A stretch of 64,000 nt of DNA, taken from positions 4,672,001 through 4,736,000 of the forward strand of contig WBVU01000004.1 in assembly GCA_009192285.1 (NCBI GenBank), written 5' to 3'. The stretch is from Morchella semilibera (lineage: Eukaryota; Ascomycota; Pezizomycetes; Pezizales; Morchellaceae). The position numbers were made by a program, and so were the translations under genes. Under the pieces are notes generated by a model. It was given only the letters and a program-made list of their open reading frames with translations. It was not told the origin of the DNA and did no database searches. Within the stretch, counting starts at the first letter, position 1. Each line of letters starts with the position of its first letter. This document shows, in pieces, positions 1-64,000 of this stretch.

Positions 1-362
1 ATTGCGAGTTCCTCGGAGTAGGTCAAGTGGAAGAGAATGAGAGGGGGGAATGATGATTGTATTCAACTGAGCGTCCTTAATCACTGTAATATATACTTGT
101 CTCATCGTATCTAGTTGTCCTCCATAGTATTTCTTGCATGTCTTCCTGAGTGTTTTTATCTCGCGTGACAGACAATACTTAAGTCTTTTATAACACCTGA
201 GATACTACAGCCTTTTGCTCTTAACCAATTCAATTCGTGGCTATTGGGTAGGAGGTGTTATGGTGAAATAAAAGGCTAGCAATGAGCGAGTTCCTTTGGC
301 TTTGTGTATCTAGTCCACTTATGCTTTTCGTTCTTCACTTCCGGCGTCTGGCCTTGTATGCG
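1..362. other. Intergenic, downstream of the ANCHR-like gene
   Basis: I see no credible gene here. The stretch probably holds the 3' untranslated region of the zinc-finger gene that ends at 363, and then ordinary AT-moderate sequence up to the window edge. Confidence 0.5.
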
Positions 363-1441
363 CTATGTCATATGGGTGTCAGCATGCATTTTAGGATAAT
401 CAGCAAGAAATGCAGCACCTTCGTATAGGCAGTTCGCACAATATATATCATTTTCGCAGCCGAGGCAACAATATTCGGCATCTTCATTACATATACCTAT
501 AGAAATGTTCAGTTTTGAGTCACCTAACTGCCACTTTGGCACTGTGCAACGAAAGGAAAAAAGACTTACAGCACCATGTATCAGTCTCATCCACTGAATC
601 TCTACTGTACACTGGTTTTGGGGGAGGATCTATTATGGGGACTGAAGGGAGCTCTGGCCCTCCTAGAGCTTCAAACCGCCTGATCAGATCTTCATCAGGT
701 TCTATCGTTTTGGGGGTTGGACACCCCCGCTGGTTACTTTCTCGCCATCTTCCATCCCCCTCCTCATCCAAAATTATGCCATGAGCCTTCTCAAACTCTA
801 TCTCATCTTTGATCATTTCCAAAATATTCTCCTCCGCGTCTGCATCGCTCTTGGCGTCTTCTTTGAGTGAGTTGTTTCGTAACCAATTTGGCACCAACGT
901 AGCGACGGTCCCGTTTCGGCCCTCGACCTCTTGAATAGATGTTGATGTTCGTATATCTGAGAGCAGCTGTTCAAGCTGGTTGTCATCAATCTCATCAATC
1001 TCATCAACTGCACATGTCTCTTTTTCTAAACTTAGCGTATTGATGAGCTCCTGGTGAACTGGATTAGAGCTAAAGGTCTCGCCGTTTTCGTGGATCAAAG
1101 ATCAAACCTTTACGGAAACATAATGGCCAGGTTTGTAGTATATATCACCCGTAAACTCTTCTGAGTGAAGCTTAACCTCGTATGCTGGTGACTTCTCGAA
1201 TAGTTTCCTGAAACGAGTGACTAACACGTCCTCATCGTAATCCGGGGGTATGTTATCACCCTTGTCAATGAACGGAGCAGTATTCCTGCAATAATATTCA
1301 AGAGTACGTAATTGTTAATATTACATTTGGCATCTTGATAACTTTGCAACCATGTTATAGAGATAATAGTAGGGGAACGACTTACCCCGAGTCTAAAGAG
1401 TGTCTTAACCTAGCAAGGCGGAGGGCCAGATCATCATCCAT
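363..1441 (-). CDS. ANCHR/ZFYVE19-like protein with C-terminal zinc-binding domain
   Basis: A four-exon model (1441-1386, 1285-1108, 1050-570, 496-363) closes in frame and gives 282 residues starting MDDDLALRLARL. The introns begin GTAAGT, GTTTGA and GTAAGT; the second is 57 nt and has CTAAT just before its CAG. Without that second splice a TGA interrupts the frame. The diagnostic part is the C-terminus, CCICNEDAEYCCLGC followed by YCANC about 6 residues on. This cysteine-rich module is what I know from the end of the abscission/NoCut checkpoint regulator ANCHR (ZFYVE19) and its fungal relatives. The middle is acidic and low in structure. In animals ANCHR delays abscission by holding Vps4; that role here is inference from family. 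No FYVE domain is evident. Confidence 0.7.
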
Positions 1442-2397
1442 ATGTACTGTAGTTCGGGAGAATTAACAGGTGTGATAGCACGTGCTTAGTACATATAATA
1501 GGTCCCCACAATCTTCTACTATCTACTATAATAACATCGATTTGTGTACTGCTTGGCGGGTTACCCTGCCTGCAGTTAGGTGGCAAGCTGGCCACTCCAC
1601 TAAAAAGAACACTAAGCATAAGACTCTGACACAGCTAGAAATAATTCAATATGGGGACGCCTATAACTGGAGTGTCTCAATGACATGAGTTCATGGCCTA
1701 ATAATAAATCACGTCAACTCTTGGTGCCTGGCCTGATGTCTCCTAAGCCTCATGAGGCTCAAAAAATATCCAGGAGTCTCAGGAGACTCTCAGGAGACCT
1801 GGGAGACTGTTGGGAGACTCCAGTCACAAGTTGAGTTTGTTGATGAATTCAACATTTAGAACCCCCGATTATCCCAATAATCTGCCAAGAAAATAATCAC
1901 CTTCGGAGATAATTATTCCCATACAGAACAAATATCCTGATACTAGTAGCCTAATTCTATTTCAATGTTCTCTTGTGACGGAGTAATCCGACGCAAAGAA
2001 GAAGATGACAATGATGATGCAGAAGGACTGAAGGAGCACAGTCTACATAATGAAGAGACCGACGAAGACAGAAACAACACCAGGCAGGCACAGGCACAGG
2101 CAATGGCGAAGGCAAAGGCAATGGCAAAGGCACACATCAGCAAGATTCAAACTCTCTCCAGAGGCTTGACTGGGTCTCCGGAGGCCGTTGCCAAGGCAAT
2201 TACCCTCCCGTCTCTCCTAATAACCTCGCTAACCATTTGTTGCCTCCCGAGTCTCCCGATGGCCTCCCGAGCCTTCTAGAGAGTCTCCTGAGCCTTCTGT
2301 TACCCTCCTTACCTCTCCTGACACCTCGCTAATTGTATGTAGCCTCCTGAGCCTTCTAGAGGGCTCCCTGAGCCTTCTGTTACCCTCCTCTCCTNTT
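1442..2397. repeat. Degenerate CTCC/GGAG-rich repeat tract
   Basis: From about 1735 the sequence is dominated by variants of a short word, CTCAGGAGACT or CTCCTGAGCC. It includes a perfect 12-base palindrome, GCCTCATGAGGC, near 1748. The same words build the downstream 101-bp array, so this looks like its decayed edge. An undetermined base sits at 2395. Bases 1442-1735 show nothing recognisable. An open frame at 1965-2279 is rich in QA/KA repeats and is probably not a gene. Confidence 0.55.
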
Positions 2398-2900
2398 CGC
2401 TTAATCATCAGTAGTCTCCGGAGATATCAGGAGGGCTTGGCGAGCCCTCAGGAGAGCCCAGGAGATTGACAGGGATTACAGGAGAGCTTGGGAGGTTTCG
2501 CTTAATCATCAGTAGTCTCCGGAGATATCAGGAGGGCTTGACGAGCCCTCAGGAGAGCCCAGGAGATTGGCAGGGATTACGGGAGAGCTTGGGAGGTTTC
2601 GCTTAATCATCAGTAGTCTCCGGAGATATCAGGAGGGCTTGGCGAGCCCTCAGGAGAGCCCAGGAGATTGACAGGGATTACGGGAGAGCTTGGGAGGTTT
2701 CGCTTAATCATCAGTTGTCTCCGGAGATTGGCAGGGATCACAGGAGAGCTTGGGAGGTTTCGCTTAATCATCAGCAGTCTCCGGAGATATCAGGAGGGCT
2801 TGGCGAGCCCTCAGGAGAGCCCAGGAGATTGGCAGGGATTACAGGAGAGCTTGGGAGATCTCGCTTAATCCTCCGGAGATAGCAGGAGGGCTTGGGGAGC
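2398..2900. repeat. 101-bp tandem repeat array
   Basis: The phrase CGCTTAATCATCAG recurs at 2398, 2499, 2600, 2701 and 2761, and a shortened form at 2862. Spacing is exactly 101, 101, 101, 60 and 101. The 60-bp unit is the full unit with an internal 41-bp deletion. Units differ by only a few bases, so the array is young or homogenised. It lies just downstream of the DUF6589 ORF, and related GGAG-rich sequence runs into the end of that ORF. Confidence 0.9.
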
Positions 2901-2976
2901 CCTCACGAGAACGCCCTACTCATCCTTGGGCTTATAACAGAGCGTCTCTGAAGCCTCTCTAAACGAAAACCTCCTA

Positions 2977-5970
2977 CTAGTGTGGAGGTCTACGATATCT
3001 CGCAGCCTCTTGGGAGAGAATATTACAAAGCCTCCAGATGGCGCCAGGAGAGCGCCGCTTAGCATCAGGAGAGCCCGCTAAGCCTTCTTGAAGGCTCGGG
3101 AGGCTCCTGCAAAGGCTCAGGAGGCCCTCGTACGGGCGGGTAAGCCCCTGGAGATCGAAAGTTTGACGGGTGTCTCCGAACGTCTCCCACACCTCCCGGG
3201 CCTCCGGTAGGGTTGAATAGGCTTGCTGATGAAGATCGTCTAGGCCGGCATGTGGGCCTAACATGTCAGGATCTAGATCCTCTTCTATCTCTAGGCCCCA
3301 CGATTGAGTGTCCGATGGGGACCCTCCAGGGTGCCAGTTGAATCGTGCACGCTGTATATATTCGCGCAGCGGCGCCCCAGTTGCGAGGCGTGATATTCCG
3401 GCGCCCATCAAATCTGTTGCCTCCCAGTGCAGTTGTTTCTTCACGCTATCCAGCGCGCGGGGAGTCGAGTCTCTGCATATGGCTTCCTCGAGGAGTGCGC
3501 GCACAATACTCGCTACATCAATTGAGCTACGTACCAAGGTGGAATGCGTCCCATAGTCATGCGCGCGAGATTCCCGCTCCATAGAAACCTTACTTGCGTG
3601 AAGCGACATCACTTGGCGTGATATCGTTTCTCTGAGGTATTGGTCCGAGTAGATATTGCTGCTTGGGTGGATCTTGGCTTTGATTTCACGGACAACGTAC
3701 TCGCCAAATAGGTCATCGGGCACCCACGCCCCCCTGCGCCCAGAAGGATTAACCAGGCAGTTGTGGCGCCATATATTTCTCATCTCCGGGGACCAGATTT
3801 TCTCCATGCATGCAATCAAATGAATCATCTCTCGCGGGTAATTAATATTTTGAGTACCATGTAATTGCGTGGTCCAGAGGCGAACAATATGCTCCAGGCG
3901 CCCGGGATCTCCTGCGCGCACCGCCGCGCCGTAATCTGCGTACAGCAATCCTTGCTGTAGTAGTAGAACCGCATTTTCATATGGAATATCTCGAGATTGG
4001 TGAGGAAGTGGAACGCCGCGCTCACAGAAACGCCTGCGTTTGACGACAGATAATCCGCCTTGTACTGGGAATATAATATCAACCATATCCTCTATTACGA
4101 CGCGCCAGTTGGCTGCGCGCAGGCGATGATTAAATATCTCGACGGTGCCAGCACCGAGAGTTTCGGCAGCAAGAGATATTACATGCGCTTCGAGCAGTTG
4201 TTGAAAGAATTGATCATATGCACGAAAATCTTTGGGCTTAGGTGTGCTGATCGCGGGCTTTCGAAGTAATTTAGCAAACCGGAGGATACTGGCGGGCTCT
4301 CGACCATCATCCCCCCAGTGCGCCTTGTATATAGTGCCCAACATACACATTTGGAGATGGAAGAGGCCGATTATAGGCTCCACGTATTCCATCTGGTGCG
4401 TAGGTTCATCTTCATGCCTGCGAGAAACAGCTTTCCTAACGGGAATTAGCTTGGGGAATAAAGAGCTGCGCCAGGTACGTACGCACAGTATATTTCTCAC
4501 CGTCATATAATCGCCCTTGAAGAGGATTAATTTGTCAATGAGCTGGTGGGCGGTAATATCAAGTTCCTGCAGAATTCCTTTTACGATGTCGATAACCTCG
4601 CTGATTATGGCCTCATTCTTATGGAAGGTAGGTAGAGTGTGAAGGTCAGACTTCTCCAAGGGCAATGGAAACAGCGCGGGTGCAATGAACGGTTCATAAC
4701 CTGGCTTGGTGATAGTGCCATCACTTGCTCTGCGCTCCATATTGAGTTCTATAGCGCCGCGCGCATGTTTGTGGAGTATGTTCCATATGTTAGCCTTCGC
4801 AGCGTCGCGCGCATATTGAAAAGTTGCTGAGTCCACCATTACATCGCGCGCAGTGATTAGCGCGGCGCGATCATGGCTAATCATTTGTTCACGCGGGAGG
4901 AATCCGGTGCGCTCGGTGCCCTGCAGGAAAGCAATATACCCGGCAGTGTAGTGCTGTTGGTACTGGCGATTGCCGGTAGTATGGGTCTTTACCCTCTGGT
5001 AAAAAACCATGTTGTCAAAAGAAACGAAGAATGGGTGGGTAGCAGCTTTGCTGCGCAGCATATCACGCACTGCAGAGGCGTTGGCACGCATTGCGTGGTT
5101 AACAGCTTCATAGGTGACTGAGATTCCGAGGCGGTGGAGGACCTCTATCACGCGTTTACCGGCGCCGGAGGCATTTAGATAATAAGCCAACATGCCTTGA
5201 AGAGAATTGGCGCGCTGCGAGCGCCCATAAGCTGCGATACTGATGGCAACTGTAGAGATAATATCATAACGCCTGGTGGCTGCAGGTTTCTCCGTGCTAG
5301 TGTTACTGACCCCCAGCTCTATAAACGGATGGGGATCTCCCAAACCTTCGTAGTATTGATTATGTGGTGAGGTGGCGGGATTTGGCTCGCGCGCGGGGTT
5401 GGGCTCGCGCGCTGCGTTTGGAGTGTGGTGCGCTATCATTGTATCAACGAGCCCCTTCACTGTAGGGGCAAAGCGGTGTTGTGCAGCTGCGATATCAGAT
5501 AATGAAAATTCGCTAATGTATTCATGGGTAAACTGGTTCATCTTTTTGCTCATATTTGGTGCAGTTATAAGCGCGCTCATTTCACGGTGCACAAGGTTCC
5601 TAACAATATCCACACATGCATTATTCAGGTCAATATCGCTAGCGAGGATTCTGGGTTGTGTGAGCGCAGCACATATAAGCTTGCCCATTACACCGCGCTG
5701 AAGGCAAGCTTTGGAGCGCGCGAGGGCGGATGGATCTGTGCACTCCAGATCCGCTAGTAGGCAGTCGGCTATATCATCAAAAGAATACTGGCGTACGAGA
5801 TCTTGCACCGCAGATAGTCTCTGGGGTAGGGTGAGAGTTGGTAGCTCGTGTGAAGAAGGGGCTGGTCTGCCGCTGTGGTGGTTATATATAGGTGAGAATG
5901 GCCTATAACCACCGCGCGCAGGGCGCGAGCTTTGAAGGGCCGTTCGGCGTGCTGGGCGCCGGGCGGGCAT
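2977..5970 (-). CDS. DUF6589-type protein, probably of mobile-element origin
   Basis: A single uninterrupted frame of 997 codons starts MPARRPARRT. I recognise the layout of the fungal DUF6589 family: an SFDNMVFYQRV motif mid-protein (usual form DNxxFY), FKGDYMTVRN (usual GDxxT), IGLFHLQMCMLGTIYKAHWG, and NCLVNPSGRRGAWVPDDLFG near the end. These proteins are multicopy in many fungi and are generally suspected to come from transposons; their chemistry is not known to me. The N-terminus is basic (MPARRPARRTALQSSRP). The last 60 or so residues are encoded by GGAG/CTCC repeat-like DNA, so the natural C-terminus may have been replaced. Different tandem arrays lie on each side (2398-2900 and about 6050-6345). 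Codons end often in GCGC-type bases, unlike the neighbouring genes. No introns are needed. Confidence 0.75.
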   Translation of the reverse strand: MPARRPARRTALQSSRPARGGYRPFSPIYNHHSGRPAPSSHELPTLTLPQRLSAVQDLVRQYSFDDIADCLLADLECTDPSALARSKACLQRGVMGKLICAALTQPRILASDIDLNNACVDIVRNLVHREMSALITAPNMSKKMNQFTHEYISEFSLSDIAAAQHRFAPTVKGLVDTMIAHHTPNAAREPNPAREPNPATSPHNQYYEGLGDPHPFIELGVSNTSTEKPAATRRYDIISTVAISIAAYGRSQRANSLQGMLAYYLNASGAGKRVIEVLHRLGISVTYEAVNHAMRANASAVRDMLRSKAATHPFFVSFDNMVFYQRVKTHTTGNRQYQQHYTAGYIAFLQGTERTGFLPREQMISHDRAALITARDVMVDSATFQYARDAAKANIWNILHKHARGAIELNMERRASDGTITKPGYEPFIAPALFPLPLEKSDLHTLPTFHKNEAIISEVIDIVKGILQELDITAHQLIDKLILFKGDYMTVRNILCVRTWRSSLFPKLIPVRKAVSRRHEDEPTHQMEYVEPIIGLFHLQMCMLGTIYKAHWGDDGREPASILRFAKLLRKPAISTPKPKDFRAYDQFFQQLLEAHVISLAAETLGAGTVEIFNHRLRAANWRVVIEDMVDIIFPVQGGLSVVKRRRFCERGVPLPHQSRDIPYENAVLLLQQGLLYADYGAAVRAGDPGRLEHIVRLWTTQLHGTQNINYPREMIHLIACMEKIWSPEMRNIWRHNCLVNPSGRRGAWVPDDLFGEYVVREIKAKIHPSSNIYSDQYLRETISRQVMSLHASKVSMERESRAHDYGTHSTLVRSSIDVASIVRALLEEAICRDSTPRALDSVKKQLHWEATDLMGAGISRLATGAPLREYIQRARFNWHPGGSPSDTQSWGLEIEEDLDPDMLGPHAGLDDLHQQAYSTLPEAREVWETFGDTRQTFDLQGLTRPYEGLLSLCRSLPSLQEGLAGSPDAKRRSPGAIWRLCNILSQEAARYRRPPH

Positions 5971-6049
5971 TTTCTATCGTTCAGTACGGTTTGTAGGCGC
6001 GTTATATATATTGCTCGCCACCGGCTAGTACTAATACTCGAGCTCGGCT

Positions 6050-6345
6050 GCGTGGTGGGTTGGCCGCGGCGGGGCTGCGCAGCGCAGTGGGTTCACCGCG
6101 ATAGGGTTTGGGTGCGCGGTGGTTTGGCCGCGGCGGGGGTGCGCAGCGCAGTGGGTTCACCGCGATAGGGTTTGGGTGCGCGGTGGTTTGGCCGCGGCAG
6201 GGGGTGCGCAGCGCAGTGGGTTCACCGCGATAGGGTTTGGGTGCGCGGTGGTTTGGCCGCGGCAGAGGGTGCGCAGCGCAGTGGGTTCACCGCGATAGGG
6301 TTTGGGTGCGCGGTGGTTTGGCCGCCGCAGGGGGTGCGCGGCGCG
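6050..6345. repeat. 64/65-bp GC-rich tandem array
   Basis: GTGGGTTCACCGCGATAGGG recurs at 6087, 6151, 6216 and 6281, with periods 64, 65 and 65; a partial GC-rich unit follows. Each unit also carries GGTGCGCGGTGGTTTGGCCG. At 6372-6383 the word CGCGGTGAACCC is the exact reverse complement of GGGTTCACCGCG within the units, so the array closes with an inverted copy. It sits immediately 5' of the DUF6589 ORF, where a promoter or a transposase-binding region could be. Confidence 0.85.
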
Positions 6346-6553
6346 GTGGTTAGTGGCGGGCGGATTGGCTTCGCGGTGAACCCGCGGCGCGATTTGAGCG
6401 ATAATATATGTAATAAGATCAAAATTCACCAGGCTCAGAAGTGGGTAAAGATTTGATAGCAGATTAGGCTTAGCGCGGAATATTAGCCACACACCACGTG
6501 ATTCTGAGCCTGGGACCGAGGCTAGCATCTATCTAACCCTACAGATATGAAAG

Positions 6554-6817
6554 ATGTTTCGAACATCATTAACGAGATGTCTCCTCACAAATGCCCAGCC
6601 CGAAATCCGGGTGACACCGTGTGAATCTCACACAGTGCTACCTGCACCTGCAATACAGCCCTCACTTTTATCCTCGCTGAGATTGTATAGGTGCTTCGGA
6701 ACTCACAATTTTGTGAGTTCCGAGAGTTGCGACAAACCCCTCATAAAATCTAGACATCTTCTTCCCCTGGAGCGCTACCGAGAAAAGCTGGCCGATAAAT
6801 CATTTACATCAACCTAA
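6554..6817 (+). pseudogene. Small ORF, possibly the truncated 5' part of a mitochondrial protein gene
   Basis: The 87-residue product MFRTSLTRCLLTN... has the arginine/serine/leucine-rich start of a mitochondrial import signal and ends LLPLERYREKLADKSFTST. The RYREKLADK stretch resembles the region just after the leader in the F1-ATPase assembly factor Atp11, but the rest of that protein is not visible before the next gene at 6984. It could be a fragment left next to the repeat island, a first exon I cannot extend, or a chance frame. The family call is weak. Confidence 0.22.
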
Positions 6818-6983
6818 GACATCCAAGCTTTGCGGCTCTTCTGCCACCCCTGTTCACTTCCAAAAGCGGTAATGCAACCGAGCTATGAATACATGCCAAG
6901 TTTTTTTTCCCCAAACCCATTCTCGTTGCGCAAGATACAAAACAGCCAACTACATAACATAAAATACAGTACTTGCAATAAAA

Positions 6984-8412
6984 ATGTCGGATTACATCTA
7001 TCGCCCGCCGCCGCCACCGCCACCACCACCTCCCAATAGCTCTAGGAACAGCGCAAATCCTGGAGGATATAGTGCGAACCCACAACCAGGCACCGGAAGC
7101 AATCGTGGTGGTAGAGCCAGAGGTTCACATAGCGGAGGCTTCAGTCGTGGTGGTAATGGTGGTGGGAATACAACTGGATGGGGGAATCCTAATAACCAGC
7201 AATTCTCCCAGCAGCAGCGCCAACCACATCCGCTACCCCAATTCCCACCAGCTACACACTACAACCCAATTATAGCACAGCAGCAATACCAGCAATACCA
7301 GCAATATCCATTGTACCAACAGCAGTCGCAGCTGCAGCTACAGCCGCATTCCAACCACTATATCAACAGTAACCCAATCTACACAGGTTCACACTACCAG
7401 CAACAGCCACATAACCCTTACCTCTCTTATTCTCAAGAACACTACCAATCCCAGCATCCACAGACCCTACCTCCAAAACCTCCCCAGCAGCAGCAGCCAC
7501 TCCCAACCGCCGGTTGGCCTACCCATTCCTCCTACGGCCACTTCAATGCACCTCCGCAACAGCCTTCCGGAAACCAGCAAAGACGGGAGCGCGATGATAA
7601 GCCTGATATGGATGAAACTACCTGGCTCTCCCTCAACGGCGGGAAGCTTATTGGAACTAATATCACCCCCCCGGAGACGCCAGAGGAGATCGAGGCCTGG
7701 ATCGCGCAACGAAAGAGCAGGTTCCCGACTGCGAAGAAGATTGAGGAGAGCATGGCGAAAAAGCAAGAGGCAGCTGCGAGAGCAGAAGAAGAAGCAAAAA
7801 GAGCTGCTACGCGACAGCGGAACGAAATGGATTTAAAGACTCATGCTACAGGGGGCAAGCGAAAACGTGCCGCCGCCGATACCGGAGGCGGAGATAGCGC
7901 GCCGGCTTTACTTATGGGCTCAGATATCGATAACGACTACGATACTAATGCTTCTGGCTCAGACCCCGACGATGATGATGCTCCGCCTGAAGTTGCATCT
8001 TCGAAAGTTAGGTCCACTGTTCCAGAAGCGAAAATACAAAAGCTTGAGGGCCAGGGTTCCAAGAAGTCAACAGCGCGCTGCCGCGATTTTCTGCGCGGAA
8101 AATGCCCAAAGGGAGATCGGTGCAGATTCCGACACGAGAATAAGGAGTCAGGCACGAAGAGGGAAGTTAAAACCGACAAGAAAAAGTCCTTATATCAGCG
8201 GGTATGTGTTTCCTCTGGGTGGGTTGTGAGGTGGTGGATACATGGGTTAGGGTTCAGTATCTAATTGTGAGTGATAGCTTGTAGAGTATGATCGGGAGAA
8301 GGAGAATACTCTTATGCTGCAGGTTATTCAGTACCTGGTCGACAAGGGGCAATTACTAGAGGAAACGTCGCAGAAACAGGGAGAGGAACAGGGTGCAACT
8401 GACACAAAATAG
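6984..8412 (+). CDS. NUFIP1-domain protein with CCCH zinc finger (Rsa1-like)
   Basis: Two exons (6984-8201, 8278-8412; 76-nt intron GTATGT...ATAG) give 450 residues. The N-terminus is MSDYIYR followed by ten prolines, then a Gly/Arg and Gln/Pro-rich disordered region. Around residues 207-250 lies the NUFIP1 signature: WLSLNGGKLIGTNITPPETP and then IEAWIAQRKSRFPTAKKI. A CCCH finger follows at about residues 368-386 (CRDFLRGKCPKGDRCRFRH). Exon 2 supplies the conserved tail LVEYDREKENTLMLQVIQYL. In animals and yeast (NUFIP1/Rsa1) this family scaffolds assembly of box C/D snoRNPs with the R2TP chaperone. It converges on NOP12, another ribosome-biogenesis gene, with only about 186 bp between stops. 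Confidence 0.85.
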
Positions 8413-8598
8413 TAAAGTATGAGTTGGCTGGTGAGGTTTTTACCGCGAGGGTGGCTCTTCTTATCCCTAATGATTGTACAATAGCCACAATGTAAGATAG
8501 AATACATAAAATTTTAGTAAATCAATAAAGTCAAGCAACTTTTCCCACCAAAACCTCTTATATTATAGAAACGCATTAGAACTTATTAATCCGTCTTT

Positions 8599-10220
8599 CT
8601 ACTTCTTTGGATTCTTTGCCTTCCACGCCTGTGATCTAGAAATCGCTCTAGATCTCGGTTTGCCTGCCTTCTTCCCGCTCCCCCGCCTCTTAATCCCACT
8701 ATCTGTGTTGGCCGTAGCTCTCAATCCCTCAAAAACGTCGCCCTGGCTCTTGAGCTGTGCCGCTGCGGCGCGCCCAAGGATTTTACTTGCACGGTTGAGC
8801 TGGTCTCTCTTACGGGGGTCGACTTTGGGTTGGTAGACGGATCCCTTCCCATTAGCTCTTGGCCTACGAGAAGTAAGATCAGGATGACGATCTCGGTCAT
8901 TTTCAGCTGACCCTCTTGCGTTTCGTTTGATGGTCCTGGCGCGCGTGACGCGAAGTTTACGATCGTTAGGCATACGCTTTTCGTGTAGAAGGAGGGCCTC
9001 ATCGACGGCCATTGCATCCTGACCATGTCAGCGAATTGGTCGTATGGGGTCAATGATTGATATTACATACCTCAAACTGAACATAAGCAAAACCCTTTCC
9101 AACATTTGTCTTGGCGTCTCTAACGATCCGCACACTCTCAACCTTTCCTGCAACAGAGAAATGCTTCCAAAGGCTCTCCTCCTGAGCCTCGAAGTCTAAG
9201 TTTCCAACAAAAACACACCGTTTAGCATCTTGAGGCGCTGGGTGCGCAACCGAGTCAACACGGATGTGACGGTCGAGGAGGACAACCCCGTTCAGTTTCA
9301 GCGCCTCACGAGCTGCAGCGGCGGTTTTAAAGACGATATAGGCATTCAAGGTTTGCTGCTTCTCATGGAGCTTGTGAGTGATGAAGGCGGCCTTTCGGGG
9401 GATTTGTTCGGAAAAGGCGATGGAGCGAAATCGGACACTCTCAATAGGGCCGGCGCCAGTGATAAAGTGCGATTTAAGAAGTTTATATTCAGACTGTCAA
9501 AAGTCAGCTATAAATAATTCAGGGTGTGGACAAGATGTGGTATTCTAACTTTTGAGGAAACCACCGTGGAGGGAACGTTTCCGAGGAAGACAGTCCTGGC
9601 CGCTTTTTCAATCTCGATTTCTTTTTCATCTACAAGAGTTTCATGCTTGATTGGAAGCTCTTTCTTCTCGTTCTCATCCCCCGAACTATCATCACCGCTC
9701 TCTGCGAGGGCGATACTGGCCTTCTCTGCAAGCTGTTTAATCCTCTTTTTTCTCCTCTCCTCATCCGCTGCATCTTCTTCGTCCTGAAGCTTTCGAAGGT
9801 AGGAATCTTCGAGTTCCTCGTTTTCTCCCTTCCGTTTCCGTTTCCGTTTTTTATCAGATATTGTTACTTTGGCTACTTCCGGGATTGGGTCAGTTGGATC
9901 TTCGTTATCGGGATCGGCAACCTCTTCATTGACCTCCGAAAGATCGGCGTCGGCGTCGACAACGACTTCCTCATCATCATTGTGCCCTTGCTCTTCCCTC
10001 TCAAGCAGTACGCGGGCAGGCCTTGTAGGAGCTTTTACTGCACCAAACTAAGAAAGAGTCAACCATGATATATGTTTATCTAGTAGAATGAAAGATGGAA
10101 TGGAACACGCACGCTCGACTCAAATAGTGAGGCTAATGAGGGGTCGATTTTCTTTTCTGGGAGAGTCGCAGTTAACTTCTCCTTCTTGGTAGGTTTTTCT
10201 GATCTATCCTTCTTTCCCAT
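8599..10220 (-). CDS. NOP12: Nucleolar RNA-binding protein Nop12 (RBM34 family)
   Basis: Four exons (10220-10113, 10047-9550, 9493-9071, 9018-8599) close in frame to 482 residues. Introns are 65, 56 and 52 nt. After an acidic/basic linker come two RRM domains. The first begins [15 protein letters not shown] and has the usual long insert ([20 protein letters not shown]). The second has RNP2 CVFVGNLDF and RNP1 KGFAYVQFE. The tail is basic ([31 protein letters not shown]). This is the Nop12/RBM34 arrangement. In yeast Nop12 acts in the nucleolus in 60S-subunit pre-rRNA processing. It shares an upstream region of about 1.7 kb with the divergent Sds3/Dep1 gene. Confidence 0.92.
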
Positions 10221-11906
10221 TGCTGCGAAATTTATGTGGGGTAAATATGTTAATTCGGGGGGGGGGGTCAGTTTGATAGTGCGAGGGACTTCTACTTTTT
10301 TTTTTTTCTTGAAATAATCAGCACTTGATTTGAAGATGACAAGGGTTCCTGGCGTGTCAGGTGGAGCAGGTAAAAAAAGGGTAGGGACAAGTGCAACAAA
10401 GTGCGCGTGACAATAGCGTTGTTGAACTGACAGATTGGCAGGATACCTACATGTAGGTACATGTAGTAGAGCAAGGGCAGGGCACACACTGGCAAAGGTT
10501 TCGGTTTCAACAATTTTCCTCTGCCCCGGGTTTCTTGGCACACTCAAGCCGGCAGCGATATCAGTTTTGATCAATTCCACCCACACACAGCTAGGATGAG
10601 TGTGTGAGTGATATGGGTGAGTGAGAGTGATATGTGGGTGTGCAGTGGGCGCGGCGGATACTGCACTACCTACATGGTATTTGTGTGTGTGTGTGTGTGT
10701 GAAGCTCAATTTGGGCATGGAAGTAGGTACATTTAGTGTGTACTTAGTTGAATGAAGTAAATGATGATGACGATGCCGGGAGAATAAAAAGCAAGCAAAC
10801 AAATAGGTTTTATATAAATAAAATGAAATATTTATGCGGGCTGAATGTAAGCTCAAATGCACTGGTTCTGGTTTATGAAAATTGTAAAGGATGCGGCTTC
10901 ATGCTTACTGCCAGAAAGGTTGTGGGCGGTGGGGGGTTCATTATCGAATGTGCATTCATGTAGAAAAGTTGCTTGCTTGTTGGTGCCGGCGGAGGCTGGG
11001 GGGGGGGGGGGGTACATGTGGTATGGTGTAGGTACTGCGGTGTAGCGTATTATCCTCGCCCTCCTCCGCCGGTGTTTTCCTCTTCTCGCGCACTTTTAAT
11101 GTACCTAGACGCTTCCACGAAACAACTTTCCCCCGCCAGCAACAACCGCCTCTACGAGGGTCGCCCCATAATCGCCTTCACGGTTCAGTGTTCGCCATCC
11201 GCCCACCCGTCGTTCACAGGCTACCTATACACCTCCCTTGCTATATTGTCCATTTGAATATTCGAATAAGTTGTCTTGCTACTGCAAACCCTTCATAACG
11301 GTCCATATCCGCCTCTTGCTATCTGTGTGTGTCTTTGGGGCCTGCCTCCTTCAAGACGCTCCGCCCACTCTTGCTCGTCATAGGGGAGAAAGGTTCACTC
11401 CCTTCCTTCCCCTCTTCCGCGGCTACCTTTGCACCATTCCGAAAAGAACCCGATCTTGTTCCCTTATTCTCCTCATCTGTCACTGTAATCGCTGGTCCCT
11501 TTACACCCTGATCCTTCCCCTACTCCCAATCTCATTCTCACTTACGCCTAAATCTAATTTTCTCCATCCTTTCCCTCTTCACACATTATTCAACTAACTC
11601 AGGACCAGTCTGACATTTCCGCTCCGCCGTATATTCCTAGGACGAACGCTTGTTTTGAGCGGCTCTTCTAGGTCCTACCTCGTCTAGTGTCAATCTTTCC
11701 GCCAGACGTCACTCACTATCCTACCAAACACCACCACCACCACCACCACCACCACCACCACAACTACCTCTACCACTACCACCACCAACACTACTACCAC
11801 CACCACCACAACCACCATCACCACTTCTTCTACGTTCTCATCTTTACTCTTACGTCTATATAGTCCGTCACCCTGCAGACATCTCGCCTCATCCGCTGCT
11901 CATAGC
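10221..11906. promoter_or_regulatory. Shared divergent upstream region of NOP12 and the Sds3/Dep1 gene
   Basis: About 1.7 kb separates two divergent start codons. It holds a poly-G run (about 10258-10268), a TACATGTA pair near 10448-10466, a (GT)n run at 10682-10701, another poly-G run near 10998-11012, pyrimidine-rich DNA from 11230 that looks like a long leader, and a CAC-rich simple repeat (about 11728-11826). No gene is convincing. Promoter function is inferred from position only. Confidence 0.45.
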
Positions 11907-14748
11907 ATGACACCAGCTCCAAAACGCGGCAGCAGATCTCGTCCCTCTACCATAGCTCAGGAAGAATCTGGTACCACTCCTCCTCCTACTCCTCTTCTCC
12001 CCCAAAGCCTTCACTCTCCCCCCATATACTCTCTGATCCTATTTGGTATCCTCGCATTTTCCTTCCTCCTTATTACCTATTGCCCCACTCCCCTCCTTCT
12101 CCTTCTCACAAGTCGGCCAACCTCTCAGGAATCTAACCAAAGACTCCCCTACCTCCTACTACAGCAGGACGGCGGCACCGAAAGCGAACGCGTTCAACTA
12201 ATTCGTTACCTTTATCCTCCGAACCGCCTTCAGTTTTATCTACCCTCAACAACCGCTCTCGATCACTCCCCCGTTCTAACGCACAGAAGCTGCACGACCG
12301 CCGCGTTGACGGTTCCTCAGAAGACTCAAAAGTGTCGATTCTCCCTGATCGAATGGCACCAGACGCTACAGCGGTCGAAACACAGCCTCTCTCTGCCGGA
12401 GCTCTGGAGAATCTGAACGGCCCTCTTCGCCCTCCTCTTTCAGGAACAAGACGAAAACATAACGGCCACGCTTCGGACCGCGACTCTGAGTCCAGCCTCA
12501 GCGACATTGGCGAGGATTCGGAGGCGGAAACTGAAAGGCTACACAATTCCCCGCTAAAACAGAGACCTAAATTTGTGCAACACAGGAAAGATTCAACATC
12601 CACAACGCAAGCAATCGCGATCGAAATGCCGGTTAGGAAAGAGGTGTTGGTTGGTCAGGGGGAGGTTTTTGCAGATGATGCTGCTGATGATTCTACGCCT
12701 TCTACACCTACACAATCTAGCCCTAGTAAGAAGCGGAAAAGGGATTTCAAGAATCGCCTGTTCCACGGCCTACAGAAGAGCCGAAGGCAAGACCTTCAAC
12801 ACCACCCCCAAAGAAAAAAGTACAAACCCCCCATGTACCGTCAGAAAACGGTAGTGTGAGCACGCTAGAAGCAAAAAAGCCGAACTCGGATGATGAACAT
12901 CCTGTCATCACTAACGGAATTCGTCAGGAGACCCCAGTTGCAATTGTGACTAATGGTAAAGATGTTCGGCCAGTAAAATCGATTGTTAAGGTTGCTACAC
13001 CCACTGTGGAGGAATCCGATAGCAATCCCGACCAGGACCAAGAATCTGAGCGTGTTACTGGAATTGAAATAGAAGAGAATACAGATGTTGTGGCCCCCAC
13101 AGTACCAGAGGAAGAGCATGGTGATGCTGTCGATACAATTGGTGTAGATGATGAAGGTAAGCTATGTAGTGGAAGAACATTTTAAACAGGCTTTTTCTTT
13201 CTTTCTGATAATTTAGATTTAGAGCGCGCGTTAAAGAAAAAGGCCGCTATGGAAGAGCTCGCGGAAATAGAGCGTGTTTTCGCACACCTTAAAGATAGGT
13301 CAGAATTAAGCGAAGCCACCTGCCTTACTATGACGTAAAAGTTTTTGCTGACACTTGGCACAGAATTTATTCCGAAAAACTGCGCAGAGTGGAGATCGAA
13401 ATGAAAATGATACAAGAAGGCACTCACCCTGAGTATGTCGCTCAGAAAGCTTGTATCGACCAGAAATTAAACGAAAGAGTACGCTTGGCCGATGCCCAGT
13501 ACAAGAATGGTATGGAGTCTCTAGATACTGCTACTCGAGTTACCAAGGCCCAGGTGCATTCACAATATTATCAACGAGTAAGAGAATTACGAGAAAATAC
13601 TCTTAATAAATGTAGTGAATTGTGGTATCATATTCAAAGAGAACGGAGGGCTGGCGATACATTAGTTTCAGGTTTGTCTTGCCACATGACTTTTGTTTGA
13701 ACAGTGAAAGTAACATGGAATTACAGAATACACCTATCGGATACCAGATCGTGCAACTACAAGAATACAGCACCGAAAACAGTATAATTGGGAGGTGGCA
13801 CTTCTCACGGGAATCTCTAAACATATTGGTTTTCCAGCTGCCCCTGATGTCTTGGGGGCATCTGAGGAAGAACGGGCGGAAGATTTAGAAGCCATTGGAG
13901 TAAGTGGTTATTTCCCCGGTTTCTCGCTTGGTGTCCTTCTTGGGTAGGGTATGCGTAGCCACGGGTGGAATTCTAACGTTCCTTTTGCAGATCGCTCCAC
14001 GTGTACCAGTGCGGGCAAGTGCAACCGTACAACCACCTGTCTTACGCGACCGACTACTTGATGATCATTATGAGAGGCCTCAGCCAATTCATTGGTCCCA
14101 AGTCCAACGACAGTCGCCTCCATCTCCTGCACCCCAGCCTACTCAGACCCATTCGCATCCCCACGTACATATTCACCATCATCATAATCGACGACATGCC
14201 GCGTCTGGGGTGTCCAATCAGCCTGACCAACCTCTTTTTCTTAAACAGCGTGTTCCCTCCGCAACAGGCTCGGCGAACCCTAGTCATTCCCAGCCGTCAA
14301 ACGTCCCATTATCCGCATTACTGCAAAACGACATAAAACAAGAACACTCTTCACCACGACCTCCGCCTAGCCTTGCGCTTTCCATTCATGGTGGAAATAA
14401 CCAAAATCGTTCCCCTCAGTTAGTACACAACCACCCCCAATCACAGCCCTCTCAGCGTCCATTGCAGTACAACTACTCTGGACATCCGATGCCGTCGCAT
14501 CCCCCCCAGCCACCACCCATCATCAGCATCATAACTTATACACTCGGGCTAGTAGTATAGAATCGCATCAAGCGCCCCCACCAGCACCGCAAAGAATAAT
14601 TGATCTAGGGAGCCCAGCACCTGGGGAAAGGATTTATGGCAGAGAAGTCGAGGCACCAGATGGCGGATTGAAGAGGCTGAAGGAAGAGAACGATGGCTCT
14701 CTTGGAATGCCCACAGCCCCTATGAGGTTTTCATCACGGATGTTCTAA
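11907..14748 (+). CDS. Sds3/Dep1-family subunit of an Rpd3L-type histone deacetylase complex
   Basis: Seven exons are proposed: 11907-11970, 12165-12725, 12776-13156, 13217-13298, 13364-13671, 13727-13899 and 13991-14748. The core is the Sds3-like domain: ALKKKAAMEELAEIERVF, FAHLKDRIYSEKLRRVEIEM, GTHPEY, then the helical stretch RVRELRENTLNKCSELWYHI, and YNWEVALLTGISKHIGFPAA followed by EEERAEDLEAIG. In yeast, Sds3 and Dep1 hold together the Sin3-Rpd3L corepressor. Start and intron 1 are the least certain; a CTAAC lies about 30 nt before its acceptor. Intron 3 (50 nt, 12726-12775) is needed to change frame, though the skipped bases also look coding. The last exon runs out of frame at the seven-C run 14501-14507. 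One more C would restore an open frame to TAA at 14746-14748, which fits a homopolymer undercall. The tail is His/Pro/Gln-rich. Confidence 0.78.
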
Positions 14749-17055
14749 AAAGACTTAGTACTATAGTGCTGCACATAATGAGTGTTTATAGGGTCACTGC
14801 GGGGTCATGCTTAAAGATTATGGTCGGGTCTGGTTTACTGCTAGCTTTTGTCTGAATACGGGTTAGTTTCTTTTTTACATGTTTGGGAGGCGAATTGTGT
14901 TATGGGTACAGTTTACACGGAAGGGGGGTCAACACCAACCCTTCCTTTGTGCATTATTTATTCTGTCTGGTCCTTATCTTTACTACTCCGGCATATATCG
15001 GGTTCATCTATTATCTACTAGCTTTTCGTCGGGCCTTTTGTGTAAATCGTTTTTCCTTGGGGGTCTTGTTTGTTTTGTTGTATTTTGTAAACGTGGGCGG
15101 GTGATATTTTGGTACTATCTTCCTATTTTTTTTTCCTCCTCCATTCTTCATTCTTCTCCCATTTTCTTCTTTATACTAGGTTACTTCTCTTCACACATCC
15201 ATTATCCTTGACCATACCTCTTTTAAAAGGTAGGGCTGATTTGGTTTTTGTTTTTGTGTTTATTTTTTAATGTGGAGTATGTGTTTGATATCGTTACGAT
15301 GGTTCGGTGAGTGGTGAATGGTGAGTAGGGGGGGCATCATTTGCGCGGAGGTAGTTGTACGTATGACATGGGGCTAGAGCCTGGGGAGTTTTGTACACCC
15401 CATGTGAAACATATCTCTTGAATCTGATGCATGACGGCCGGAGCACAAGAAAACGGACACAACATTGAAAAAAGTGGAACAAAACTTAATTAACTCAAAA
15501 TCAGGGACAGTGTATGGTGCCAGTACAGAATACCGCCAATCCAGCCACCGATTGTTTATCTCCAAGGGATTTATAATACCATCTGCTAGTATAGGCATAA
15601 ATGGATATGCATACATGTAGTACGTGTCTAGGAATCTACTTAGTCGGTTCCGGGGGTCTCACTCCAGGAGAGAGAGCTATTCAGTACTGTATTCACGGCC
15701 TCATAAACATAGATGAACTACCGTATCGCCCGCATGGATACAGTATGAAAAAATGGGCGGTGAAATCACTACGAAATTTAGTGACGAATGCCGAATTAAA
15801 CCGGCATTGGGGGAAGAGTACCTCTCTCTCTACAAGCCTAATCTCAACAGTAGGGTCGTGCTTGTAGGAATATCCATGCGGGTGGTAAAGTAATTTATAC
15901 TTTCATAGATTTCTTGAAGAGAAAAGCCGCCGGAAACCACTTGTAACCGTTATCCCTGTTGAGAATAACGGGTTCATGTAAAAAACATGCATCTAAAATC
16001 GTCGAGTGATAACCCGTGACTCCACATGGTGCGCCTGGCTATAATATTCATCCTATGGTTCGATAAGCTAAGAAGTGAAGTGGCGGTTAAAGGTAGCTAT
16101 TTTACACCTGCATATTAACATATGCATTGCCGCAAATTATCAAATTACTTAATCATGTAGTAATAAGTACATGTAGATACATGTAATAGACTTTGCGCAA
16201 ATAGAGCCAGCCCCACTTTCGGTAACCTGATTGATACCGATCCCATTGTCTGCCAATCAGATAATCGAAATATTGAGCTCCATTTGCGCAAAGTCTCCAT
16301 CGACAGTAATTTCCTCGGCGGGGCAAGGATGACCCCTACATACATGTAGTAGATATTTGTGACTACGGGAATCTAGTAGTTTAGATCAATGCGAGCATCA
16401 AAATCACAAAATGAGAAAACTAAATATGTGATCAAATATTGTCTTTAGAATATCAGAAAAAGCCTCCCCGAATGACTATAAAAAGCTGCAACCTAAACAC
16501 GTACCAATTACACCGACAACAAATAGGCGAGACTTAAACAACAGAAGCCCCAGCCTGATAACCCCAAACATACTTTGAAAGGGGCAAGAACTCAGGCACT
16601 ATACAGTACACATACTGACCTGTAGGAGCTCAATAAAAAGTAGCAGAGAATATAAAATAAAACACAGATACTCAGAACTCCCTGTAAATCCCCATCTTGA
16701 CAAAAAAAGGAAAGGAAAGGAAAAAAGAAAGGAAAAAAAGGGGAAAAAAAAGGAAAAACACCCATGACAAAGGAAAGATCGAAATAAGCATAGGTGGGTA
16801 GCAAGAGGAAAAAAAAGAAGCGAAGGGAAAGCGCATCATATGGTGATTTTAACAAATGGAGATAACCGAGATAGTTATCTTAAAAAAAATCAAGGTCGTG
16901 TAATGCGTTTGCTAATGTTATGACCATCAGTTCTTTAAAAAAAGAATTTTGATGATACAAAAAAATGAAGAGAAAAAGCTCCGCCGAAATATACCTAGTT
17001 ATCTGCCACATCCTAACCCATTAAAAAGTTAACCCGATCTCAAATCGGGGTCGGA
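14749..17055. other. Intergenic with one hairpin element
   Basis: 3' region of the Sds3/Dep1 gene followed by T-rich, then A-rich sequence near the end of SPT2. Short open frames (e.g. 15601-15867) show no recognisable family. The inverted-repeat element at 16188-16296 is listed separately. Confidence 0.5.
16188..16296. mobile_element. Short inverted-repeat element (MITE-like)
   Basis: AGACTTTGCGCAAAT at 16188-16202 is repeated in reverse complement at the other end (16282-16296). One mismatch further in, the match continues over GAGC. Total length is about 109 bp. I see no clear target-site duplication, so it could also be an isolated hairpin. It lies next to several TACATGTA-type words. 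Confidence 0.5.
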
Positions 17056-18700
17056 TTATTTCTTAGCCGTTTTTGCGGCCAGCAACTTCTTCTTTGCAGC
17101 CGCCTTCTTGGCGGCTAGTTCCTTCTCCCTCTTCTCTTCTGCTTGATCCTCTAGAATAGCTACCCTCCTACTCCGCTCCTCCTCTTCAAGCACGTCAATA
17201 CCTGCAGCCTCCATGTCGCTCCCAGAGTCGTAATCGGACTCGTAGTATATGTACCTACATAGTAATGTGATGATTAGTAAATCAAATCAAGGACTGTTGG
17301 AGTGGATGTATAAACGTACTTTTTACTACCGCTACCATATCCACCGCCGCCATATCTCTGGCCACGTGCAGGGACGTCGTCCTCATCGTCAACAACAAAA
17401 TCATCCTCTTCATCATCCTCATAGGTGTCATAGCGTCTACCGTTGTTCTTTCTAGAAGGTGCATAGCCACCTCTGCCGCTACCACCACCACCATATGCGG
17501 TATCTTCACGTTTTCTTTTCATCCCAGCTTCCGCTGAACCTCCACTCTTTCCCTTATCTGGAAGTTTTCCTTTGCTTGTAGAACCCTGAATATTCCCGAC
17601 AGATGATCTACGGCTGTCAATACCTCCGACACCTTTCTTCCCAGCTGTTGTCTTGACGGTTTCGCTGGACTTCTTCCCGACAGCAGCACCTTTTTCATTG
17701 CCAGAAGCAATACCTGGGCTCTTGCTATTCCTGTCATTCCCGGCCACCCCTGCCTTTCCTGCCTTCTGTTCTTCCAGCTTCTTCTGCCACGCACGTTGCT
17801 CCTTCACTTGAGGTCGGGCCTTGTGTGTAATTGTTCCCGGGGCCGACTTCTTCTCTGCCTGGGCCTGTGCTGCCCTAGCCAGGAGTTCTTTATAACCGGG
17901 CTTCTTTACAGCCTCCGTTGGGGTGTTCCCAGCAGAACTGGTACCAGGCCGTGTGGTACCAGGCCGTGTGCTTGAAGTCGAAATTTTTGAAACAGGTGGC
18001 TTATTACTAGCTGACGCTGCTGTGGTGGAAGCCGGGGTCGGTTTTTTAACTTTAGCTAGAAGCGCTGCCCGCTGCTTTAACATCTCCATAGAACTCTGTT
18101 GAGGGTCGTCTACTTTGCGTTTTTTGATGATACCGCTAATATCTGTTTTTGAAGATGGTACCGAAGAGGTGCCATTGGCCCGAGTTGTGGTACCGCCAGT
18201 GGTGCTGACTGTAGTACTGGTAGCAGTGCTTGTGGTGTTAGTAGTGGCCGGTTTTGATGTTGATGCAATCGAAGGCCGAGGTTGTATTGCATTTGTACTT
18301 GTTGTAGATGTACTTATTTTGGAGGTTGAGGAGCCATCTGCAAAGCCAGCAACAGAATGTCGTCAGTGACAACCAATTATATTTAAAACAGTTATGTTAT
18401 AGTTTCATAAAAATAGAACATATACAGAGAGGGGCAACTACGAAAAAGGGTACTCACTCTGCTGAGCGACCAAGGGTTTCTTATCGTTGTTAACTCTTGA
18501 CGGGACTGGCCGTGATGCCGCAGAAGAATTTGTTCCAGCCGCCACCGTAGGATCAAAACGGCTGAGGAGCGAGGAGATGCTGAACTGGATTACGAATCGG
18601 GCGATGACCGCGCGCCCAGCGAGTTAGTCCGAGTTGACGCTGAGAGTGAGAGGAGGGAGGGGTGAGGGTGTACCGTGGGGTCAGCGTCGCTAAAAACCAT
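17056..18700 (-). CDS. SPT2: SPT2 chromatin protein
   Basis: A four-exon model (18700-18674, 18584-18458, 18337-17320, 17254-17056) gives 456 residues in frame. The N-terminus reads FSISSLLSRFDP after a tiny first exon. Next come a Ser/Thr-rich region, IKKRKVDDPQQSSMEMLKQR, and a basic middle. The end has the family hallmark: acidic DEEDDFVVDDEDDV, then YYESDYDSGSDMEAAGIDVL, a Glu/Arg helix (EEEERSRRVAILEDQAEEKR) and a Lys-rich end. Spt2 binds histones H3-H4 and DNA and helps recycle nucleosomes behind RNA polymerase II. The first exon is uncertain: its ATG could instead be spliced directly at the GT that follows. The acceptor has a perfect CTAAC upstream. It is divergent from the P2 gene. 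Confidence 0.82.
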
Positions 18701-19390
18701 CGTGAACTAGGGTTGCGGTGGCTTTCGGGGGAGTAGAAGCTGCTTTCTCTTAGTAAGGGGAGGTGGAAAGGCTGATGTGGTGTTGGTTATGGGGAGGTGG
18801 TTCGGATGTTGGAAATTTCGAGGTGGAAAAGCCCTGATTGCTGGCAACAGCGACCACGACCACGACGGAAAACCAAGGGAACAGCAGAGCAGGTCGCGTC
18901 AACAACAACGCGGAGTGACGCTTTCGAGAGAACCTATGTGGTAATAGCTGGCGATGGTGAAATTACAAGCTGATTGGCGGATGAGAAACCTCCTTGGGTG
19001 TTGTGTATGAGCCGGAAGAGGGAGGCTTCCTGTCTTCAATTTCTTTGTCCAATCAGCCACATAACACCGCCACATGAGTCAAGCTTTGGCCATGGGGCTA
19101 AGCTACATGAGGCTCGAAAATACAAGCATGAGGGCTATAACCCTCGTAGAGCTTGACTCCACCAGTCACACCCCCACCAAACACCATCAGTCTAGAGATT
19201 TCCCGAAAGTAAATCATTTCCGCCTCAACCAACATCACGATATTTTCGAACAACGAAGAGCTTTCCCCGGTCCCTTGCGGTTAAACTGATTGCTTCTCTT
19301 GTTCATTCCACTGTAAGTTCCTCCACAGTATTTCTACTAGATTAATCATCACTAATAACCTCCAAGTGACAAAACAACACAGCCACAAAA
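18701..19390. promoter_or_regulatory. Divergent upstream region of SPT2 and the P2 gene
   Basis: A 690-bp gap lies between two divergent start codons. No further gene is seen. A strong ribosomal-protein promoter is expected on the right half, but I can point to no specific element. Confidence 0.4.
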
Positions 19391-19941
19391 ATGAAGCACC
19401 TTGCTGCCTACCTCCTCCTTCAGATCGGTGGAAACACCTCCCCTAGTGCTAGTGACATCAAGGCCGTCCTTGAATCTGTCGGAATCGAATCTGATGATGA
19501 CCGCGTCTCCACCCTCCTCAAGGAACTTGAGGGCAAGGACATCAACGAGGTCAGCTGCAAACTTCCCTGATGGCATGGCAAAGATGGATATACAGGAATT
19601 GAAGTGCTGGAGCTTTGCAAAGTTTTTGGCAGCGCAATCATACAGCATTATCTCTATACCTGCATGCATAATTACATTAGAGGACTTTCACTAATATTAT
19701 CTGACAGTTGATCGCCGAGGGGTCCTCCAAGCTTGCTTCTGTCCCATCTGGGGGCTCTGCCGCCGCCTCTGGTGGTGCCGCCGCCGCTACCAGCGGTGGT
19801 GCTGCCACTGAGGCCCCGTTGAGGAGAAGGAAGAGGAGAAGGAGGTTTGTACCAGCTTGCCATCCCCACCTACATATATCAAGTTATCTAATGCTGTTAT
19901 AGGAGTCCGACGAGGACATGGGTTTCGGTCTCTTCGACTAA
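19391..19941 (+). CDS. RPP2: 60S acidic ribosomal stalk protein P2
   Basis: Three exons (19391-19549, 19708-19844, 19903-19941). Exon 1 gives [20 protein letters not shown]..., the dimerisation domain of P2. Exon 2 gives [20 protein letters not shown] and the Ala/Gly hinge. Exon 3 gives the conserved tail [12 protein letters not shown], which contacts elongation factors on the ribosomal stalk. Exon 2 is 137 nt, so the frame does not close. At the CCCC run 19813-19816 one extra C would turn the Arg-rich reading into the expected [10 protein letters not shown] and join exon 3 in phase. A one-base undercall in the assembly is more likely than loss of this essential gene. Confidence 0.93.
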
Positions 19942-20350
19942 ACGGATCGCTACGAGCACCAATCGAAAGAAATCAAAAAAATCCTGGGCTGGAAGGAGAG
20001 CAAAGTTGTGTCTCGTGGATAACCCACAAATCTGTATATTTAATAGATTTGTGTGTTAGAAATAATACAACGCCTTCTGACCAACTTCTAATTTCTCATG
20101 ATCTTTATGTACTGACCTGAATGAGTGATAATTGGCGATTGACCCCTACCGCCAAATCTTATCTTGGGAATGTATCTAGGTGCCAGTAGGATAGGAAAAT
20201 ATAAAAAAAAAACCCAAATCTATTAACGGTTCTAGTCCCCCCTACTCGAGTGGAAACAATCGTACAAATACACCTTATGTACATTTCCCAGCTGCCCACC
20301 CATTCCCACTCACATTTCCACCTCCACTCCCGTTCTTCCCTTTCGGGCTT
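19942..20350. other. Intergenic between two convergent genes
   Basis: 3' regions of the P2 gene and the UPF0052-type gene, with an A8 run near 20200. No gene seen. Confidence 0.5.
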
Positions 20351-21910
20351 TCATATGTGTCCATCGTCATACGTCTCGTCTCTGTCCTCTTCAGGCGCTT
20401 TGCCAGTATCACCTCGAGTGTTTTGTCCGAGAGCTGTCGAGTCATATAACATCCCCCTCCCCTCAACTGGGTTTTTTCTCCCATAAACTTGGAATGCTTC
20501 GATGCCCAACGCTTTTAGTTCGTCAACGTTGACGACTGGTGCCCCATTACCAACGAGGTATATCACGTGTGTTAGGTATCTATTCCAGTCCCGAGGCTCC
20601 ACCTCTTTACCCTTAAAGGCAGAATCGGAATACGCGCATGATTGAGCCACTGCGCGGACAAACTCGGTCGCCGTGAATGATTCGTGATCAGGCCCTGTTT
20701 CGCGGTCGTGGGAGCCGTTCAGGAGAAGAATCTTCGGGGTATTACGTCCGGTGGCTGCGAGTGCCATGCCAATATTACGGAGTACGAGACAAGGGATAAG
20801 AGATGTGTACAAGCTCCCGATGCTGTAAATAATTGCCTGGGAGTTTTCGATAGCCGTAAGGACCTTCGGGTTGGCATTGGGCCTGATTTCTTGGCCATAT
20901 GGGTTGATGTACCATATCCGTTCGATCCTAGATGACATTGCAGTTTCTTCGATTTTACTGAATTCGATATTTTGAGATCGGAGGGAAGCTAGAGATCCGG
21001 GGAGATTTGCATCTTCCTCTGGCTCTTCAGGCTCCTCTTCGAATACATCAAAATCCTTTTCAGAGCCACTCTTAGAGCCAGGTTCTGATTCTGCGGGAGT
21101 AGGCAGTGCAGACGGATTAGATGGATGAGATATCTGATTTTGTCCGATAATAACGCTCTTATCAGCCAGGCCTGCAGCTATATGGTGGGCAAAGTTTGAG
21201 TTGATGGCTGGAATGACTTTCACATTCTCCGGGATTCCGGTGATGGAGCGAAAAAGATATATAGCTGATTCGAAAGAGCCGAAGAAGATACGTGCTCCGG
21301 TTAGGAAAAGGTTGCCAATTGAAGCGGAGTGAAAGTTGAATGAGGATTTGGGACGTTGGCGTTTGAGGAGTTCGAGATTCAGGAGGACGAAGAACGAACG
21401 GAGAAGCTCACGTTTTTCAGATGATATCTTAGAAGGAGATTAGGAACTTAATTTTGTTTAGCGGCGGGGAAACTAACATATTTCCAAAGGCTGTGCGTGC
21501 CTTCAACAATAGCAAGCCATTCGAAACGGGCTTCATCGTTGGATGGAGGAAGGCGATAATTGAGGAGGCTCTTAATCGCTATTAACTCGACGTCTTCTCT
21601 ATCTTCGGGAACTAGCCTGATGAGGCGGCCTATAGGTAGCAACCAATAGATAAGCTTCCAATCGTGCGTTGAACCCTTGTGCCCACGCGTCCAAAAGAAC
21701 CAAAATGCAGGTACACATACTTCTCACATCTCCAATCCCGGGGCCACCAAATACCCTCAAAATCTCGGAGGTACTACCACCATTATCTGATATTGGGAGA
21801 ACAAAATCTAGTGCCCTATCGCCTTTTCCTGCAAGAGTTTTAAAAACATCGATCAAATTATTAGCTGCGCTGCCTCCACTAAAAACAACGAGGTGTTTTT
21901 TCGTCGACAT
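20351..21910 (-). CDS. UPF0052/CofD-YvcK-like family protein
   Basis: Three exons (21910-21721, 21629-21478, 21427-20351; introns 91 and 50 nt) close to 472 residues. The start MSTKKHLVVFSGGSAANNLI carries the nucleotide-binding SGGSAxN loop of the family, followed by LPISDNGGSTSEILRVFGGP and GIGDVRSRL. Later motifs fit too: SIGNLFLTGARIFFGS, PAINSNFAHHIAAGLADKSV and QAIIYSIGSLYTSLIPCLVL. Bacterial relatives are CofD (2-phospho-L-lactate transferase) and YvcK (a UDP-sugar-binding regulator). The fungal branch has no function I can name. It carries an acidic insertion around EKDFDVFEEEPEEPEEDA. It is divergent from SPC3. Confidence 0.87.
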
Positions 21911-22462
21911 CTCAAGATTCCACCCGAAAGATATGTAACCAAACAAGAAGGATAGGGGGGGAAGCTAGGTTGAAAGGAAAGTTCCTCGCAAGACTCTTAT
22001 ATGTAGATATTGAAGAATAAGCTGATAGAAAATAATCGGGAAAGAGTAGAAAATAATCGGGAAAAAGTAGGGGGAGATAAAACAATTATACGGGACTTCT
22101 ACTTTTAGAAAACGCCATGGTCTCCTGTTCGGACGGTTGAATAGGAATGACCGGAACAAGTCGCGTGGAAGGGTTAGGTAAAGCAATCTGGCGGCGGCAC
22201 CCGTGGCCTCAACCCAACCCTTGGGTCTACATGTACTTACCTACGGTACTAATTTACAAAACTTTCCTAACTCTAGTTAGAGCCTAGAGTAGGTAGGCCC
22301 TTTGCTGCTTGTGTAATTGGTTGATGGGAGGATAGGCACCAGTCAGGTTGCTGAAGAGCCTACTAAAGGCTTTGGCTTAGTCATGCCATACGAGTCCACC
22401 ATACTAGAGTACTTGATGTGAGGATACCCCGCTACAAACAGCAGGACAACCCCTCCTCCAGG
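21911..22462. promoter_or_regulatory. Divergent upstream region of the UPF0052-type gene and SPC3
   Basis: 552 bp between divergent start codons. Contains a 17-base direct duplication (AAAATAATCGGGAAAxA) near 22028-22068 and a TACATGTA-type word near 22230. No gene seen. Confidence 0.4.
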
Positions 22463-23208
22463 ATGCATTCTTCGTTAGTCCGTGTCCAAAATGTCTTTGG
22501 ATTTTTTACAACTGTTGCGTTCTGTGTTGCTGCCCTTGTGGCATTATCAACTGCTCTTTTCCCCGCGAACCCCACAGCTATAGTTGATGTTCGAAGATTT
22601 CGTGTGTAAGCACACTTTCTGGTGCTAGTCTACCGAAACCGCCATGCTGATTATGCATCTTGCTGTAACTAGGGTAAAGGGCCGGGCTCATCAATATTAT
22701 ACCTCAAAAGTACAAGAATACGCATTCATCAATTTCGACCTTGAGGCTGGTACTTTTACAACCTAATCCGTGCATGTGGGATTTTGAGTTGACTTAATCA
22801 CGCTCGTAGATTTAGGGTCTCTCTTCAACTGGAATACAAAGCAGGTATTCGCTTATATATCTGCCTCTTACCCTGGTTCGGAATTCGTAAGTCCCCTGAT
22901 CATGACACCTTCACTCCCTTCCTTCTAACTAACCTCACATTACTCAACAGTCTGAGAATGAGGCTGTCATCTGGGATGCAATTCTCCCACACCGCTCGGC
23001 CTCAAAATTTCGTCTCAATAATGAGCGCGCAAAATATAATATTAACGATATAACTGGAAAATTTGCTGATCGTGAAAACATCACATTGAGCCTTTATTGG
23101 AATGTACAACCACACATTGGTGTGTTGACTTGGGGTTCAGTCGGAATATCTAAGGCATTCACATTACCACCCTTGGAAGGGAAAGGAAAGGCATCGATAA
23201 AGGGCTAG
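22463..23208 (+). CDS. SPC3: Signal peptidase complex subunit 3
   Basis: Four exons (22463-22605, 22673-22749, 22810-22886, 22951-23208) close to 184 residues, the usual size of Spc3/SPCS3. A single N-terminal membrane anchor (about residues 11-33, FGFFTTVAFCVAALVALSTA) is followed by the lumenal domain. Landmarks are FINFDLEADLGSLFNWNTKQ, VFAYISASY, VIWDAILPHR, TLSLYWNVQPHIGVLTWG and a Lys-rich end. Spc3 is an essential accessory subunit of the endoplasmic-reticulum complex that removes signal peptides. The introns have GTAAGC, GTACTT and GTAAGT donors. CTAAC-type branch sites are visible before the last acceptor. Confidence 0.93.
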
Positions 23209-25175
23209 ATCACGAAAGGCTATTGGGAGAAAAGCAAGATATGCAAAGATTTGGCCTTCGATTTGGGTTATTTGTGTTAAGTCTAGAGTAACTACATCTT
23301 TTGCTTTGTTGGCATAGGTTCGAGCTCGGTGGATTGTGTTAGATTGTTTACTCGAAAGATGGCCTAGTAGTATTTACAGTATCACTCCCGGTGTTTCATT
23401 CATGTGTTCAAGACTCTGAATAAGCAAGAGCTCCGGGGGTCGGGCTTAGGGTACTACCCTTTCTTAGTTCAAGAGGCGGGGTGCCGGCCTTGCTGCCTTG
23501 TTTTTGTCGAGGTAGGAGTGTTTCGTAAGGACTAGGCCGCCCGAGACAGTACTTTCAACGTGAATCGCCTCAACGTGACCCACGGCCAGCGGAATATGTG
23601 TTCATAGTAGTCACCGTCCCGTTGGGTTATGTTTGTTTAGAGAAGTTTGTGCTGAAAGGGTATAAGTCTTATTTATTGGTATCGTGGCGGTTGTCAATGA
23701 TTGTTTAACTAGTACGGCCTGCGTTAGGACCTAATTCCTGGAATATCTTTCAGGGTCGAAGCCGTTATCTCATGAAACCGCGGCTATTGACAGGCGTTTC
23801 GCTTTCTCTCAACAGGCCTGTAGACTATAAAACACTCGGAGAAGTTTCATTTGATACATTTTCAGTTTAAATGCAACAGCTGAAGCCCCTGTAGGGACTG
23901 GAATGTAGGTGCGATTAGCATGGGCCTTTCTCACTCACCACGGAGGAGTTTCCATGGGCAATGTTTTTGTTTCTTATGTACAGGTTATCACCTGATCTAT
24001 ATCTTGGAGTGGGGGGGGGGTTTGAAATTGTACTGAGCTTTAATTAGAAACTCGCCATCAATCAACTAAGGACTTGAGGGGGTCCCGGCTCTAAATCTTT
24101 TAGTTAACAGATACCCAAAACGTTCATCCAAGTACTGGAATATATATATATCAGGTCAGAAAGATTGACAAAGTAAATTGAAAGAGTCTAAGAGCCAACC
24201 ATGCATATCCATGTAGCCAATAGACTGCGCGCGGTGGATGATGGTTTAAGAGAGCAACAACGACATGCAGTCAGGCACAAAACGGAGAAGGTTGAACAAC
24301 GAGTGATATTGCATGACCACGAACCCGGTCCATCAACTACAACTAGGGGTGGCCAGCTTGCGACCGCGAGCTATTTCTCACTAGATGTCACTAGTGCGCT
24401 TCCATCCTATACAGTTTCTATCTATTTCTTACTTAAACTTATAGTAGTTCTCTCAGCCTAAAGCGGCCTATAACAGACATGTATTTTGGCCCTTGTAAAG
24501 TATATCCTACCGTTTAACACCTTTCCTACTTTAACCTACATGTATTTAATATACTTATATAGAATATAAATCCTTGTATCAGCGGTCGTGAGTTACTCCT
24601 AGTTATCTTTGTATTGATCTACATGTAGTCAGGGTGCGTAATTTATTGTATGGTTTTAAATTTATATATATATATTTATTTACATGTATATATCGCCCAT
24701 GTAGTTCTAGCTGCCTGCCACCGCAATCCTCATGGGCCATTTTTCGATCCAAGGTCCATCAACGATCAAAAGCTCGTTCGCAAAAGCGGGCCTACATGTA
24801 TTAAGTATATAGATAGATCCTCGTCGATCTCCGGGTCGCGGGCCTGATACCGTACGTTCAAGGGTTATGGCCACATGTATCAAGCGTATTGTCTTTCTAA
24901 CATAATTGGAGAGCTAAATTTAATTTTGAAATGTGTACTTTACAATTTTTCTTGAAAACACCCGTACGGAGAAATATAACTACAACGAATAAAGTGAAAA
25001 CAAAAGAAACGCCCGTTCCAGTGCAAGATACCCGCAAATACAAAGGGGGAAACATCATAAAGAAATCCACAAAGAGGCATAGCCATGAAAAAAATGAATA
25101 AGTAAAGGTTGTCCCGCCAAGAGTATCGACTCAAAACCACAAGTGCTCGGGGGGGGGGGGAGTAATATCCCTCTT
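23209..25175. other. Intergenic, nearly 2 kb
   Basis: No convincing gene. It contains a poly-G run near 24007-24016, TA-rich stretches, several TACATGTA-type words (near 24538, 24619, 24683 and 24793) and a poly-G run near 25150-25160. An 86-codon frame at 24201-24461 has no recognisable family and is probably chance. Confidence 0.5.
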
Positions 25176-26333
25176 TTACCATGTCTGGGAATCGTCGCCA
25201 CCATCCATCATGGCAAGAACCGCAACTTCGGTCTGTAACATCCTCTCAAACTCGTCCCTCTGTATACCTGCAGCCTTTGACAACCGGTAAAGACTTTTAA
25301 TTGTGCTTGAGATGTGTTGTTTCACTCCAAGTTCGCTCTGAACTTGTACTGCCGCGTTCTCCTCTAGCTTCGTAATTGAGTTCCTGGTCGATGAAGATGA
25401 GGATGCAACGGATATCGGTCGGGGCGCATGGGTTACTGCCGATTTTCCATCCTTATTTGACAGGAATGATGAAAGAATCGTCGGCGGAGTCGTTGATGCT
25501 GTATTCGCAGTAGTGGTAGACAATGGTGAATATGATTCTTGGTTAGAAAGGACCCTGATTGGGTTGGAAGTCTCGGCTGAAGGAGGCTCTGGTTCAAGAG
25601 CCGGCTGGACATTTCCGTATCTTGCGTAATATGAGTCTTCAGATGGCATATCTGATTTCTGCGGAACCATTGGGGTGCGAGCAGGGGTACGGTCATACAT
25701 ATCCCAGTAGTCGTCATCCTCGCCCTCGCACTCGCCCTCATCTGCCGCAGGTGCCTGGTTTGAAACAGCAGTACTAGATGGTGTGGACGGCACCACTGGA
25801 AACTTATATGCATCGGCTTGATCATAGAAGACCTGATCAGCTTCACCAACCGTTGGATACCAGTTCTGTTTCTCGGAATCTTCTGTGAGACGGACATCTT
25901 GGATTTTCCAGCCATCGTCCTCACCGTCTGGGTCGTTTCCAATCCAGATGTAGGTAGCTTCTATATCAAGCTCCAGAAGTTCTACACATGCCTTTATGGT
26001 TTCCCTGTCCTGTCGATAGAATCCTTTTATATTTGTTTCGCCAACCTCAAGTTCTCCAGATGATGGGTGAGGAACGAATTCTTGTGTCGCCAAATGCGTG
26101 GAGAGTTTGGGACCTGCTGCGGCAGACCATGTCAAAAGAGCAAGCCAGGTCTCTTCAACACCGGAGCTAGCGTTGCGAGCAGGAGTAAGGAGACGAATTC
26201 GTTGGCGAAGAATTGGAGACAGAATAGGGAAGAGAGATGGTGGTGGTTGCGGGGAGGTAAAGGCAGTAGGAATATGTGCCAGGAAAGCTGGAAGGATCTC
26301 TGAAAAATTCGGGGGGGTAATGAAATTGACCAT
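25176..26333 (-). CDS. Conserved fungal protein of unknown function
   Basis: A single exon of 385 residues from MVNFITPPNFSEILPAFLA; an upstream in-frame start exists at 26441, but this ATG has the better family-like beginning. I recognise the general pattern of an uncharacterised ascomycete family: a proline-rich opening, ILRQRIRLLTPA, ETWLALLTWS, then FVPHPSSGELEVGE and IWIGNDPDGEDDGWKIQDV. The middle is acidic (EGECEGEDDDYWDMYDRTPA) and Ser/Thr-rich. The C-terminus is helical (ISSTIKSLYRLSKAAGIQRD). No enzyme motif or membrane segment is seen and I assign no function. It is divergent from SLA1. Confidence 0.7.
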   Translation of the reverse strand: MVNFITPPNFSEILPAFLAHIPTAFTSPQPPPSLFPILSPILRQRIRLLTPARNASSGVEETWLALLTWSAAAGPKLSTHLATQEFVPHPSSGELEVGETNIKGFYRQDRETIKACVELLELDIEATYIWIGNDPDGEDDGWKIQDVRLTEDSEKQNWYPTVGEADQVFYDQADAYKFPVVPSTPSSTAVSNQAPAADEGECEGEDDDYWDMYDRTPARTPMVPQKSDMPSEDSYYARYGNVQPALEPEPPSAETSNPIRVLSNQESYSPLSTTTANTASTTPPTILSSFLSNKDGKSAVTHAPRPISVASSSSSTRNSITKLEENAAVQVQSELGVKQHISSTIKSLYRLSKAAGIQRDEFERMLQTEVAVLAMMDGGDDSQTW

Positions 26334-27852
26334 TGTTGTAGCTGTAGGTATCTGGATAGGTGACAACGAATGAGACTTTGTGGGAGTGTTGTGGTGTGGA
26401 GAAGAAAGTAATTTATAAAACTTTGAAGTTACTAAGATCACAAGGAAAGTATCCTACAACAAGGTTAGCCAAGTATAGATGCAACAGCTGGGCCATAGGA
26501 CTATTTGCTACCGAGGGCTAATAGGTCTCTGAAAAGCACCTCTCTAGGTTGAAGGCTATTTACCACTGGCAAAGTACATGTATGTATACCCGCTGCGGCT
26601 GTTTAGTAGGGCCCTACGGAAGATCTGGCCGAGAAGCACAACGACGTCTGGGTTCCCAGATCTGCTGGAACAAGTGATGGGGGTTATCCTTGCACGAGTT
26701 AATGCAAGTTGAAGGAGATGTCAATTCTCCAGGCGCTGGAGGTAAAGAGAAAAAAAAAAAAAAGAGAGGAATACAAATACTTCGTCTCTAATATTGAGGA
26801 ATCGACGTCTTAAGAAGGCCTATCAAAGCAAAGCTAGAGACGACTATTTCAGAGTATGGTGGATAGGAAGAGCTTTGATGGTTGTTCTGCAGGAGATATT
26901 GGGGGGAGTGGATGCTTGTTCCCGGACAAATGGAAGATGAAATCTCGGTGCAAAGGATCCTAAAAGGTGGGGAGGGCCCTTCATAAAAAGGACGTCCGGA
27001 TGAGAAAGCCATTGGCGTCACACGGGCATATCATCACGATGCGGCAGTGCACTACATATTGTATTTTACATGTGAACCACTCTACGGGTGAAATCAAGTG
27101 TGTAGACCATTTGAAAGACAGAGACAACTTACATGTATGTATATACCTACATATAGATTAAATTCTTAATATGTTTATACTAATGAAACTCTTTTCCAGT
27201 TGACTATATCGACACAGGCATGTGGTTTCGTTACTCTATTTCACTCGGGGCCGTAGGATTTGTTTGACATACCGTGACTACAGCATCTGTCCATGTAACC
27301 TACGGGGGGGTGAAGTTGGAACGGCCAGGGTATCATAGTTGCTGTGGCTGAGCGTCTTGGGCGTTCCAACTTCACGTCAGCTTAAGCTTCCCCGATTTAC
27401 TACTTTGGCCCCTGCAGGGTGAACAAAGCTATCTAGGGCTTCATTCATTGGGTTGATGTGGCTAGTGGCCTTCTGTGGAGACAGTTGTGTGGCTCAAGAT
27501 TGGACGGAACTGGCAGGATTCTTGGCCATCCATAATTAGGTAAATATCAAATCCTTAAGAGAAAAACGAAAAAGGAGTAACATGATTCACAAGTATATCA
27601 AGCCGATGTCCATAATTAAAAGTCCGGACTCCTCTGTCTCTAAATCTTGCTTACTTCTCATCCCCTATTTCCTATGATCTTGCCTGTTCCTGCATCCCCT
27701 GCTTGATCCCGATTGCCGGAAAGCTAAAACGTGAAAGTTGGGCATCAACCACGCACACAACATCTTCCATCCCCTCAAGTCCCCTACCGCTCGTCCACCG
27801 CCTTCACACTCCCTATTTCTACGTTTTATTTGTTTGTTTACAGTAGAGTATC
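26334..27852. promoter_or_regulatory. Divergent upstream region of the unknown gene and SLA1
   Basis: About 1.5 kb. It holds an A-run near 26749-26763, a TACATGTA-type word near 27129 and the hairpin at 27310-27375. CT-rich DNA just before 27853 looks like a SLA1 leader. No gene seen. Confidence 0.4.
27310..27375. repeat. Hairpin-forming inverted repeat
   Basis: GTGAAGTTGGAACG at 27310-27323 is perfectly repeated in reverse complement at 27362-27375, with a 38-nt spacer. No target-site duplication is visible. It may be a very small inverted-repeat element or a cruciform-forming regulatory site. Confidence 0.55.
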
Positions 27853-30800
27853 ATGGCGTCTCCATTCTTGGGGGTGTATACTGCTAGTTACGCGTACACT
27901 CCCCAGGGAGAAGGGGAGTTGACCTTGGAAGAAGGTGACCTTCTCTATGTTCTAGAGAGATCTGACGATGATTGGTGGAAAGTAAAGAAGAAGGTCAACA
28001 ACTCTGATGATGATGAGCCTGTCGGCCTTGTGCCTGCCACTTATATTGAGGAGGTGAGCTTTCTTGTGCACTTGGAGGGCACCATGCCCTCTGGGAGGGG
28101 TTATTTGATATGAAAACCTTCACATTATCGGAGGTCTATAGAGCTAAGCTTCTACCTATGACAGACCAAACCTGTCGGGAAATACAAAGCCTTATACGAA
28201 TATGCTCGGCAAACAGAGGAAGAGATATCCTTCGACGAGGATGTAGTTCTGGATGTGTATGACGCTACGGATCCAGACTGGTGTCTTGTAGGCCGTAATG
28301 GGGAATATGGGTTTGCCCCGGCAAACTACATCGAGAAGCTCGAGGGACACGATGCAGACGATGCGCATGGTACGGAAGATACTGCACACTCGCCCGTCTC
28401 CGAACACGCCCCGGCAACTGCGGCAGCAGCAGTAGTTAAACATGTTGCGTTTTCTGCTCCCCCAAGAGAAGATTCACCACCACCCCCTACCCCTCCTAGG
28501 CCTATACCAGAAGATCCACGTTCTCGTGAGCTTCCTTCTGCCAATCTTGCCAGCATCATGCAGCACAGACCAAATCAACACTCTGTCTCTTCTAACAGGT
28601 CCCCATTGGCTTCACCGACGCTGGCAGCACCACCGCGAGAATCAGTTTCGGAGCGACACTATGACCACGACTCGAAACGTAAACCGAAGCCAGCGCCAAC
28701 CTTCTCGCACTCGGATTCTGAATCTGATGGGCCTACGCTTCCTGTCCGGCGTCCTGGCCAACCTAGGTATACAGGAGAGAATACTCGTAGCGCTGACGAC
28801 ACATATGCAATTCCTCCAGGATTCCAGACATATCCAGTTCAGGAGGTTGATGAGAAGAAGAAAAAGCGAGCTGCCACATTTGGAATTGGGGCCACTCGTG
28901 TTATTCTCTTGCCTGATAAGAGCAGTCGCCCGAGAGAGGAGTGGTCTGTACAGCACCTCAAGGGTTACAATTCAGAAGGGAAACATGTTTTTATCGATTT
29001 GGAGCAACCAACTCGCAACTTGGATCTTCATGCTGGTTCCAAAGATGCAGCAGAAGATATTATCAACGCCCTTTCAGAGATCAGAGGTGCTTATAAACAG
29101 GCTGGTCTCGATGAAGTCGTAGCAGCAGCAACAGGTGGGAGGAAGAAAGACATCGGTACCATTCTTTACGATTTTCAGGCAAAGGGCGACGACGAGGTTT
29201 CAGTAATCGTTGGAGATGAAGTTGTAATCATTGACGCTACTAGTGATGAATGGTGGCTAGTCGAACGGAGAGTTAACGGCGAACGAGGGGTAGTCCCAGC
29301 TAGTTATATTGAAAGGGGAAGAAATACGGCCATTACCCCGGGGATCATGGCCTCTCCGGCTGATCCTCGAGACAGGGTTAGGTCGCAGCACTCGAGCAGT
29401 GGGAACGGGGGGCGAAACGCTGGGATACCTACGAGGACGAGTAGTTTGGCTGGAAACCAACACAGGCCGGAGGGTCGGAGAAGTAGACCAGATAGCAACA
29501 CAGGCTCTGATAGGGCACAAGCCTCGTCCGGAAAACAGAGTAGGCTTCAACCATCTCGTTCACGTTACAGGAAGTCTGAGGCTTGGAGTGCAGTCCTGCT
29601 GACAGCTACAATTACAGAACCAGATAGTTCTCAGGTCCGTCAGTGGACCGATCGTACTGGGAACTTTAAAGTTGAGGCACAGTTTATTGGATACAGTGAT
29701 GGTAAGATAAATCTTCATAAAAGCAATGGAGTTAAAATCGCAGTACCTGTGGGCAAGATGTCACTAGAGGATTTAGAATATGTGGAAAGAAAGACTGGCA
29801 TCTCCTTGGATGAGGTCAAACCCGTGAGTGCTTTCACGGCAAAGAACCGCAAGCCACAAAGTGGTATTAGTTTCGAGACAAGCAAGCCCACGACAGCGCT
29901 ATCTACATCGCCTTCGCTTCCATTCTCCACTTCCCCGACGAAACCGTCTAACGGAGGCTACGATTGGTTTGAATTCTTCTTGAGTTGTGGAGTGGATGTA
30001 AACAACGTTCAGCGATATGCAACTGCCTTCGAGAGGGATAGTATGGATGAATCAGTTTTGGAAGACATCCAGCCGGAAGTTATGAGGATGCTTGGGCTCA
30101 AAGAGGGTGATATTCTACGGGTGAATAAAAAGCTAGATGAGAAGTTTGGAAGGAAAAAGAAGAATACCGCGCATCTTGATGAAGATAGGGAAGAGGGCTC
30201 AGGGTTATTTTCAGGCCCCGGTGGCGCCTTGAAAAACAATACACGGAAAGGAAGACCGGCTCCAGCCGTCCAGACACCGGGTTCGGTAGACCCTGAAGCT
30301 TTCAAACAAAAGAACGACTCAAAGTCGCCAAGGGCTTCCCCAGCGCCTGTTGCTCAAACCCCACCTCCCGCTCAGGCTGCCGAAAAGAAAGCTGATGGTT
30401 TTGATGACGATGCATGGGCGCCAAAGCCAACCGCTTCAAAACCACAATCACCCGCACCCCCTCCACAGCCTCCTCGTGTAGCCTCTCCAGCAGCGCAGCC
30501 CGCTCCTGTACAGCAACCAGCACCTACTGGGGCAATTGGTGACTTGCTATCATTAACTACCCCTCCATTACAACCAACAATCGCAAGTCCTCCTCCCCAA
30601 CCTGTCACTACTCAACCTGCCCCTGCCCCCGCCCCCGCCCCTGTCCCCGCTCCCGCTCCCGCCCTTGTTCAACAACCCACTCCACAAATCCAACAACTTC
30701 CAGTAACGCAAGCTCCTCCATCCTTTATGACTGGCCAGGCCACTGGTATTAATTACGGAGCTGGCAACATTCCATTAGCCCCCTCCATGCCCAGCCAATT

Positions 30801-31592
30801 TGGAAATCAATTTACCGGAATAAACCAGCCACAGAACCAATACACTGTGGGAAGGCAAAGGCCTATGGCGCCAGCTATGACCAATGCAGGCAGTTTATCA
30901 ATACCCCCCCCTCCACAGAGGCCAGGATCCGCCCCCCAAAACTTCACCCCCGGGATGTCTTTGCCTCCACTCACACCCTCTTTTACTGGTCAACCTGGTA
31001 TGATGTCTAGTTACGGGCAAATGGGGACCCAGCCAATGCAATTCCAAAGTCTAGGCATGACAGCCCCTATGACAATGCAACCAACTGGACAAATGTACCC
31101 GAACATGAATAATGGCATGGTGCCACAAAACACAGGAATGCCCTACATGAACATGGTCAGTCATGCGACGGGTGGGATTCAACAACCTATGCCACATAAT
31201 CCAATGCAAGCCCCACTTATCAATCAACCAACGGGACAGCTGCAAAGCTTTGGCCAGCAACAGGTTGGTTATATGTCAGGCCAACCTGCTGGAAGAGGCA
31301 TGAGTGTAAATTCACTTTTACCGCCACCTTTGGTACCTACTGCAACAGGCGCTCAACAGCAGTTCACAGGAGCTAGGCCCCTCATTGCACAGCCAACAGG
31401 TCCTCCACCCAATGTGAAATTCGGGGTCAATCCAGCGAAAAAGTTGGTACCACAACCGACAGGAAGGGCAGATTTGACCAAAGCTAGTATGTCACTACCT
31501 TTTTTTTTATGGAGCTACACCATCTGGTATATCTACTAATCAAACTATTTTTTATTCTTTTTTTAGCTCCGGACAACCCGTTTGGATTCTAA
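27853..31592 (+). CDS. SLA1: Actin cytoskeleton/endocytosis adaptor Sla1
   Basis: Three exons (27853-28053, 28165-31486, 31567-31592) close to 1182 residues. Domain order matches Sla1: SH3 at about 5-66 ([20 protein letters not shown]), SH3 at about 70-126 ([19 protein letters not shown]), SH3 at about 395-449 ([20 protein letters not shown]), SHD1 at about 533-618 ([20 protein letters not shown]), and an SHD2/SAM-like domain at about 665-729 ([20 protein letters not shown]). A long Pro/Gln tail follows with many QxTG repeats ([17 protein letters not shown]), ending ATPDNPFGF. Sla1 links NPFxD cargo and clathrin to Las17 and Pan1 at endocytic patches; QxTG repeats are regulatory phosphorylation targets in yeast. 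The last exon is only 26 nt. Confidence 0.95.
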
Positions 31593-33044
31593 GTTTATAT
31601 TCATGGGGAGTTTGCCGTTGGGTTGTGTAAGGTTGGTCGAGTACCTAAGGAAGTTCGAAGGATGACAAACGGTGTCCGATTAGTTACGATAATGTTTCCT
31701 TTTGTCAATCGCTGGCTTTATATAAACTCTCTTCTATTAATCAGCGGTTTTCATTGTCATGAATGGAAAAACTTGTATTTTGGTAGCAAGATGGTAGCGC
31801 TCCTTACTTCCTCCGCTTTTTTCAGTGTTGTCTCCTTCACCCACCTTATAAACACCTATGATACCTTTTTGGATCAATGCTTATAAGTTGGCCCATGCGC
31901 GTCAAACCCTACTTTGTATTTGAATTTGTTTTGATCGCCTATTTTTTATACCCTTTTCTCTATCGATAAGTCTTTGTCTGCATCTAGCGATATTTTAGTG
32001 AGAAGGGGTATTATATAGAGGTGCATGTGTTCTAGATTTGGGGGTATAATTATTTTATTTCTGGCGGATTCAATCAAGCAGTGGAGTACACCGAGTGATT
32101 TTTCATGAGCCTCAAGATTTTGACCACATTGGTAGTGTCTCATAAAGGATGGTTGATTCATATAGAAACACTATATTTTATCAATGTGCTTTTTGATTCG
32201 TAACATGGATATACCTTGATACGAGTGTTCTCGGACCAATGATAATACGAGGACATGCTCATAAAGGAAGCTTGATAGCCTTAGACGTCGAAAAAAAAAG
32301 ATCTGATTCATAAGACTGGGGTTTGGGTGGACCACGGGTTATTTCATTCCGGGGGGAGAGAGCACATGAGTTTGAAGCAAATGTTGGGGTGCAACTTCGG
32401 GAGCCTGGAATGCTTTGATGCTTCTAGAACGTCTGTTGGTGTAAGTGGGGGAGGGTTGCCATCGTGGTTAACATGATGTGAGCAGGGATCGGGATCGGGC
32501 GTGCCAGGGGTTCCACGAACATTTATAACATCCACCGAGAAACACCCGTAGATCCACACTTGCCCGGTGGGGTCTATATCTTCCGAGGTTAGAGAACAGA
32601 GGTTACGCGGGTGCAACCGGAAATCCTTTCGTCACAGTTTTCCTATCTAGTACGCGGTGAGGCTGATGAGACCGCCAGTTAGCTTCCGTAAGGTTCCTCG
32701 TTTAAGCTTCCGCAGTTGCAACTAGTTCCGTACATAGCTTTATACTTAAGCTTCCTCTTTTTCTCTCATCCGCGAACTTCAACCTTCATTTTTGGTTATC
32801 TGTACAGTGCTGAGGACACCAGCGATCTACTTTAAATAACTACATCCGTAAGTGAGATCTTCCTGCATCGTGTTGCGTACTTCTTGCTTCCCTGTAAATG
32901 GTGGGGTACATGTCTTATCATTGGTGCGGTGCCTTTATCGTTTACAGGAACGCGAGCTCTAGAAGGGATAAAGTTAATCATTCGCGCTAATACCCTCTAG
33001 GCCACAAAAAAAAGAAAGAAAAAAAGAACCGCTTCTAAACCAAA
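31593..33044. promoter_or_regulatory. Intergenic; SLA1 3' region and aldolase promoter
   Basis: About 1.45 kb without a gene. The right end, CT- then A-rich before the ATG at 33045, looks like the leader of a highly expressed gene. An A9 run lies near 32290. Confidence 0.4.
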
Positions 33045-34389
33045 ATGGGTGTTCTTGATGTCTTGACCAGGAAGAAGGGTGTTATCGTTGGCGACGATGT
33101 TTTGAACGTAAGTTACTGATCCAATAGACCTAGGCTTCTTTATTAAAGAATTCATATTCTAATCGAATGCTTTTGGAAAAATATATAGCTTTTTAAATAC
33201 GCTAAAGAGCACAAGTTTGCTATTCCTGCCATTGTATGTATCTTCCACAAGTGATATATAAAGGGCTATTTTTGTTTTCTGATTGCAGGAATAGAACGTA
33301 ACATCCTCCTCAACCGTCGTGGCGTCACTGGAGGCTGCTCGTGATTCCAAATCACCTATTATCATTCAAATGTCCCAAGGAGGGTCTGCATACTTCGCCG
33401 GAAAGGGTGTTTCTAACACTGACCAATTTGCATCTATCTCTGGTGCTATCGCCGCCGCTCATTACATCCGTAGCCTTGCCCCAGCATATGGAATTCCTGT
33501 CGTACTTCACACAGATCATTGTGCGAAGAAGTTGCTTCCCTGGTTAGATGGCATGCTTGACGCCGACGAGAAGTACTTCGCCGAGCATGGTGAGCCTTTG
33601 TTCAGTTCCCATATGATCGACCTGAGTGAGGAAGACAAGGAGCACAACATTGCCACGACAAAGAAATATCTTGAGCGGGCAGAACCGATGAAGCAATGGC
33701 TTGAAATGGAGATTGGTATCACTGGTGGTGAGGAAGACGGCGTCGATAACACCGGTGTCGATAACAGCTCCCTCTATACACAGCCCGAGGACATATACGA
33801 CGTTTATTCTGCTCTATCCTCCGTCTCACCATACTTCTCCATCGCCGCCGCTTTCGGAAACGTCCATGGTGTTTACAAACCTGGTAATGTCAAACTTCAC
33901 CCAGAACTACTTGGAAAGCACCAAGCGTACACGAAGGAAAAGATCAACTCCAGCGAGCCGAAGCCTCTGTTTTTGGTCTTCCATGGTGGATCCGGTAGCT
34001 CAAAGGACGAATTTAAGCAGGGTATTGAGAATGGTGTAGTGAAGGTTAATCTAGATACCGATCTGCAATATGCATATCTCACTGGTATTCGTGACTTTGT
34101 TTGTAAGTGACCTGATTTGACCCAACCTCGAATCTACAGCCTCTAACTAGTACTGGCTACTTAGTGAGTAAAACCGACTACATCATGAAGCAAGTTGGCA
34201 ACCCGGACGGCGAGGACAAGCCAAACAAGAAGTACTTTGAGTGAGTTACACAACTCAAATAACCCTAGTTACGCGTAGACTGACTTTGAAATTACTAGTC
34301 CCCGAGTCTGGGTCCGCGAGGGCGAAAAGACCATGTCCACTCGTGTTAAAGAGGCCCTGAAGGACTTCAATACAGCGAACCAGCTATAG
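33045..34389 (+). CDS. FBA1: Class II fructose-1,6-bisphosphate aldolase
   Basis: Five exons (33045-33107, 33189-33233, 33295-34102, 34165-34240, 34299-34389) close to 360 residues, the standard length for the fungal enzyme. It cleaves fructose-1,6-bisphosphate to dihydroxyacetone phosphate and glyceraldehyde-3-phosphate in cytosolic glycolysis. Visible landmarks: PVVLHTDHCAKKLLPWLDGM with the metal-binding His and catalytic Asp, EIGITGGEEDGVDNT, AAFGNVHGVYKPGNVKL with a metal-binding His, VFHGGSGSSKDEFKQGIENG for phosphate and metal binding, and VKVNLDTDLQYAY. The end is DPRVWVREGEKTMSTRVKEA. No missing key residue was noticed. Confidence 0.97.
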
Positions 34390-36377
34390 GGGGGACAGGC
34401 AAAAATAAATTCCCTGTGTGAATAGAGTGGTTGTGCGTATCTCTCTTCTTGTAGCGTACGTAACTAGCGTTTTTCTTTTCAAAAAAAAAAATAAACCTCT
34501 TGACAGCAACAGCGATTTTTTTCTAGCCCCCTTATTTGCATATTTGTATGGTATCAACTATAGCAAACCCGTTTTTGGGTGGCCAAGAACAGGGTCTTAC
34601 TCCTGTATTTTGAAAGTGTCCGAGCCATGGAGCTCGGATAAAGAAACTTCCCAATCATCAGGTATCACTCGCACCAAGCATTACCACGCTCATAAAATAT
34701 CACTCGTTATTCTACCTACTTAAAGAGTTAGCGATATAACCTAATGGTAATAATAATAACAACGATAACAATCCGCCACACCCGCACGTAACCGTTAGGT
34801 TATGATGAAGGTCCAAGAATTGACACCGCGCAACTGGGAAAGTTTCGGCCGGCAAGATGGATATTCAAGGGTGTGTGGGGAACACGGGATCCAAACCCGT
34901 AACCTTCCGCTTTACAGCGAAAGGGTAACCAGACGGCAGCCATACCTAGCGATACATCCCGAGCTTATTATTCATTGCGATTATAGAAATTAGTCAAAAA
35001 GATGCACCACCGAGTTATTAAGTGGGACTGGTTTCGTGCCCCTTGCGCGTCTTCCATGGATCCGGATATCTTCTCATATAGTAGGCAGTAGATTAGGATG
35101 GCTCGGGATGTTCGAGCATTCGCTTAAAGCTTAAGTAAAATAACTATGATTCAGTTCTTATATATGGTGCGTTTTTATAGAAATTGCTAGCAGTTCTAGC
35201 CTGTCGAAGTGTTGGTGTTATCTATTTTGGTTAGGATGTGTGAGATGTTCTAAAGGCAATTCGAGCAGACTCTTGTTCCCATCTCTTTCTCGATGCATGC
35301 ACACTGGAAATGTTGACCTGGTATTAAGCGGGGGGGGGGGAGTGAACGGCGAATACTTCTTGCAATAAAACCGGAAAGAGAGTACCTGCATGAAACAAAC
35401 AAATCGGGAAAATCTAATCGCCCTAACAGACCTATCTAGGTATCGCTACGTCCTATCTATAGGTTTACTTATGTAGGCGCAATAACTATGTTCAACAATA
35501 TCCCCAAAGGTTAAGAGTTTAAAGTATCCACCATAAGCATCTTTAGTGAATGGCTCTGCGGTAAAACTCATACTGCCGGCGTCTAGATAGCCCTTGAGCG
35601 CCAAAGTATAATTCAGTGCCCCGACCCATGATTTGAACTGAATCAAACGGGGGGCAGAGACAGAATTCTGACTAAAGATATACTTTTACTTTAGTAGTAG
35701 CCCATAAAGTGATTATACAATCGTCTCAAACCCGGAACCCAAGCCTTTACCTCGGCTCATGGAGGTTCAAGGATAGATAAGTAAATAAAGGAAATTTAAG
35801 CCCATAATAGAGGAGGAAAGAGATATAACCATAAGGAAACCTGCCATCAATCATCTATTTTCTCAAATCCGAGACAGATTACGACCAACCATACTCTGAC
35901 GAGAGTTTAAGGAAAGCAGACATACTAGCTATAAAACAGAATACAACTAAGAGCAAAGTAGAATTGACCAGATAAATCCCCACCCAAACCAGATAGTATA
36001 TAACAAAAAGTGATAGGAATCGTGTTAAGGATCGACAGGACAAAAGAGACTATGTTCATAAACCCGAAGATAAGAAAAGGGAAAGGAAATGCAAGAGGCC
36101 TAGGCTTTATACAGGGCATGTCAAAAAAAAAAATTAAGTGAAGAATCGTCTGCACAGAAAGAAAAAATCAAAGGACCTAATCTTTCGCAATGACAGATAT
36201 TATAAGCTTTGGGTAGAAAGAAGAATCCCTGCTAGCCCTTAAAATGCCCTTAAAGTGTATACGAAGCAACAAAAGAATAGGACCTGGGGTAAAGACAATC
36301 TTCCATTGCCCACCTGTCACGAATCGTGACTTACGGCCCAACCACATATCCCCAACCAGGAACAACCATACCGGAAG
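34390..36377. other. Intergenic with a tRNA-like segment
   Basis: About 2 kb without a protein gene. It contains a poly-A run near 34481, a TAATAA simple repeat near 34748, the tRNA-like segment listed separately and a poly-G run near 35331. The right part is AT-rich. Confidence 0.45.
34875..34949 (-). tRNA. tRNA-like sequence, probably degenerate
   Basis: Read on the minus strand there is an A-box-like TGGCTGCCGTCTGGTTA, a stem-loop CTTTCGC-TGTAAA-GCGGAAG, and a perfect T-arm ACGGG/CCCGT enclosing TTTGGAT, with B-box-like GGTTTGGATCC. GTTCCCCA follows as a possible 3' acceptor strand. I find no matching 5' acceptor strand, and the anticodon loop is six bases rather than seven, so the identity (Thr TGT or Tyr GTA) cannot be fixed. 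It is either a decayed tRNA or a tRNA-derived fragment. Confidence 0.35.
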
Positions 36378-38672
36378 CTACCATTCCGGTTCAAAATCCA
36401 AGCAAAGAGCCATACTGCTCAATCCTTTGATCCTCGTCAACACCACTAGATACCTGCCATCTTCATCCGTATCCAATCCCCCCATTCCGCCAATTTTCCC
36501 GCCACCACTACCACCTAAGAAGATAGTAGGATTTGTCTTAACAGACATTAAACCCCAGTCTTCCTCCTCCTCCCCGAGATTCTGCCTGCGCCTTCTACGC
36601 ATGATCTCTGGTTGCTGAAGCTTATGTCTCGAGGTTTGTCTGAACCAACGCTCCTTAGGCGGGGGCGGGGAGGCCGAGGAAGATGCAGAGGGAATTGCTG
36701 GCGGAGAGTCACCAGTGAAAAGGGTAGATGGGGTGGTAGCCGACGATGCAATGGAGTTTATCGAAGATGAGGAGTTACTTGAGGCCGTCCCAGGACGATC
36801 CATTGATATAGATTCACGTTTCCGCTTCAGACTCCTAGTTATTTGTGGTATATCCTCCTTCGGATTCTCAAGCCACGGGCCAGTCCAGCCTCCTTCGGGG
36901 ACCTCTTCGTATCCGACTGTATCGATTCTAGCCGTGACAGGTGTCTTTGCTCCGGGGCCTATAGGGAAGTGGTTCCAAGCTCTCATAACTGGAAAATATG
37001 CTTCGGAATCATTATCGCTTTCTTCGTCGCTGCCGCTAAGATCGCTGGTGGCCGAGGTTTTCTCAGGACTCTTGTTTTCGTCATAAATAACCCAGCTAAT
37101 ACCACTATCAACATTTAATGCCTCCATTCTTGTGTATTCAGCCATTGGCCAGGTGTAGAATCCCTCACGACTGTCAATTGCAGGCCGATTCTCTATTATA
37201 GGACGCATCTCGTCATCTGCATATTTACTCTGGTAACGACGGACCTCGAGGATATCAAAGTTGAGCGTTTCGAGAGTCCAGACCGAGAGGGTGGGATACT
37301 CCAGTTTTTCGTTAGCGTTGCGAGTCTTAGGTGGTATAACGTGAGGGTGGGAGGTGGATTCAATAAGTAGAAGATTGGGATAGCCCTTCTGCGGGCCTGG
37401 ATCGGAACTAAACTCCATCCGGATGGATTTTTCCAATAGATTTGTCCCTATCCCGATACCGCTTCTCTCCAATTCAATATCCTTGAGCAGTGTTGCGTCC
37501 TCTCCAGCTAAAGAGTAGACCAGAACTTTATATGCAGCTCTTTTTGGGACTTCTTCCCCCGGGATCTTAGAACCTCTGTCCTCGAATGCAACGACCATTT
37601 TTTCAGGTTTGCCTTTCCTTAGATTTGATGTAGGGAAAACCGTATAGGCACCTGGAGGCTCGGGAAGGAAATTTGGATAACCAGGACGCTTCTGTGTCGG
37701 CCATGAATCGCTGAGAACAGTTCTAGAAAGCATTTTCCCGGTGAGAATGCAATGGACAACAAGCATATACCTGTACTCTTGAGTAATAACCCCGTTTGGT
37801 CCAGGAGCAGTAGGCATTTGCGTTTGCGTCAGGTAATGAACCCATCCTCTGGTTCGCTGCAGTGAATTTGGGTTGTCTGCAAGGGAAACCTTCCACACAA
37901 CCTCATCCGTCTCATAATCCAAAGCAGCCATCTCCAGTCCCCAAGTTAGAACCTCTCGAAATAAGAGTACCACCAGACCACTTCCATTTCTTCCGGGAAC
38001 GTTTTCGACAGCGGTGATTTGGTGGACATGAGCGATTCTATTCCCGACACTCCCTAGCTTCAAACCCCGACGACCACCAATCCCTTCTCCAATTTTTTGC
38101 TGCCAAATTTTCCTGTTCGACTCGCACCAGAAAAGATATCCTGCTGTTGACGTAAATCCTCTATCACATATATGGTGCAGACGGTATTTGTGAACTTTGG
38201 TTGGTTTGGCTACAGCTCTAGCATGAAGTCTAAATGTAGCGCGGGAGAAGCTAAGACATACTTCTGAGAGACCTCTATTTGCAGCAACTTTCTTGGGGCT
38301 TCCAGAAATTGACCGAAGCTCATGTGACATTGAGGGTCTACGCCTCATTTTAGATTTCCCTTTGCCTTTAGCGATTTTCTTTGGCGGTTCTTCATCATCC
38401 TCTTCCTTCTTCATGTTTCCCTCCTTAATACTCCTTGGCCCTGAACTGGTGGGGGGGGTGGTTGTCGCATTCATCTCATGCAGCCGTTTTGTCTCTTTTG
38501 AGCGAGGGAAGTGCGCCTGCAAGGCAACCTTGCAGATATACTCAGAACTCAAGATATTATTCCAGGTTCTCGAGACTCGGCGGAGGCGAATGATATCGAT
38601 GGGGGGTAAAAGTTCCGCTATTATTGCAAGCTCATGGATATTGAGCGTACGGAAAGGGTCCGTTCGGCCCAT
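36378..38672 (-). CDS. F-box protein with uncharacterised C-terminal domain
   Basis: A single exon of 764 residues from MGRTDPFRTL; the frame is open further upstream to 38780, but this ATG directly precedes the F-box. The F-box covers about residues 6-56: LNIHELAIIAELLPPIDIIR, then RLRRVSRTWNNILSSEYICK. A basic, possibly nuclear-targeting segment follows (KKIAKGKGKSKMRRRPS). The long middle resembles the beta-strand-rich substrate-recognition part of fungal F-box proteins (GYLFWCESNRKIWQQKIGEG; LAGEDATLLKDIELERSGIG), but I cannot name repeats with certainty. The C-terminal region is Ser/Pro-rich with RRRRRQNLGEEEEDWGLM. F-box proteins link targets to Skp1-Cullin ubiquitin ligases; the target here is unknown. 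Confidence 0.75.
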   Translation of the reverse strand: MGRTDPFRTLNIHELAIIAELLPPIDIIRLRRVSRTWNNILSSEYICKVALQAHFPRSKETKRLHEMNATTTPPTSSGPRSIKEGNMKKEEDDEEPPKKIAKGKGKSKMRRRPSMSHELRSISGSPKKVAANRGLSEVCLSFSRATFRLHARAVAKPTKVHKYRLHHICDRGFTSTAGYLFWCESNRKIWQQKIGEGIGGRRGLKLGSVGNRIAHVHQITAVENVPGRNGSGLVVLLFREVLTWGLEMAALDYETDEVVWKVSLADNPNSLQRTRGWVHYLTQTQMPTAPGPNGVITQEYRYMLVVHCILTGKMLSRTVLSDSWPTQKRPGYPNFLPEPPGAYTVFPTSNLRKGKPEKMVVAFEDRGSKIPGEEVPKRAAYKVLVYSLAGEDATLLKDIELERSGIGIGTNLLEKSIRMEFSSDPGPQKGYPNLLLIESTSHPHVIPPKTRNANEKLEYPTLSVWTLETLNFDILEVRRYQSKYADDEMRPIIENRPAIDSREGFYTWPMAEYTRMEALNVDSGISWVIYDENKSPEKTSATSDLSGSDEESDNDSEAYFPVMRAWNHFPIGPGAKTPVTARIDTVGYEEVPEGGWTGPWLENPKEDIPQITRSLKRKRESISMDRPGTASSNSSSSINSIASSATTPSTLFTGDSPPAIPSASSSASPPPPKERWFRQTSRHKLQQPEIMRRRRRQNLGEEEEDWGLMSVKTNPTIFLGGSGGGKIGGMGGLDTDEDGRYLVVLTRIKGLSSMALCLDFEPEW

Positions 38673-41600
38673 CTTTGGTTGTATTTTGTTGTAGAGGCAG
38701 CGGATCCTTTGTTTGTGGATATATTTATAGGCTGAAGCCGAAGTATTGTGAGCAGTGATATCGAAAAATTTGTGGGTCACCGTGACGATAGAGGCAAAAG
38801 TAGAAGGTTTACCGACAGTACTAACGCAGTAGGGGAGAGGGGCGGAAAGCAGGAGCGGCCCAAGGAAGGTTAGGATAAGCTAAACCCTATAGCAACCGTG
38901 GGGGGGGGATGAGTGAACACTGCTATGATGCTGATGGTGGGGCGGGGCGGGGCGGAAGGGGGGGAGGAGGAGGAGAGGAGGAAGGAAGGAAGGAAGGAAG
39001 GAAGGAAGGAAGGAAGGAAGAGGAAGGAAGGAAGGAAGGGGGAAGGAAAGAGAGGATAGAGAGAAAGAAAGAGGGGAGAGAAACTCGGAAAGTGAGCTCT
39101 ACCGCAGGGCAACACGCACAAGCAGCAGCAGTGAAGCAGCAGACTGTTGAGTGGGGCAAGCAAGCCCGACAATAACAGCAGACAAACAGATAGGTGGATG
39201 GAGAGTTAGACCAAGAGGCGAGGTGGGCAGCATACTCTAGGCGTCGGAGGAGGGGGCGTGAGTGCAGTACGCAAAGGTAGCTGTCTCTAAAGCCTGTAGA
39301 GCACTCTACCGGCGGTACTCTAACTTTGCGTGCATATTATACAGGCAGTAAGTACAGTTGCACCTCGCTATGTTGAGTGGCTGAGATACAACTGATTCTG
39401 TACGGAACAGCAAATCATTTTTGCAGCATACACTCAGAAGATCTCGTACACAGCAAGGGATCCGGTACATACGTTGGGTTGCGACTGAATTCACTACAGG
39501 CACTGCTTCACTAAACTCATTCACTCACAACTCGCTCACTGCTCGGCAGTCAATACATTATGGGTAGGGCCCTAGGGGTGGAGCAAGGGCGTTCTTCCTG
39601 GATTGTCAAAGCTATGCAAAGGGCGCCCAAATGAAGAATGAGTTAAGTGAGTAAATAGGTGAATGAGACCACAGGCCTACACCTGGCCTCTTGGCGGGCG
39701 AAGTCGCCATGTGGATAAAAAAAAAACATGTTGTATGTAACAGTGTCGGGGCTGCTGCATAGTGAATGACTTGCCGGAAGATACTTTTTAATCGAAAATC
39801 AACCGATGGGGTGGATGGATGGATTGGATGGGGGTCTATGGATGGATGGGGGGTGGATATTGTGTCTGGGAAGGTCCAAAAGGCAATAATAGTCCAATAC
39901 CCTATCCTGTCTGTACCTTAGACATTGGATTGCATGCTGTAGGTATGATATACATTAGTCAAGATAACCCATTCAACTCGAAAGTGCAAAAAGCCATGCT
40001 TTCAACAAAAAGCACTTTGTTGACCAATTCAGACAGGCGGTGGTTCTGGTGAACGGTATGCTGGGAGTTTTGGCGGCAGGGATCCAGGCGATGAATGAAG
40101 AGAGAAGAACATGGGTGAAAGAAGATGAAGGCGGCGGGGGGCTCTAAAGTCACACAAGACCTCCTACGGAAAGTAAACAGTTGAGAAAGGTAAAAACTGA
40201 TTTATTTACAAGTCCCCCCCTCCCCCCCCCCCACTGAGTCCATGCATGCTATTTAGTTATGAGCCAACCAACCAACACGCTTCCCCCATTCCGAGCATGG
40301 ACGGGAAGAGGTTAGGCTCCCCTGTCATGCTGCAGCTTCGACTATCTGGAAAGTTTTCAAATCTGGGAAGGACGGCGATCTTCTGACGCGATACATGCCC
40401 ACTCGCTCCCTATGAAAAGAGCGAGCTTTCCCACCGAAATACGCGGCTTCTGCCAGTGTATATTGGCCATGGGGGGGATCATGCACACTAAGAGGACCAA
40501 CAGCAATAATATCAACACTTCCCTCCCAGTGGGTGGACCCATAACCAGCTCGAATACAGATGTCCATACTCCTCATCCCCCCAAAACACCCAAATCAGTC
40601 GAGAGATGCTGTTACAAAAAAACTAAAGTACGCACCTACTCACTCACCCAACAGCAAAAATAGATACCCATACTTACAGAACCACCCCACCACAATCAGT
40701 AAACAACGTTAACCGCGACAGCCGAATAAACAAACACCCGCGTGGATGGATATTTCGCTGAAACACGCGCACAAGTAGTCACCTGGGCTTTCTACATGGA
40801 TCAGATGGAAGAATAACCAGAGTTGCTTGTTTCCCCCCTCTAGGATCCACGAATGCTTTCAACAAAGTCACCACTCTGCATGCCTATCCGTAACCGCAGG
40901 CGCCATGGATTATGTACCAATCGATCCTCAACGCGGTCCTGCAGTGCCAAAGAAGGCTCCAGCTTACTGCATGCTAGTTTTGAAGACGCATGTTGGTCTC
41001 TCCCCTTCGAAAAACACACAGCATGCCCGCCAGGCCGCTTCTGTACTTATAGTTCCTTCTTTTCTTTGAATACCCCCACTCAGTCTGACTTATTGGGTAC
41101 CAAACAGGAATAGGCACTCCCAAGTTGCCTCTCCATTTCTGGTGCTGATATATACGCTTTGTACTACTGAGGACATATTTTCTCCTTCTTTGGAACCGCG
41201 GAACCAGAGGGAGCTTCGGTTACGCGGTTCCATTAGCTTGGTCTTATTGGGGACCCATTGATTCGCCCGGATACCGTAACTTATTGCACCTGCATGGCTG
41301 CATGTTCATGCTGTACGACCGGGAACTAAAACCCATGAAAAACGTTGTTTGGTAAAGGAAAAAATTTCACAGTAAATAATACGTCATCCTAGCTCTTACC
41401 GGCAGCTCTGTTTACTCCCAGAACACTCACTACTTCAGTGGAGTTGATCGAAACATCTTTCCATACGGACTGAGCCCGCCGCTTCTTATTTTTGGGGTCC
41501 GATGAGGCTTAGACATAGACATCTGATATCACAACAATGCAGTGCATCAGTGCGGCGGCTGCTGAGGGAAGATCATAGCAGAACCGTCGGAGGCAAATCC

Positions 41601-43805
41601 AGGCCGATAGGTACACCCCCGGATTACGAAGGCCGGCTGACAAGCTAAGATTGGTAATCATGAAGGAGAGGGTTCATCAGATGTCGGTCCAATCATTTTA
41701 ATCCCAGGCCGAGGACCAAGTTAATTGGATCGGGCATCGGCTCGCGGGAGCCTTTATTGGGAATTCCGATATCGATTGGATTACACCCATGTCCCACCCT
41801 GTTGGCAGGTTCTCAATCATGAGCAGTCACTCAAATAAACACCAAGTTTAGAAACGCATGCATAGTATATAATTTCCAATAAGAGGAAACCGGTTAATCC
41901 ACATATATATTATCAACGAAGACTAGCTAGGACAACCAAAGACGCATCAGTGTCTCGGTGTCTAGGAACTACCATGCCTTAGCTAAATAATTACTACATG
42001 TAGTGTTAATGGAATAAGCTTCTTTTCATCCCACGGATCGCGCGTCGATCACGATACCCACTAAATTCTGTGTGGTGCGGCAAGGGCTGAAGAACATTAA
42101 GCACAAGTACTTAGCGGATCTTCACACCTTCCTCCCTTGTCGCCAAGATATTGGTTCGTTCCCTTGCTACACTTTGACAAGGCTTCAATATCCCCAGTTA
42201 ATCTCGTGATCCTCCTAATTGTTCCGTATTAAAACAACACCAACTCTGCTCCAACCGAAACCATAAGTGCCTTACCTACATACATATAGCACTATCTGTG
42301 GCAGGGATATCACACGAAGTACTACTCTTTCTTCCCTAGCGATTTTCTCGACAATGAACGAAACTGCAACTTTCTTTACCCGGCCGTAGAAGATAACCCG
42401 TTTATGAAATAGAACTTCAACGGCTTTATAAGTTTACGTAACGTACTTTAAACGCTATATCGACACATTACTAGAGACGCCCCGGGCCCGGATCTAGATA
42501 AGACAACACTGTAAGTATTAACGTAAAGTGCTGATATCTAAACGCATGTATGTACACTTGGTATGATTGAACATTAGTATGTTATGAGACCACCCCATCG
42601 AGATGACTATCTTTTAGGGTCAAACTTTAAGATTATATCGTATACTTTAATCATAGAAAATCACTCGCTGCAACTCCCGGTCTCCAGATCCATCCCGGAA
42701 GCCAACATTCTATCAACCTGGCTAGAGCAAACATAAATACGATAGACAACTGGCTTTCCAATTTTATCATACTACTTGGCAGCCCTTTTTATACCAGCAT
42801 CTGTTTGGATCAGTAGACAACATACATGTACATAATAATAAAAATTTTCTCCATAACATGACATAGCATAGATCCAAGGCCGCCATCCTACAAGAAAACT
42901 CGTTAACGCAACCATCACACCCATAATAATATCGTCGAGTCTCGTACAATAATTCCAACAAATACTGGGGAATAAGGGAAGTGTCATGACATGTAGTGCA
43001 TACATGTACTACAAACTCTATTTTTATAATTATAAGCTGCTTGTATGTGATATATGAATTTCACCACCGCGGGCCGGTGGCAATGGCAGCTATTTTACCA
43101 CCGGTGTGAAACCGTAATTGGTATTAATGATCATAATGCAGGACAAAGACGGAACAAGGACTGAAATTCAGTGCTTATACCATCGGTGCATGGTAAAATA
43201 GTTTACCACTGTTGGCGAAATTACTTTTGACACATTTACCGCTCCATACTGTGTATAATCTCTTCTTACTAGCTTATATAACTATATGTAAGGGGTATTA
43301 ACTTAAAAAATCCATTCACATATACACACACGCCTGATTTAGTGATCATGACCGGGCAACGGCTACATGGTGCACCTCAGATTTTTGCGGCAGTAGGCTA
43401 ATATAATTGTGTGTAAACAAGGTTAACAACCCTTAGTCTAGAGCGCCTCTTCCAAGTGAGTAACTCATTTTAATATAATGAATTCAATTACAGTTGTAAA
43501 GCTAATACAATTTGCTAGACCTACATTTGTAACCGACCCATATATAACGGGATGAAGCCGAGTGGGTTGCAATTGGGGCCGAGGTCAAATTGATTCATGT
43601 CTCAACTGAGCGGCCTCATGATCGATCATGATCTACGCCATTCGAGCTGCTTTATATATATACCCGGGTCAACCACGAAGAACTTGAATATAAAAACGCG
43701 CTAGTAGGGGTCAAATTGGTTGCTAACAAAAAAACGATGTTCAGGCTCTTCTTGCCTGACCCGAGTATAATATATATGTACATTCATGTACTACATGAAG
43801 TAATA
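38673..43805. other. Gene-poor stretch with simple repeats
   Basis: About 5 kb with no gene I can support. It includes a poly-G run near 38898, the GGAA microsatellite (listed), a (GGAT)n run near 39815-39850 and poly-C runs near 40207-40231. A degenerate inverted pair lies around 43650-43785 (TACCCGGGTCA against TACTCGGGTCA on the other strand). TACATGTA words are frequent from 41990 onward. Base composition becomes AT-rich to the right. Confidence 0.5.
38978..39037. repeat. GGAA tetranucleotide microsatellite
   Basis: About fourteen GGAA/GAAG units in a row, slightly interrupted. This lies upstream of the F-box gene inside a purine-only stretch that reaches from about 38950 to 39090. Confidence 0.9.
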
Positions 43806-43807
43806 TA

Positions 43808-43940
43808 CTCGTAGTGCCCTGACGTTTTTGAAGCGCACAGAATTGCATACCATACAAAAATACGCCCAAGCTCCTGATTTTGGCCATGGGGTGTATGCAA
43901 TAGCGGCCCATGCAGTTCAGAAACGTCAGGACACTACGAG
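43808..43940. mobile_element. 133-bp TA-flanked inverted-repeat element (Tc1/mariner-type MITE candidate)
   Basis: CTCGTAGTGCCCTGACGTTT at the left end is matched on the opposite strand at the right end (CTCGTAGTGTCCTGACGTTT), 19 of 20. The element is bracketed by TA at 43806-43807 and 43941-43942, as expected for Tc1/mariner-like insertion. It has no coding capacity, so it would be non-autonomous. Confidence 0.75.
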
Positions 43941-43988
43941 TACATACATGTAATACATGTAATATCTGCTTGCCAAGGCCTGCAACTA

Positions 43989-44085
43989 CAGCGATGGGGA
44001 AAATTATTGTAGAAGTATGGTAAGAGTCCTATTGGCCAGGGCAGCCACCTAAACCCTGTTTCTACAATAATTTTCCCCATCGCTG
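43989..44085. mobile_element. 97-bp TA-flanked inverted-repeat element (MITE candidate)
   Basis: The ends begin CAGCGATGGGGAAAATTATT and are perfect reverse complements for about 26 bp. TA flanks both sides (43987-43988 and 44086-44087). The internal spacer is only about 45 bp. The perfect ends suggest a recent insertion. It lies just 48 bp from the element at 43808-43940 but shares no end sequence with it. Confidence 0.8.
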
Positions 44086-44187
44086 TACATCATGTACATG
44101 TAGAGTATGTACCTACATGCAGGCATATTGGTTGGGTGTTGCCAAGCTCCGGATCCGAGTGATATACCATGTCTAACATGTACTACA

Positions 44188-44212
44188 TACTACGGGTGTA
44201 GGGGTAAGTCTG
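44188..44212. repeat. Solitary end of the 46704-46787 element
   Basis: These 25 bases (TACTACGGGTGTAGGGGTAA then GTCTG) are identical to 46702-46726, one end of the inverted-repeat element 2.5 kb away. The matching other end is absent here. It is therefore a broken copy or a shared target. Confidence 0.65.
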
Positions 44213-44736
44213 GCTCTCGTGGTACGTGTATTGCAATTTTAAACTTGACCTACTGTATACGCCAAGACTACATTTCTGTATGGCATGTAATAGCGGTTGT
44301 GTTCTGAAACGCTATGAAGTTGTGGGTACATGTACATGTATGTACCTCTATCTCTAGTGTATCTAAGCTAGCATACGAATTGGACCGAGGATGTAGTACA
44401 GAAATATACCTCGGTATGCATCTGTATCTGTATATGTACAGGCTAGTACATGGCTAGGAGGCACGGGCCGAGCAATCTATGAGTACATGTATTTTCGATC
44501 TTGGAATCCGGCCTATATATAAAACAGCTTCCCTACATATTATGCAGGTGTGTGTAAGTAAGGCGTCGCCATCGCGACTTTTTAGAGACCTATTCCGTGT
44601 ACATGTATATGATTGCATCCGACACTCCATACTAATAATATATATAAACTCTGTTAAAGCCCCCAACACCACCGGCCTCTAGCTCTATGATTCTGCCAAA
44701 CTCTCAGAAGAAGACAGGGAAGGAGATACGAGTATT

Positions 44737-46087
44737 ATGGCTCAAAAATTATCGCTCACCGAGACCCGAGCTCTCGGTCTTGTTGTTGTGTTTAATTACC
44801 TCAATTTAGCTAGCTGGATCATATAGGTTTAATTAATTTCCTCCTTCACTCCGATAGACACAACTAACAGGCCCAGTTTTTCAAATAATCCAATACAGAA
44901 CCACCAGCTTTCTGGGTATAGAATCACCTCTGGCTTGAGAGAAGAACCTAAACGTCTTCAAGGTCGGCTATGCCTGTCGGCGCTTCTCAACTGCGCAGCT
45001 ACGGTCAGTCAATCTGCATATAGTCACTCATTCATATCCGCAATCGAAATGCCTCTCTAGTGTTATGATTGGTATATACAACAGAGTGTGTGTATCAGCA
45101 GCTAATTCGTAAATAGTGTGATAGCCAGAGAATCTAGTACCCGGCCTACATATTTGCGCTACTGTGAAAGCCAAGATATCAAACCCTGTACCGAGCCATT
45201 ACTCAAAGGCGGGCATGCGCTTTGGGTAGGTAAAAAACCGTTACCAGAGAAAATCTTTGTATTCATTCATGGTAGGTCGAAATTACCCAATAAATTCAGC
45301 CGTGCTAATCAATCGATTAGGAATATCTAGGAGGCGGGTTTCACCGCGGGTTAGCGGGAAGCCATATTAAACCTATCGACCCCGTAATCGCCGAGGCCAA
45401 AATTAAAAGGTCCGGTGGTTCACTATCCACCGTTATCATAGAATATAGTTCGTCTTTAGCCCCTTCTATCAATATATATGTCTGCGCGGATGCTAACAAA
45501 AAAAAGAAAGACCTGGCACCCGAAAACAGATACCTAGCACAGCTCATTCAAGCCATTTCGCTTTTCAAGCATATTCTCGACTTAGGAATTAGTCCGTGGT
45601 GAGTCCGCAGGCGGGAATTTGATACTGGGCCTCCTTTCGCACATCCTCCACCCCAACCCCGAGTTTCCAATACTACCTAAACTGGCCTCTCAGAGATTCA
45701 TCGGTGGGGCCATTATGATCTCCCCGGGGGTATCGTTCGATACAGATAGCGACTCCATGCAGGGATACAATGCAGAGCATGATATCCCAGGGGTCATAGG
45801 TGCGTGGCCACGCGGTTATCTAGGGTCACCCGAGGCTTGAAGGATGTAGTGAAGAGGATTCTCATCACTGCGGAGACAGAAGAGGTGATGGTGGATGACT
45901 TGATCAATTTTTCAAAAGCGCTGGAAAAGTAAAAGAAGTAGAACTTAGTGTTGAGAGTGGGCCACATGCGGTTCCGGTGCATTCTTACGAGAAGGGTGTG
46001 CCAGAGAGATCAATTATGTGGACTAAACAGATAAGGTGGGTGGAAGTATTAGGAGGGGTTAATTTAGTAGGAGACGAATTTTCATAG
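44737..46087 (+). pseudogene. Decayed alpha/beta-hydrolase (steryl-acetyl-hydrolase/hydrolase-3-like) gene
   Basis: Pieces of one family appear in order but in different frames. First is a start-like MAQKLSLTETRALGLVVVF at 44737. At 45118-45312 comes LRYCESQDIKPCTEPLLKGG followed by ALWVGKKPLPEKIFVFIHG, where the family has an FxHGGG oxyanion-hole motif. At about 45480-45600 is the PENRYLAQLIQAISLFKHIL region. At 45619-45780 comes LGLLSHILHPNPEFPILPKL and IMISPGVSFDTDSDSMQ, and at 45838-45930 LKDVVKRILITAETEEVMVD. The nucleophile segment (usually GDSAGG just before LGLLSHLLHP) is degraded, and stops and frame changes recur throughout. It lies in the repeat-rich gene-poor stretch. Confidence 0.72.
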
Positions 46088-47452
46088 GATGTGCAATGAG
46101 AATTCTACCAGCCATGTAAATGAATCTTTTGATTCGTTTAGAGGGTAGGCTTTTGTAAAAGGCACTCGGATTCATTTCCATGAGGCCTTTTCATGATGCC
46201 TTTTCCTCACCAATTTCCTAATGCCTTTCCTCCCTGGCGATTCAATACAGCTCAACTAATGTATTAATATGTTGTCTGGTAGCATAGGTGATAGGATTCA
46301 GGTTAAGTAGTTGCAATAGTTAAGGTTCAGTTCCCTGGGAGATCAACTCTTTTGTTCTTTTTTTCTTTAGCCTGATTCAAATAGAACTAGGGGTTTATTT
46401 TTTGATTCGTTTACCCATAGTAAAAGGTGCCTTTTCAATCGGTTTTTGATCCCTTTAGAGGGCACATTAAAAGCGATTCATTCACATAGAAACATAATAA
46501 GCGAAAATGATGTTTTTTTTTGATTCATTTATATAGTTGGTAGAGCCCTGGTATGAGTAGTACGTAGTCTCGTTCCCAGACCCAATTGGTATTTCTTTTG
46601 GTGGTGTGTTCAATATACATATATACCGGAAGGTGATGGACTAATATGATGGCGGACAGGATAATTATAACGGGGTCGGCAAAAGCAGAAGAACGCCATA
46701 GTACTACGGGTGTAGGGGTAAGTCTGTAGACACCTACTGCTGTTGCAACCACGACCACTGTCTACAGACTTACCCCTACCCCCGTAGTACTTCTGTAGAG
46801 AATCAGTAGGAGAATCGAGGTACGGTCTGCAAATTAAATTGGGTTGCGTCGCCGAGAAGTTTGTTACCATACAAATTTGTTAAGGTTAAACTGAAATCCT
46901 CACGAGTCAGCACTCGATCTGTCCTTATTAGGCTTAATAACTTCCTAAAAGGGACTGATCAGCGCCTGGAACTTTGTTACTTCTGCCAAGACCGACCCCA
47001 CCATATAAAAAATACTACAACACCAACCACACCAATAGGGTGGGCACGAGACTACATGTACGTAGTACGTATTCTGGTTACTAAATGTATATAAGAATAG
47101 TGCCGGTCAAATCTTGAACTCAGTGATCGAAATTTTGTAACATCCCCCGCCCCCCATATGGGCGAATTAAAATAATAAAATACACGCATCTACGTGCTTA
47201 TAGATCACTATATATTGAAATGATTGACTAGCAACTACTAGTAACCAGCTAGCCATATGCATATGCGTATGGATTTGTAAGTTATGAAGTTGTAGAGCGT
47301 AAAAAACTGCAAAACGCCCAATACTAAAATCTGTGCCACAATACCAACTTATAATGAGTTCAAACAAACTCCGTTTTGACAGAACCATATCTAACGCCTT
47401 TTATAATAATTAGGAATTAGTACCATATATTCATGAGTCGTCCATGGGAATA
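46088..47452. other. Intergenic with one inverted-repeat element
   Basis: AT-rich. Variants of TTTTGATTCRTTTA recur several times (near 46125, 46401 and 46521), suggesting an old short repeat. No gene seen apart from the element at 46704-46787. Confidence 0.45.
46704..46787. mobile_element. 84-bp TA-flanked inverted-repeat element (MITE candidate)
   Basis: The ends start CTACGGGTGTAGGGGTAAGT on one strand and CTACGGGGGTAGGGGTAAGT on the other. The inverted match runs about 28 bp with one mismatch and leaves a spacer of only about 28 bp. TA flanks both ends (46702-46703 and 46788-46789). A solitary end is at 44188-44212. Confidence 0.78.
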
Positions 47453-49463
47453 CTAGTAAAACATACCATCAATAAGCATTACGAAACTTATAGATGCCGA
47501 ATCCATTGTCATCTCTAGGTCATACGAGATCTTATATTGATCTGCTTCCCCCATGGTTTTACTCTTCTGTCTCTTCAACTTCGATTTTGGAATAGTTGAC
47601 ATGTCTGCATCCAGCCTGCAAACCTCGGTTACATTCATCCAGTCTTTATAAGCCGGTGCACTGTCATCCGAGCAGACATAGATGATGACCTGTTCCGATC
47701 TTAAATCGTAATTGAGTGGCACAGTCTTCACCCAACCGAACGACACAGCTTTTGTCTCTGATACGGAGTCCCCCTTGTTGAGGTACCATCGCATCAGGTT
47801 GACACACTTGTAAACCCCTTCGAATGAGGACCAGACTTTGCTAGCCTCTGGATCGATACCTTCGCGAAACTTGCTCCAGTACTTGACTCCGTAATGGCGG
47901 CGGGATTGTCTTTTGGAGATGAGGGGCCCCTCAAGCCCGCGTTTGAGGGCTCCGCGAACGACCGCAGTCCATCTATGTTTTAAAGGCTATCAGTCAATGA
48001 AGGAAATTTTTAGGGGGTGCAAAGGGTTGCGTACGCATTTTTGGGCTGCATTATTTCAGCATCTACGCATAGAGACAAGCGCCTTCGAAGATACTCGCTG
48101 GCACCAAACCCACCAACAAGAAGAACGGCAGCGATATGTCCCCCCGCCTTCTCGACATCTCTTATCTGGTTGAGGACAAGCTCTTGTACTTCGGAGACAA
48201 CTGGCTCAAATATTGTCCGGACTTCCGCGCGGGTTATGATCAAGAAGCCATCTTGAATGCCGTTGGCTGTGGTAGCAGCAATTCCAGGAGCATTGACAAA
48301 GTATTCGTCAACCTGAGCAAGATCGGAGAAATTGCACTTGATAAACTCGTCAAAGTCTTTCATCATGGATGCCTTGGCCTCCGGTCGGATTGTTGACATG
48401 ACATCCGCGCCGATCCTGTTTTCTAAGTATTCCTCGAACCTATTGCCAAAGGCTTAGCATCAGTACCACCCACTTTATCTGACTTCTGAGAATCAACAGT
48501 CTAGGCGCAGAGCTATGTATCTACCTACCTTCGGTTCAAATAAGTACTACCGCACAGCCCACCATCGCCTACTGCACTTTCCTCAACTTGTAACGGGTTT
48601 AATTGTGTCACCTTATATGTGATCAAGTCTACAGTTCCACCGCCTGCGTCGCACACAACAAAGTTGTCACCTATCCGCAAGTTGTTTGGTTGAATCGCAC
48701 TTAGCGTATATATCGCTGCGGCTTCTGGCTCACTGATGCATGAGGTACGAGACATTCCTGCTTTCCTTGCACATTCGAAAGTTAAGTTTTGAGCTCTTTC
48801 AGACCATAATGCTGGGATGGTAAGGATATATTCAATTGGTGTGTCATTCACGAATTCTGTTTGAACAAAGCAACGTTAGCTTACATACTTGTATCAACCA
48901 CGTTTGTTGAAGAATTCGACTTTACTTTCGCCATATCTATTGATCAAAACTCTTCTTGTATGTCTCACCAAGGCGGTAAGATAGTCTGTTACATGTTGTG
49001 ATATATCTCCAGAATAGCCCGGGGGAAGTTCGGTCTTGCTTGGGTACCTCCTTGCCAGGCTAGATGGCTTTGTTGCTAGTTTCTGGGACGGGTCTAGTTG
49101 TCTAGCCTTGAGGTCAGCAAGCGAGTCCGAAGTCAAGTATCTATACATCAGATATACGTACAGCTTAAACCACTGATGCCTTTTCTGCCCTGGCCTAATG
49201 TCAAATCCCCATCTGTATCCTTCAGGTGCTTTTTTGTCGTAGGAGATCTCGGTAGGGACTTTGTCTGATGTCCTGTTTCCTCCACTAGGCCAGGTGGATA
49301 TAACTTCCTTGTCCTCTGGTGCATCTGTGTACGCCTTTATAAAAATTAGCACAGGAAATACTCCGCAGGAACGGCCTGTGAGATTATTTACAAATGCTAC
49401 ACCCGAGAAAGTAGTGCCGAAATCAACTGCGACGATAATCTTTGGTTCTGAGTGGGAATTCAT
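47453..49463 (-). CDS. Hsp70-like (HSPA12-type) ATPase-fold protein
   Basis: Four exons (49463-48899, 48856-48529, 48439-48035, 47972-47453; introns 42, 89 and 62 nt) close to 605 residues. The actin/Hsp70 nucleotide-binding signatures are present in order: phosphate-1 VAVDFGTTFSGVAFV near the start, PALWSERAQNLTFECARKAG, phosphate-2 FVVCDAGGGTVDLITYKV, and adenosine AAVLLVGGFGASEYLRRRL, followed by NAWTAVVRGALKRGLEGPL. There is no canonical Hsp70 substrate-binding domain; the C-terminal part (about 170 residues) is the divergent region seen in fungal HSPA12-like families. Such genes are expanded in many filamentous fungi and their clients are unknown. A GTATGT near the stop leaves the last codons open to another splice. 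It is divergent from the coiled-coil gene at 50042. Confidence 0.85.
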
Positions 49464-50041
49464 GGTTGTGGTAAGAAATCAGACTTTATCGGCCGCGGTA
49501 CATATACTTTAGTTAGACTTGGTCAAGCTGTGCTGTCGTTCAAGACGGCCCCTAGTTAGGATATGATTATTATATAGTGATATCGTATCCTTAGCCGGAC
49601 AAAAAATAGCACATATCAAAGCCGGTCCCACCTCTTATCACATTCTCTCGAGGTATTGATTGGTTGGTCACGGTTGTAGTGGATGCCTGAATTGAAGCCT
49701 TGCAATGCAAGACCTTCCCCGCAACCAGGCGCCCACAAAGAACAAGCACCTAGGCAGAAACATAATTATAATTGGCTGTGAGTCAATATTGTAATAACAC
49801 TGACTTTATGATTCTACCCCGCAGAATCAATGGATTACATGTATTGTGTATGATCCACTCTTCCTGCAGTGATATTGTTCCAAAGTCTCAATCCCACAGC
49901 GCTTCTGTAAACACCATCATAGTATATCCCGGGCTTCAATCGACATTACAACAGACGATGGGAAGATACAACGGTATGTGTACCTTTCACAATCAAACCC
50001 GTGATTCCTGCTCACAATAAAACACAGACCCAGATCACGAT
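49464..50041. promoter_or_regulatory. Divergent upstream region of the Hsp70-like and coiled-coil genes
   Basis: 578 bp between two divergent start codons. I see no obvious heat-shock element array. An in-frame peptide at 49772-50020 is probably leader sequence or chance. Confidence 0.35.
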
Positions 50042-51619
50042 ATGGAAGACGCCTATGACCCTAGCACGATGAGTTCACCCGAATCTATGCAACTCTCTAA
50101 GGAACCGAGTGTAAACCGGCAAACCACTGGTTCAGAATCCTGGCCGAGGCGCATCACAAATAAATTTCGCGATCGAACCCCGAGTGTCCCGGTCGCCCAC
50201 GGGCGTGTCACCCGCAAAACAGCCTCATATGCACACACAAGCGCTGGCTCAAGCGCCTTTGATACCACACCGCGCCGCCGAAGTCACGACAACCCTCGTG
50301 ACCACTCAGAACCCTGTGAGGGCTGTATTAAGCAGAGCGAATTTGATGAAAGACTAGATGAAGAGAGGAGTAGACTGAATAATTCTTATGAGGAGTTACT
50401 CAAGGATAAGAAAGCGGAAATCCAAGTAGTCGTTGCGGAAAATGATGGTTTGAAAAAAGAGATTGGTCACCTAAAATCGATATCAGTTGAAAGCGACGAG
50501 AAAACCCAACAACTTAAAGTTCTTACCGAAGAATGTAACCAAGGAAATGAGCGTATCTGCGATTTGCGGTCCAAGATCGATTCAATGCAAGCGTTGATAG
50601 ATGATCAAAAATCTCAAATTACTTCATACTCTGATCACATCGAGGACCTCAAAGGGAAACTGAAAAAATCCCATAAAGAAGCCGAAGATTTCAAATATAA
50701 TATGGACATGTACAACGCAAAGGTACAGAGTCTCAGATCAGAGTTGGCCACCCGCGATAATGATGTTCGTGGGTTGAAGCAAGAAATCTCCAGATTCCGC
50801 GCTGGTAATCCAGCCGTTGCACCAGATAACCAGATAATCACCGATTACCAGTACTTGCTCTTTCAACTGAAGAACTGGACCTTATCAAATTTCCTAAAGT
50901 CTGAGCCAACGAACCTTGACCAAGTCGTCTCAAAATTCGGATTAGAACCTTCTACTTGCAGCGCGATCACTGGATGTTTGAAAGAGACTGCTGCACGGAA
51001 GTGTCTTGTTATAAACATGCTGGTGATGCGAGATCTGGTTAAGAATATTTTTCGGCCGTTTCTATTTGGACTGGATGAGAAGGAGGAGGTTTATCTTAAG
51101 GGTCTTGAGGCTAGTCTCTCGGAACAGAGCACTGAGAAGGAAGTTCAATTTTGGCGTTCCACGACTCTGAGAATGGTAGTTGCTAGTAAATCGCACAAGG
51201 ACAAAGTCGATTCCTCTATCGATAAGGTCGTTTCAGAGCTGGAAGACTTCCTCGAAAGAATCTTCCCACCTTCGGATAACTCGCCGATATCGAAACATCG
51301 AATGGAAGTCCTAAGGATGATAGTCACACAGGCAGTCAATCTTGCACTCAAGCTCCGTGTACAGCGACCGTTGTATAAGTTCTCGGTGCCCAGGCCGGGA
51401 AGTCTGTTTCAGAAAGAATGCATGGAATCTGCAGAGCCTAGCTTAGATGATGACGACGACAGTGGAGGCACCAGTATCCTGGGAAATTTAAGACCAGGGC
51501 GGGCACAAGATAAAGTTAGGTTGACAATTTTTCCCTTACTTCGTAAATCAGGGAATGAAGATGGCGATAAGTACGATACGCGAATAACAATTCACAAAGG
51601 TATGATACTTAAGGCTTGA
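50042..51619 (+). CDS. Coiled-coil protein of unknown function
   Basis: A single exon of 525 residues from MEDAYDPSTMSSPESMQLSK. The N-terminal 80 residues are Ser/Arg-rich and disordered. CEGCIKQSEFDERLDEERSR starts a long heptad-rich coiled coil (to about residue 250) made of charged repeats such as LKKSHKEAEDFKYNMDMY. After that comes a globular helical domain: IITDYQYLLFQLKNWTLSNF, then FRPFLFGLDEKEEVYLKGLE, VEFLERIFPP-like DFLERIFPP and EVLRMIVTQAVNLALKLRVQ. I recall this combination from uncharacterised filamentous-fungal proteins, which often sit in variable regions. I assign no function. Its divergent partner is an Hsp70-like gene. Confidence 0.65.
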   Translation: MEDAYDPSTMSSPESMQLSKEPSVNRQTTGSESWPRRITNKFRDRTPSVPVAHGRVTRKTASYAHTSAGSSAFDTTPRRRSHDNPRDHSEPCEGCIKQSEFDERLDEERSRLNNSYEELLKDKKAEIQVVVAENDGLKKEIGHLKSISVESDEKTQQLKVLTEECNQGNERICDLRSKIDSMQALIDDQKSQITSYSDHIEDLKGKLKKSHKEAEDFKYNMDMYNAKVQSLRSELATRDNDVRGLKQEISRFRAGNPAVAPDNQIITDYQYLLFQLKNWTLSNFLKSEPTNLDQVVSKFGLEPSTCSAITGCLKETAARKCLVINMLVMRDLVKNIFRPFLFGLDEKEEVYLKGLEASLSEQSTEKEVQFWRSTTLRMVVASKSHKDKVDSSIDKVVSELEDFLERIFPPSDNSPISKHRMEVLRMIVTQAVNLALKLRVQRPLYKFSVPRPGSLFQKECMESAEPSLDDDDDSGGTSILGNLRPGRAQDKVRLTIFPLLRKSGNEDGDKYDTRITIHKGMILKA

Positions 51620-51777
51620 AGGCCGAAGATACATGTATGGGTGCGATATAGGTTATAGGCCCTTATTATTAGGACTTCTGAGGTGTACATGTCTTGCTTT
51701 AAAATTATGATTTATATGAAGTCTCTCTTTGGTTATTTGTCAAATTTACATCAAATCTCACGTTTGAATTCTCTATA

Positions 51778-52012
51778 TGTACCCCGGGGTCCTTAAAGTG
51801 ATGCAACAGGCTCGATATTCTAGTGTCGCGACCACCACTAAAGCTAGACCCAGTCAATTTTTTCCATTTGTATTTCCATTTACTATTTATTATATAGCTC
51901 CGCGGCTGCCTGATACAATTCGACATATATAAATTACTTCCCAACTTTTGGACATGGTGGTCAGTAGCTGGTTTTTGTCGCCGTTGCATCACTTTGAGGA
52001 CCCTGGGGTACA
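51778..52012. mobile_element. 235-bp TA-flanked inverted-repeat element (MITE candidate)
   Basis: The left end TGTACCCCGGGGTCCTTAAA continues with GTGATGCAAC. The right end on the other strand reads TGTACCCCAGGGTCCTCAAA then GTGATGCAAC, so about 28 of 30 match. TA flanks both sides (51776-51777 and 52013-52014). A partial relative (GTTGCATCACTTTTCGGGAC) lies near 52367. No coding capacity. Confidence 0.72.
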
Positions 52013-52952
52013 TAAAGTACTTATAGCGGTATAACATCAATTATGGATTATATGCAGGCAATTTGCATGGGATAGCTAACCCTCGCAAAAATTCACTAGA
52101 AGAGACCACTTGCTTAATGGTGTAAACCATAGCAAATCAAATAACGTGGGCTTGGGCGGCTTGCGCCGAAAACCAGTCTGCAACATTCGGGGGAGCAGGC
52201 TAGCTAGTTTTTGACAGCCTTAAGGTGATATATATACTTTATACTTACATCATATACTCACAACTTCAATCACACGAGACCTAATTTTGACCTCAAGAGC
52301 CTAAAAAAGGTATGAAGAATTATTAATCACATTTTTAAGCAAAATGTACTACCCCAAATCCACGCCGTTGCATCACTTTTCGGGACCTCTGCGCATGTAG
52401 GTACAGCCGCTGTACATACATGCAAGTAGTTACGGCCAGAGCGCCGGATCATACACTATCACTCGGTGTTAGCAATATAGTACCTATTAAATAAATATGG
52501 GGTGGGGTTTGTCGATAGGCTCTCGCCGGCTTGAATAGCGCTCGCTTTCTCACGCGTCTCAATTATCGGAACTCAAACATACGATGTTGAAACATTGATA
52601 TCTGCAGCTCATGATCATGAGTGACTCGATCGAATAGATCGAGTCGGTCAAACAATACTGGTATAATAACACAGCACAATCCAGGACGGAAGTTGGAGGT
52701 GTTAGTACGGGAAGTGGCGGGGGAAGGTGATAGACCACGGCCAATTTACGTAATATAGTGAGCATGAAGAAATAGGCTTGGTTCCCCGGGCAAAACTGAA
52801 TTTTTTTCCCCTAGGTCTTTCGAATAATAGGTAGGTGGTGCCATTATAGTATATAATAGAGGGGTAGACACACTCACGGGGGTATAGTTCTAGCAAAATT
52901 GATAAAAACATTATATGAATAGGATTCGATCTTGAACTCTCAATGTTCATAT

Positions 52953-53048
52953 AGACCGTGTGCACCTGTGCCGAGCATCTTATCTGACCTCTAAGGATCT
53001 ACTACAAACGAGGGCCTTTATTATGCTCGCCACAGGTGCACACGGTCT
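52953..53048. mobile_element. 96-bp inverted-repeat element (MITE candidate)
   Basis: The ends start AGACCGTGTGCACCTGTG and are reverse complements for about 26 bp with one mismatch (C/G before CGAGCAT). TA or TATA precedes the left end, but the right flank is CTAA, so the duplication is not clean. The spacer is about 44 bp. Confidence 0.65.
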
Positions 53049-53303
53049 CTAAAGCGTTTCCGCCAAGGCTCTGTTGGTGTTTGCCAAGCCGTCACCTAAC
53101 CTTCTGACCTTTACCTGCACCCCCCCCCCCCCCAAATTAACTCCTCAGCCCACGAGGGTAAGCGAGCATTCAACGCGTTCCGAGAAACTTATCCTTATTC
53201 TCATTCAGAGCACGGCGACTCGTCTTTTTAGGCGATCCGTGATTACGCGCTGTTTTTGTTACTAATTTGTCTTGGCTGCTTATCTTGGCATCATCGCTCC
53301 ATC

Positions 53304-55481
53304 ATGACTAACCCTACCTTCTTCAATCAACCTCCCAGCACCTGGAACATCATCGACTACCTCAATCAGCACGACCCAACATCACCGTCATACAACCACC
53401 AACATACTCTCGACAAATGGATTAAAGCACTGGTTGCTATATCGAGCGACGCGAAGTCCACTCCTGAGCAACGCGACAAAGCCCGGTTCCTCAAAGACAA
53501 GTACAGGCAGCTGGTATACTTACTGACCCCCCCCTCTTTCTCCCACCTATCTGTTTGCACAGGCAGCGCTGGGACACAGATGAACTGTTCGCTCATCTGC
53601 TGTTCAAGACGTGGGTGAACTGGTCGCTTATCCGCTATGAATCCTTGCGAGCCAGCGCTGCCTTCCTCCGCGCCCCAAAAGACCTGCTCGGTTGTTTGGA
53701 GCAAGCGACCTGCTCGGTAGCTTGCTGCTTGCGCGGGGGCGCCACCAGACCCAGATGACCTGCTCGGTTGCCTGTTAACTCTGGTGGTTAGCAGATACTA
53801 ACTAAGCCGCCGTTCTAACACTTGATTTCGTAGGGCCGGGACTCTGACCGCATCTGCGCCCGGGAATGGCTTGCCAACTTGCAGCCGAGTAAAAAGAAGA
53901 AACAGAATACGGGCTCTTCTGTTAATATCTACAAAGCGCCCGTGAATATAACGCAAGGGACCTTCGAAAACTCCGTCATCAACTCGACCATCAACCAATC
54001 AGGGAAGAGGAAGGTGCCTGATTTAGAAGCAAGCGACTCTACAGGTGATGATGGGAGCCTTTATGAGGGTGTTGCTCGTCTTGACAAGGATAAGCAGAGA
54101 GAAGATATCGCCGCCACTTCTCCAACCGAACCCCCACAAGTAAATGATGACCCTATTTTCAAGGAGTTCGTTGTCACCTATAGGGCAATGACCAAAGAGA
54201 GTAAATTTGTATTCTCCGATTCTGGGCGGGTGCTAGAAGATGTGATATTTGAAAACGCAACTGTCCTCACTGAAAAGAGCATTGCGCACCTATGGGTAGT
54301 TGATACCGACAACTCCGCCATCACGTCCTGGTTCCAGCCCAAAGAATTAGAAGAGCTACGGGGCCGGATGCTGCCTATGCCAGAGCTTGACGAATGCTTC
54401 CTAGCGTCCATGGCGAGATTTTCCCATGTAGGCTTATCTATTTAATCTATAATATATTTACTATCTACCGCCGTCTACCTGAGCTACTCTTACATGTTAC
54501 TATATTACAGGCAGATACAACCGAGGAGTTCCGGCGTATCGTGGAGGAGGTCCCATACCGCCCAAAGGGCGAGCCCTACGACCGCGCAAAGCACTTTGAC
54601 GCTGCGTGGGTCAATATCGTTATCTTGTCCATGTAACTTTCCAATATGTCCCGAGCTATAGTCATATGCCGTGAATACTTACAGCCATCAAAGGCTCTCA
54701 ATCCTCGAATCCCCAAATAATCTCCTCCAGTACCCCAACCTCCGCGAAGGCTGGTACGATTGCAACCCCTGGTCCTTCCTCATCGACCAGTGTCTTCTCG
54801 GCCTCAACGGCGTCCTCGTCCAACGGTCCTCCCCCCACCCTCCACCCTCCACCCCGGCCTGCCACCTACTAACACCCAACAGTAAAGAGATCCTCTGCCT
54901 CGCCCTCAAGCTAACCAACCCCCTCCCCGCCCGGCGCTTCGACGCTATTATCCATACCCTGGCCGAGTCACCGGTCCTCGAGTATGGCGCCATCGAGGTT
55001 GCCAAGAGCTTCGAGTCCGTACACGCTCGCAAGTGGAGCGCCGACTCTAGCAAGCTAGTGCTTGCGCTGCATGCAATGCTAGGGCGGCTTAAGAGTGCGG
55101 TGGGGGGAGACCCTGAGATAGCGAGGAGACTACAGGTGGTCGGGCTGATGAATGCCGGTGTAAGGATGCAGGTGGTCAGGATGGGGATGGTGAACGGGAA
55201 TGTGGCGGTGTTGGAGAGGGGGAAGGTCAAGAGTCTGCCCACGGAGATAGAAGGGTTGAGGGCGTTGTTTGGTGTGCTAATTAGTGTCGTAATGTTTAAG
55301 GTAATTCACTTCCTTTTATTTTCTGTTTTGTTTGTTTTGCGAGGTGCTGACAGATGGGTAGCGGATGATACAAAATTGTGTCGAGGTTGTCAAGGGCTAT
55401 AATAGCCTGGCGGGCGCGGGTGCGAAGAAGAAGACGAGGGAGGAGTTTATGGAGGAGTTGGGGAAGCAAAATGAGCTTTGA
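53304..55481 (+). CDS. Five-exon gene of unknown function
   Basis: Exons 53304-53513, 53834-54427, 54511-54632, 54685-55300 and 55362-55481 close in frame to 553 residues; an earlier in-frame ATG exists at 53256. Exon 1 gives MTNPTFFNQPPSTWNIIDYL. Exon 2 holds a basic patch (LQPSKKKKQNTG) and a possible domain FKEFVVTYRAMTKESKFVFS through IAHLWVVDTDNSAITSW. Exons 3-4 give RRIVEEVPYRPKGEPYDRAK, REGWYDCNPWSFLIDQCLLG and a helical region PEIARRLQVVGLMNAGVRMQ. The end is TREEFMEELGKQNEL. The layout (an acidic/basic front, then a WSFLIDxxL segment) recalls large families of uncharacterised proteins in early-diverging fungi, but I cannot name a domain. Intron 1 is long for this genome (320 nt) and carries short repeats. 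A 63-nt GTCCTC-CAG stretch near 54820-54882 could be an extra in-frame intron. Confidence 0.62.
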
Positions 55482-56074
55482 GCGCCCCTCTATTTTGGCT
55501 CGCCCTTCGTCCTTCTCTATTTTGCACCGCCGTCCTTGATGAATACACGAGGTATAGATATAAATGTTGGTTAGTAAATAGTGTACTATGCATATAGTAG
55601 TGTCTATAGATTTCACCGGACGATCTGTACCAAGCGCTGCATACTCAACATATGACAAACGTAGAATAAGCACTAGGATCCTGAAGTCTGTTCGCATCAT
55701 TAGGTGAATACAATATAAATCATGAAATATCACTCGGTGCCGCCCGTCTGGCACGAGTTTATATGTCGAAGATGCGTTCGGGGGGAGGGTCCAGGTAGAA
55801 TAAATATATTCTGTTATTATGGTTGCCGGTATCTACTGTCACGGCCTGGCCTTGAATTTGGAATTGGATGCGGAGATATGGAATCTCAGCCAAAGTGTAC
55901 GCGTGATAGGATATGCACGTAAAATTAAGTTTTCTTTACCAAAATATCTGGGCATAGTAAGAAAAAAAATGCCTCCCGACCGGAGATATCAAAACCAGAA
56001 AGAGAACCTTTTTTTGCATAAAAGGGTAACTTGGCAGTGGTTATTCACAGCCACCTCAATTACCCGTTCTTAAT
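55482..56074. other. Intergenic
   Basis: About 600 bp between the unknown gene and the tRNA gene. No feature recognised. Confidence 0.45.
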
Positions 56075-56158
56075 TGATCGCACCAGGGGTCGAACCTGGA
56101 ATCTCTTGATTTCGGATAGGAGTCGTAGTCAAGCGCCTTGCCATTGGGCCATGCGACC
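56075..56158 (-). tRNA. tRNA-Arg (ACG) with a 12-nt intron
   Basis: On the minus strand the 5' acceptor GGTCGCA pairs with 3' TGCGATC (one G-T wobble), followed by discriminator A. The D-arm is GCC...GGC. The anticodon stem CTTGA/TCAAG encloses CTACGA, then an extra 12 bases (CTCCTATCCGAA), then A. Placing the intron after position 37 gives anticodon ACG, read as inosine-CG. The T-arm is CCAGG/CCTGG with GTTCGACC, a good B box. The gene looks intact. Confidence 0.85.
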
Positions 56159-56844
56159 ATAGTATATGGCTGTTAAAGGTTGTTTATAAACTTAGTGGAT
56201 GAGCGAGGAGCTGAGAGACCCATCACTGGGGTATTGCGGTAGGTGAGGTGTAAGTGAGCGAGTGCTGTACTATGAAGGATTGTATTAGTAATATATTGGA
56301 CCTTCTGGTCACGTGGCAGACTGTCTTCGGGTCCCCGGTTGTGTTTCTCACCTCCCCCAGCTCCTGCTCTACTTACAACAACTACAACTACTGCTACTAC
56401 TATCAGTCAGTCAGTGTGAAGCGTTTGACATTCTCCTCCTCCCCCCCTCCTCCTCGCCTTGGAACATTCTAAGCGCGTTCCATCTATTTTAGCAGCAGAC
56501 ATACACCCTGGGGGCGCCTGCAGGAGGGAAAATCAATGCTGTCTGTAAGTTGAAGCCTGTAACCCACTTCTGAAACTTGGCCTCAACTAGGGTCGGTTTG
56601 AGAGAGCCGCACAAGACAGATATCACAACCAACATAATCACCACCACCATAACCACCACCACAACCCATAACCACAACCTCTCTCTCCCCTCCCATAGTG
56701 CATTGATTGGCCTTACCTTATCTTATAGGCTGCGGGCACCGGATTTACTTATCTCTTGTTTGCCTACACACCCCCCGTACACAGCTTACTCCTCCACGAA
56801 ACCGCACCCCCGACCAAGGCCATAAATAAACTAAATAAACTACT
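56159..56844. promoter_or_regulatory. Intergenic; upstream region of YOS9
   Basis: Contains a CAC/CAA-rich stretch (about 56640-56680) and a C-rich region before the ATG. No gene seen. Confidence 0.4.
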
Positions 56845-58076
56845 ATGGTCCGGAGCGCCCTCGCCCTCCTTATTGTGGCCTCTGTGGCCACGAGGGGCGT
56901 CAATGCCCTGTTTAGTGTCAATGATGACATCCTAGCTTTCCCGCAGGTAAGCTTCCTACAGCTCCTTCTTGCCCCCCCCCCCCCCGGATCACCACTAATC
57001 CGCCCGTCCCCCACCTAGTACGAGATCCAATTCCCACCGGAGCCCATCCCCGCCTCCGAGGCCGAAGCCCTCCTCGCCCAAGCACCAACCTCCTCCGCTA
57101 CGCCCTCTTCCGCCAACTCCGAATCCTACGAAGCCCTCTGGCTCCACAAACGCCAATATCTCTGCAAAGTCCCCGTCGTACAGGCGCCCCCCCCCCTCAA
57201 CGCAACCGAAAAGGAGCTCTCCCGCGCCGCCGAGGAGAAGGAGCTCGCGCGGGCGACAACGCGCGGTTGGGAACTGCTTAGCGGCCTTGAGGGCGAGTGT
57301 CTTTATTTCGTGTCCGGCTGGTGGTCGTACTCGTACTGTCATAACCGCGAGGTGCGGCAGTTTCACCAAAAGGCGCCGTCGGCGGGGAGTGGTGGGGCAC
57401 CGCAGTGGCCCCCCGCGGAGGACCCAGCGACGCCGAGCTATGTGCTCGGCCAGGTTGCGCCGGAGAAGCGTGGGGGCGCAGGGGCAGGGACGGAACTCCA
57501 GGCGACGGGAGAGCTGAGGTTTTTGGTGCAGAAATTGGGAGGTGGGACTACGTGTGATCTGACGAGGAAGGAGAGGAAGATTGAGATCCAAGTGAGTCTT
57601 CTAGCTCCTCTAGACTATGATCTGAGAGTTTTTTTTACTGACTATGTGAGCAGTTCCACTGCGCGACAAAAGGAACCCACGACCGCATTGGCTGGATCAA
57701 GGAGATCTCCATCTGCTGCTACCTTATGGTCGTCTACACCCCGCGCCTCTGTGACGACGTCGCATTCCTGCCACCGCGCGAGGACCGTGCGAATGCCGTG
57801 CAGTGCCGCGAGATCATGAGCCCGGAGGAGCTAGAGGAGTACTATGTGCAGCAGGCAGAGCAGGCGGAAATGGAGCAAGCAGATGCCCTAGAGCTGCTGC
57901 AGGCAGCGTTGGGGCTTGACGCTGGCGTCGAAGAAGGCCAGACCAAGGTGGAGAAGAAGAAGGGGAAGGGGAAGAAGGCGGCGGCGGCGGCCTCTGCAGA
58001 AGAGGGAGAGGAGAGGGTACCGGCGGGGAAAAGTGAGGAAGAGAAGGTTCAAGGGGACTGGCATGTAGAGTTGTAG
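56845..58076 (+). CDS. YOS9: ER lectin Yos9 (OS-9 family)
   Basis: Three exons (56845-56946, 57019-57591, 57654-58076) close to 365 residues. A signal peptide is clear (MVRSALALLIVASVATRGVN, then ALFSVNDD). The MRH lectin domain follows: WLHKRQYLCKVP upstream, GECLYFVSGWWSYSYCHNRE with the sugar-contacting WW and Tyr, TCDLTRKERKIEIQFHC, ICCYLMVVYTPRLC at the end. The cysteine pattern fits OS-9/Yos9. The protein reads trimmed high-mannose glycans on misfolded glycoproteins and passes them to the Hrd1 ubiquitin ligase in ER-associated degradation. The tail is Glu/Lys/Ala-rich and ends WHVEL; yeast Yos9 ends HDEL, so HVEL may be a variant ER-retrieval signal. The protein is shorter than yeast Yos9 (542 residues). 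Confidence 0.92.
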
Positions 58077-60816
58077 GTATTATAGAGTAGTGTAGCTTCT
58101 TTTCCTTCTTTTCCTTCTTTCTTTCTGCGGTTGCTTATGAGTTGCTTCTATTTTCTTGTATGTTTTCTTTTATGCTGTGCTAGTTTTACTAGAGTGCTCT
58201 AGCAAGTCACTGGTTTAGTGGCGCGGTGGTGTATGATACATGGATAACGATGAGCCAGCCAGACCTACGGGAACGTCGGGAAGTGATATGGAGCGCGAGT
58301 GATGGGCTGTGATTCAATGGACTTGCATGGATGGGCACAAAGCAGCAAGCGCACGTGATGAATTAATTGTAGGCATGGCAAACACAAAATATACATGCGA
58401 GATGAAAAATGCAGGATGCACATTTCAGCCATGGGAAACCGCGTTGCCAATCGAACCGGCTGTCAAAAAGCACGAATCGAAATCGAATCGGGGGGGGGCG
58501 CGCTGCTGCACAGTGCACACACACACAGGTCACAAGTTGATCCAGATCAAATCAGAAGCTTGGACCGACCGACTGAACGACTGCCAGTGCGAGCGAGCTC
58601 GAAATGCAGACAAGTAGGAAAAGTCTCAAACCATAGTCCAGTGCGCGGCCCGACCATGCATCCGTACATAGAGTACATTGCTTACATATGTCATGTACAT
58701 ACCCGTGGAATTGTCAATCCACCTGGCTGGCTGGATCAAACAGTGCAGTTTTACGCACAAACTGCGTCGTCCGCCCTGCCCGCGGATGCCGCACCCACGG
58801 GTCGGTGCATGCTTGCATGTCTACTCACAGCGGGGAGATGAGAGGAAGGGAGGGAGAGGGAGAGGGAGAGGGGGGCCAATGGGTATGAGGCGGTCTGGGC
58901 GGGTGGGGGTGCGGGTGTCCGCGGGGAGGGAGTGGGTTTACGGACGGGGGCGTGCAGGTATGGATGTGTTTCTACTATTTACAGCGCTGGCTGTAGGCGG
59001 TGTGACTCGTCGTGGGCTTGTGGTTGTAGATGCTAGATAGTAGATGGTGGATGGTAGATGGTAGATCGTAGCTCCTAGGAGGGCCTAGGCGATCCTTTTT
59101 GACAGCTGTGGGATATTTTGAGGCGCATAGATAGACAGATAGCTTCTACTCTACTCTGGCATGTGCACCGTCTTATATTCAGGCCCTACAGTGCAGCGCA
59201 TCCTGGGCGCGATCTACAAGCACATAATAGTACCTACATCATGCCCGGCGCCGGGTCCTTTCCTTTACCTGTAAAAGTGTTGCTGTATAGATAAATATAA
59301 CCCGATAAGCCCGGGAGCATCAAATAGATTGCCCACGTAGATCTCCTAAGTAGATTGTTTGATTGTTTGTTTCACCCGGTTGGGTTGTTTTCGTAGAACT
59401 AGGTACAGTCGTTAACATGCGGGGAAAGCGAGGGAAGTTAATATCAATGCCTGCTCGGATCTCTTGCCCTTGCCTTTTACCCTTGCTCTCCACCAGAGGT
59501 AGCGAGTGAGGTTGAGGTTGGAGCGAAGTTGGATGGGGGTCGGGGTGACAGACAGAACCGTGCGCCGTGTTTTATCCGAGGATGTTGTTCGGTTGAGGTT
59601 TTTTTCTTTCTCGTTTCTTTTCTTGGTAGAATGGACCCGGGTATTTACGCTGCAGAGGAGAGAGAGGGAGAGAGGAAGAGGGGGGAGGGGGGGAGGGGGA
59701 GAGAGATCTTGTGGCACGGAAGCTTGATGGATGGATGCATGGAAGGATGAGGGGTTGGTGTGTGATTGGGTGATTGGGTGATTGGGTGAGTGAGAGAGGG
59801 TGAGTGAGAGCGAGTGAGGAGGTTACCGGGGGAGTTTCAGAATTAATGGGATGCACTGTGGTTTGCCGCGGCGAACCATCAAGACGTTGATGAATGGATG
59901 AAGATATTGGAGGGGGGAGGGGGAGGTGTGTTGGTTCTGATAGAGAGTAAGTATTGGGTTTATGAGGTTGTTTTTTCTGTTTTTCTGTTTTTCTGTTTGT
60001 CTGTTTGTCTGTTTGCCCCGATGTCTCAGTTTCAGGTCTTGATATCCCAATCTGTGTTACCTTGTCTCGTTTCCCCACAAAGTGACAGGCGCCGTTGAGA
60101 CAGACACTCCGAGTTAAAATACATACAACCAAAGCACCAACCAAACAAGGAAACAGGGACAAAACTCTTCAATTGGCACTTCTTAAGGAAAGAACGGGGA
60201 AAATAAAACCCTGCTGTGTGTGTGATCAGCTGCATCTATGGATGAGGTTAGCATTATGTAGCAGTCAGTACCTGTAATGATGATGTTGGTTACTTGAGTG
60301 ACAACTAAGTAACTGGTCTTTCTCTCCCAACGTCACTTCATTCACTCATTCATTCACGATACTTGGAGAGAGAGAGAGATATTGTCCTCCTATCTGTGGA
60401 GAGTGATAACAGAAGTGCTTTATTCCTCTTCTGCTGCTGCATTAACGGAATTTATAACTCGGATTCGGATACACTCGCATTATCTACTGTAACTTCCCTC
60501 GTCCCTGTCATTTCGTGCGTCCCCCATCACTCTCACTCTTACTCTTACTCTCACCCCCCCCCCCCTCCCCGCCTCGATAGTGCTTGCTGCTGCTACATAC
60601 TGCTAGGTGTTGCTGTCATAATTCTCACACACCCTCTCCCCCCCCGCAATAGGAAAGAGCCTTATTATTTTTTATTTTTTTTCCGAATTCTCCGCTCACC
60701 AACCTCCTCTCAACTCGACAACACCATCAATCACGACGACTCGGCCCTCACACACACACACACACACAACACACCCACACGCACCCCCCTCCGCTCACCC
60801 ACCCATTCGCGGCGCT
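58077..60816. other. Intergenic with microsatellite-like repeats
   Basis: About 2.7 kb without a supportable gene. It has a poly-G run near 58491-58498, a GATGGTA-type tract near 59035-59070, a GAGAG tract near 59656-59710, a GATTGGGT repeat (about 59763-59788), a TTTCTG/TTTGTC repeat (about 59972-60015) and a poly-C run near 60548-60557. The CT-rich right end is probably the PTC7 leader. Confidence 0.5.
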
Positions 60817-62650
60817 ATGATGCGAGCGTCATGCAGCAGCTCCTCCTGCTGCTGCTCATTGCGCTCACGCCTTATGGCTCAGACTCAGGGCATTCGCTGC
60901 GGCAATGGCAACCTGCGTGGCCTGGCCTCCTCCTCCTCCTCAGCAACGGCCTCTTCGTCCTCGTCCACGCTAAAAACTGCCAGTGGATGGGCAAGAGTTC
61001 ACCCAGTCGCAGCTGCATTGCCGGGTGGAGGGGGAGGAGATAATAAAAGCACCACTACTGGCACCTCCACCTCCACCACCTGTTCAGGGGAAACAGTGTC
61101 AGTGCCGCTGCAGGTTCCACCACAGCGCCAGCCTAATATAATAGTGTCGCCCATCCTCTCGCAGCTTCACCCTGCTGCTTCCTCCTACTCCGCTGCTGCA
61201 AAGTCGTCTCTACTGTCGGAAAAGTGGTTTGCCTCTACCGCTGCCTATATGTCACCGTCTCTTGTAAATCCGTTGGTTATTTCGCCTACGCCCATAAGAC
61301 CGTTCTCGACGATGGGTAACCCGAGGTTTGGTGCTGCTGCGCCGACGTTGAGTGCTAACACTGCAACCACCACTACTCCTTCCGCTGCACCAGATACCGC
61401 TGCTGCTGCTGCACCACAGCAGCAAAAGTTCACATACCACATTTCAGCATCCTTCGCCGCGAAGCAGAAGCGGTTCAGTCCTACAACAAACATCTTCAAC
61501 TTCAACCCCTACTACCGTGTACAGGACTCTGCACGCCGGAAGTCACGCCCGGACGCGGGACAAGATGCCTTCTTTGTCTCACGGATTAACGATAGTGGTG
61601 CCGTCGCCGCGGGAGTGGTAGCCCCCCCCCCCTCCCCCCTGCCCTGTGTCACTTTGTGGAGTTGTTTTCTTTTCCGGAGGGTCCGTGTGCTGACAAAACT
61701 GACAAAACAGGCGGATGGCGTGGGCGGGTATGCTGAGTCCGGGATCGACTCTGCAGACTTCTCACACACTTTCTGCGAGCGCATGGCATCGGCCGCTTAC
61801 CAGGCGACCGCCGAAAGCGTCAGCGCGAAGCAGCTTATCGAGACGGGCTATCGCCGCATCCTGGACGAGGACGCCATCGCGGGCGGCGCAAGCACGGCCT
61901 GTGTCGGTGTAGCGAAACCAGATGGACAGCTCAATGTCGCAAAGTAAAACCCCCCGCACACACACACGCTTGTGAAACCGATTGCTGACACAGACATTGT
62001 GCACCCGCAGTCTTGGTGACTCTGGGTTCTTGATCATCCGCCAAGGGAAGATTCAGTACGCCTCATCCCCGCAAACCCACGACTTCAACACCCCATACCA
62101 GCTCGCAATGATCCCAAAGAAGCTCCTTGCACAGGCGCGCCAGTTTGGCGGAGGTCCGTTCTCGGACGAGCCTGCGGATGCACAGGTGTCTACCCACGCG
62201 CTGCGCAATGGCGACGTCGTCGTCTTTGCGACGGACGGTGTCTGGGACAACCTCTCGATCCAGGACGTGCTGCGCATTGTCACGGATGAAATGCAAATTG
62301 GGAAGGGCTGGGTGAATAACGGCGATGTAGGCATTATCCCTGCCCCAAATCTTGGAGGCGTTGCTGGCGAGACGGACGGTAGAGGGATACAGGCGCAAGT
62401 CGCTAGGGCTATTGCGACGAGGGCGAAGAGCGCGAGTGTCAGCACAAAGCTGGACGGGCCGTTCGCGAAGGAGGTACAGAGGCTGTTCCCCGGTGAGAAC
62501 TTTCATGGGGGGAAGAGGGACGATATATGTGTGGTCTGTATGGTGGTAGTCGAGGTATGTTGAACTCTGTAGTGCTTTCTTTCTATTAGAGTATTGGTAC
62601 TGATTTTTGCGTGAGTGCAGGTAAAGGGCTCAACGACACCAAAGTTGTAG
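60817..62650 (+). CDS. PTC7: Mitochondrial PP2C-type phosphatase, Ptc7-like
   Basis: Four exons (60817-61617, 61711-61943, 62011-62554, 62621-62650) close to 535 residues; without the last splice the frame ends at 62563. The Ser/Arg-rich N-terminus of about 200 residues (MMRASCSSSSCCCSLRSRLM) is suited to mitochondrial import but is unusually long. The PP2C core shows DAGQDAFFVSRIN, VADGVGGYAESGIDSADFSH (metal-binding Asp-Gly), GASTACVGV, NLGDSGFLIIR, NGDVVVFATDGVWDNLS and KRDDICVV. This is the Ptc7/PPTC7 subgroup, which in yeast dephosphorylates Coq7 in coenzyme Q synthesis and other matrix proteins. Intron 1 contains a poly-C run. Confidence 0.93.
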
Positions 62651-64000
62651 AATATGTACTTCTACTTTCAATTTTTAGCGTCTCTCTTATTACTTATTAT
62701 CGTGCATATGCTGCATTGGGGATATATAGACGGGTATCTCTTTTTCTTTCACGGCTTCTTGTCTTCTTGTTCCTTCTACCATATTTCTCTTCTTAAACTA
62801 AACTTTCACTCTCTACACGGCGCTATACACTCTAGTGCGCCTCAGAGTCGCGCACATTGGTTGCTGTGATCCTTTCATTTTACCGAAATAGTCGTCTCTT
62901 TTGTTTCCATACGAAAAATGTGGTCTAAACGGGGGTTCCTTTTTTTATGCGTGTTAAGACGTTTATGAATTTCCTTTGGTTGTTTTGTAAGAGTAGCGGG
63001 GCCGTTCGGAGCGGGTATATGTAAACGATGTAGGGTGGATGGGCGCAATTCGCACCAATGCTATATTCTTTTCAATCTTATTATTCACTGATCTCAAAAC
63101 CTCCCTTAATTACTGGAACAGCAAACAAGTACTTTGATACCCTCTAACTCGAAAAAAACGAAGGAGGGAAAAGTGAGCAATGACGATGAACTTTTTCCTT
63201 TTCTTCCTTTCTTTTTTTTTTTTCCCCCCCCCATTTGCCGCCGCCTCCTTTGAAGCCCCTTCAGATGACCACTGCATTTCCTTTGGGGAGGTTTGTTGAC
63301 GTTATGATTTTTGCTTTTTGCGGTGAGGAGTCTCGAAGTGTAGTTATCACATGGGGCCTTATTTTTTCTTTTGGGGAAGGACCGGGGGTGTGTGTGCGTG
63401 GTGGACGCTTTGGGGGGTTAGCGTGGTTGGAGGGTATTAATTGGATTGTTAGTAAGCATGCCGAGTGATATACCGTGATCGTAGCAATAGATAGCGCTTA
63501 CAAACTACTACCAGGTGCATACATGGGAGGAATATGGGGGACGCGTAGATGAACTTCAATACATGTAGTTGCCACCCCCTCTATGGCTCCTTACCCTACC
63601 CCTCCTCAGACGGGCAATGGTCTGCTCTATATTGGGAGCGCAGGTCTCTGGCCGTTAATTGGCCCTAACTCTCGGTTTCGGCCTTCCCGGCCCGGGGGTT
63701 CGCTTTAATTAATTGCGGAACTTCTTCTATCCGCGTCTAGTCCGGAGCTTATCGTGTCTTTGCCCGCGGGGGGGGGGGCTTTGAGCGAACGGCCTCGTTT
63801 GGGTGGTTCTGGTTTATGAGCCGTGTGGTTTTAGGACTGTTAAGCTCCTCCAAACCCTATTTCTTTGTGCGGCTTGGCGGTTCCGGTGTGGGTTGGTAGG
63901 TGCTTCGTCGCAGAGTGGTTATGTAGGTACAAGCATCATCAATTGATTGTTCCTTTCGCTAGATTGTAGGTTGGTATCTGCTGTGTGGGCTCTAGGGGGG
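62651..64000. other. Intergenic to the window edge
   Basis: The PTC7 3' region, then a T-run followed by C7 near 63212-63233 and a poly-G run near 63770-63778. A 77-codon frame at 63235-63468 has no recognisable family. No gene is supported. Confidence 0.5.

Follow-up and report, generated by a model that had tools for sequence, protein, structure and literature searches.

Kolobok elements make TTAA target-site duplications, and 9-bp duplications are also made by Mutator-like elements, of which a helicase gene is not typical. The Academ transposons and their AcademH lineage are reportedly covered by Kojima (2020). As stated in an excerpt of one study, AcademH encodes a helicase and has 9- or 10-bp duplications and AcademX has 3- or 4-bp duplications, related to helicase and nuclease (PMC10045372), while an excerpt of a second study records AcademH from Basidiomycota, Ascomycota and Mucoromycota (PMC10799480). 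KolobokH is presented in part of a third paper as carrying a RecQ helicase and as known only from fungi (PMC9587614), and an excerpt of a fourth describes the duplications as 8 bp long in Zisupton and Dileera elements and 7 bp long in Kyakuja, and likens the Plavaka transposases to those of EnSpm (PMC12730594).

The window that we analysed, 64,000 nucleotides (G000:C20:4672001-4736000) of a host assembly of 56.76 Mb in 23 contigs (C1, C2 and so on below), carries at 2977-5970 on the minus strand an ORF of 997 amino acids, as given by the open-reading-frame list of the window. A Pfam scan of this ORF up to E=10 revealed a single match, to DUF6589 (PF20231; residues 431-806, E=1.3e-68), presumably IPR046496 in InterPro. 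The DUF6589 gene almost certainly lies within a DNA transposon of 9,530 bp that also encodes a helicase, the right 3,294 bp (~35%) of which occupy 3231-6524 of the window in the orientation of DUF6589 (minus strand). An earlier note on this DNA had described a complete 997-codon DUF6589 frame between two tandem arrays and had proposed the arrays as the ends of a mobile element; the ORF, its PF20231 match and both arrays are real, yet they are not a single unit. Upstream of the ORF, the array that had been described as 64/65 bp has a period of 65 bp and 4.7 copies at 6049-6349 (plus strand, TRF score 539), 79-379 bp from the DUF6589 start, and the inverted copy of its word noted earlier was recovered at 6371-6390 (20 nt, 90% complementary). 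Downstream of the ORF, the 101-bp array spans 2396-2870 (plus strand) in overlapping TRF rows at 2396-2728 (score 638) and 2562-2870 (score 569). At its edge stands a single N (2395), the sole non-ACGT base of the window and a probable assembly join. Pfam matches to SLA1 and NUFIP1 domains were also seen, as were split genes, which suggests a fungal host.

Searching the host genome at the protein level with the 997-aa ORF gave at least 48 rows, in at least 34 of which the match was confined to the C-terminal part of the ORF, from residue 873 onward; the remaining 14 rows were DUF6589 proper, located in the window, on C22, C2, C3 and C1, and in diverged copies on C11 and C5. Alignment of the window with 20 fetched host loci, 14 of the 34 C-terminal-only places among them, revealed a sharp match boundary at 3231. 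C22, C2, C3 and C1 matched rightwards from this position (C3 from 3233), 14 loci matched leftwards of it only, and neither half matched at the two diverged loci; when the two halves were searched separately, the 20 loci split 4, 14 and 2 with zero overlap. The DNA to the left, at 2396-3230 (plus strand), is the 3' end of a dispersed repeat that is unrelated to the transposon and more than 4 kb long, here called repeat B; it was matched at all 14 fetched B loci, none of which matched the transposon. Fifteen B edges at these loci all stop at ...GCTGATG, and the pieces of repeat B that were tested showed no Pfam match above cut-off. The 101-bp array was present at 10 of the 14 B loci, and of the four others two enter long N stretches and two reach the contig end. 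It is practically certain that this array is foreign to the transposon and represents the 3' region of the other repeat. With the transposon and repeat B meeting at 3231, the ORF ends in ~84 codons of read-through: the 997-codon frame is not the native DUF6589 frame, and 3230 down to 2977 (minus strand) is a run into the unrelated repeat. The native ORF, complete on C22, stops at 914 aa, and the window holds 913 of these (3231-5970, minus strand; residues 1-913 match C22) as part of a probable transposase.

The complete copy of the transposon was located at C22:1841271-1850800 (9,530 bp). It ends in imperfect 18-bp terminal inverted repeats that agree at 16 positions, and a perfect 9-bp target-site duplication, ACGCGCCCT, flanks it; the terminal inverted repeats and the duplication, which the earlier note had failed to find, therefore both exist, the left end of the window copy lying outside the window. 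The right end, with its terminal inverted repeat at 6507-6524 in the window and followed there by the 9-bp duplication GCATCTATC (6525-6533), is identical in the C22, C2, C1 and window copies, whose sequences diverge past it, while the left end, TAGCCTCG..., is common to C22, C2, C3 and C1 and lies 9.5 kb from the right end. Further inside, a 16-bp motif (CAAAATTCACCAGGCT, window 6420-6435) is inversely repeated (16/16 match, E=1e-4); in the C22 copy its two occurrences start 102 bp into the element on the left and 90 bp into it on the right. This copy carries arrays of 16/31-bp units at 173-240 and of 65-bp units at 9055-9355, so that the array at the true left end is a short one, different from the 101-bp array. 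The 65-bp array has four genomic matches, all in transposon copies; the copy on C2 has 3.7 units and that on C1 has 4.7. Identity between the window copy and that on C22 reaches 99.97% over the 3,294 bp that they have in common, indicating recent movement. A search of the assembly for an empty site, by way of the right flank on C22, showed this flank to be present only once. On C9 and C10, 80 bp of the right end survive as a relic; its flank has no second copy, and the C9 stretch that was read shows no left end.

The genes of the C22 copy are, in order, a protein of ~652 aa, a RecQ-like helicase and DUF6589, the last convergent to the helicase. The helicase spans two ORFs with the Pfam domains DEAD and Helicase_C, and its top PDB matches were RECQ5, RecQ, BLM and WRN; a guess of a pogo-like transposase as neighbour, made from a fragment, was rejected on the strength of these Pfam and PDB matches. 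A helicase match lies beside DUF6589 at all six other element loci (C22, C2, C3, C1, C11 and C5). On C20 it was absent among the matches listed, the window copy being without that half. The ~652-aa protein, below called the third protein, is made up of 627 aa and 25 more in the adjoining stretch, and a scan of the 627 aa assigned it to no Pfam family, the lone match, Hmw_CFAP97, staying below its cut-off. A further ORF of 133 aa in the C22 copy, without a Pfam match, is a candidate gene.

A second family is found on C11 and C5, where homologues of DUF6589 and of the helicase adjoin each other at ~30% protein identity to the first family. A first search of shorter C11 and C5 stretches detected no ends, the right end on C11 lying farther on. 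The C11 copy measures 8,805 bp, is flanked by the perfect 9-bp duplication GGTTGCACT and has termini, TAGTCTCGTGCCCA / TAGTCTCGTTCCCA, that resemble those of the first family and agree at 15/18 over the first 18 bp; for C5, a single end was found within the fetched stretch. In the C11 copy the order ORF1-helicase-(convergent)DUF6589 is that of the first family, and arrays lie 219-338 bp from one end and 177-265 bp from the other. A word common to the arrays of both families, TTCACCGC, was considered and rejected as unconvincing. The third protein occupies the same position in both families, with a weak match between them (BLASTP E=0.019). The strongest argument for DUF6589 and the helicase working together is the persistence of this layout at ~30% protein identity.

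DUF6589 is very likely the transposase of the element and probably of the DDE type. Candidate residues D319, D487 and E757 are located in blocks common to both families (29-34% identity) in an alignment of three sequences. In a lone DUF6589 gene at C11:1924556, which has no helicase row beside it, N and K stand at the second and third candidate positions, and the alignment of the first aspartate is unclear. AlphaFold models of DUF6589 from a five-row alignment reached a mean pLDDT of 34.9 and 36.9, values too low to reveal an RNase-H-like core. A PDB sequence search with DUF6589 gave no relatives, none was confirmed in the viral and prokaryote contigs searched, and the literature searched for the family contained neither a report on it nor a link to a helicase transposon.

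Examination of the duplications revealed that the four left and four right ends of the first family pair at 9/9, 9/9, 9/9 and 8/9 positions, all other pairings reaching at most 6/9. Within one contig the duplications agree at 9/9 on C22, 9/9 on C11 and 8/9 on C1. Two further 9/9 pairs are split over contigs: the right duplication of the window on C20 matches the left duplication of the C2 half-element, whose left flank ends at C2:2737398, and the right duplication of the C2 copy, GAATGTAAC, matches the left duplication of the C3 copy. Single Ns are present at window 2395, C2:2743763 and C3:2137334, and both split duplications depend on taking these three as joins. To the left of its N, C2 carries element positions 1 to ~6225 with a short interruption within; to the right of its N, the window carries repeat B and then element positions ~6237 to the end. 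The C3/C2 pair fits less well, positions 2187-3808 and 5183-7834 being present in both. The N at 2395 together with the duplications exchanged between contigs suggested a mis-join, and the missing left half of the window copy is probably on C2. The simplest reading is that of one insertion with repeat B inserted at the DUF6589 end, the two halves of this insertion having ended up on different contigs through joins inside repeats.

The same exchanged duplications would also be expected if recombination between element copies had led to real translocations instead of an assembly error, and the 9/9 match of both exchanged pairs agrees with this; as all three junction regions contain a single N, however, we consider such translocations unlikely. 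Far less credible is the proposal that the 101-bp and 65-bp arrays are the two functional ends of one undescribed element. Both arrays do flank the ORF in the window, but not one of the 14 loci fetched for the repeat with the 101-bp array has the transposon, the other four copies have different DNA, common to themselves and including the helicase, to the left of 3231, and the real left end sits 9.5 kb from the right one, so that this proposal is almost certainly wrong. What stood of it is that a large DNA transposon is present with the 65-bp array near its end; the 101-bp array belongs to repeat B. Occurrence of an array without the ORF had been named as evidence against the two arrays belonging with it, and this is what the 101-bp array displays at 10 of 14 B loci, and the 65-bp array at none of its four matches.

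Taken as a whole, the locus is likely to represent the right third of a cut-and-paste-type, AcademH-like transposon, joined by repeat B at the DUF6589 end and split in the assembly. In this mechanism the sites recognised by the DUF6589 transposase would be the TAGYCTCG... terminal repeats, the inner inverted motif and the subterminal arrays, and the element would be inserted at a cut with a 9-bp stagger; the 9-bp duplication itself is observed. The helicase, recognised as RecQ-like by its sequence, may unwind the ends or aid strand processing and repair, and the third protein may, speculatively, act as a DNA-binding or assembly factor; these roles, like that of the arrays, are suggested by analogy. 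In the window copy, repeat B meets the transposon at the last DUF6589 codon and adds ~84 foreign codons to the frame; beyond repeat B the assembly breaks at an N, with the left half of the insertion probably on C2. For DUF6589, a Pfam family of unknown function, this provides a probable role, limits of the element and a mechanism that can be tested; and since its ends are complete and its copies nearly identical, the transposon family described here makes it possible to test what a helicase does in eukaryotic transposition. The locus also illustrates how a chimeric protein and a pair of transposon ends, both false, can arise from an adjacent repeat together with a join in the assembly.

With terminal inverted repeats whose outermost 18 bp agree at 16/18 in one family and 15/18 in the other, and with a target-site duplication fixed at 9 bp, the element has the features of class II TIR transposons. 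Because the helicase beside the transposase and the 9-bp duplication both fit, AcademH-like is its best filing, and membership in AcademH is probable. Alternatively, the element could belong to a superfamily of its own, so far undescribed, in which transposons with a RecQ helicase use a DUF6589 transposase, its likeness to AcademH being limited to duplication length and helicase. The literature searched for DUF6589/PF20231 gave nothing on the family, and the two families have in common a co-located third gene as well as arrays close to either end, all of which is compatible with a separate superfamily; on the other hand, a helicase and a 9- or 10-bp duplication are just the marks given for AcademH in the excerpt of PMC10045372, and the occurrence of AcademH in Ascomycota, Basidiomycota and Mucoromycota is stated in that of PMC10799480, so that we regard a separate superfamily as rather improbable. 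It is equally tentative that DUF6589 marks eukaryotic transposases of a group so far unrecognised, accompanied by a convergent RecQ-like helicase and a third protein and using array-rich ends at either side, and that this group has at least once given rise to a stand-alone host gene, probably inactivated (C11:1924556). An element of the KolobokH type, a fungal Kolobok with a RecQ helicase, would fit the helicase and the host, RecQ and fungi being what part of PMC9587614 gives for KolobokH, but DUF6589 and the helicase are separate convergent genes here and the duplication is 9 bp of varied sequence as against TTAA, and we hold a KolobokH assignment to be very unlikely.

Compared with the known systems, the element resembles KolobokH in being fungal and in having a RecQ helicase, and differs from it in duplication and gene arrangement. 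Mutator-like elements have the 9-bp duplication in common with it; the helicase gene that it carries is not typical of them, and the only Pfam match of its ORF up to E=10 is DUF6589. KDZ and Plavaka are likewise fungal DNA transposons, some with accessory genes, but the excerpted duplications of Zisupton and the other KDZ elements are 7 or 8 bp long as against 9 bp here. AcademH, as described in the excerpts, has in common with it the fungal host, the helicase gene and the 9-bp target-site duplication, and the third gene and the arrays near both ends are features of the element described here.

Single Ns lie at window position 2395, at C2:2743763 and at C3:2137334 (C2 and C3 being other contigs of the same host assembly), each in a junction region of different repeats. 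The target-site duplications of the transposon, the 9,530-bp DUF6589/helicase element, are swapped between these same contigs: the left 9-bp copy on C2 pairs with the right copy in the window, and the left copy on C3 with the right copy on C2. The single Ns are likely assembly joins, and the placement of the first 2.4 kb of the window is therefore doubtful. Two short sequences in the window, at 1732-1850 and 1974-2134, have many diverged copies among the other loci aligned to it.

Repeat B, the unrelated dispersed repeat that meets the transposon at window position 3231, is more than 4 kb long (C7:830200-837320, stretches L055 and L016) and carries the 101-bp array, which varies in length, close to its 3' end. 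It appears to be coding, spread over several exons, and the pieces tested gave no Pfam match above the cut-off. Immediately past a repeat B edge lies an ORF judged by eye to be Tc1/mariner-like (L016:4113-4748).

The right end of the transposon also survives as an 80-bp relic at C9:215991-216070 and C10:216039-216118. The relics sit at corresponding places on contigs of nearly equal length (2,071,371 and 2,071,177 bp); these contigs may represent the same chromosome in two versions.

A lone DUF6589 gene of 745 aa was found at C11:1924556-1925383 (L038), with no helicase match beside it in the host genome search. N and K occupy two of its three candidate catalytic positions, in place of D487 and E757 of the two transposon families, and it is possibly a domesticated host gene.
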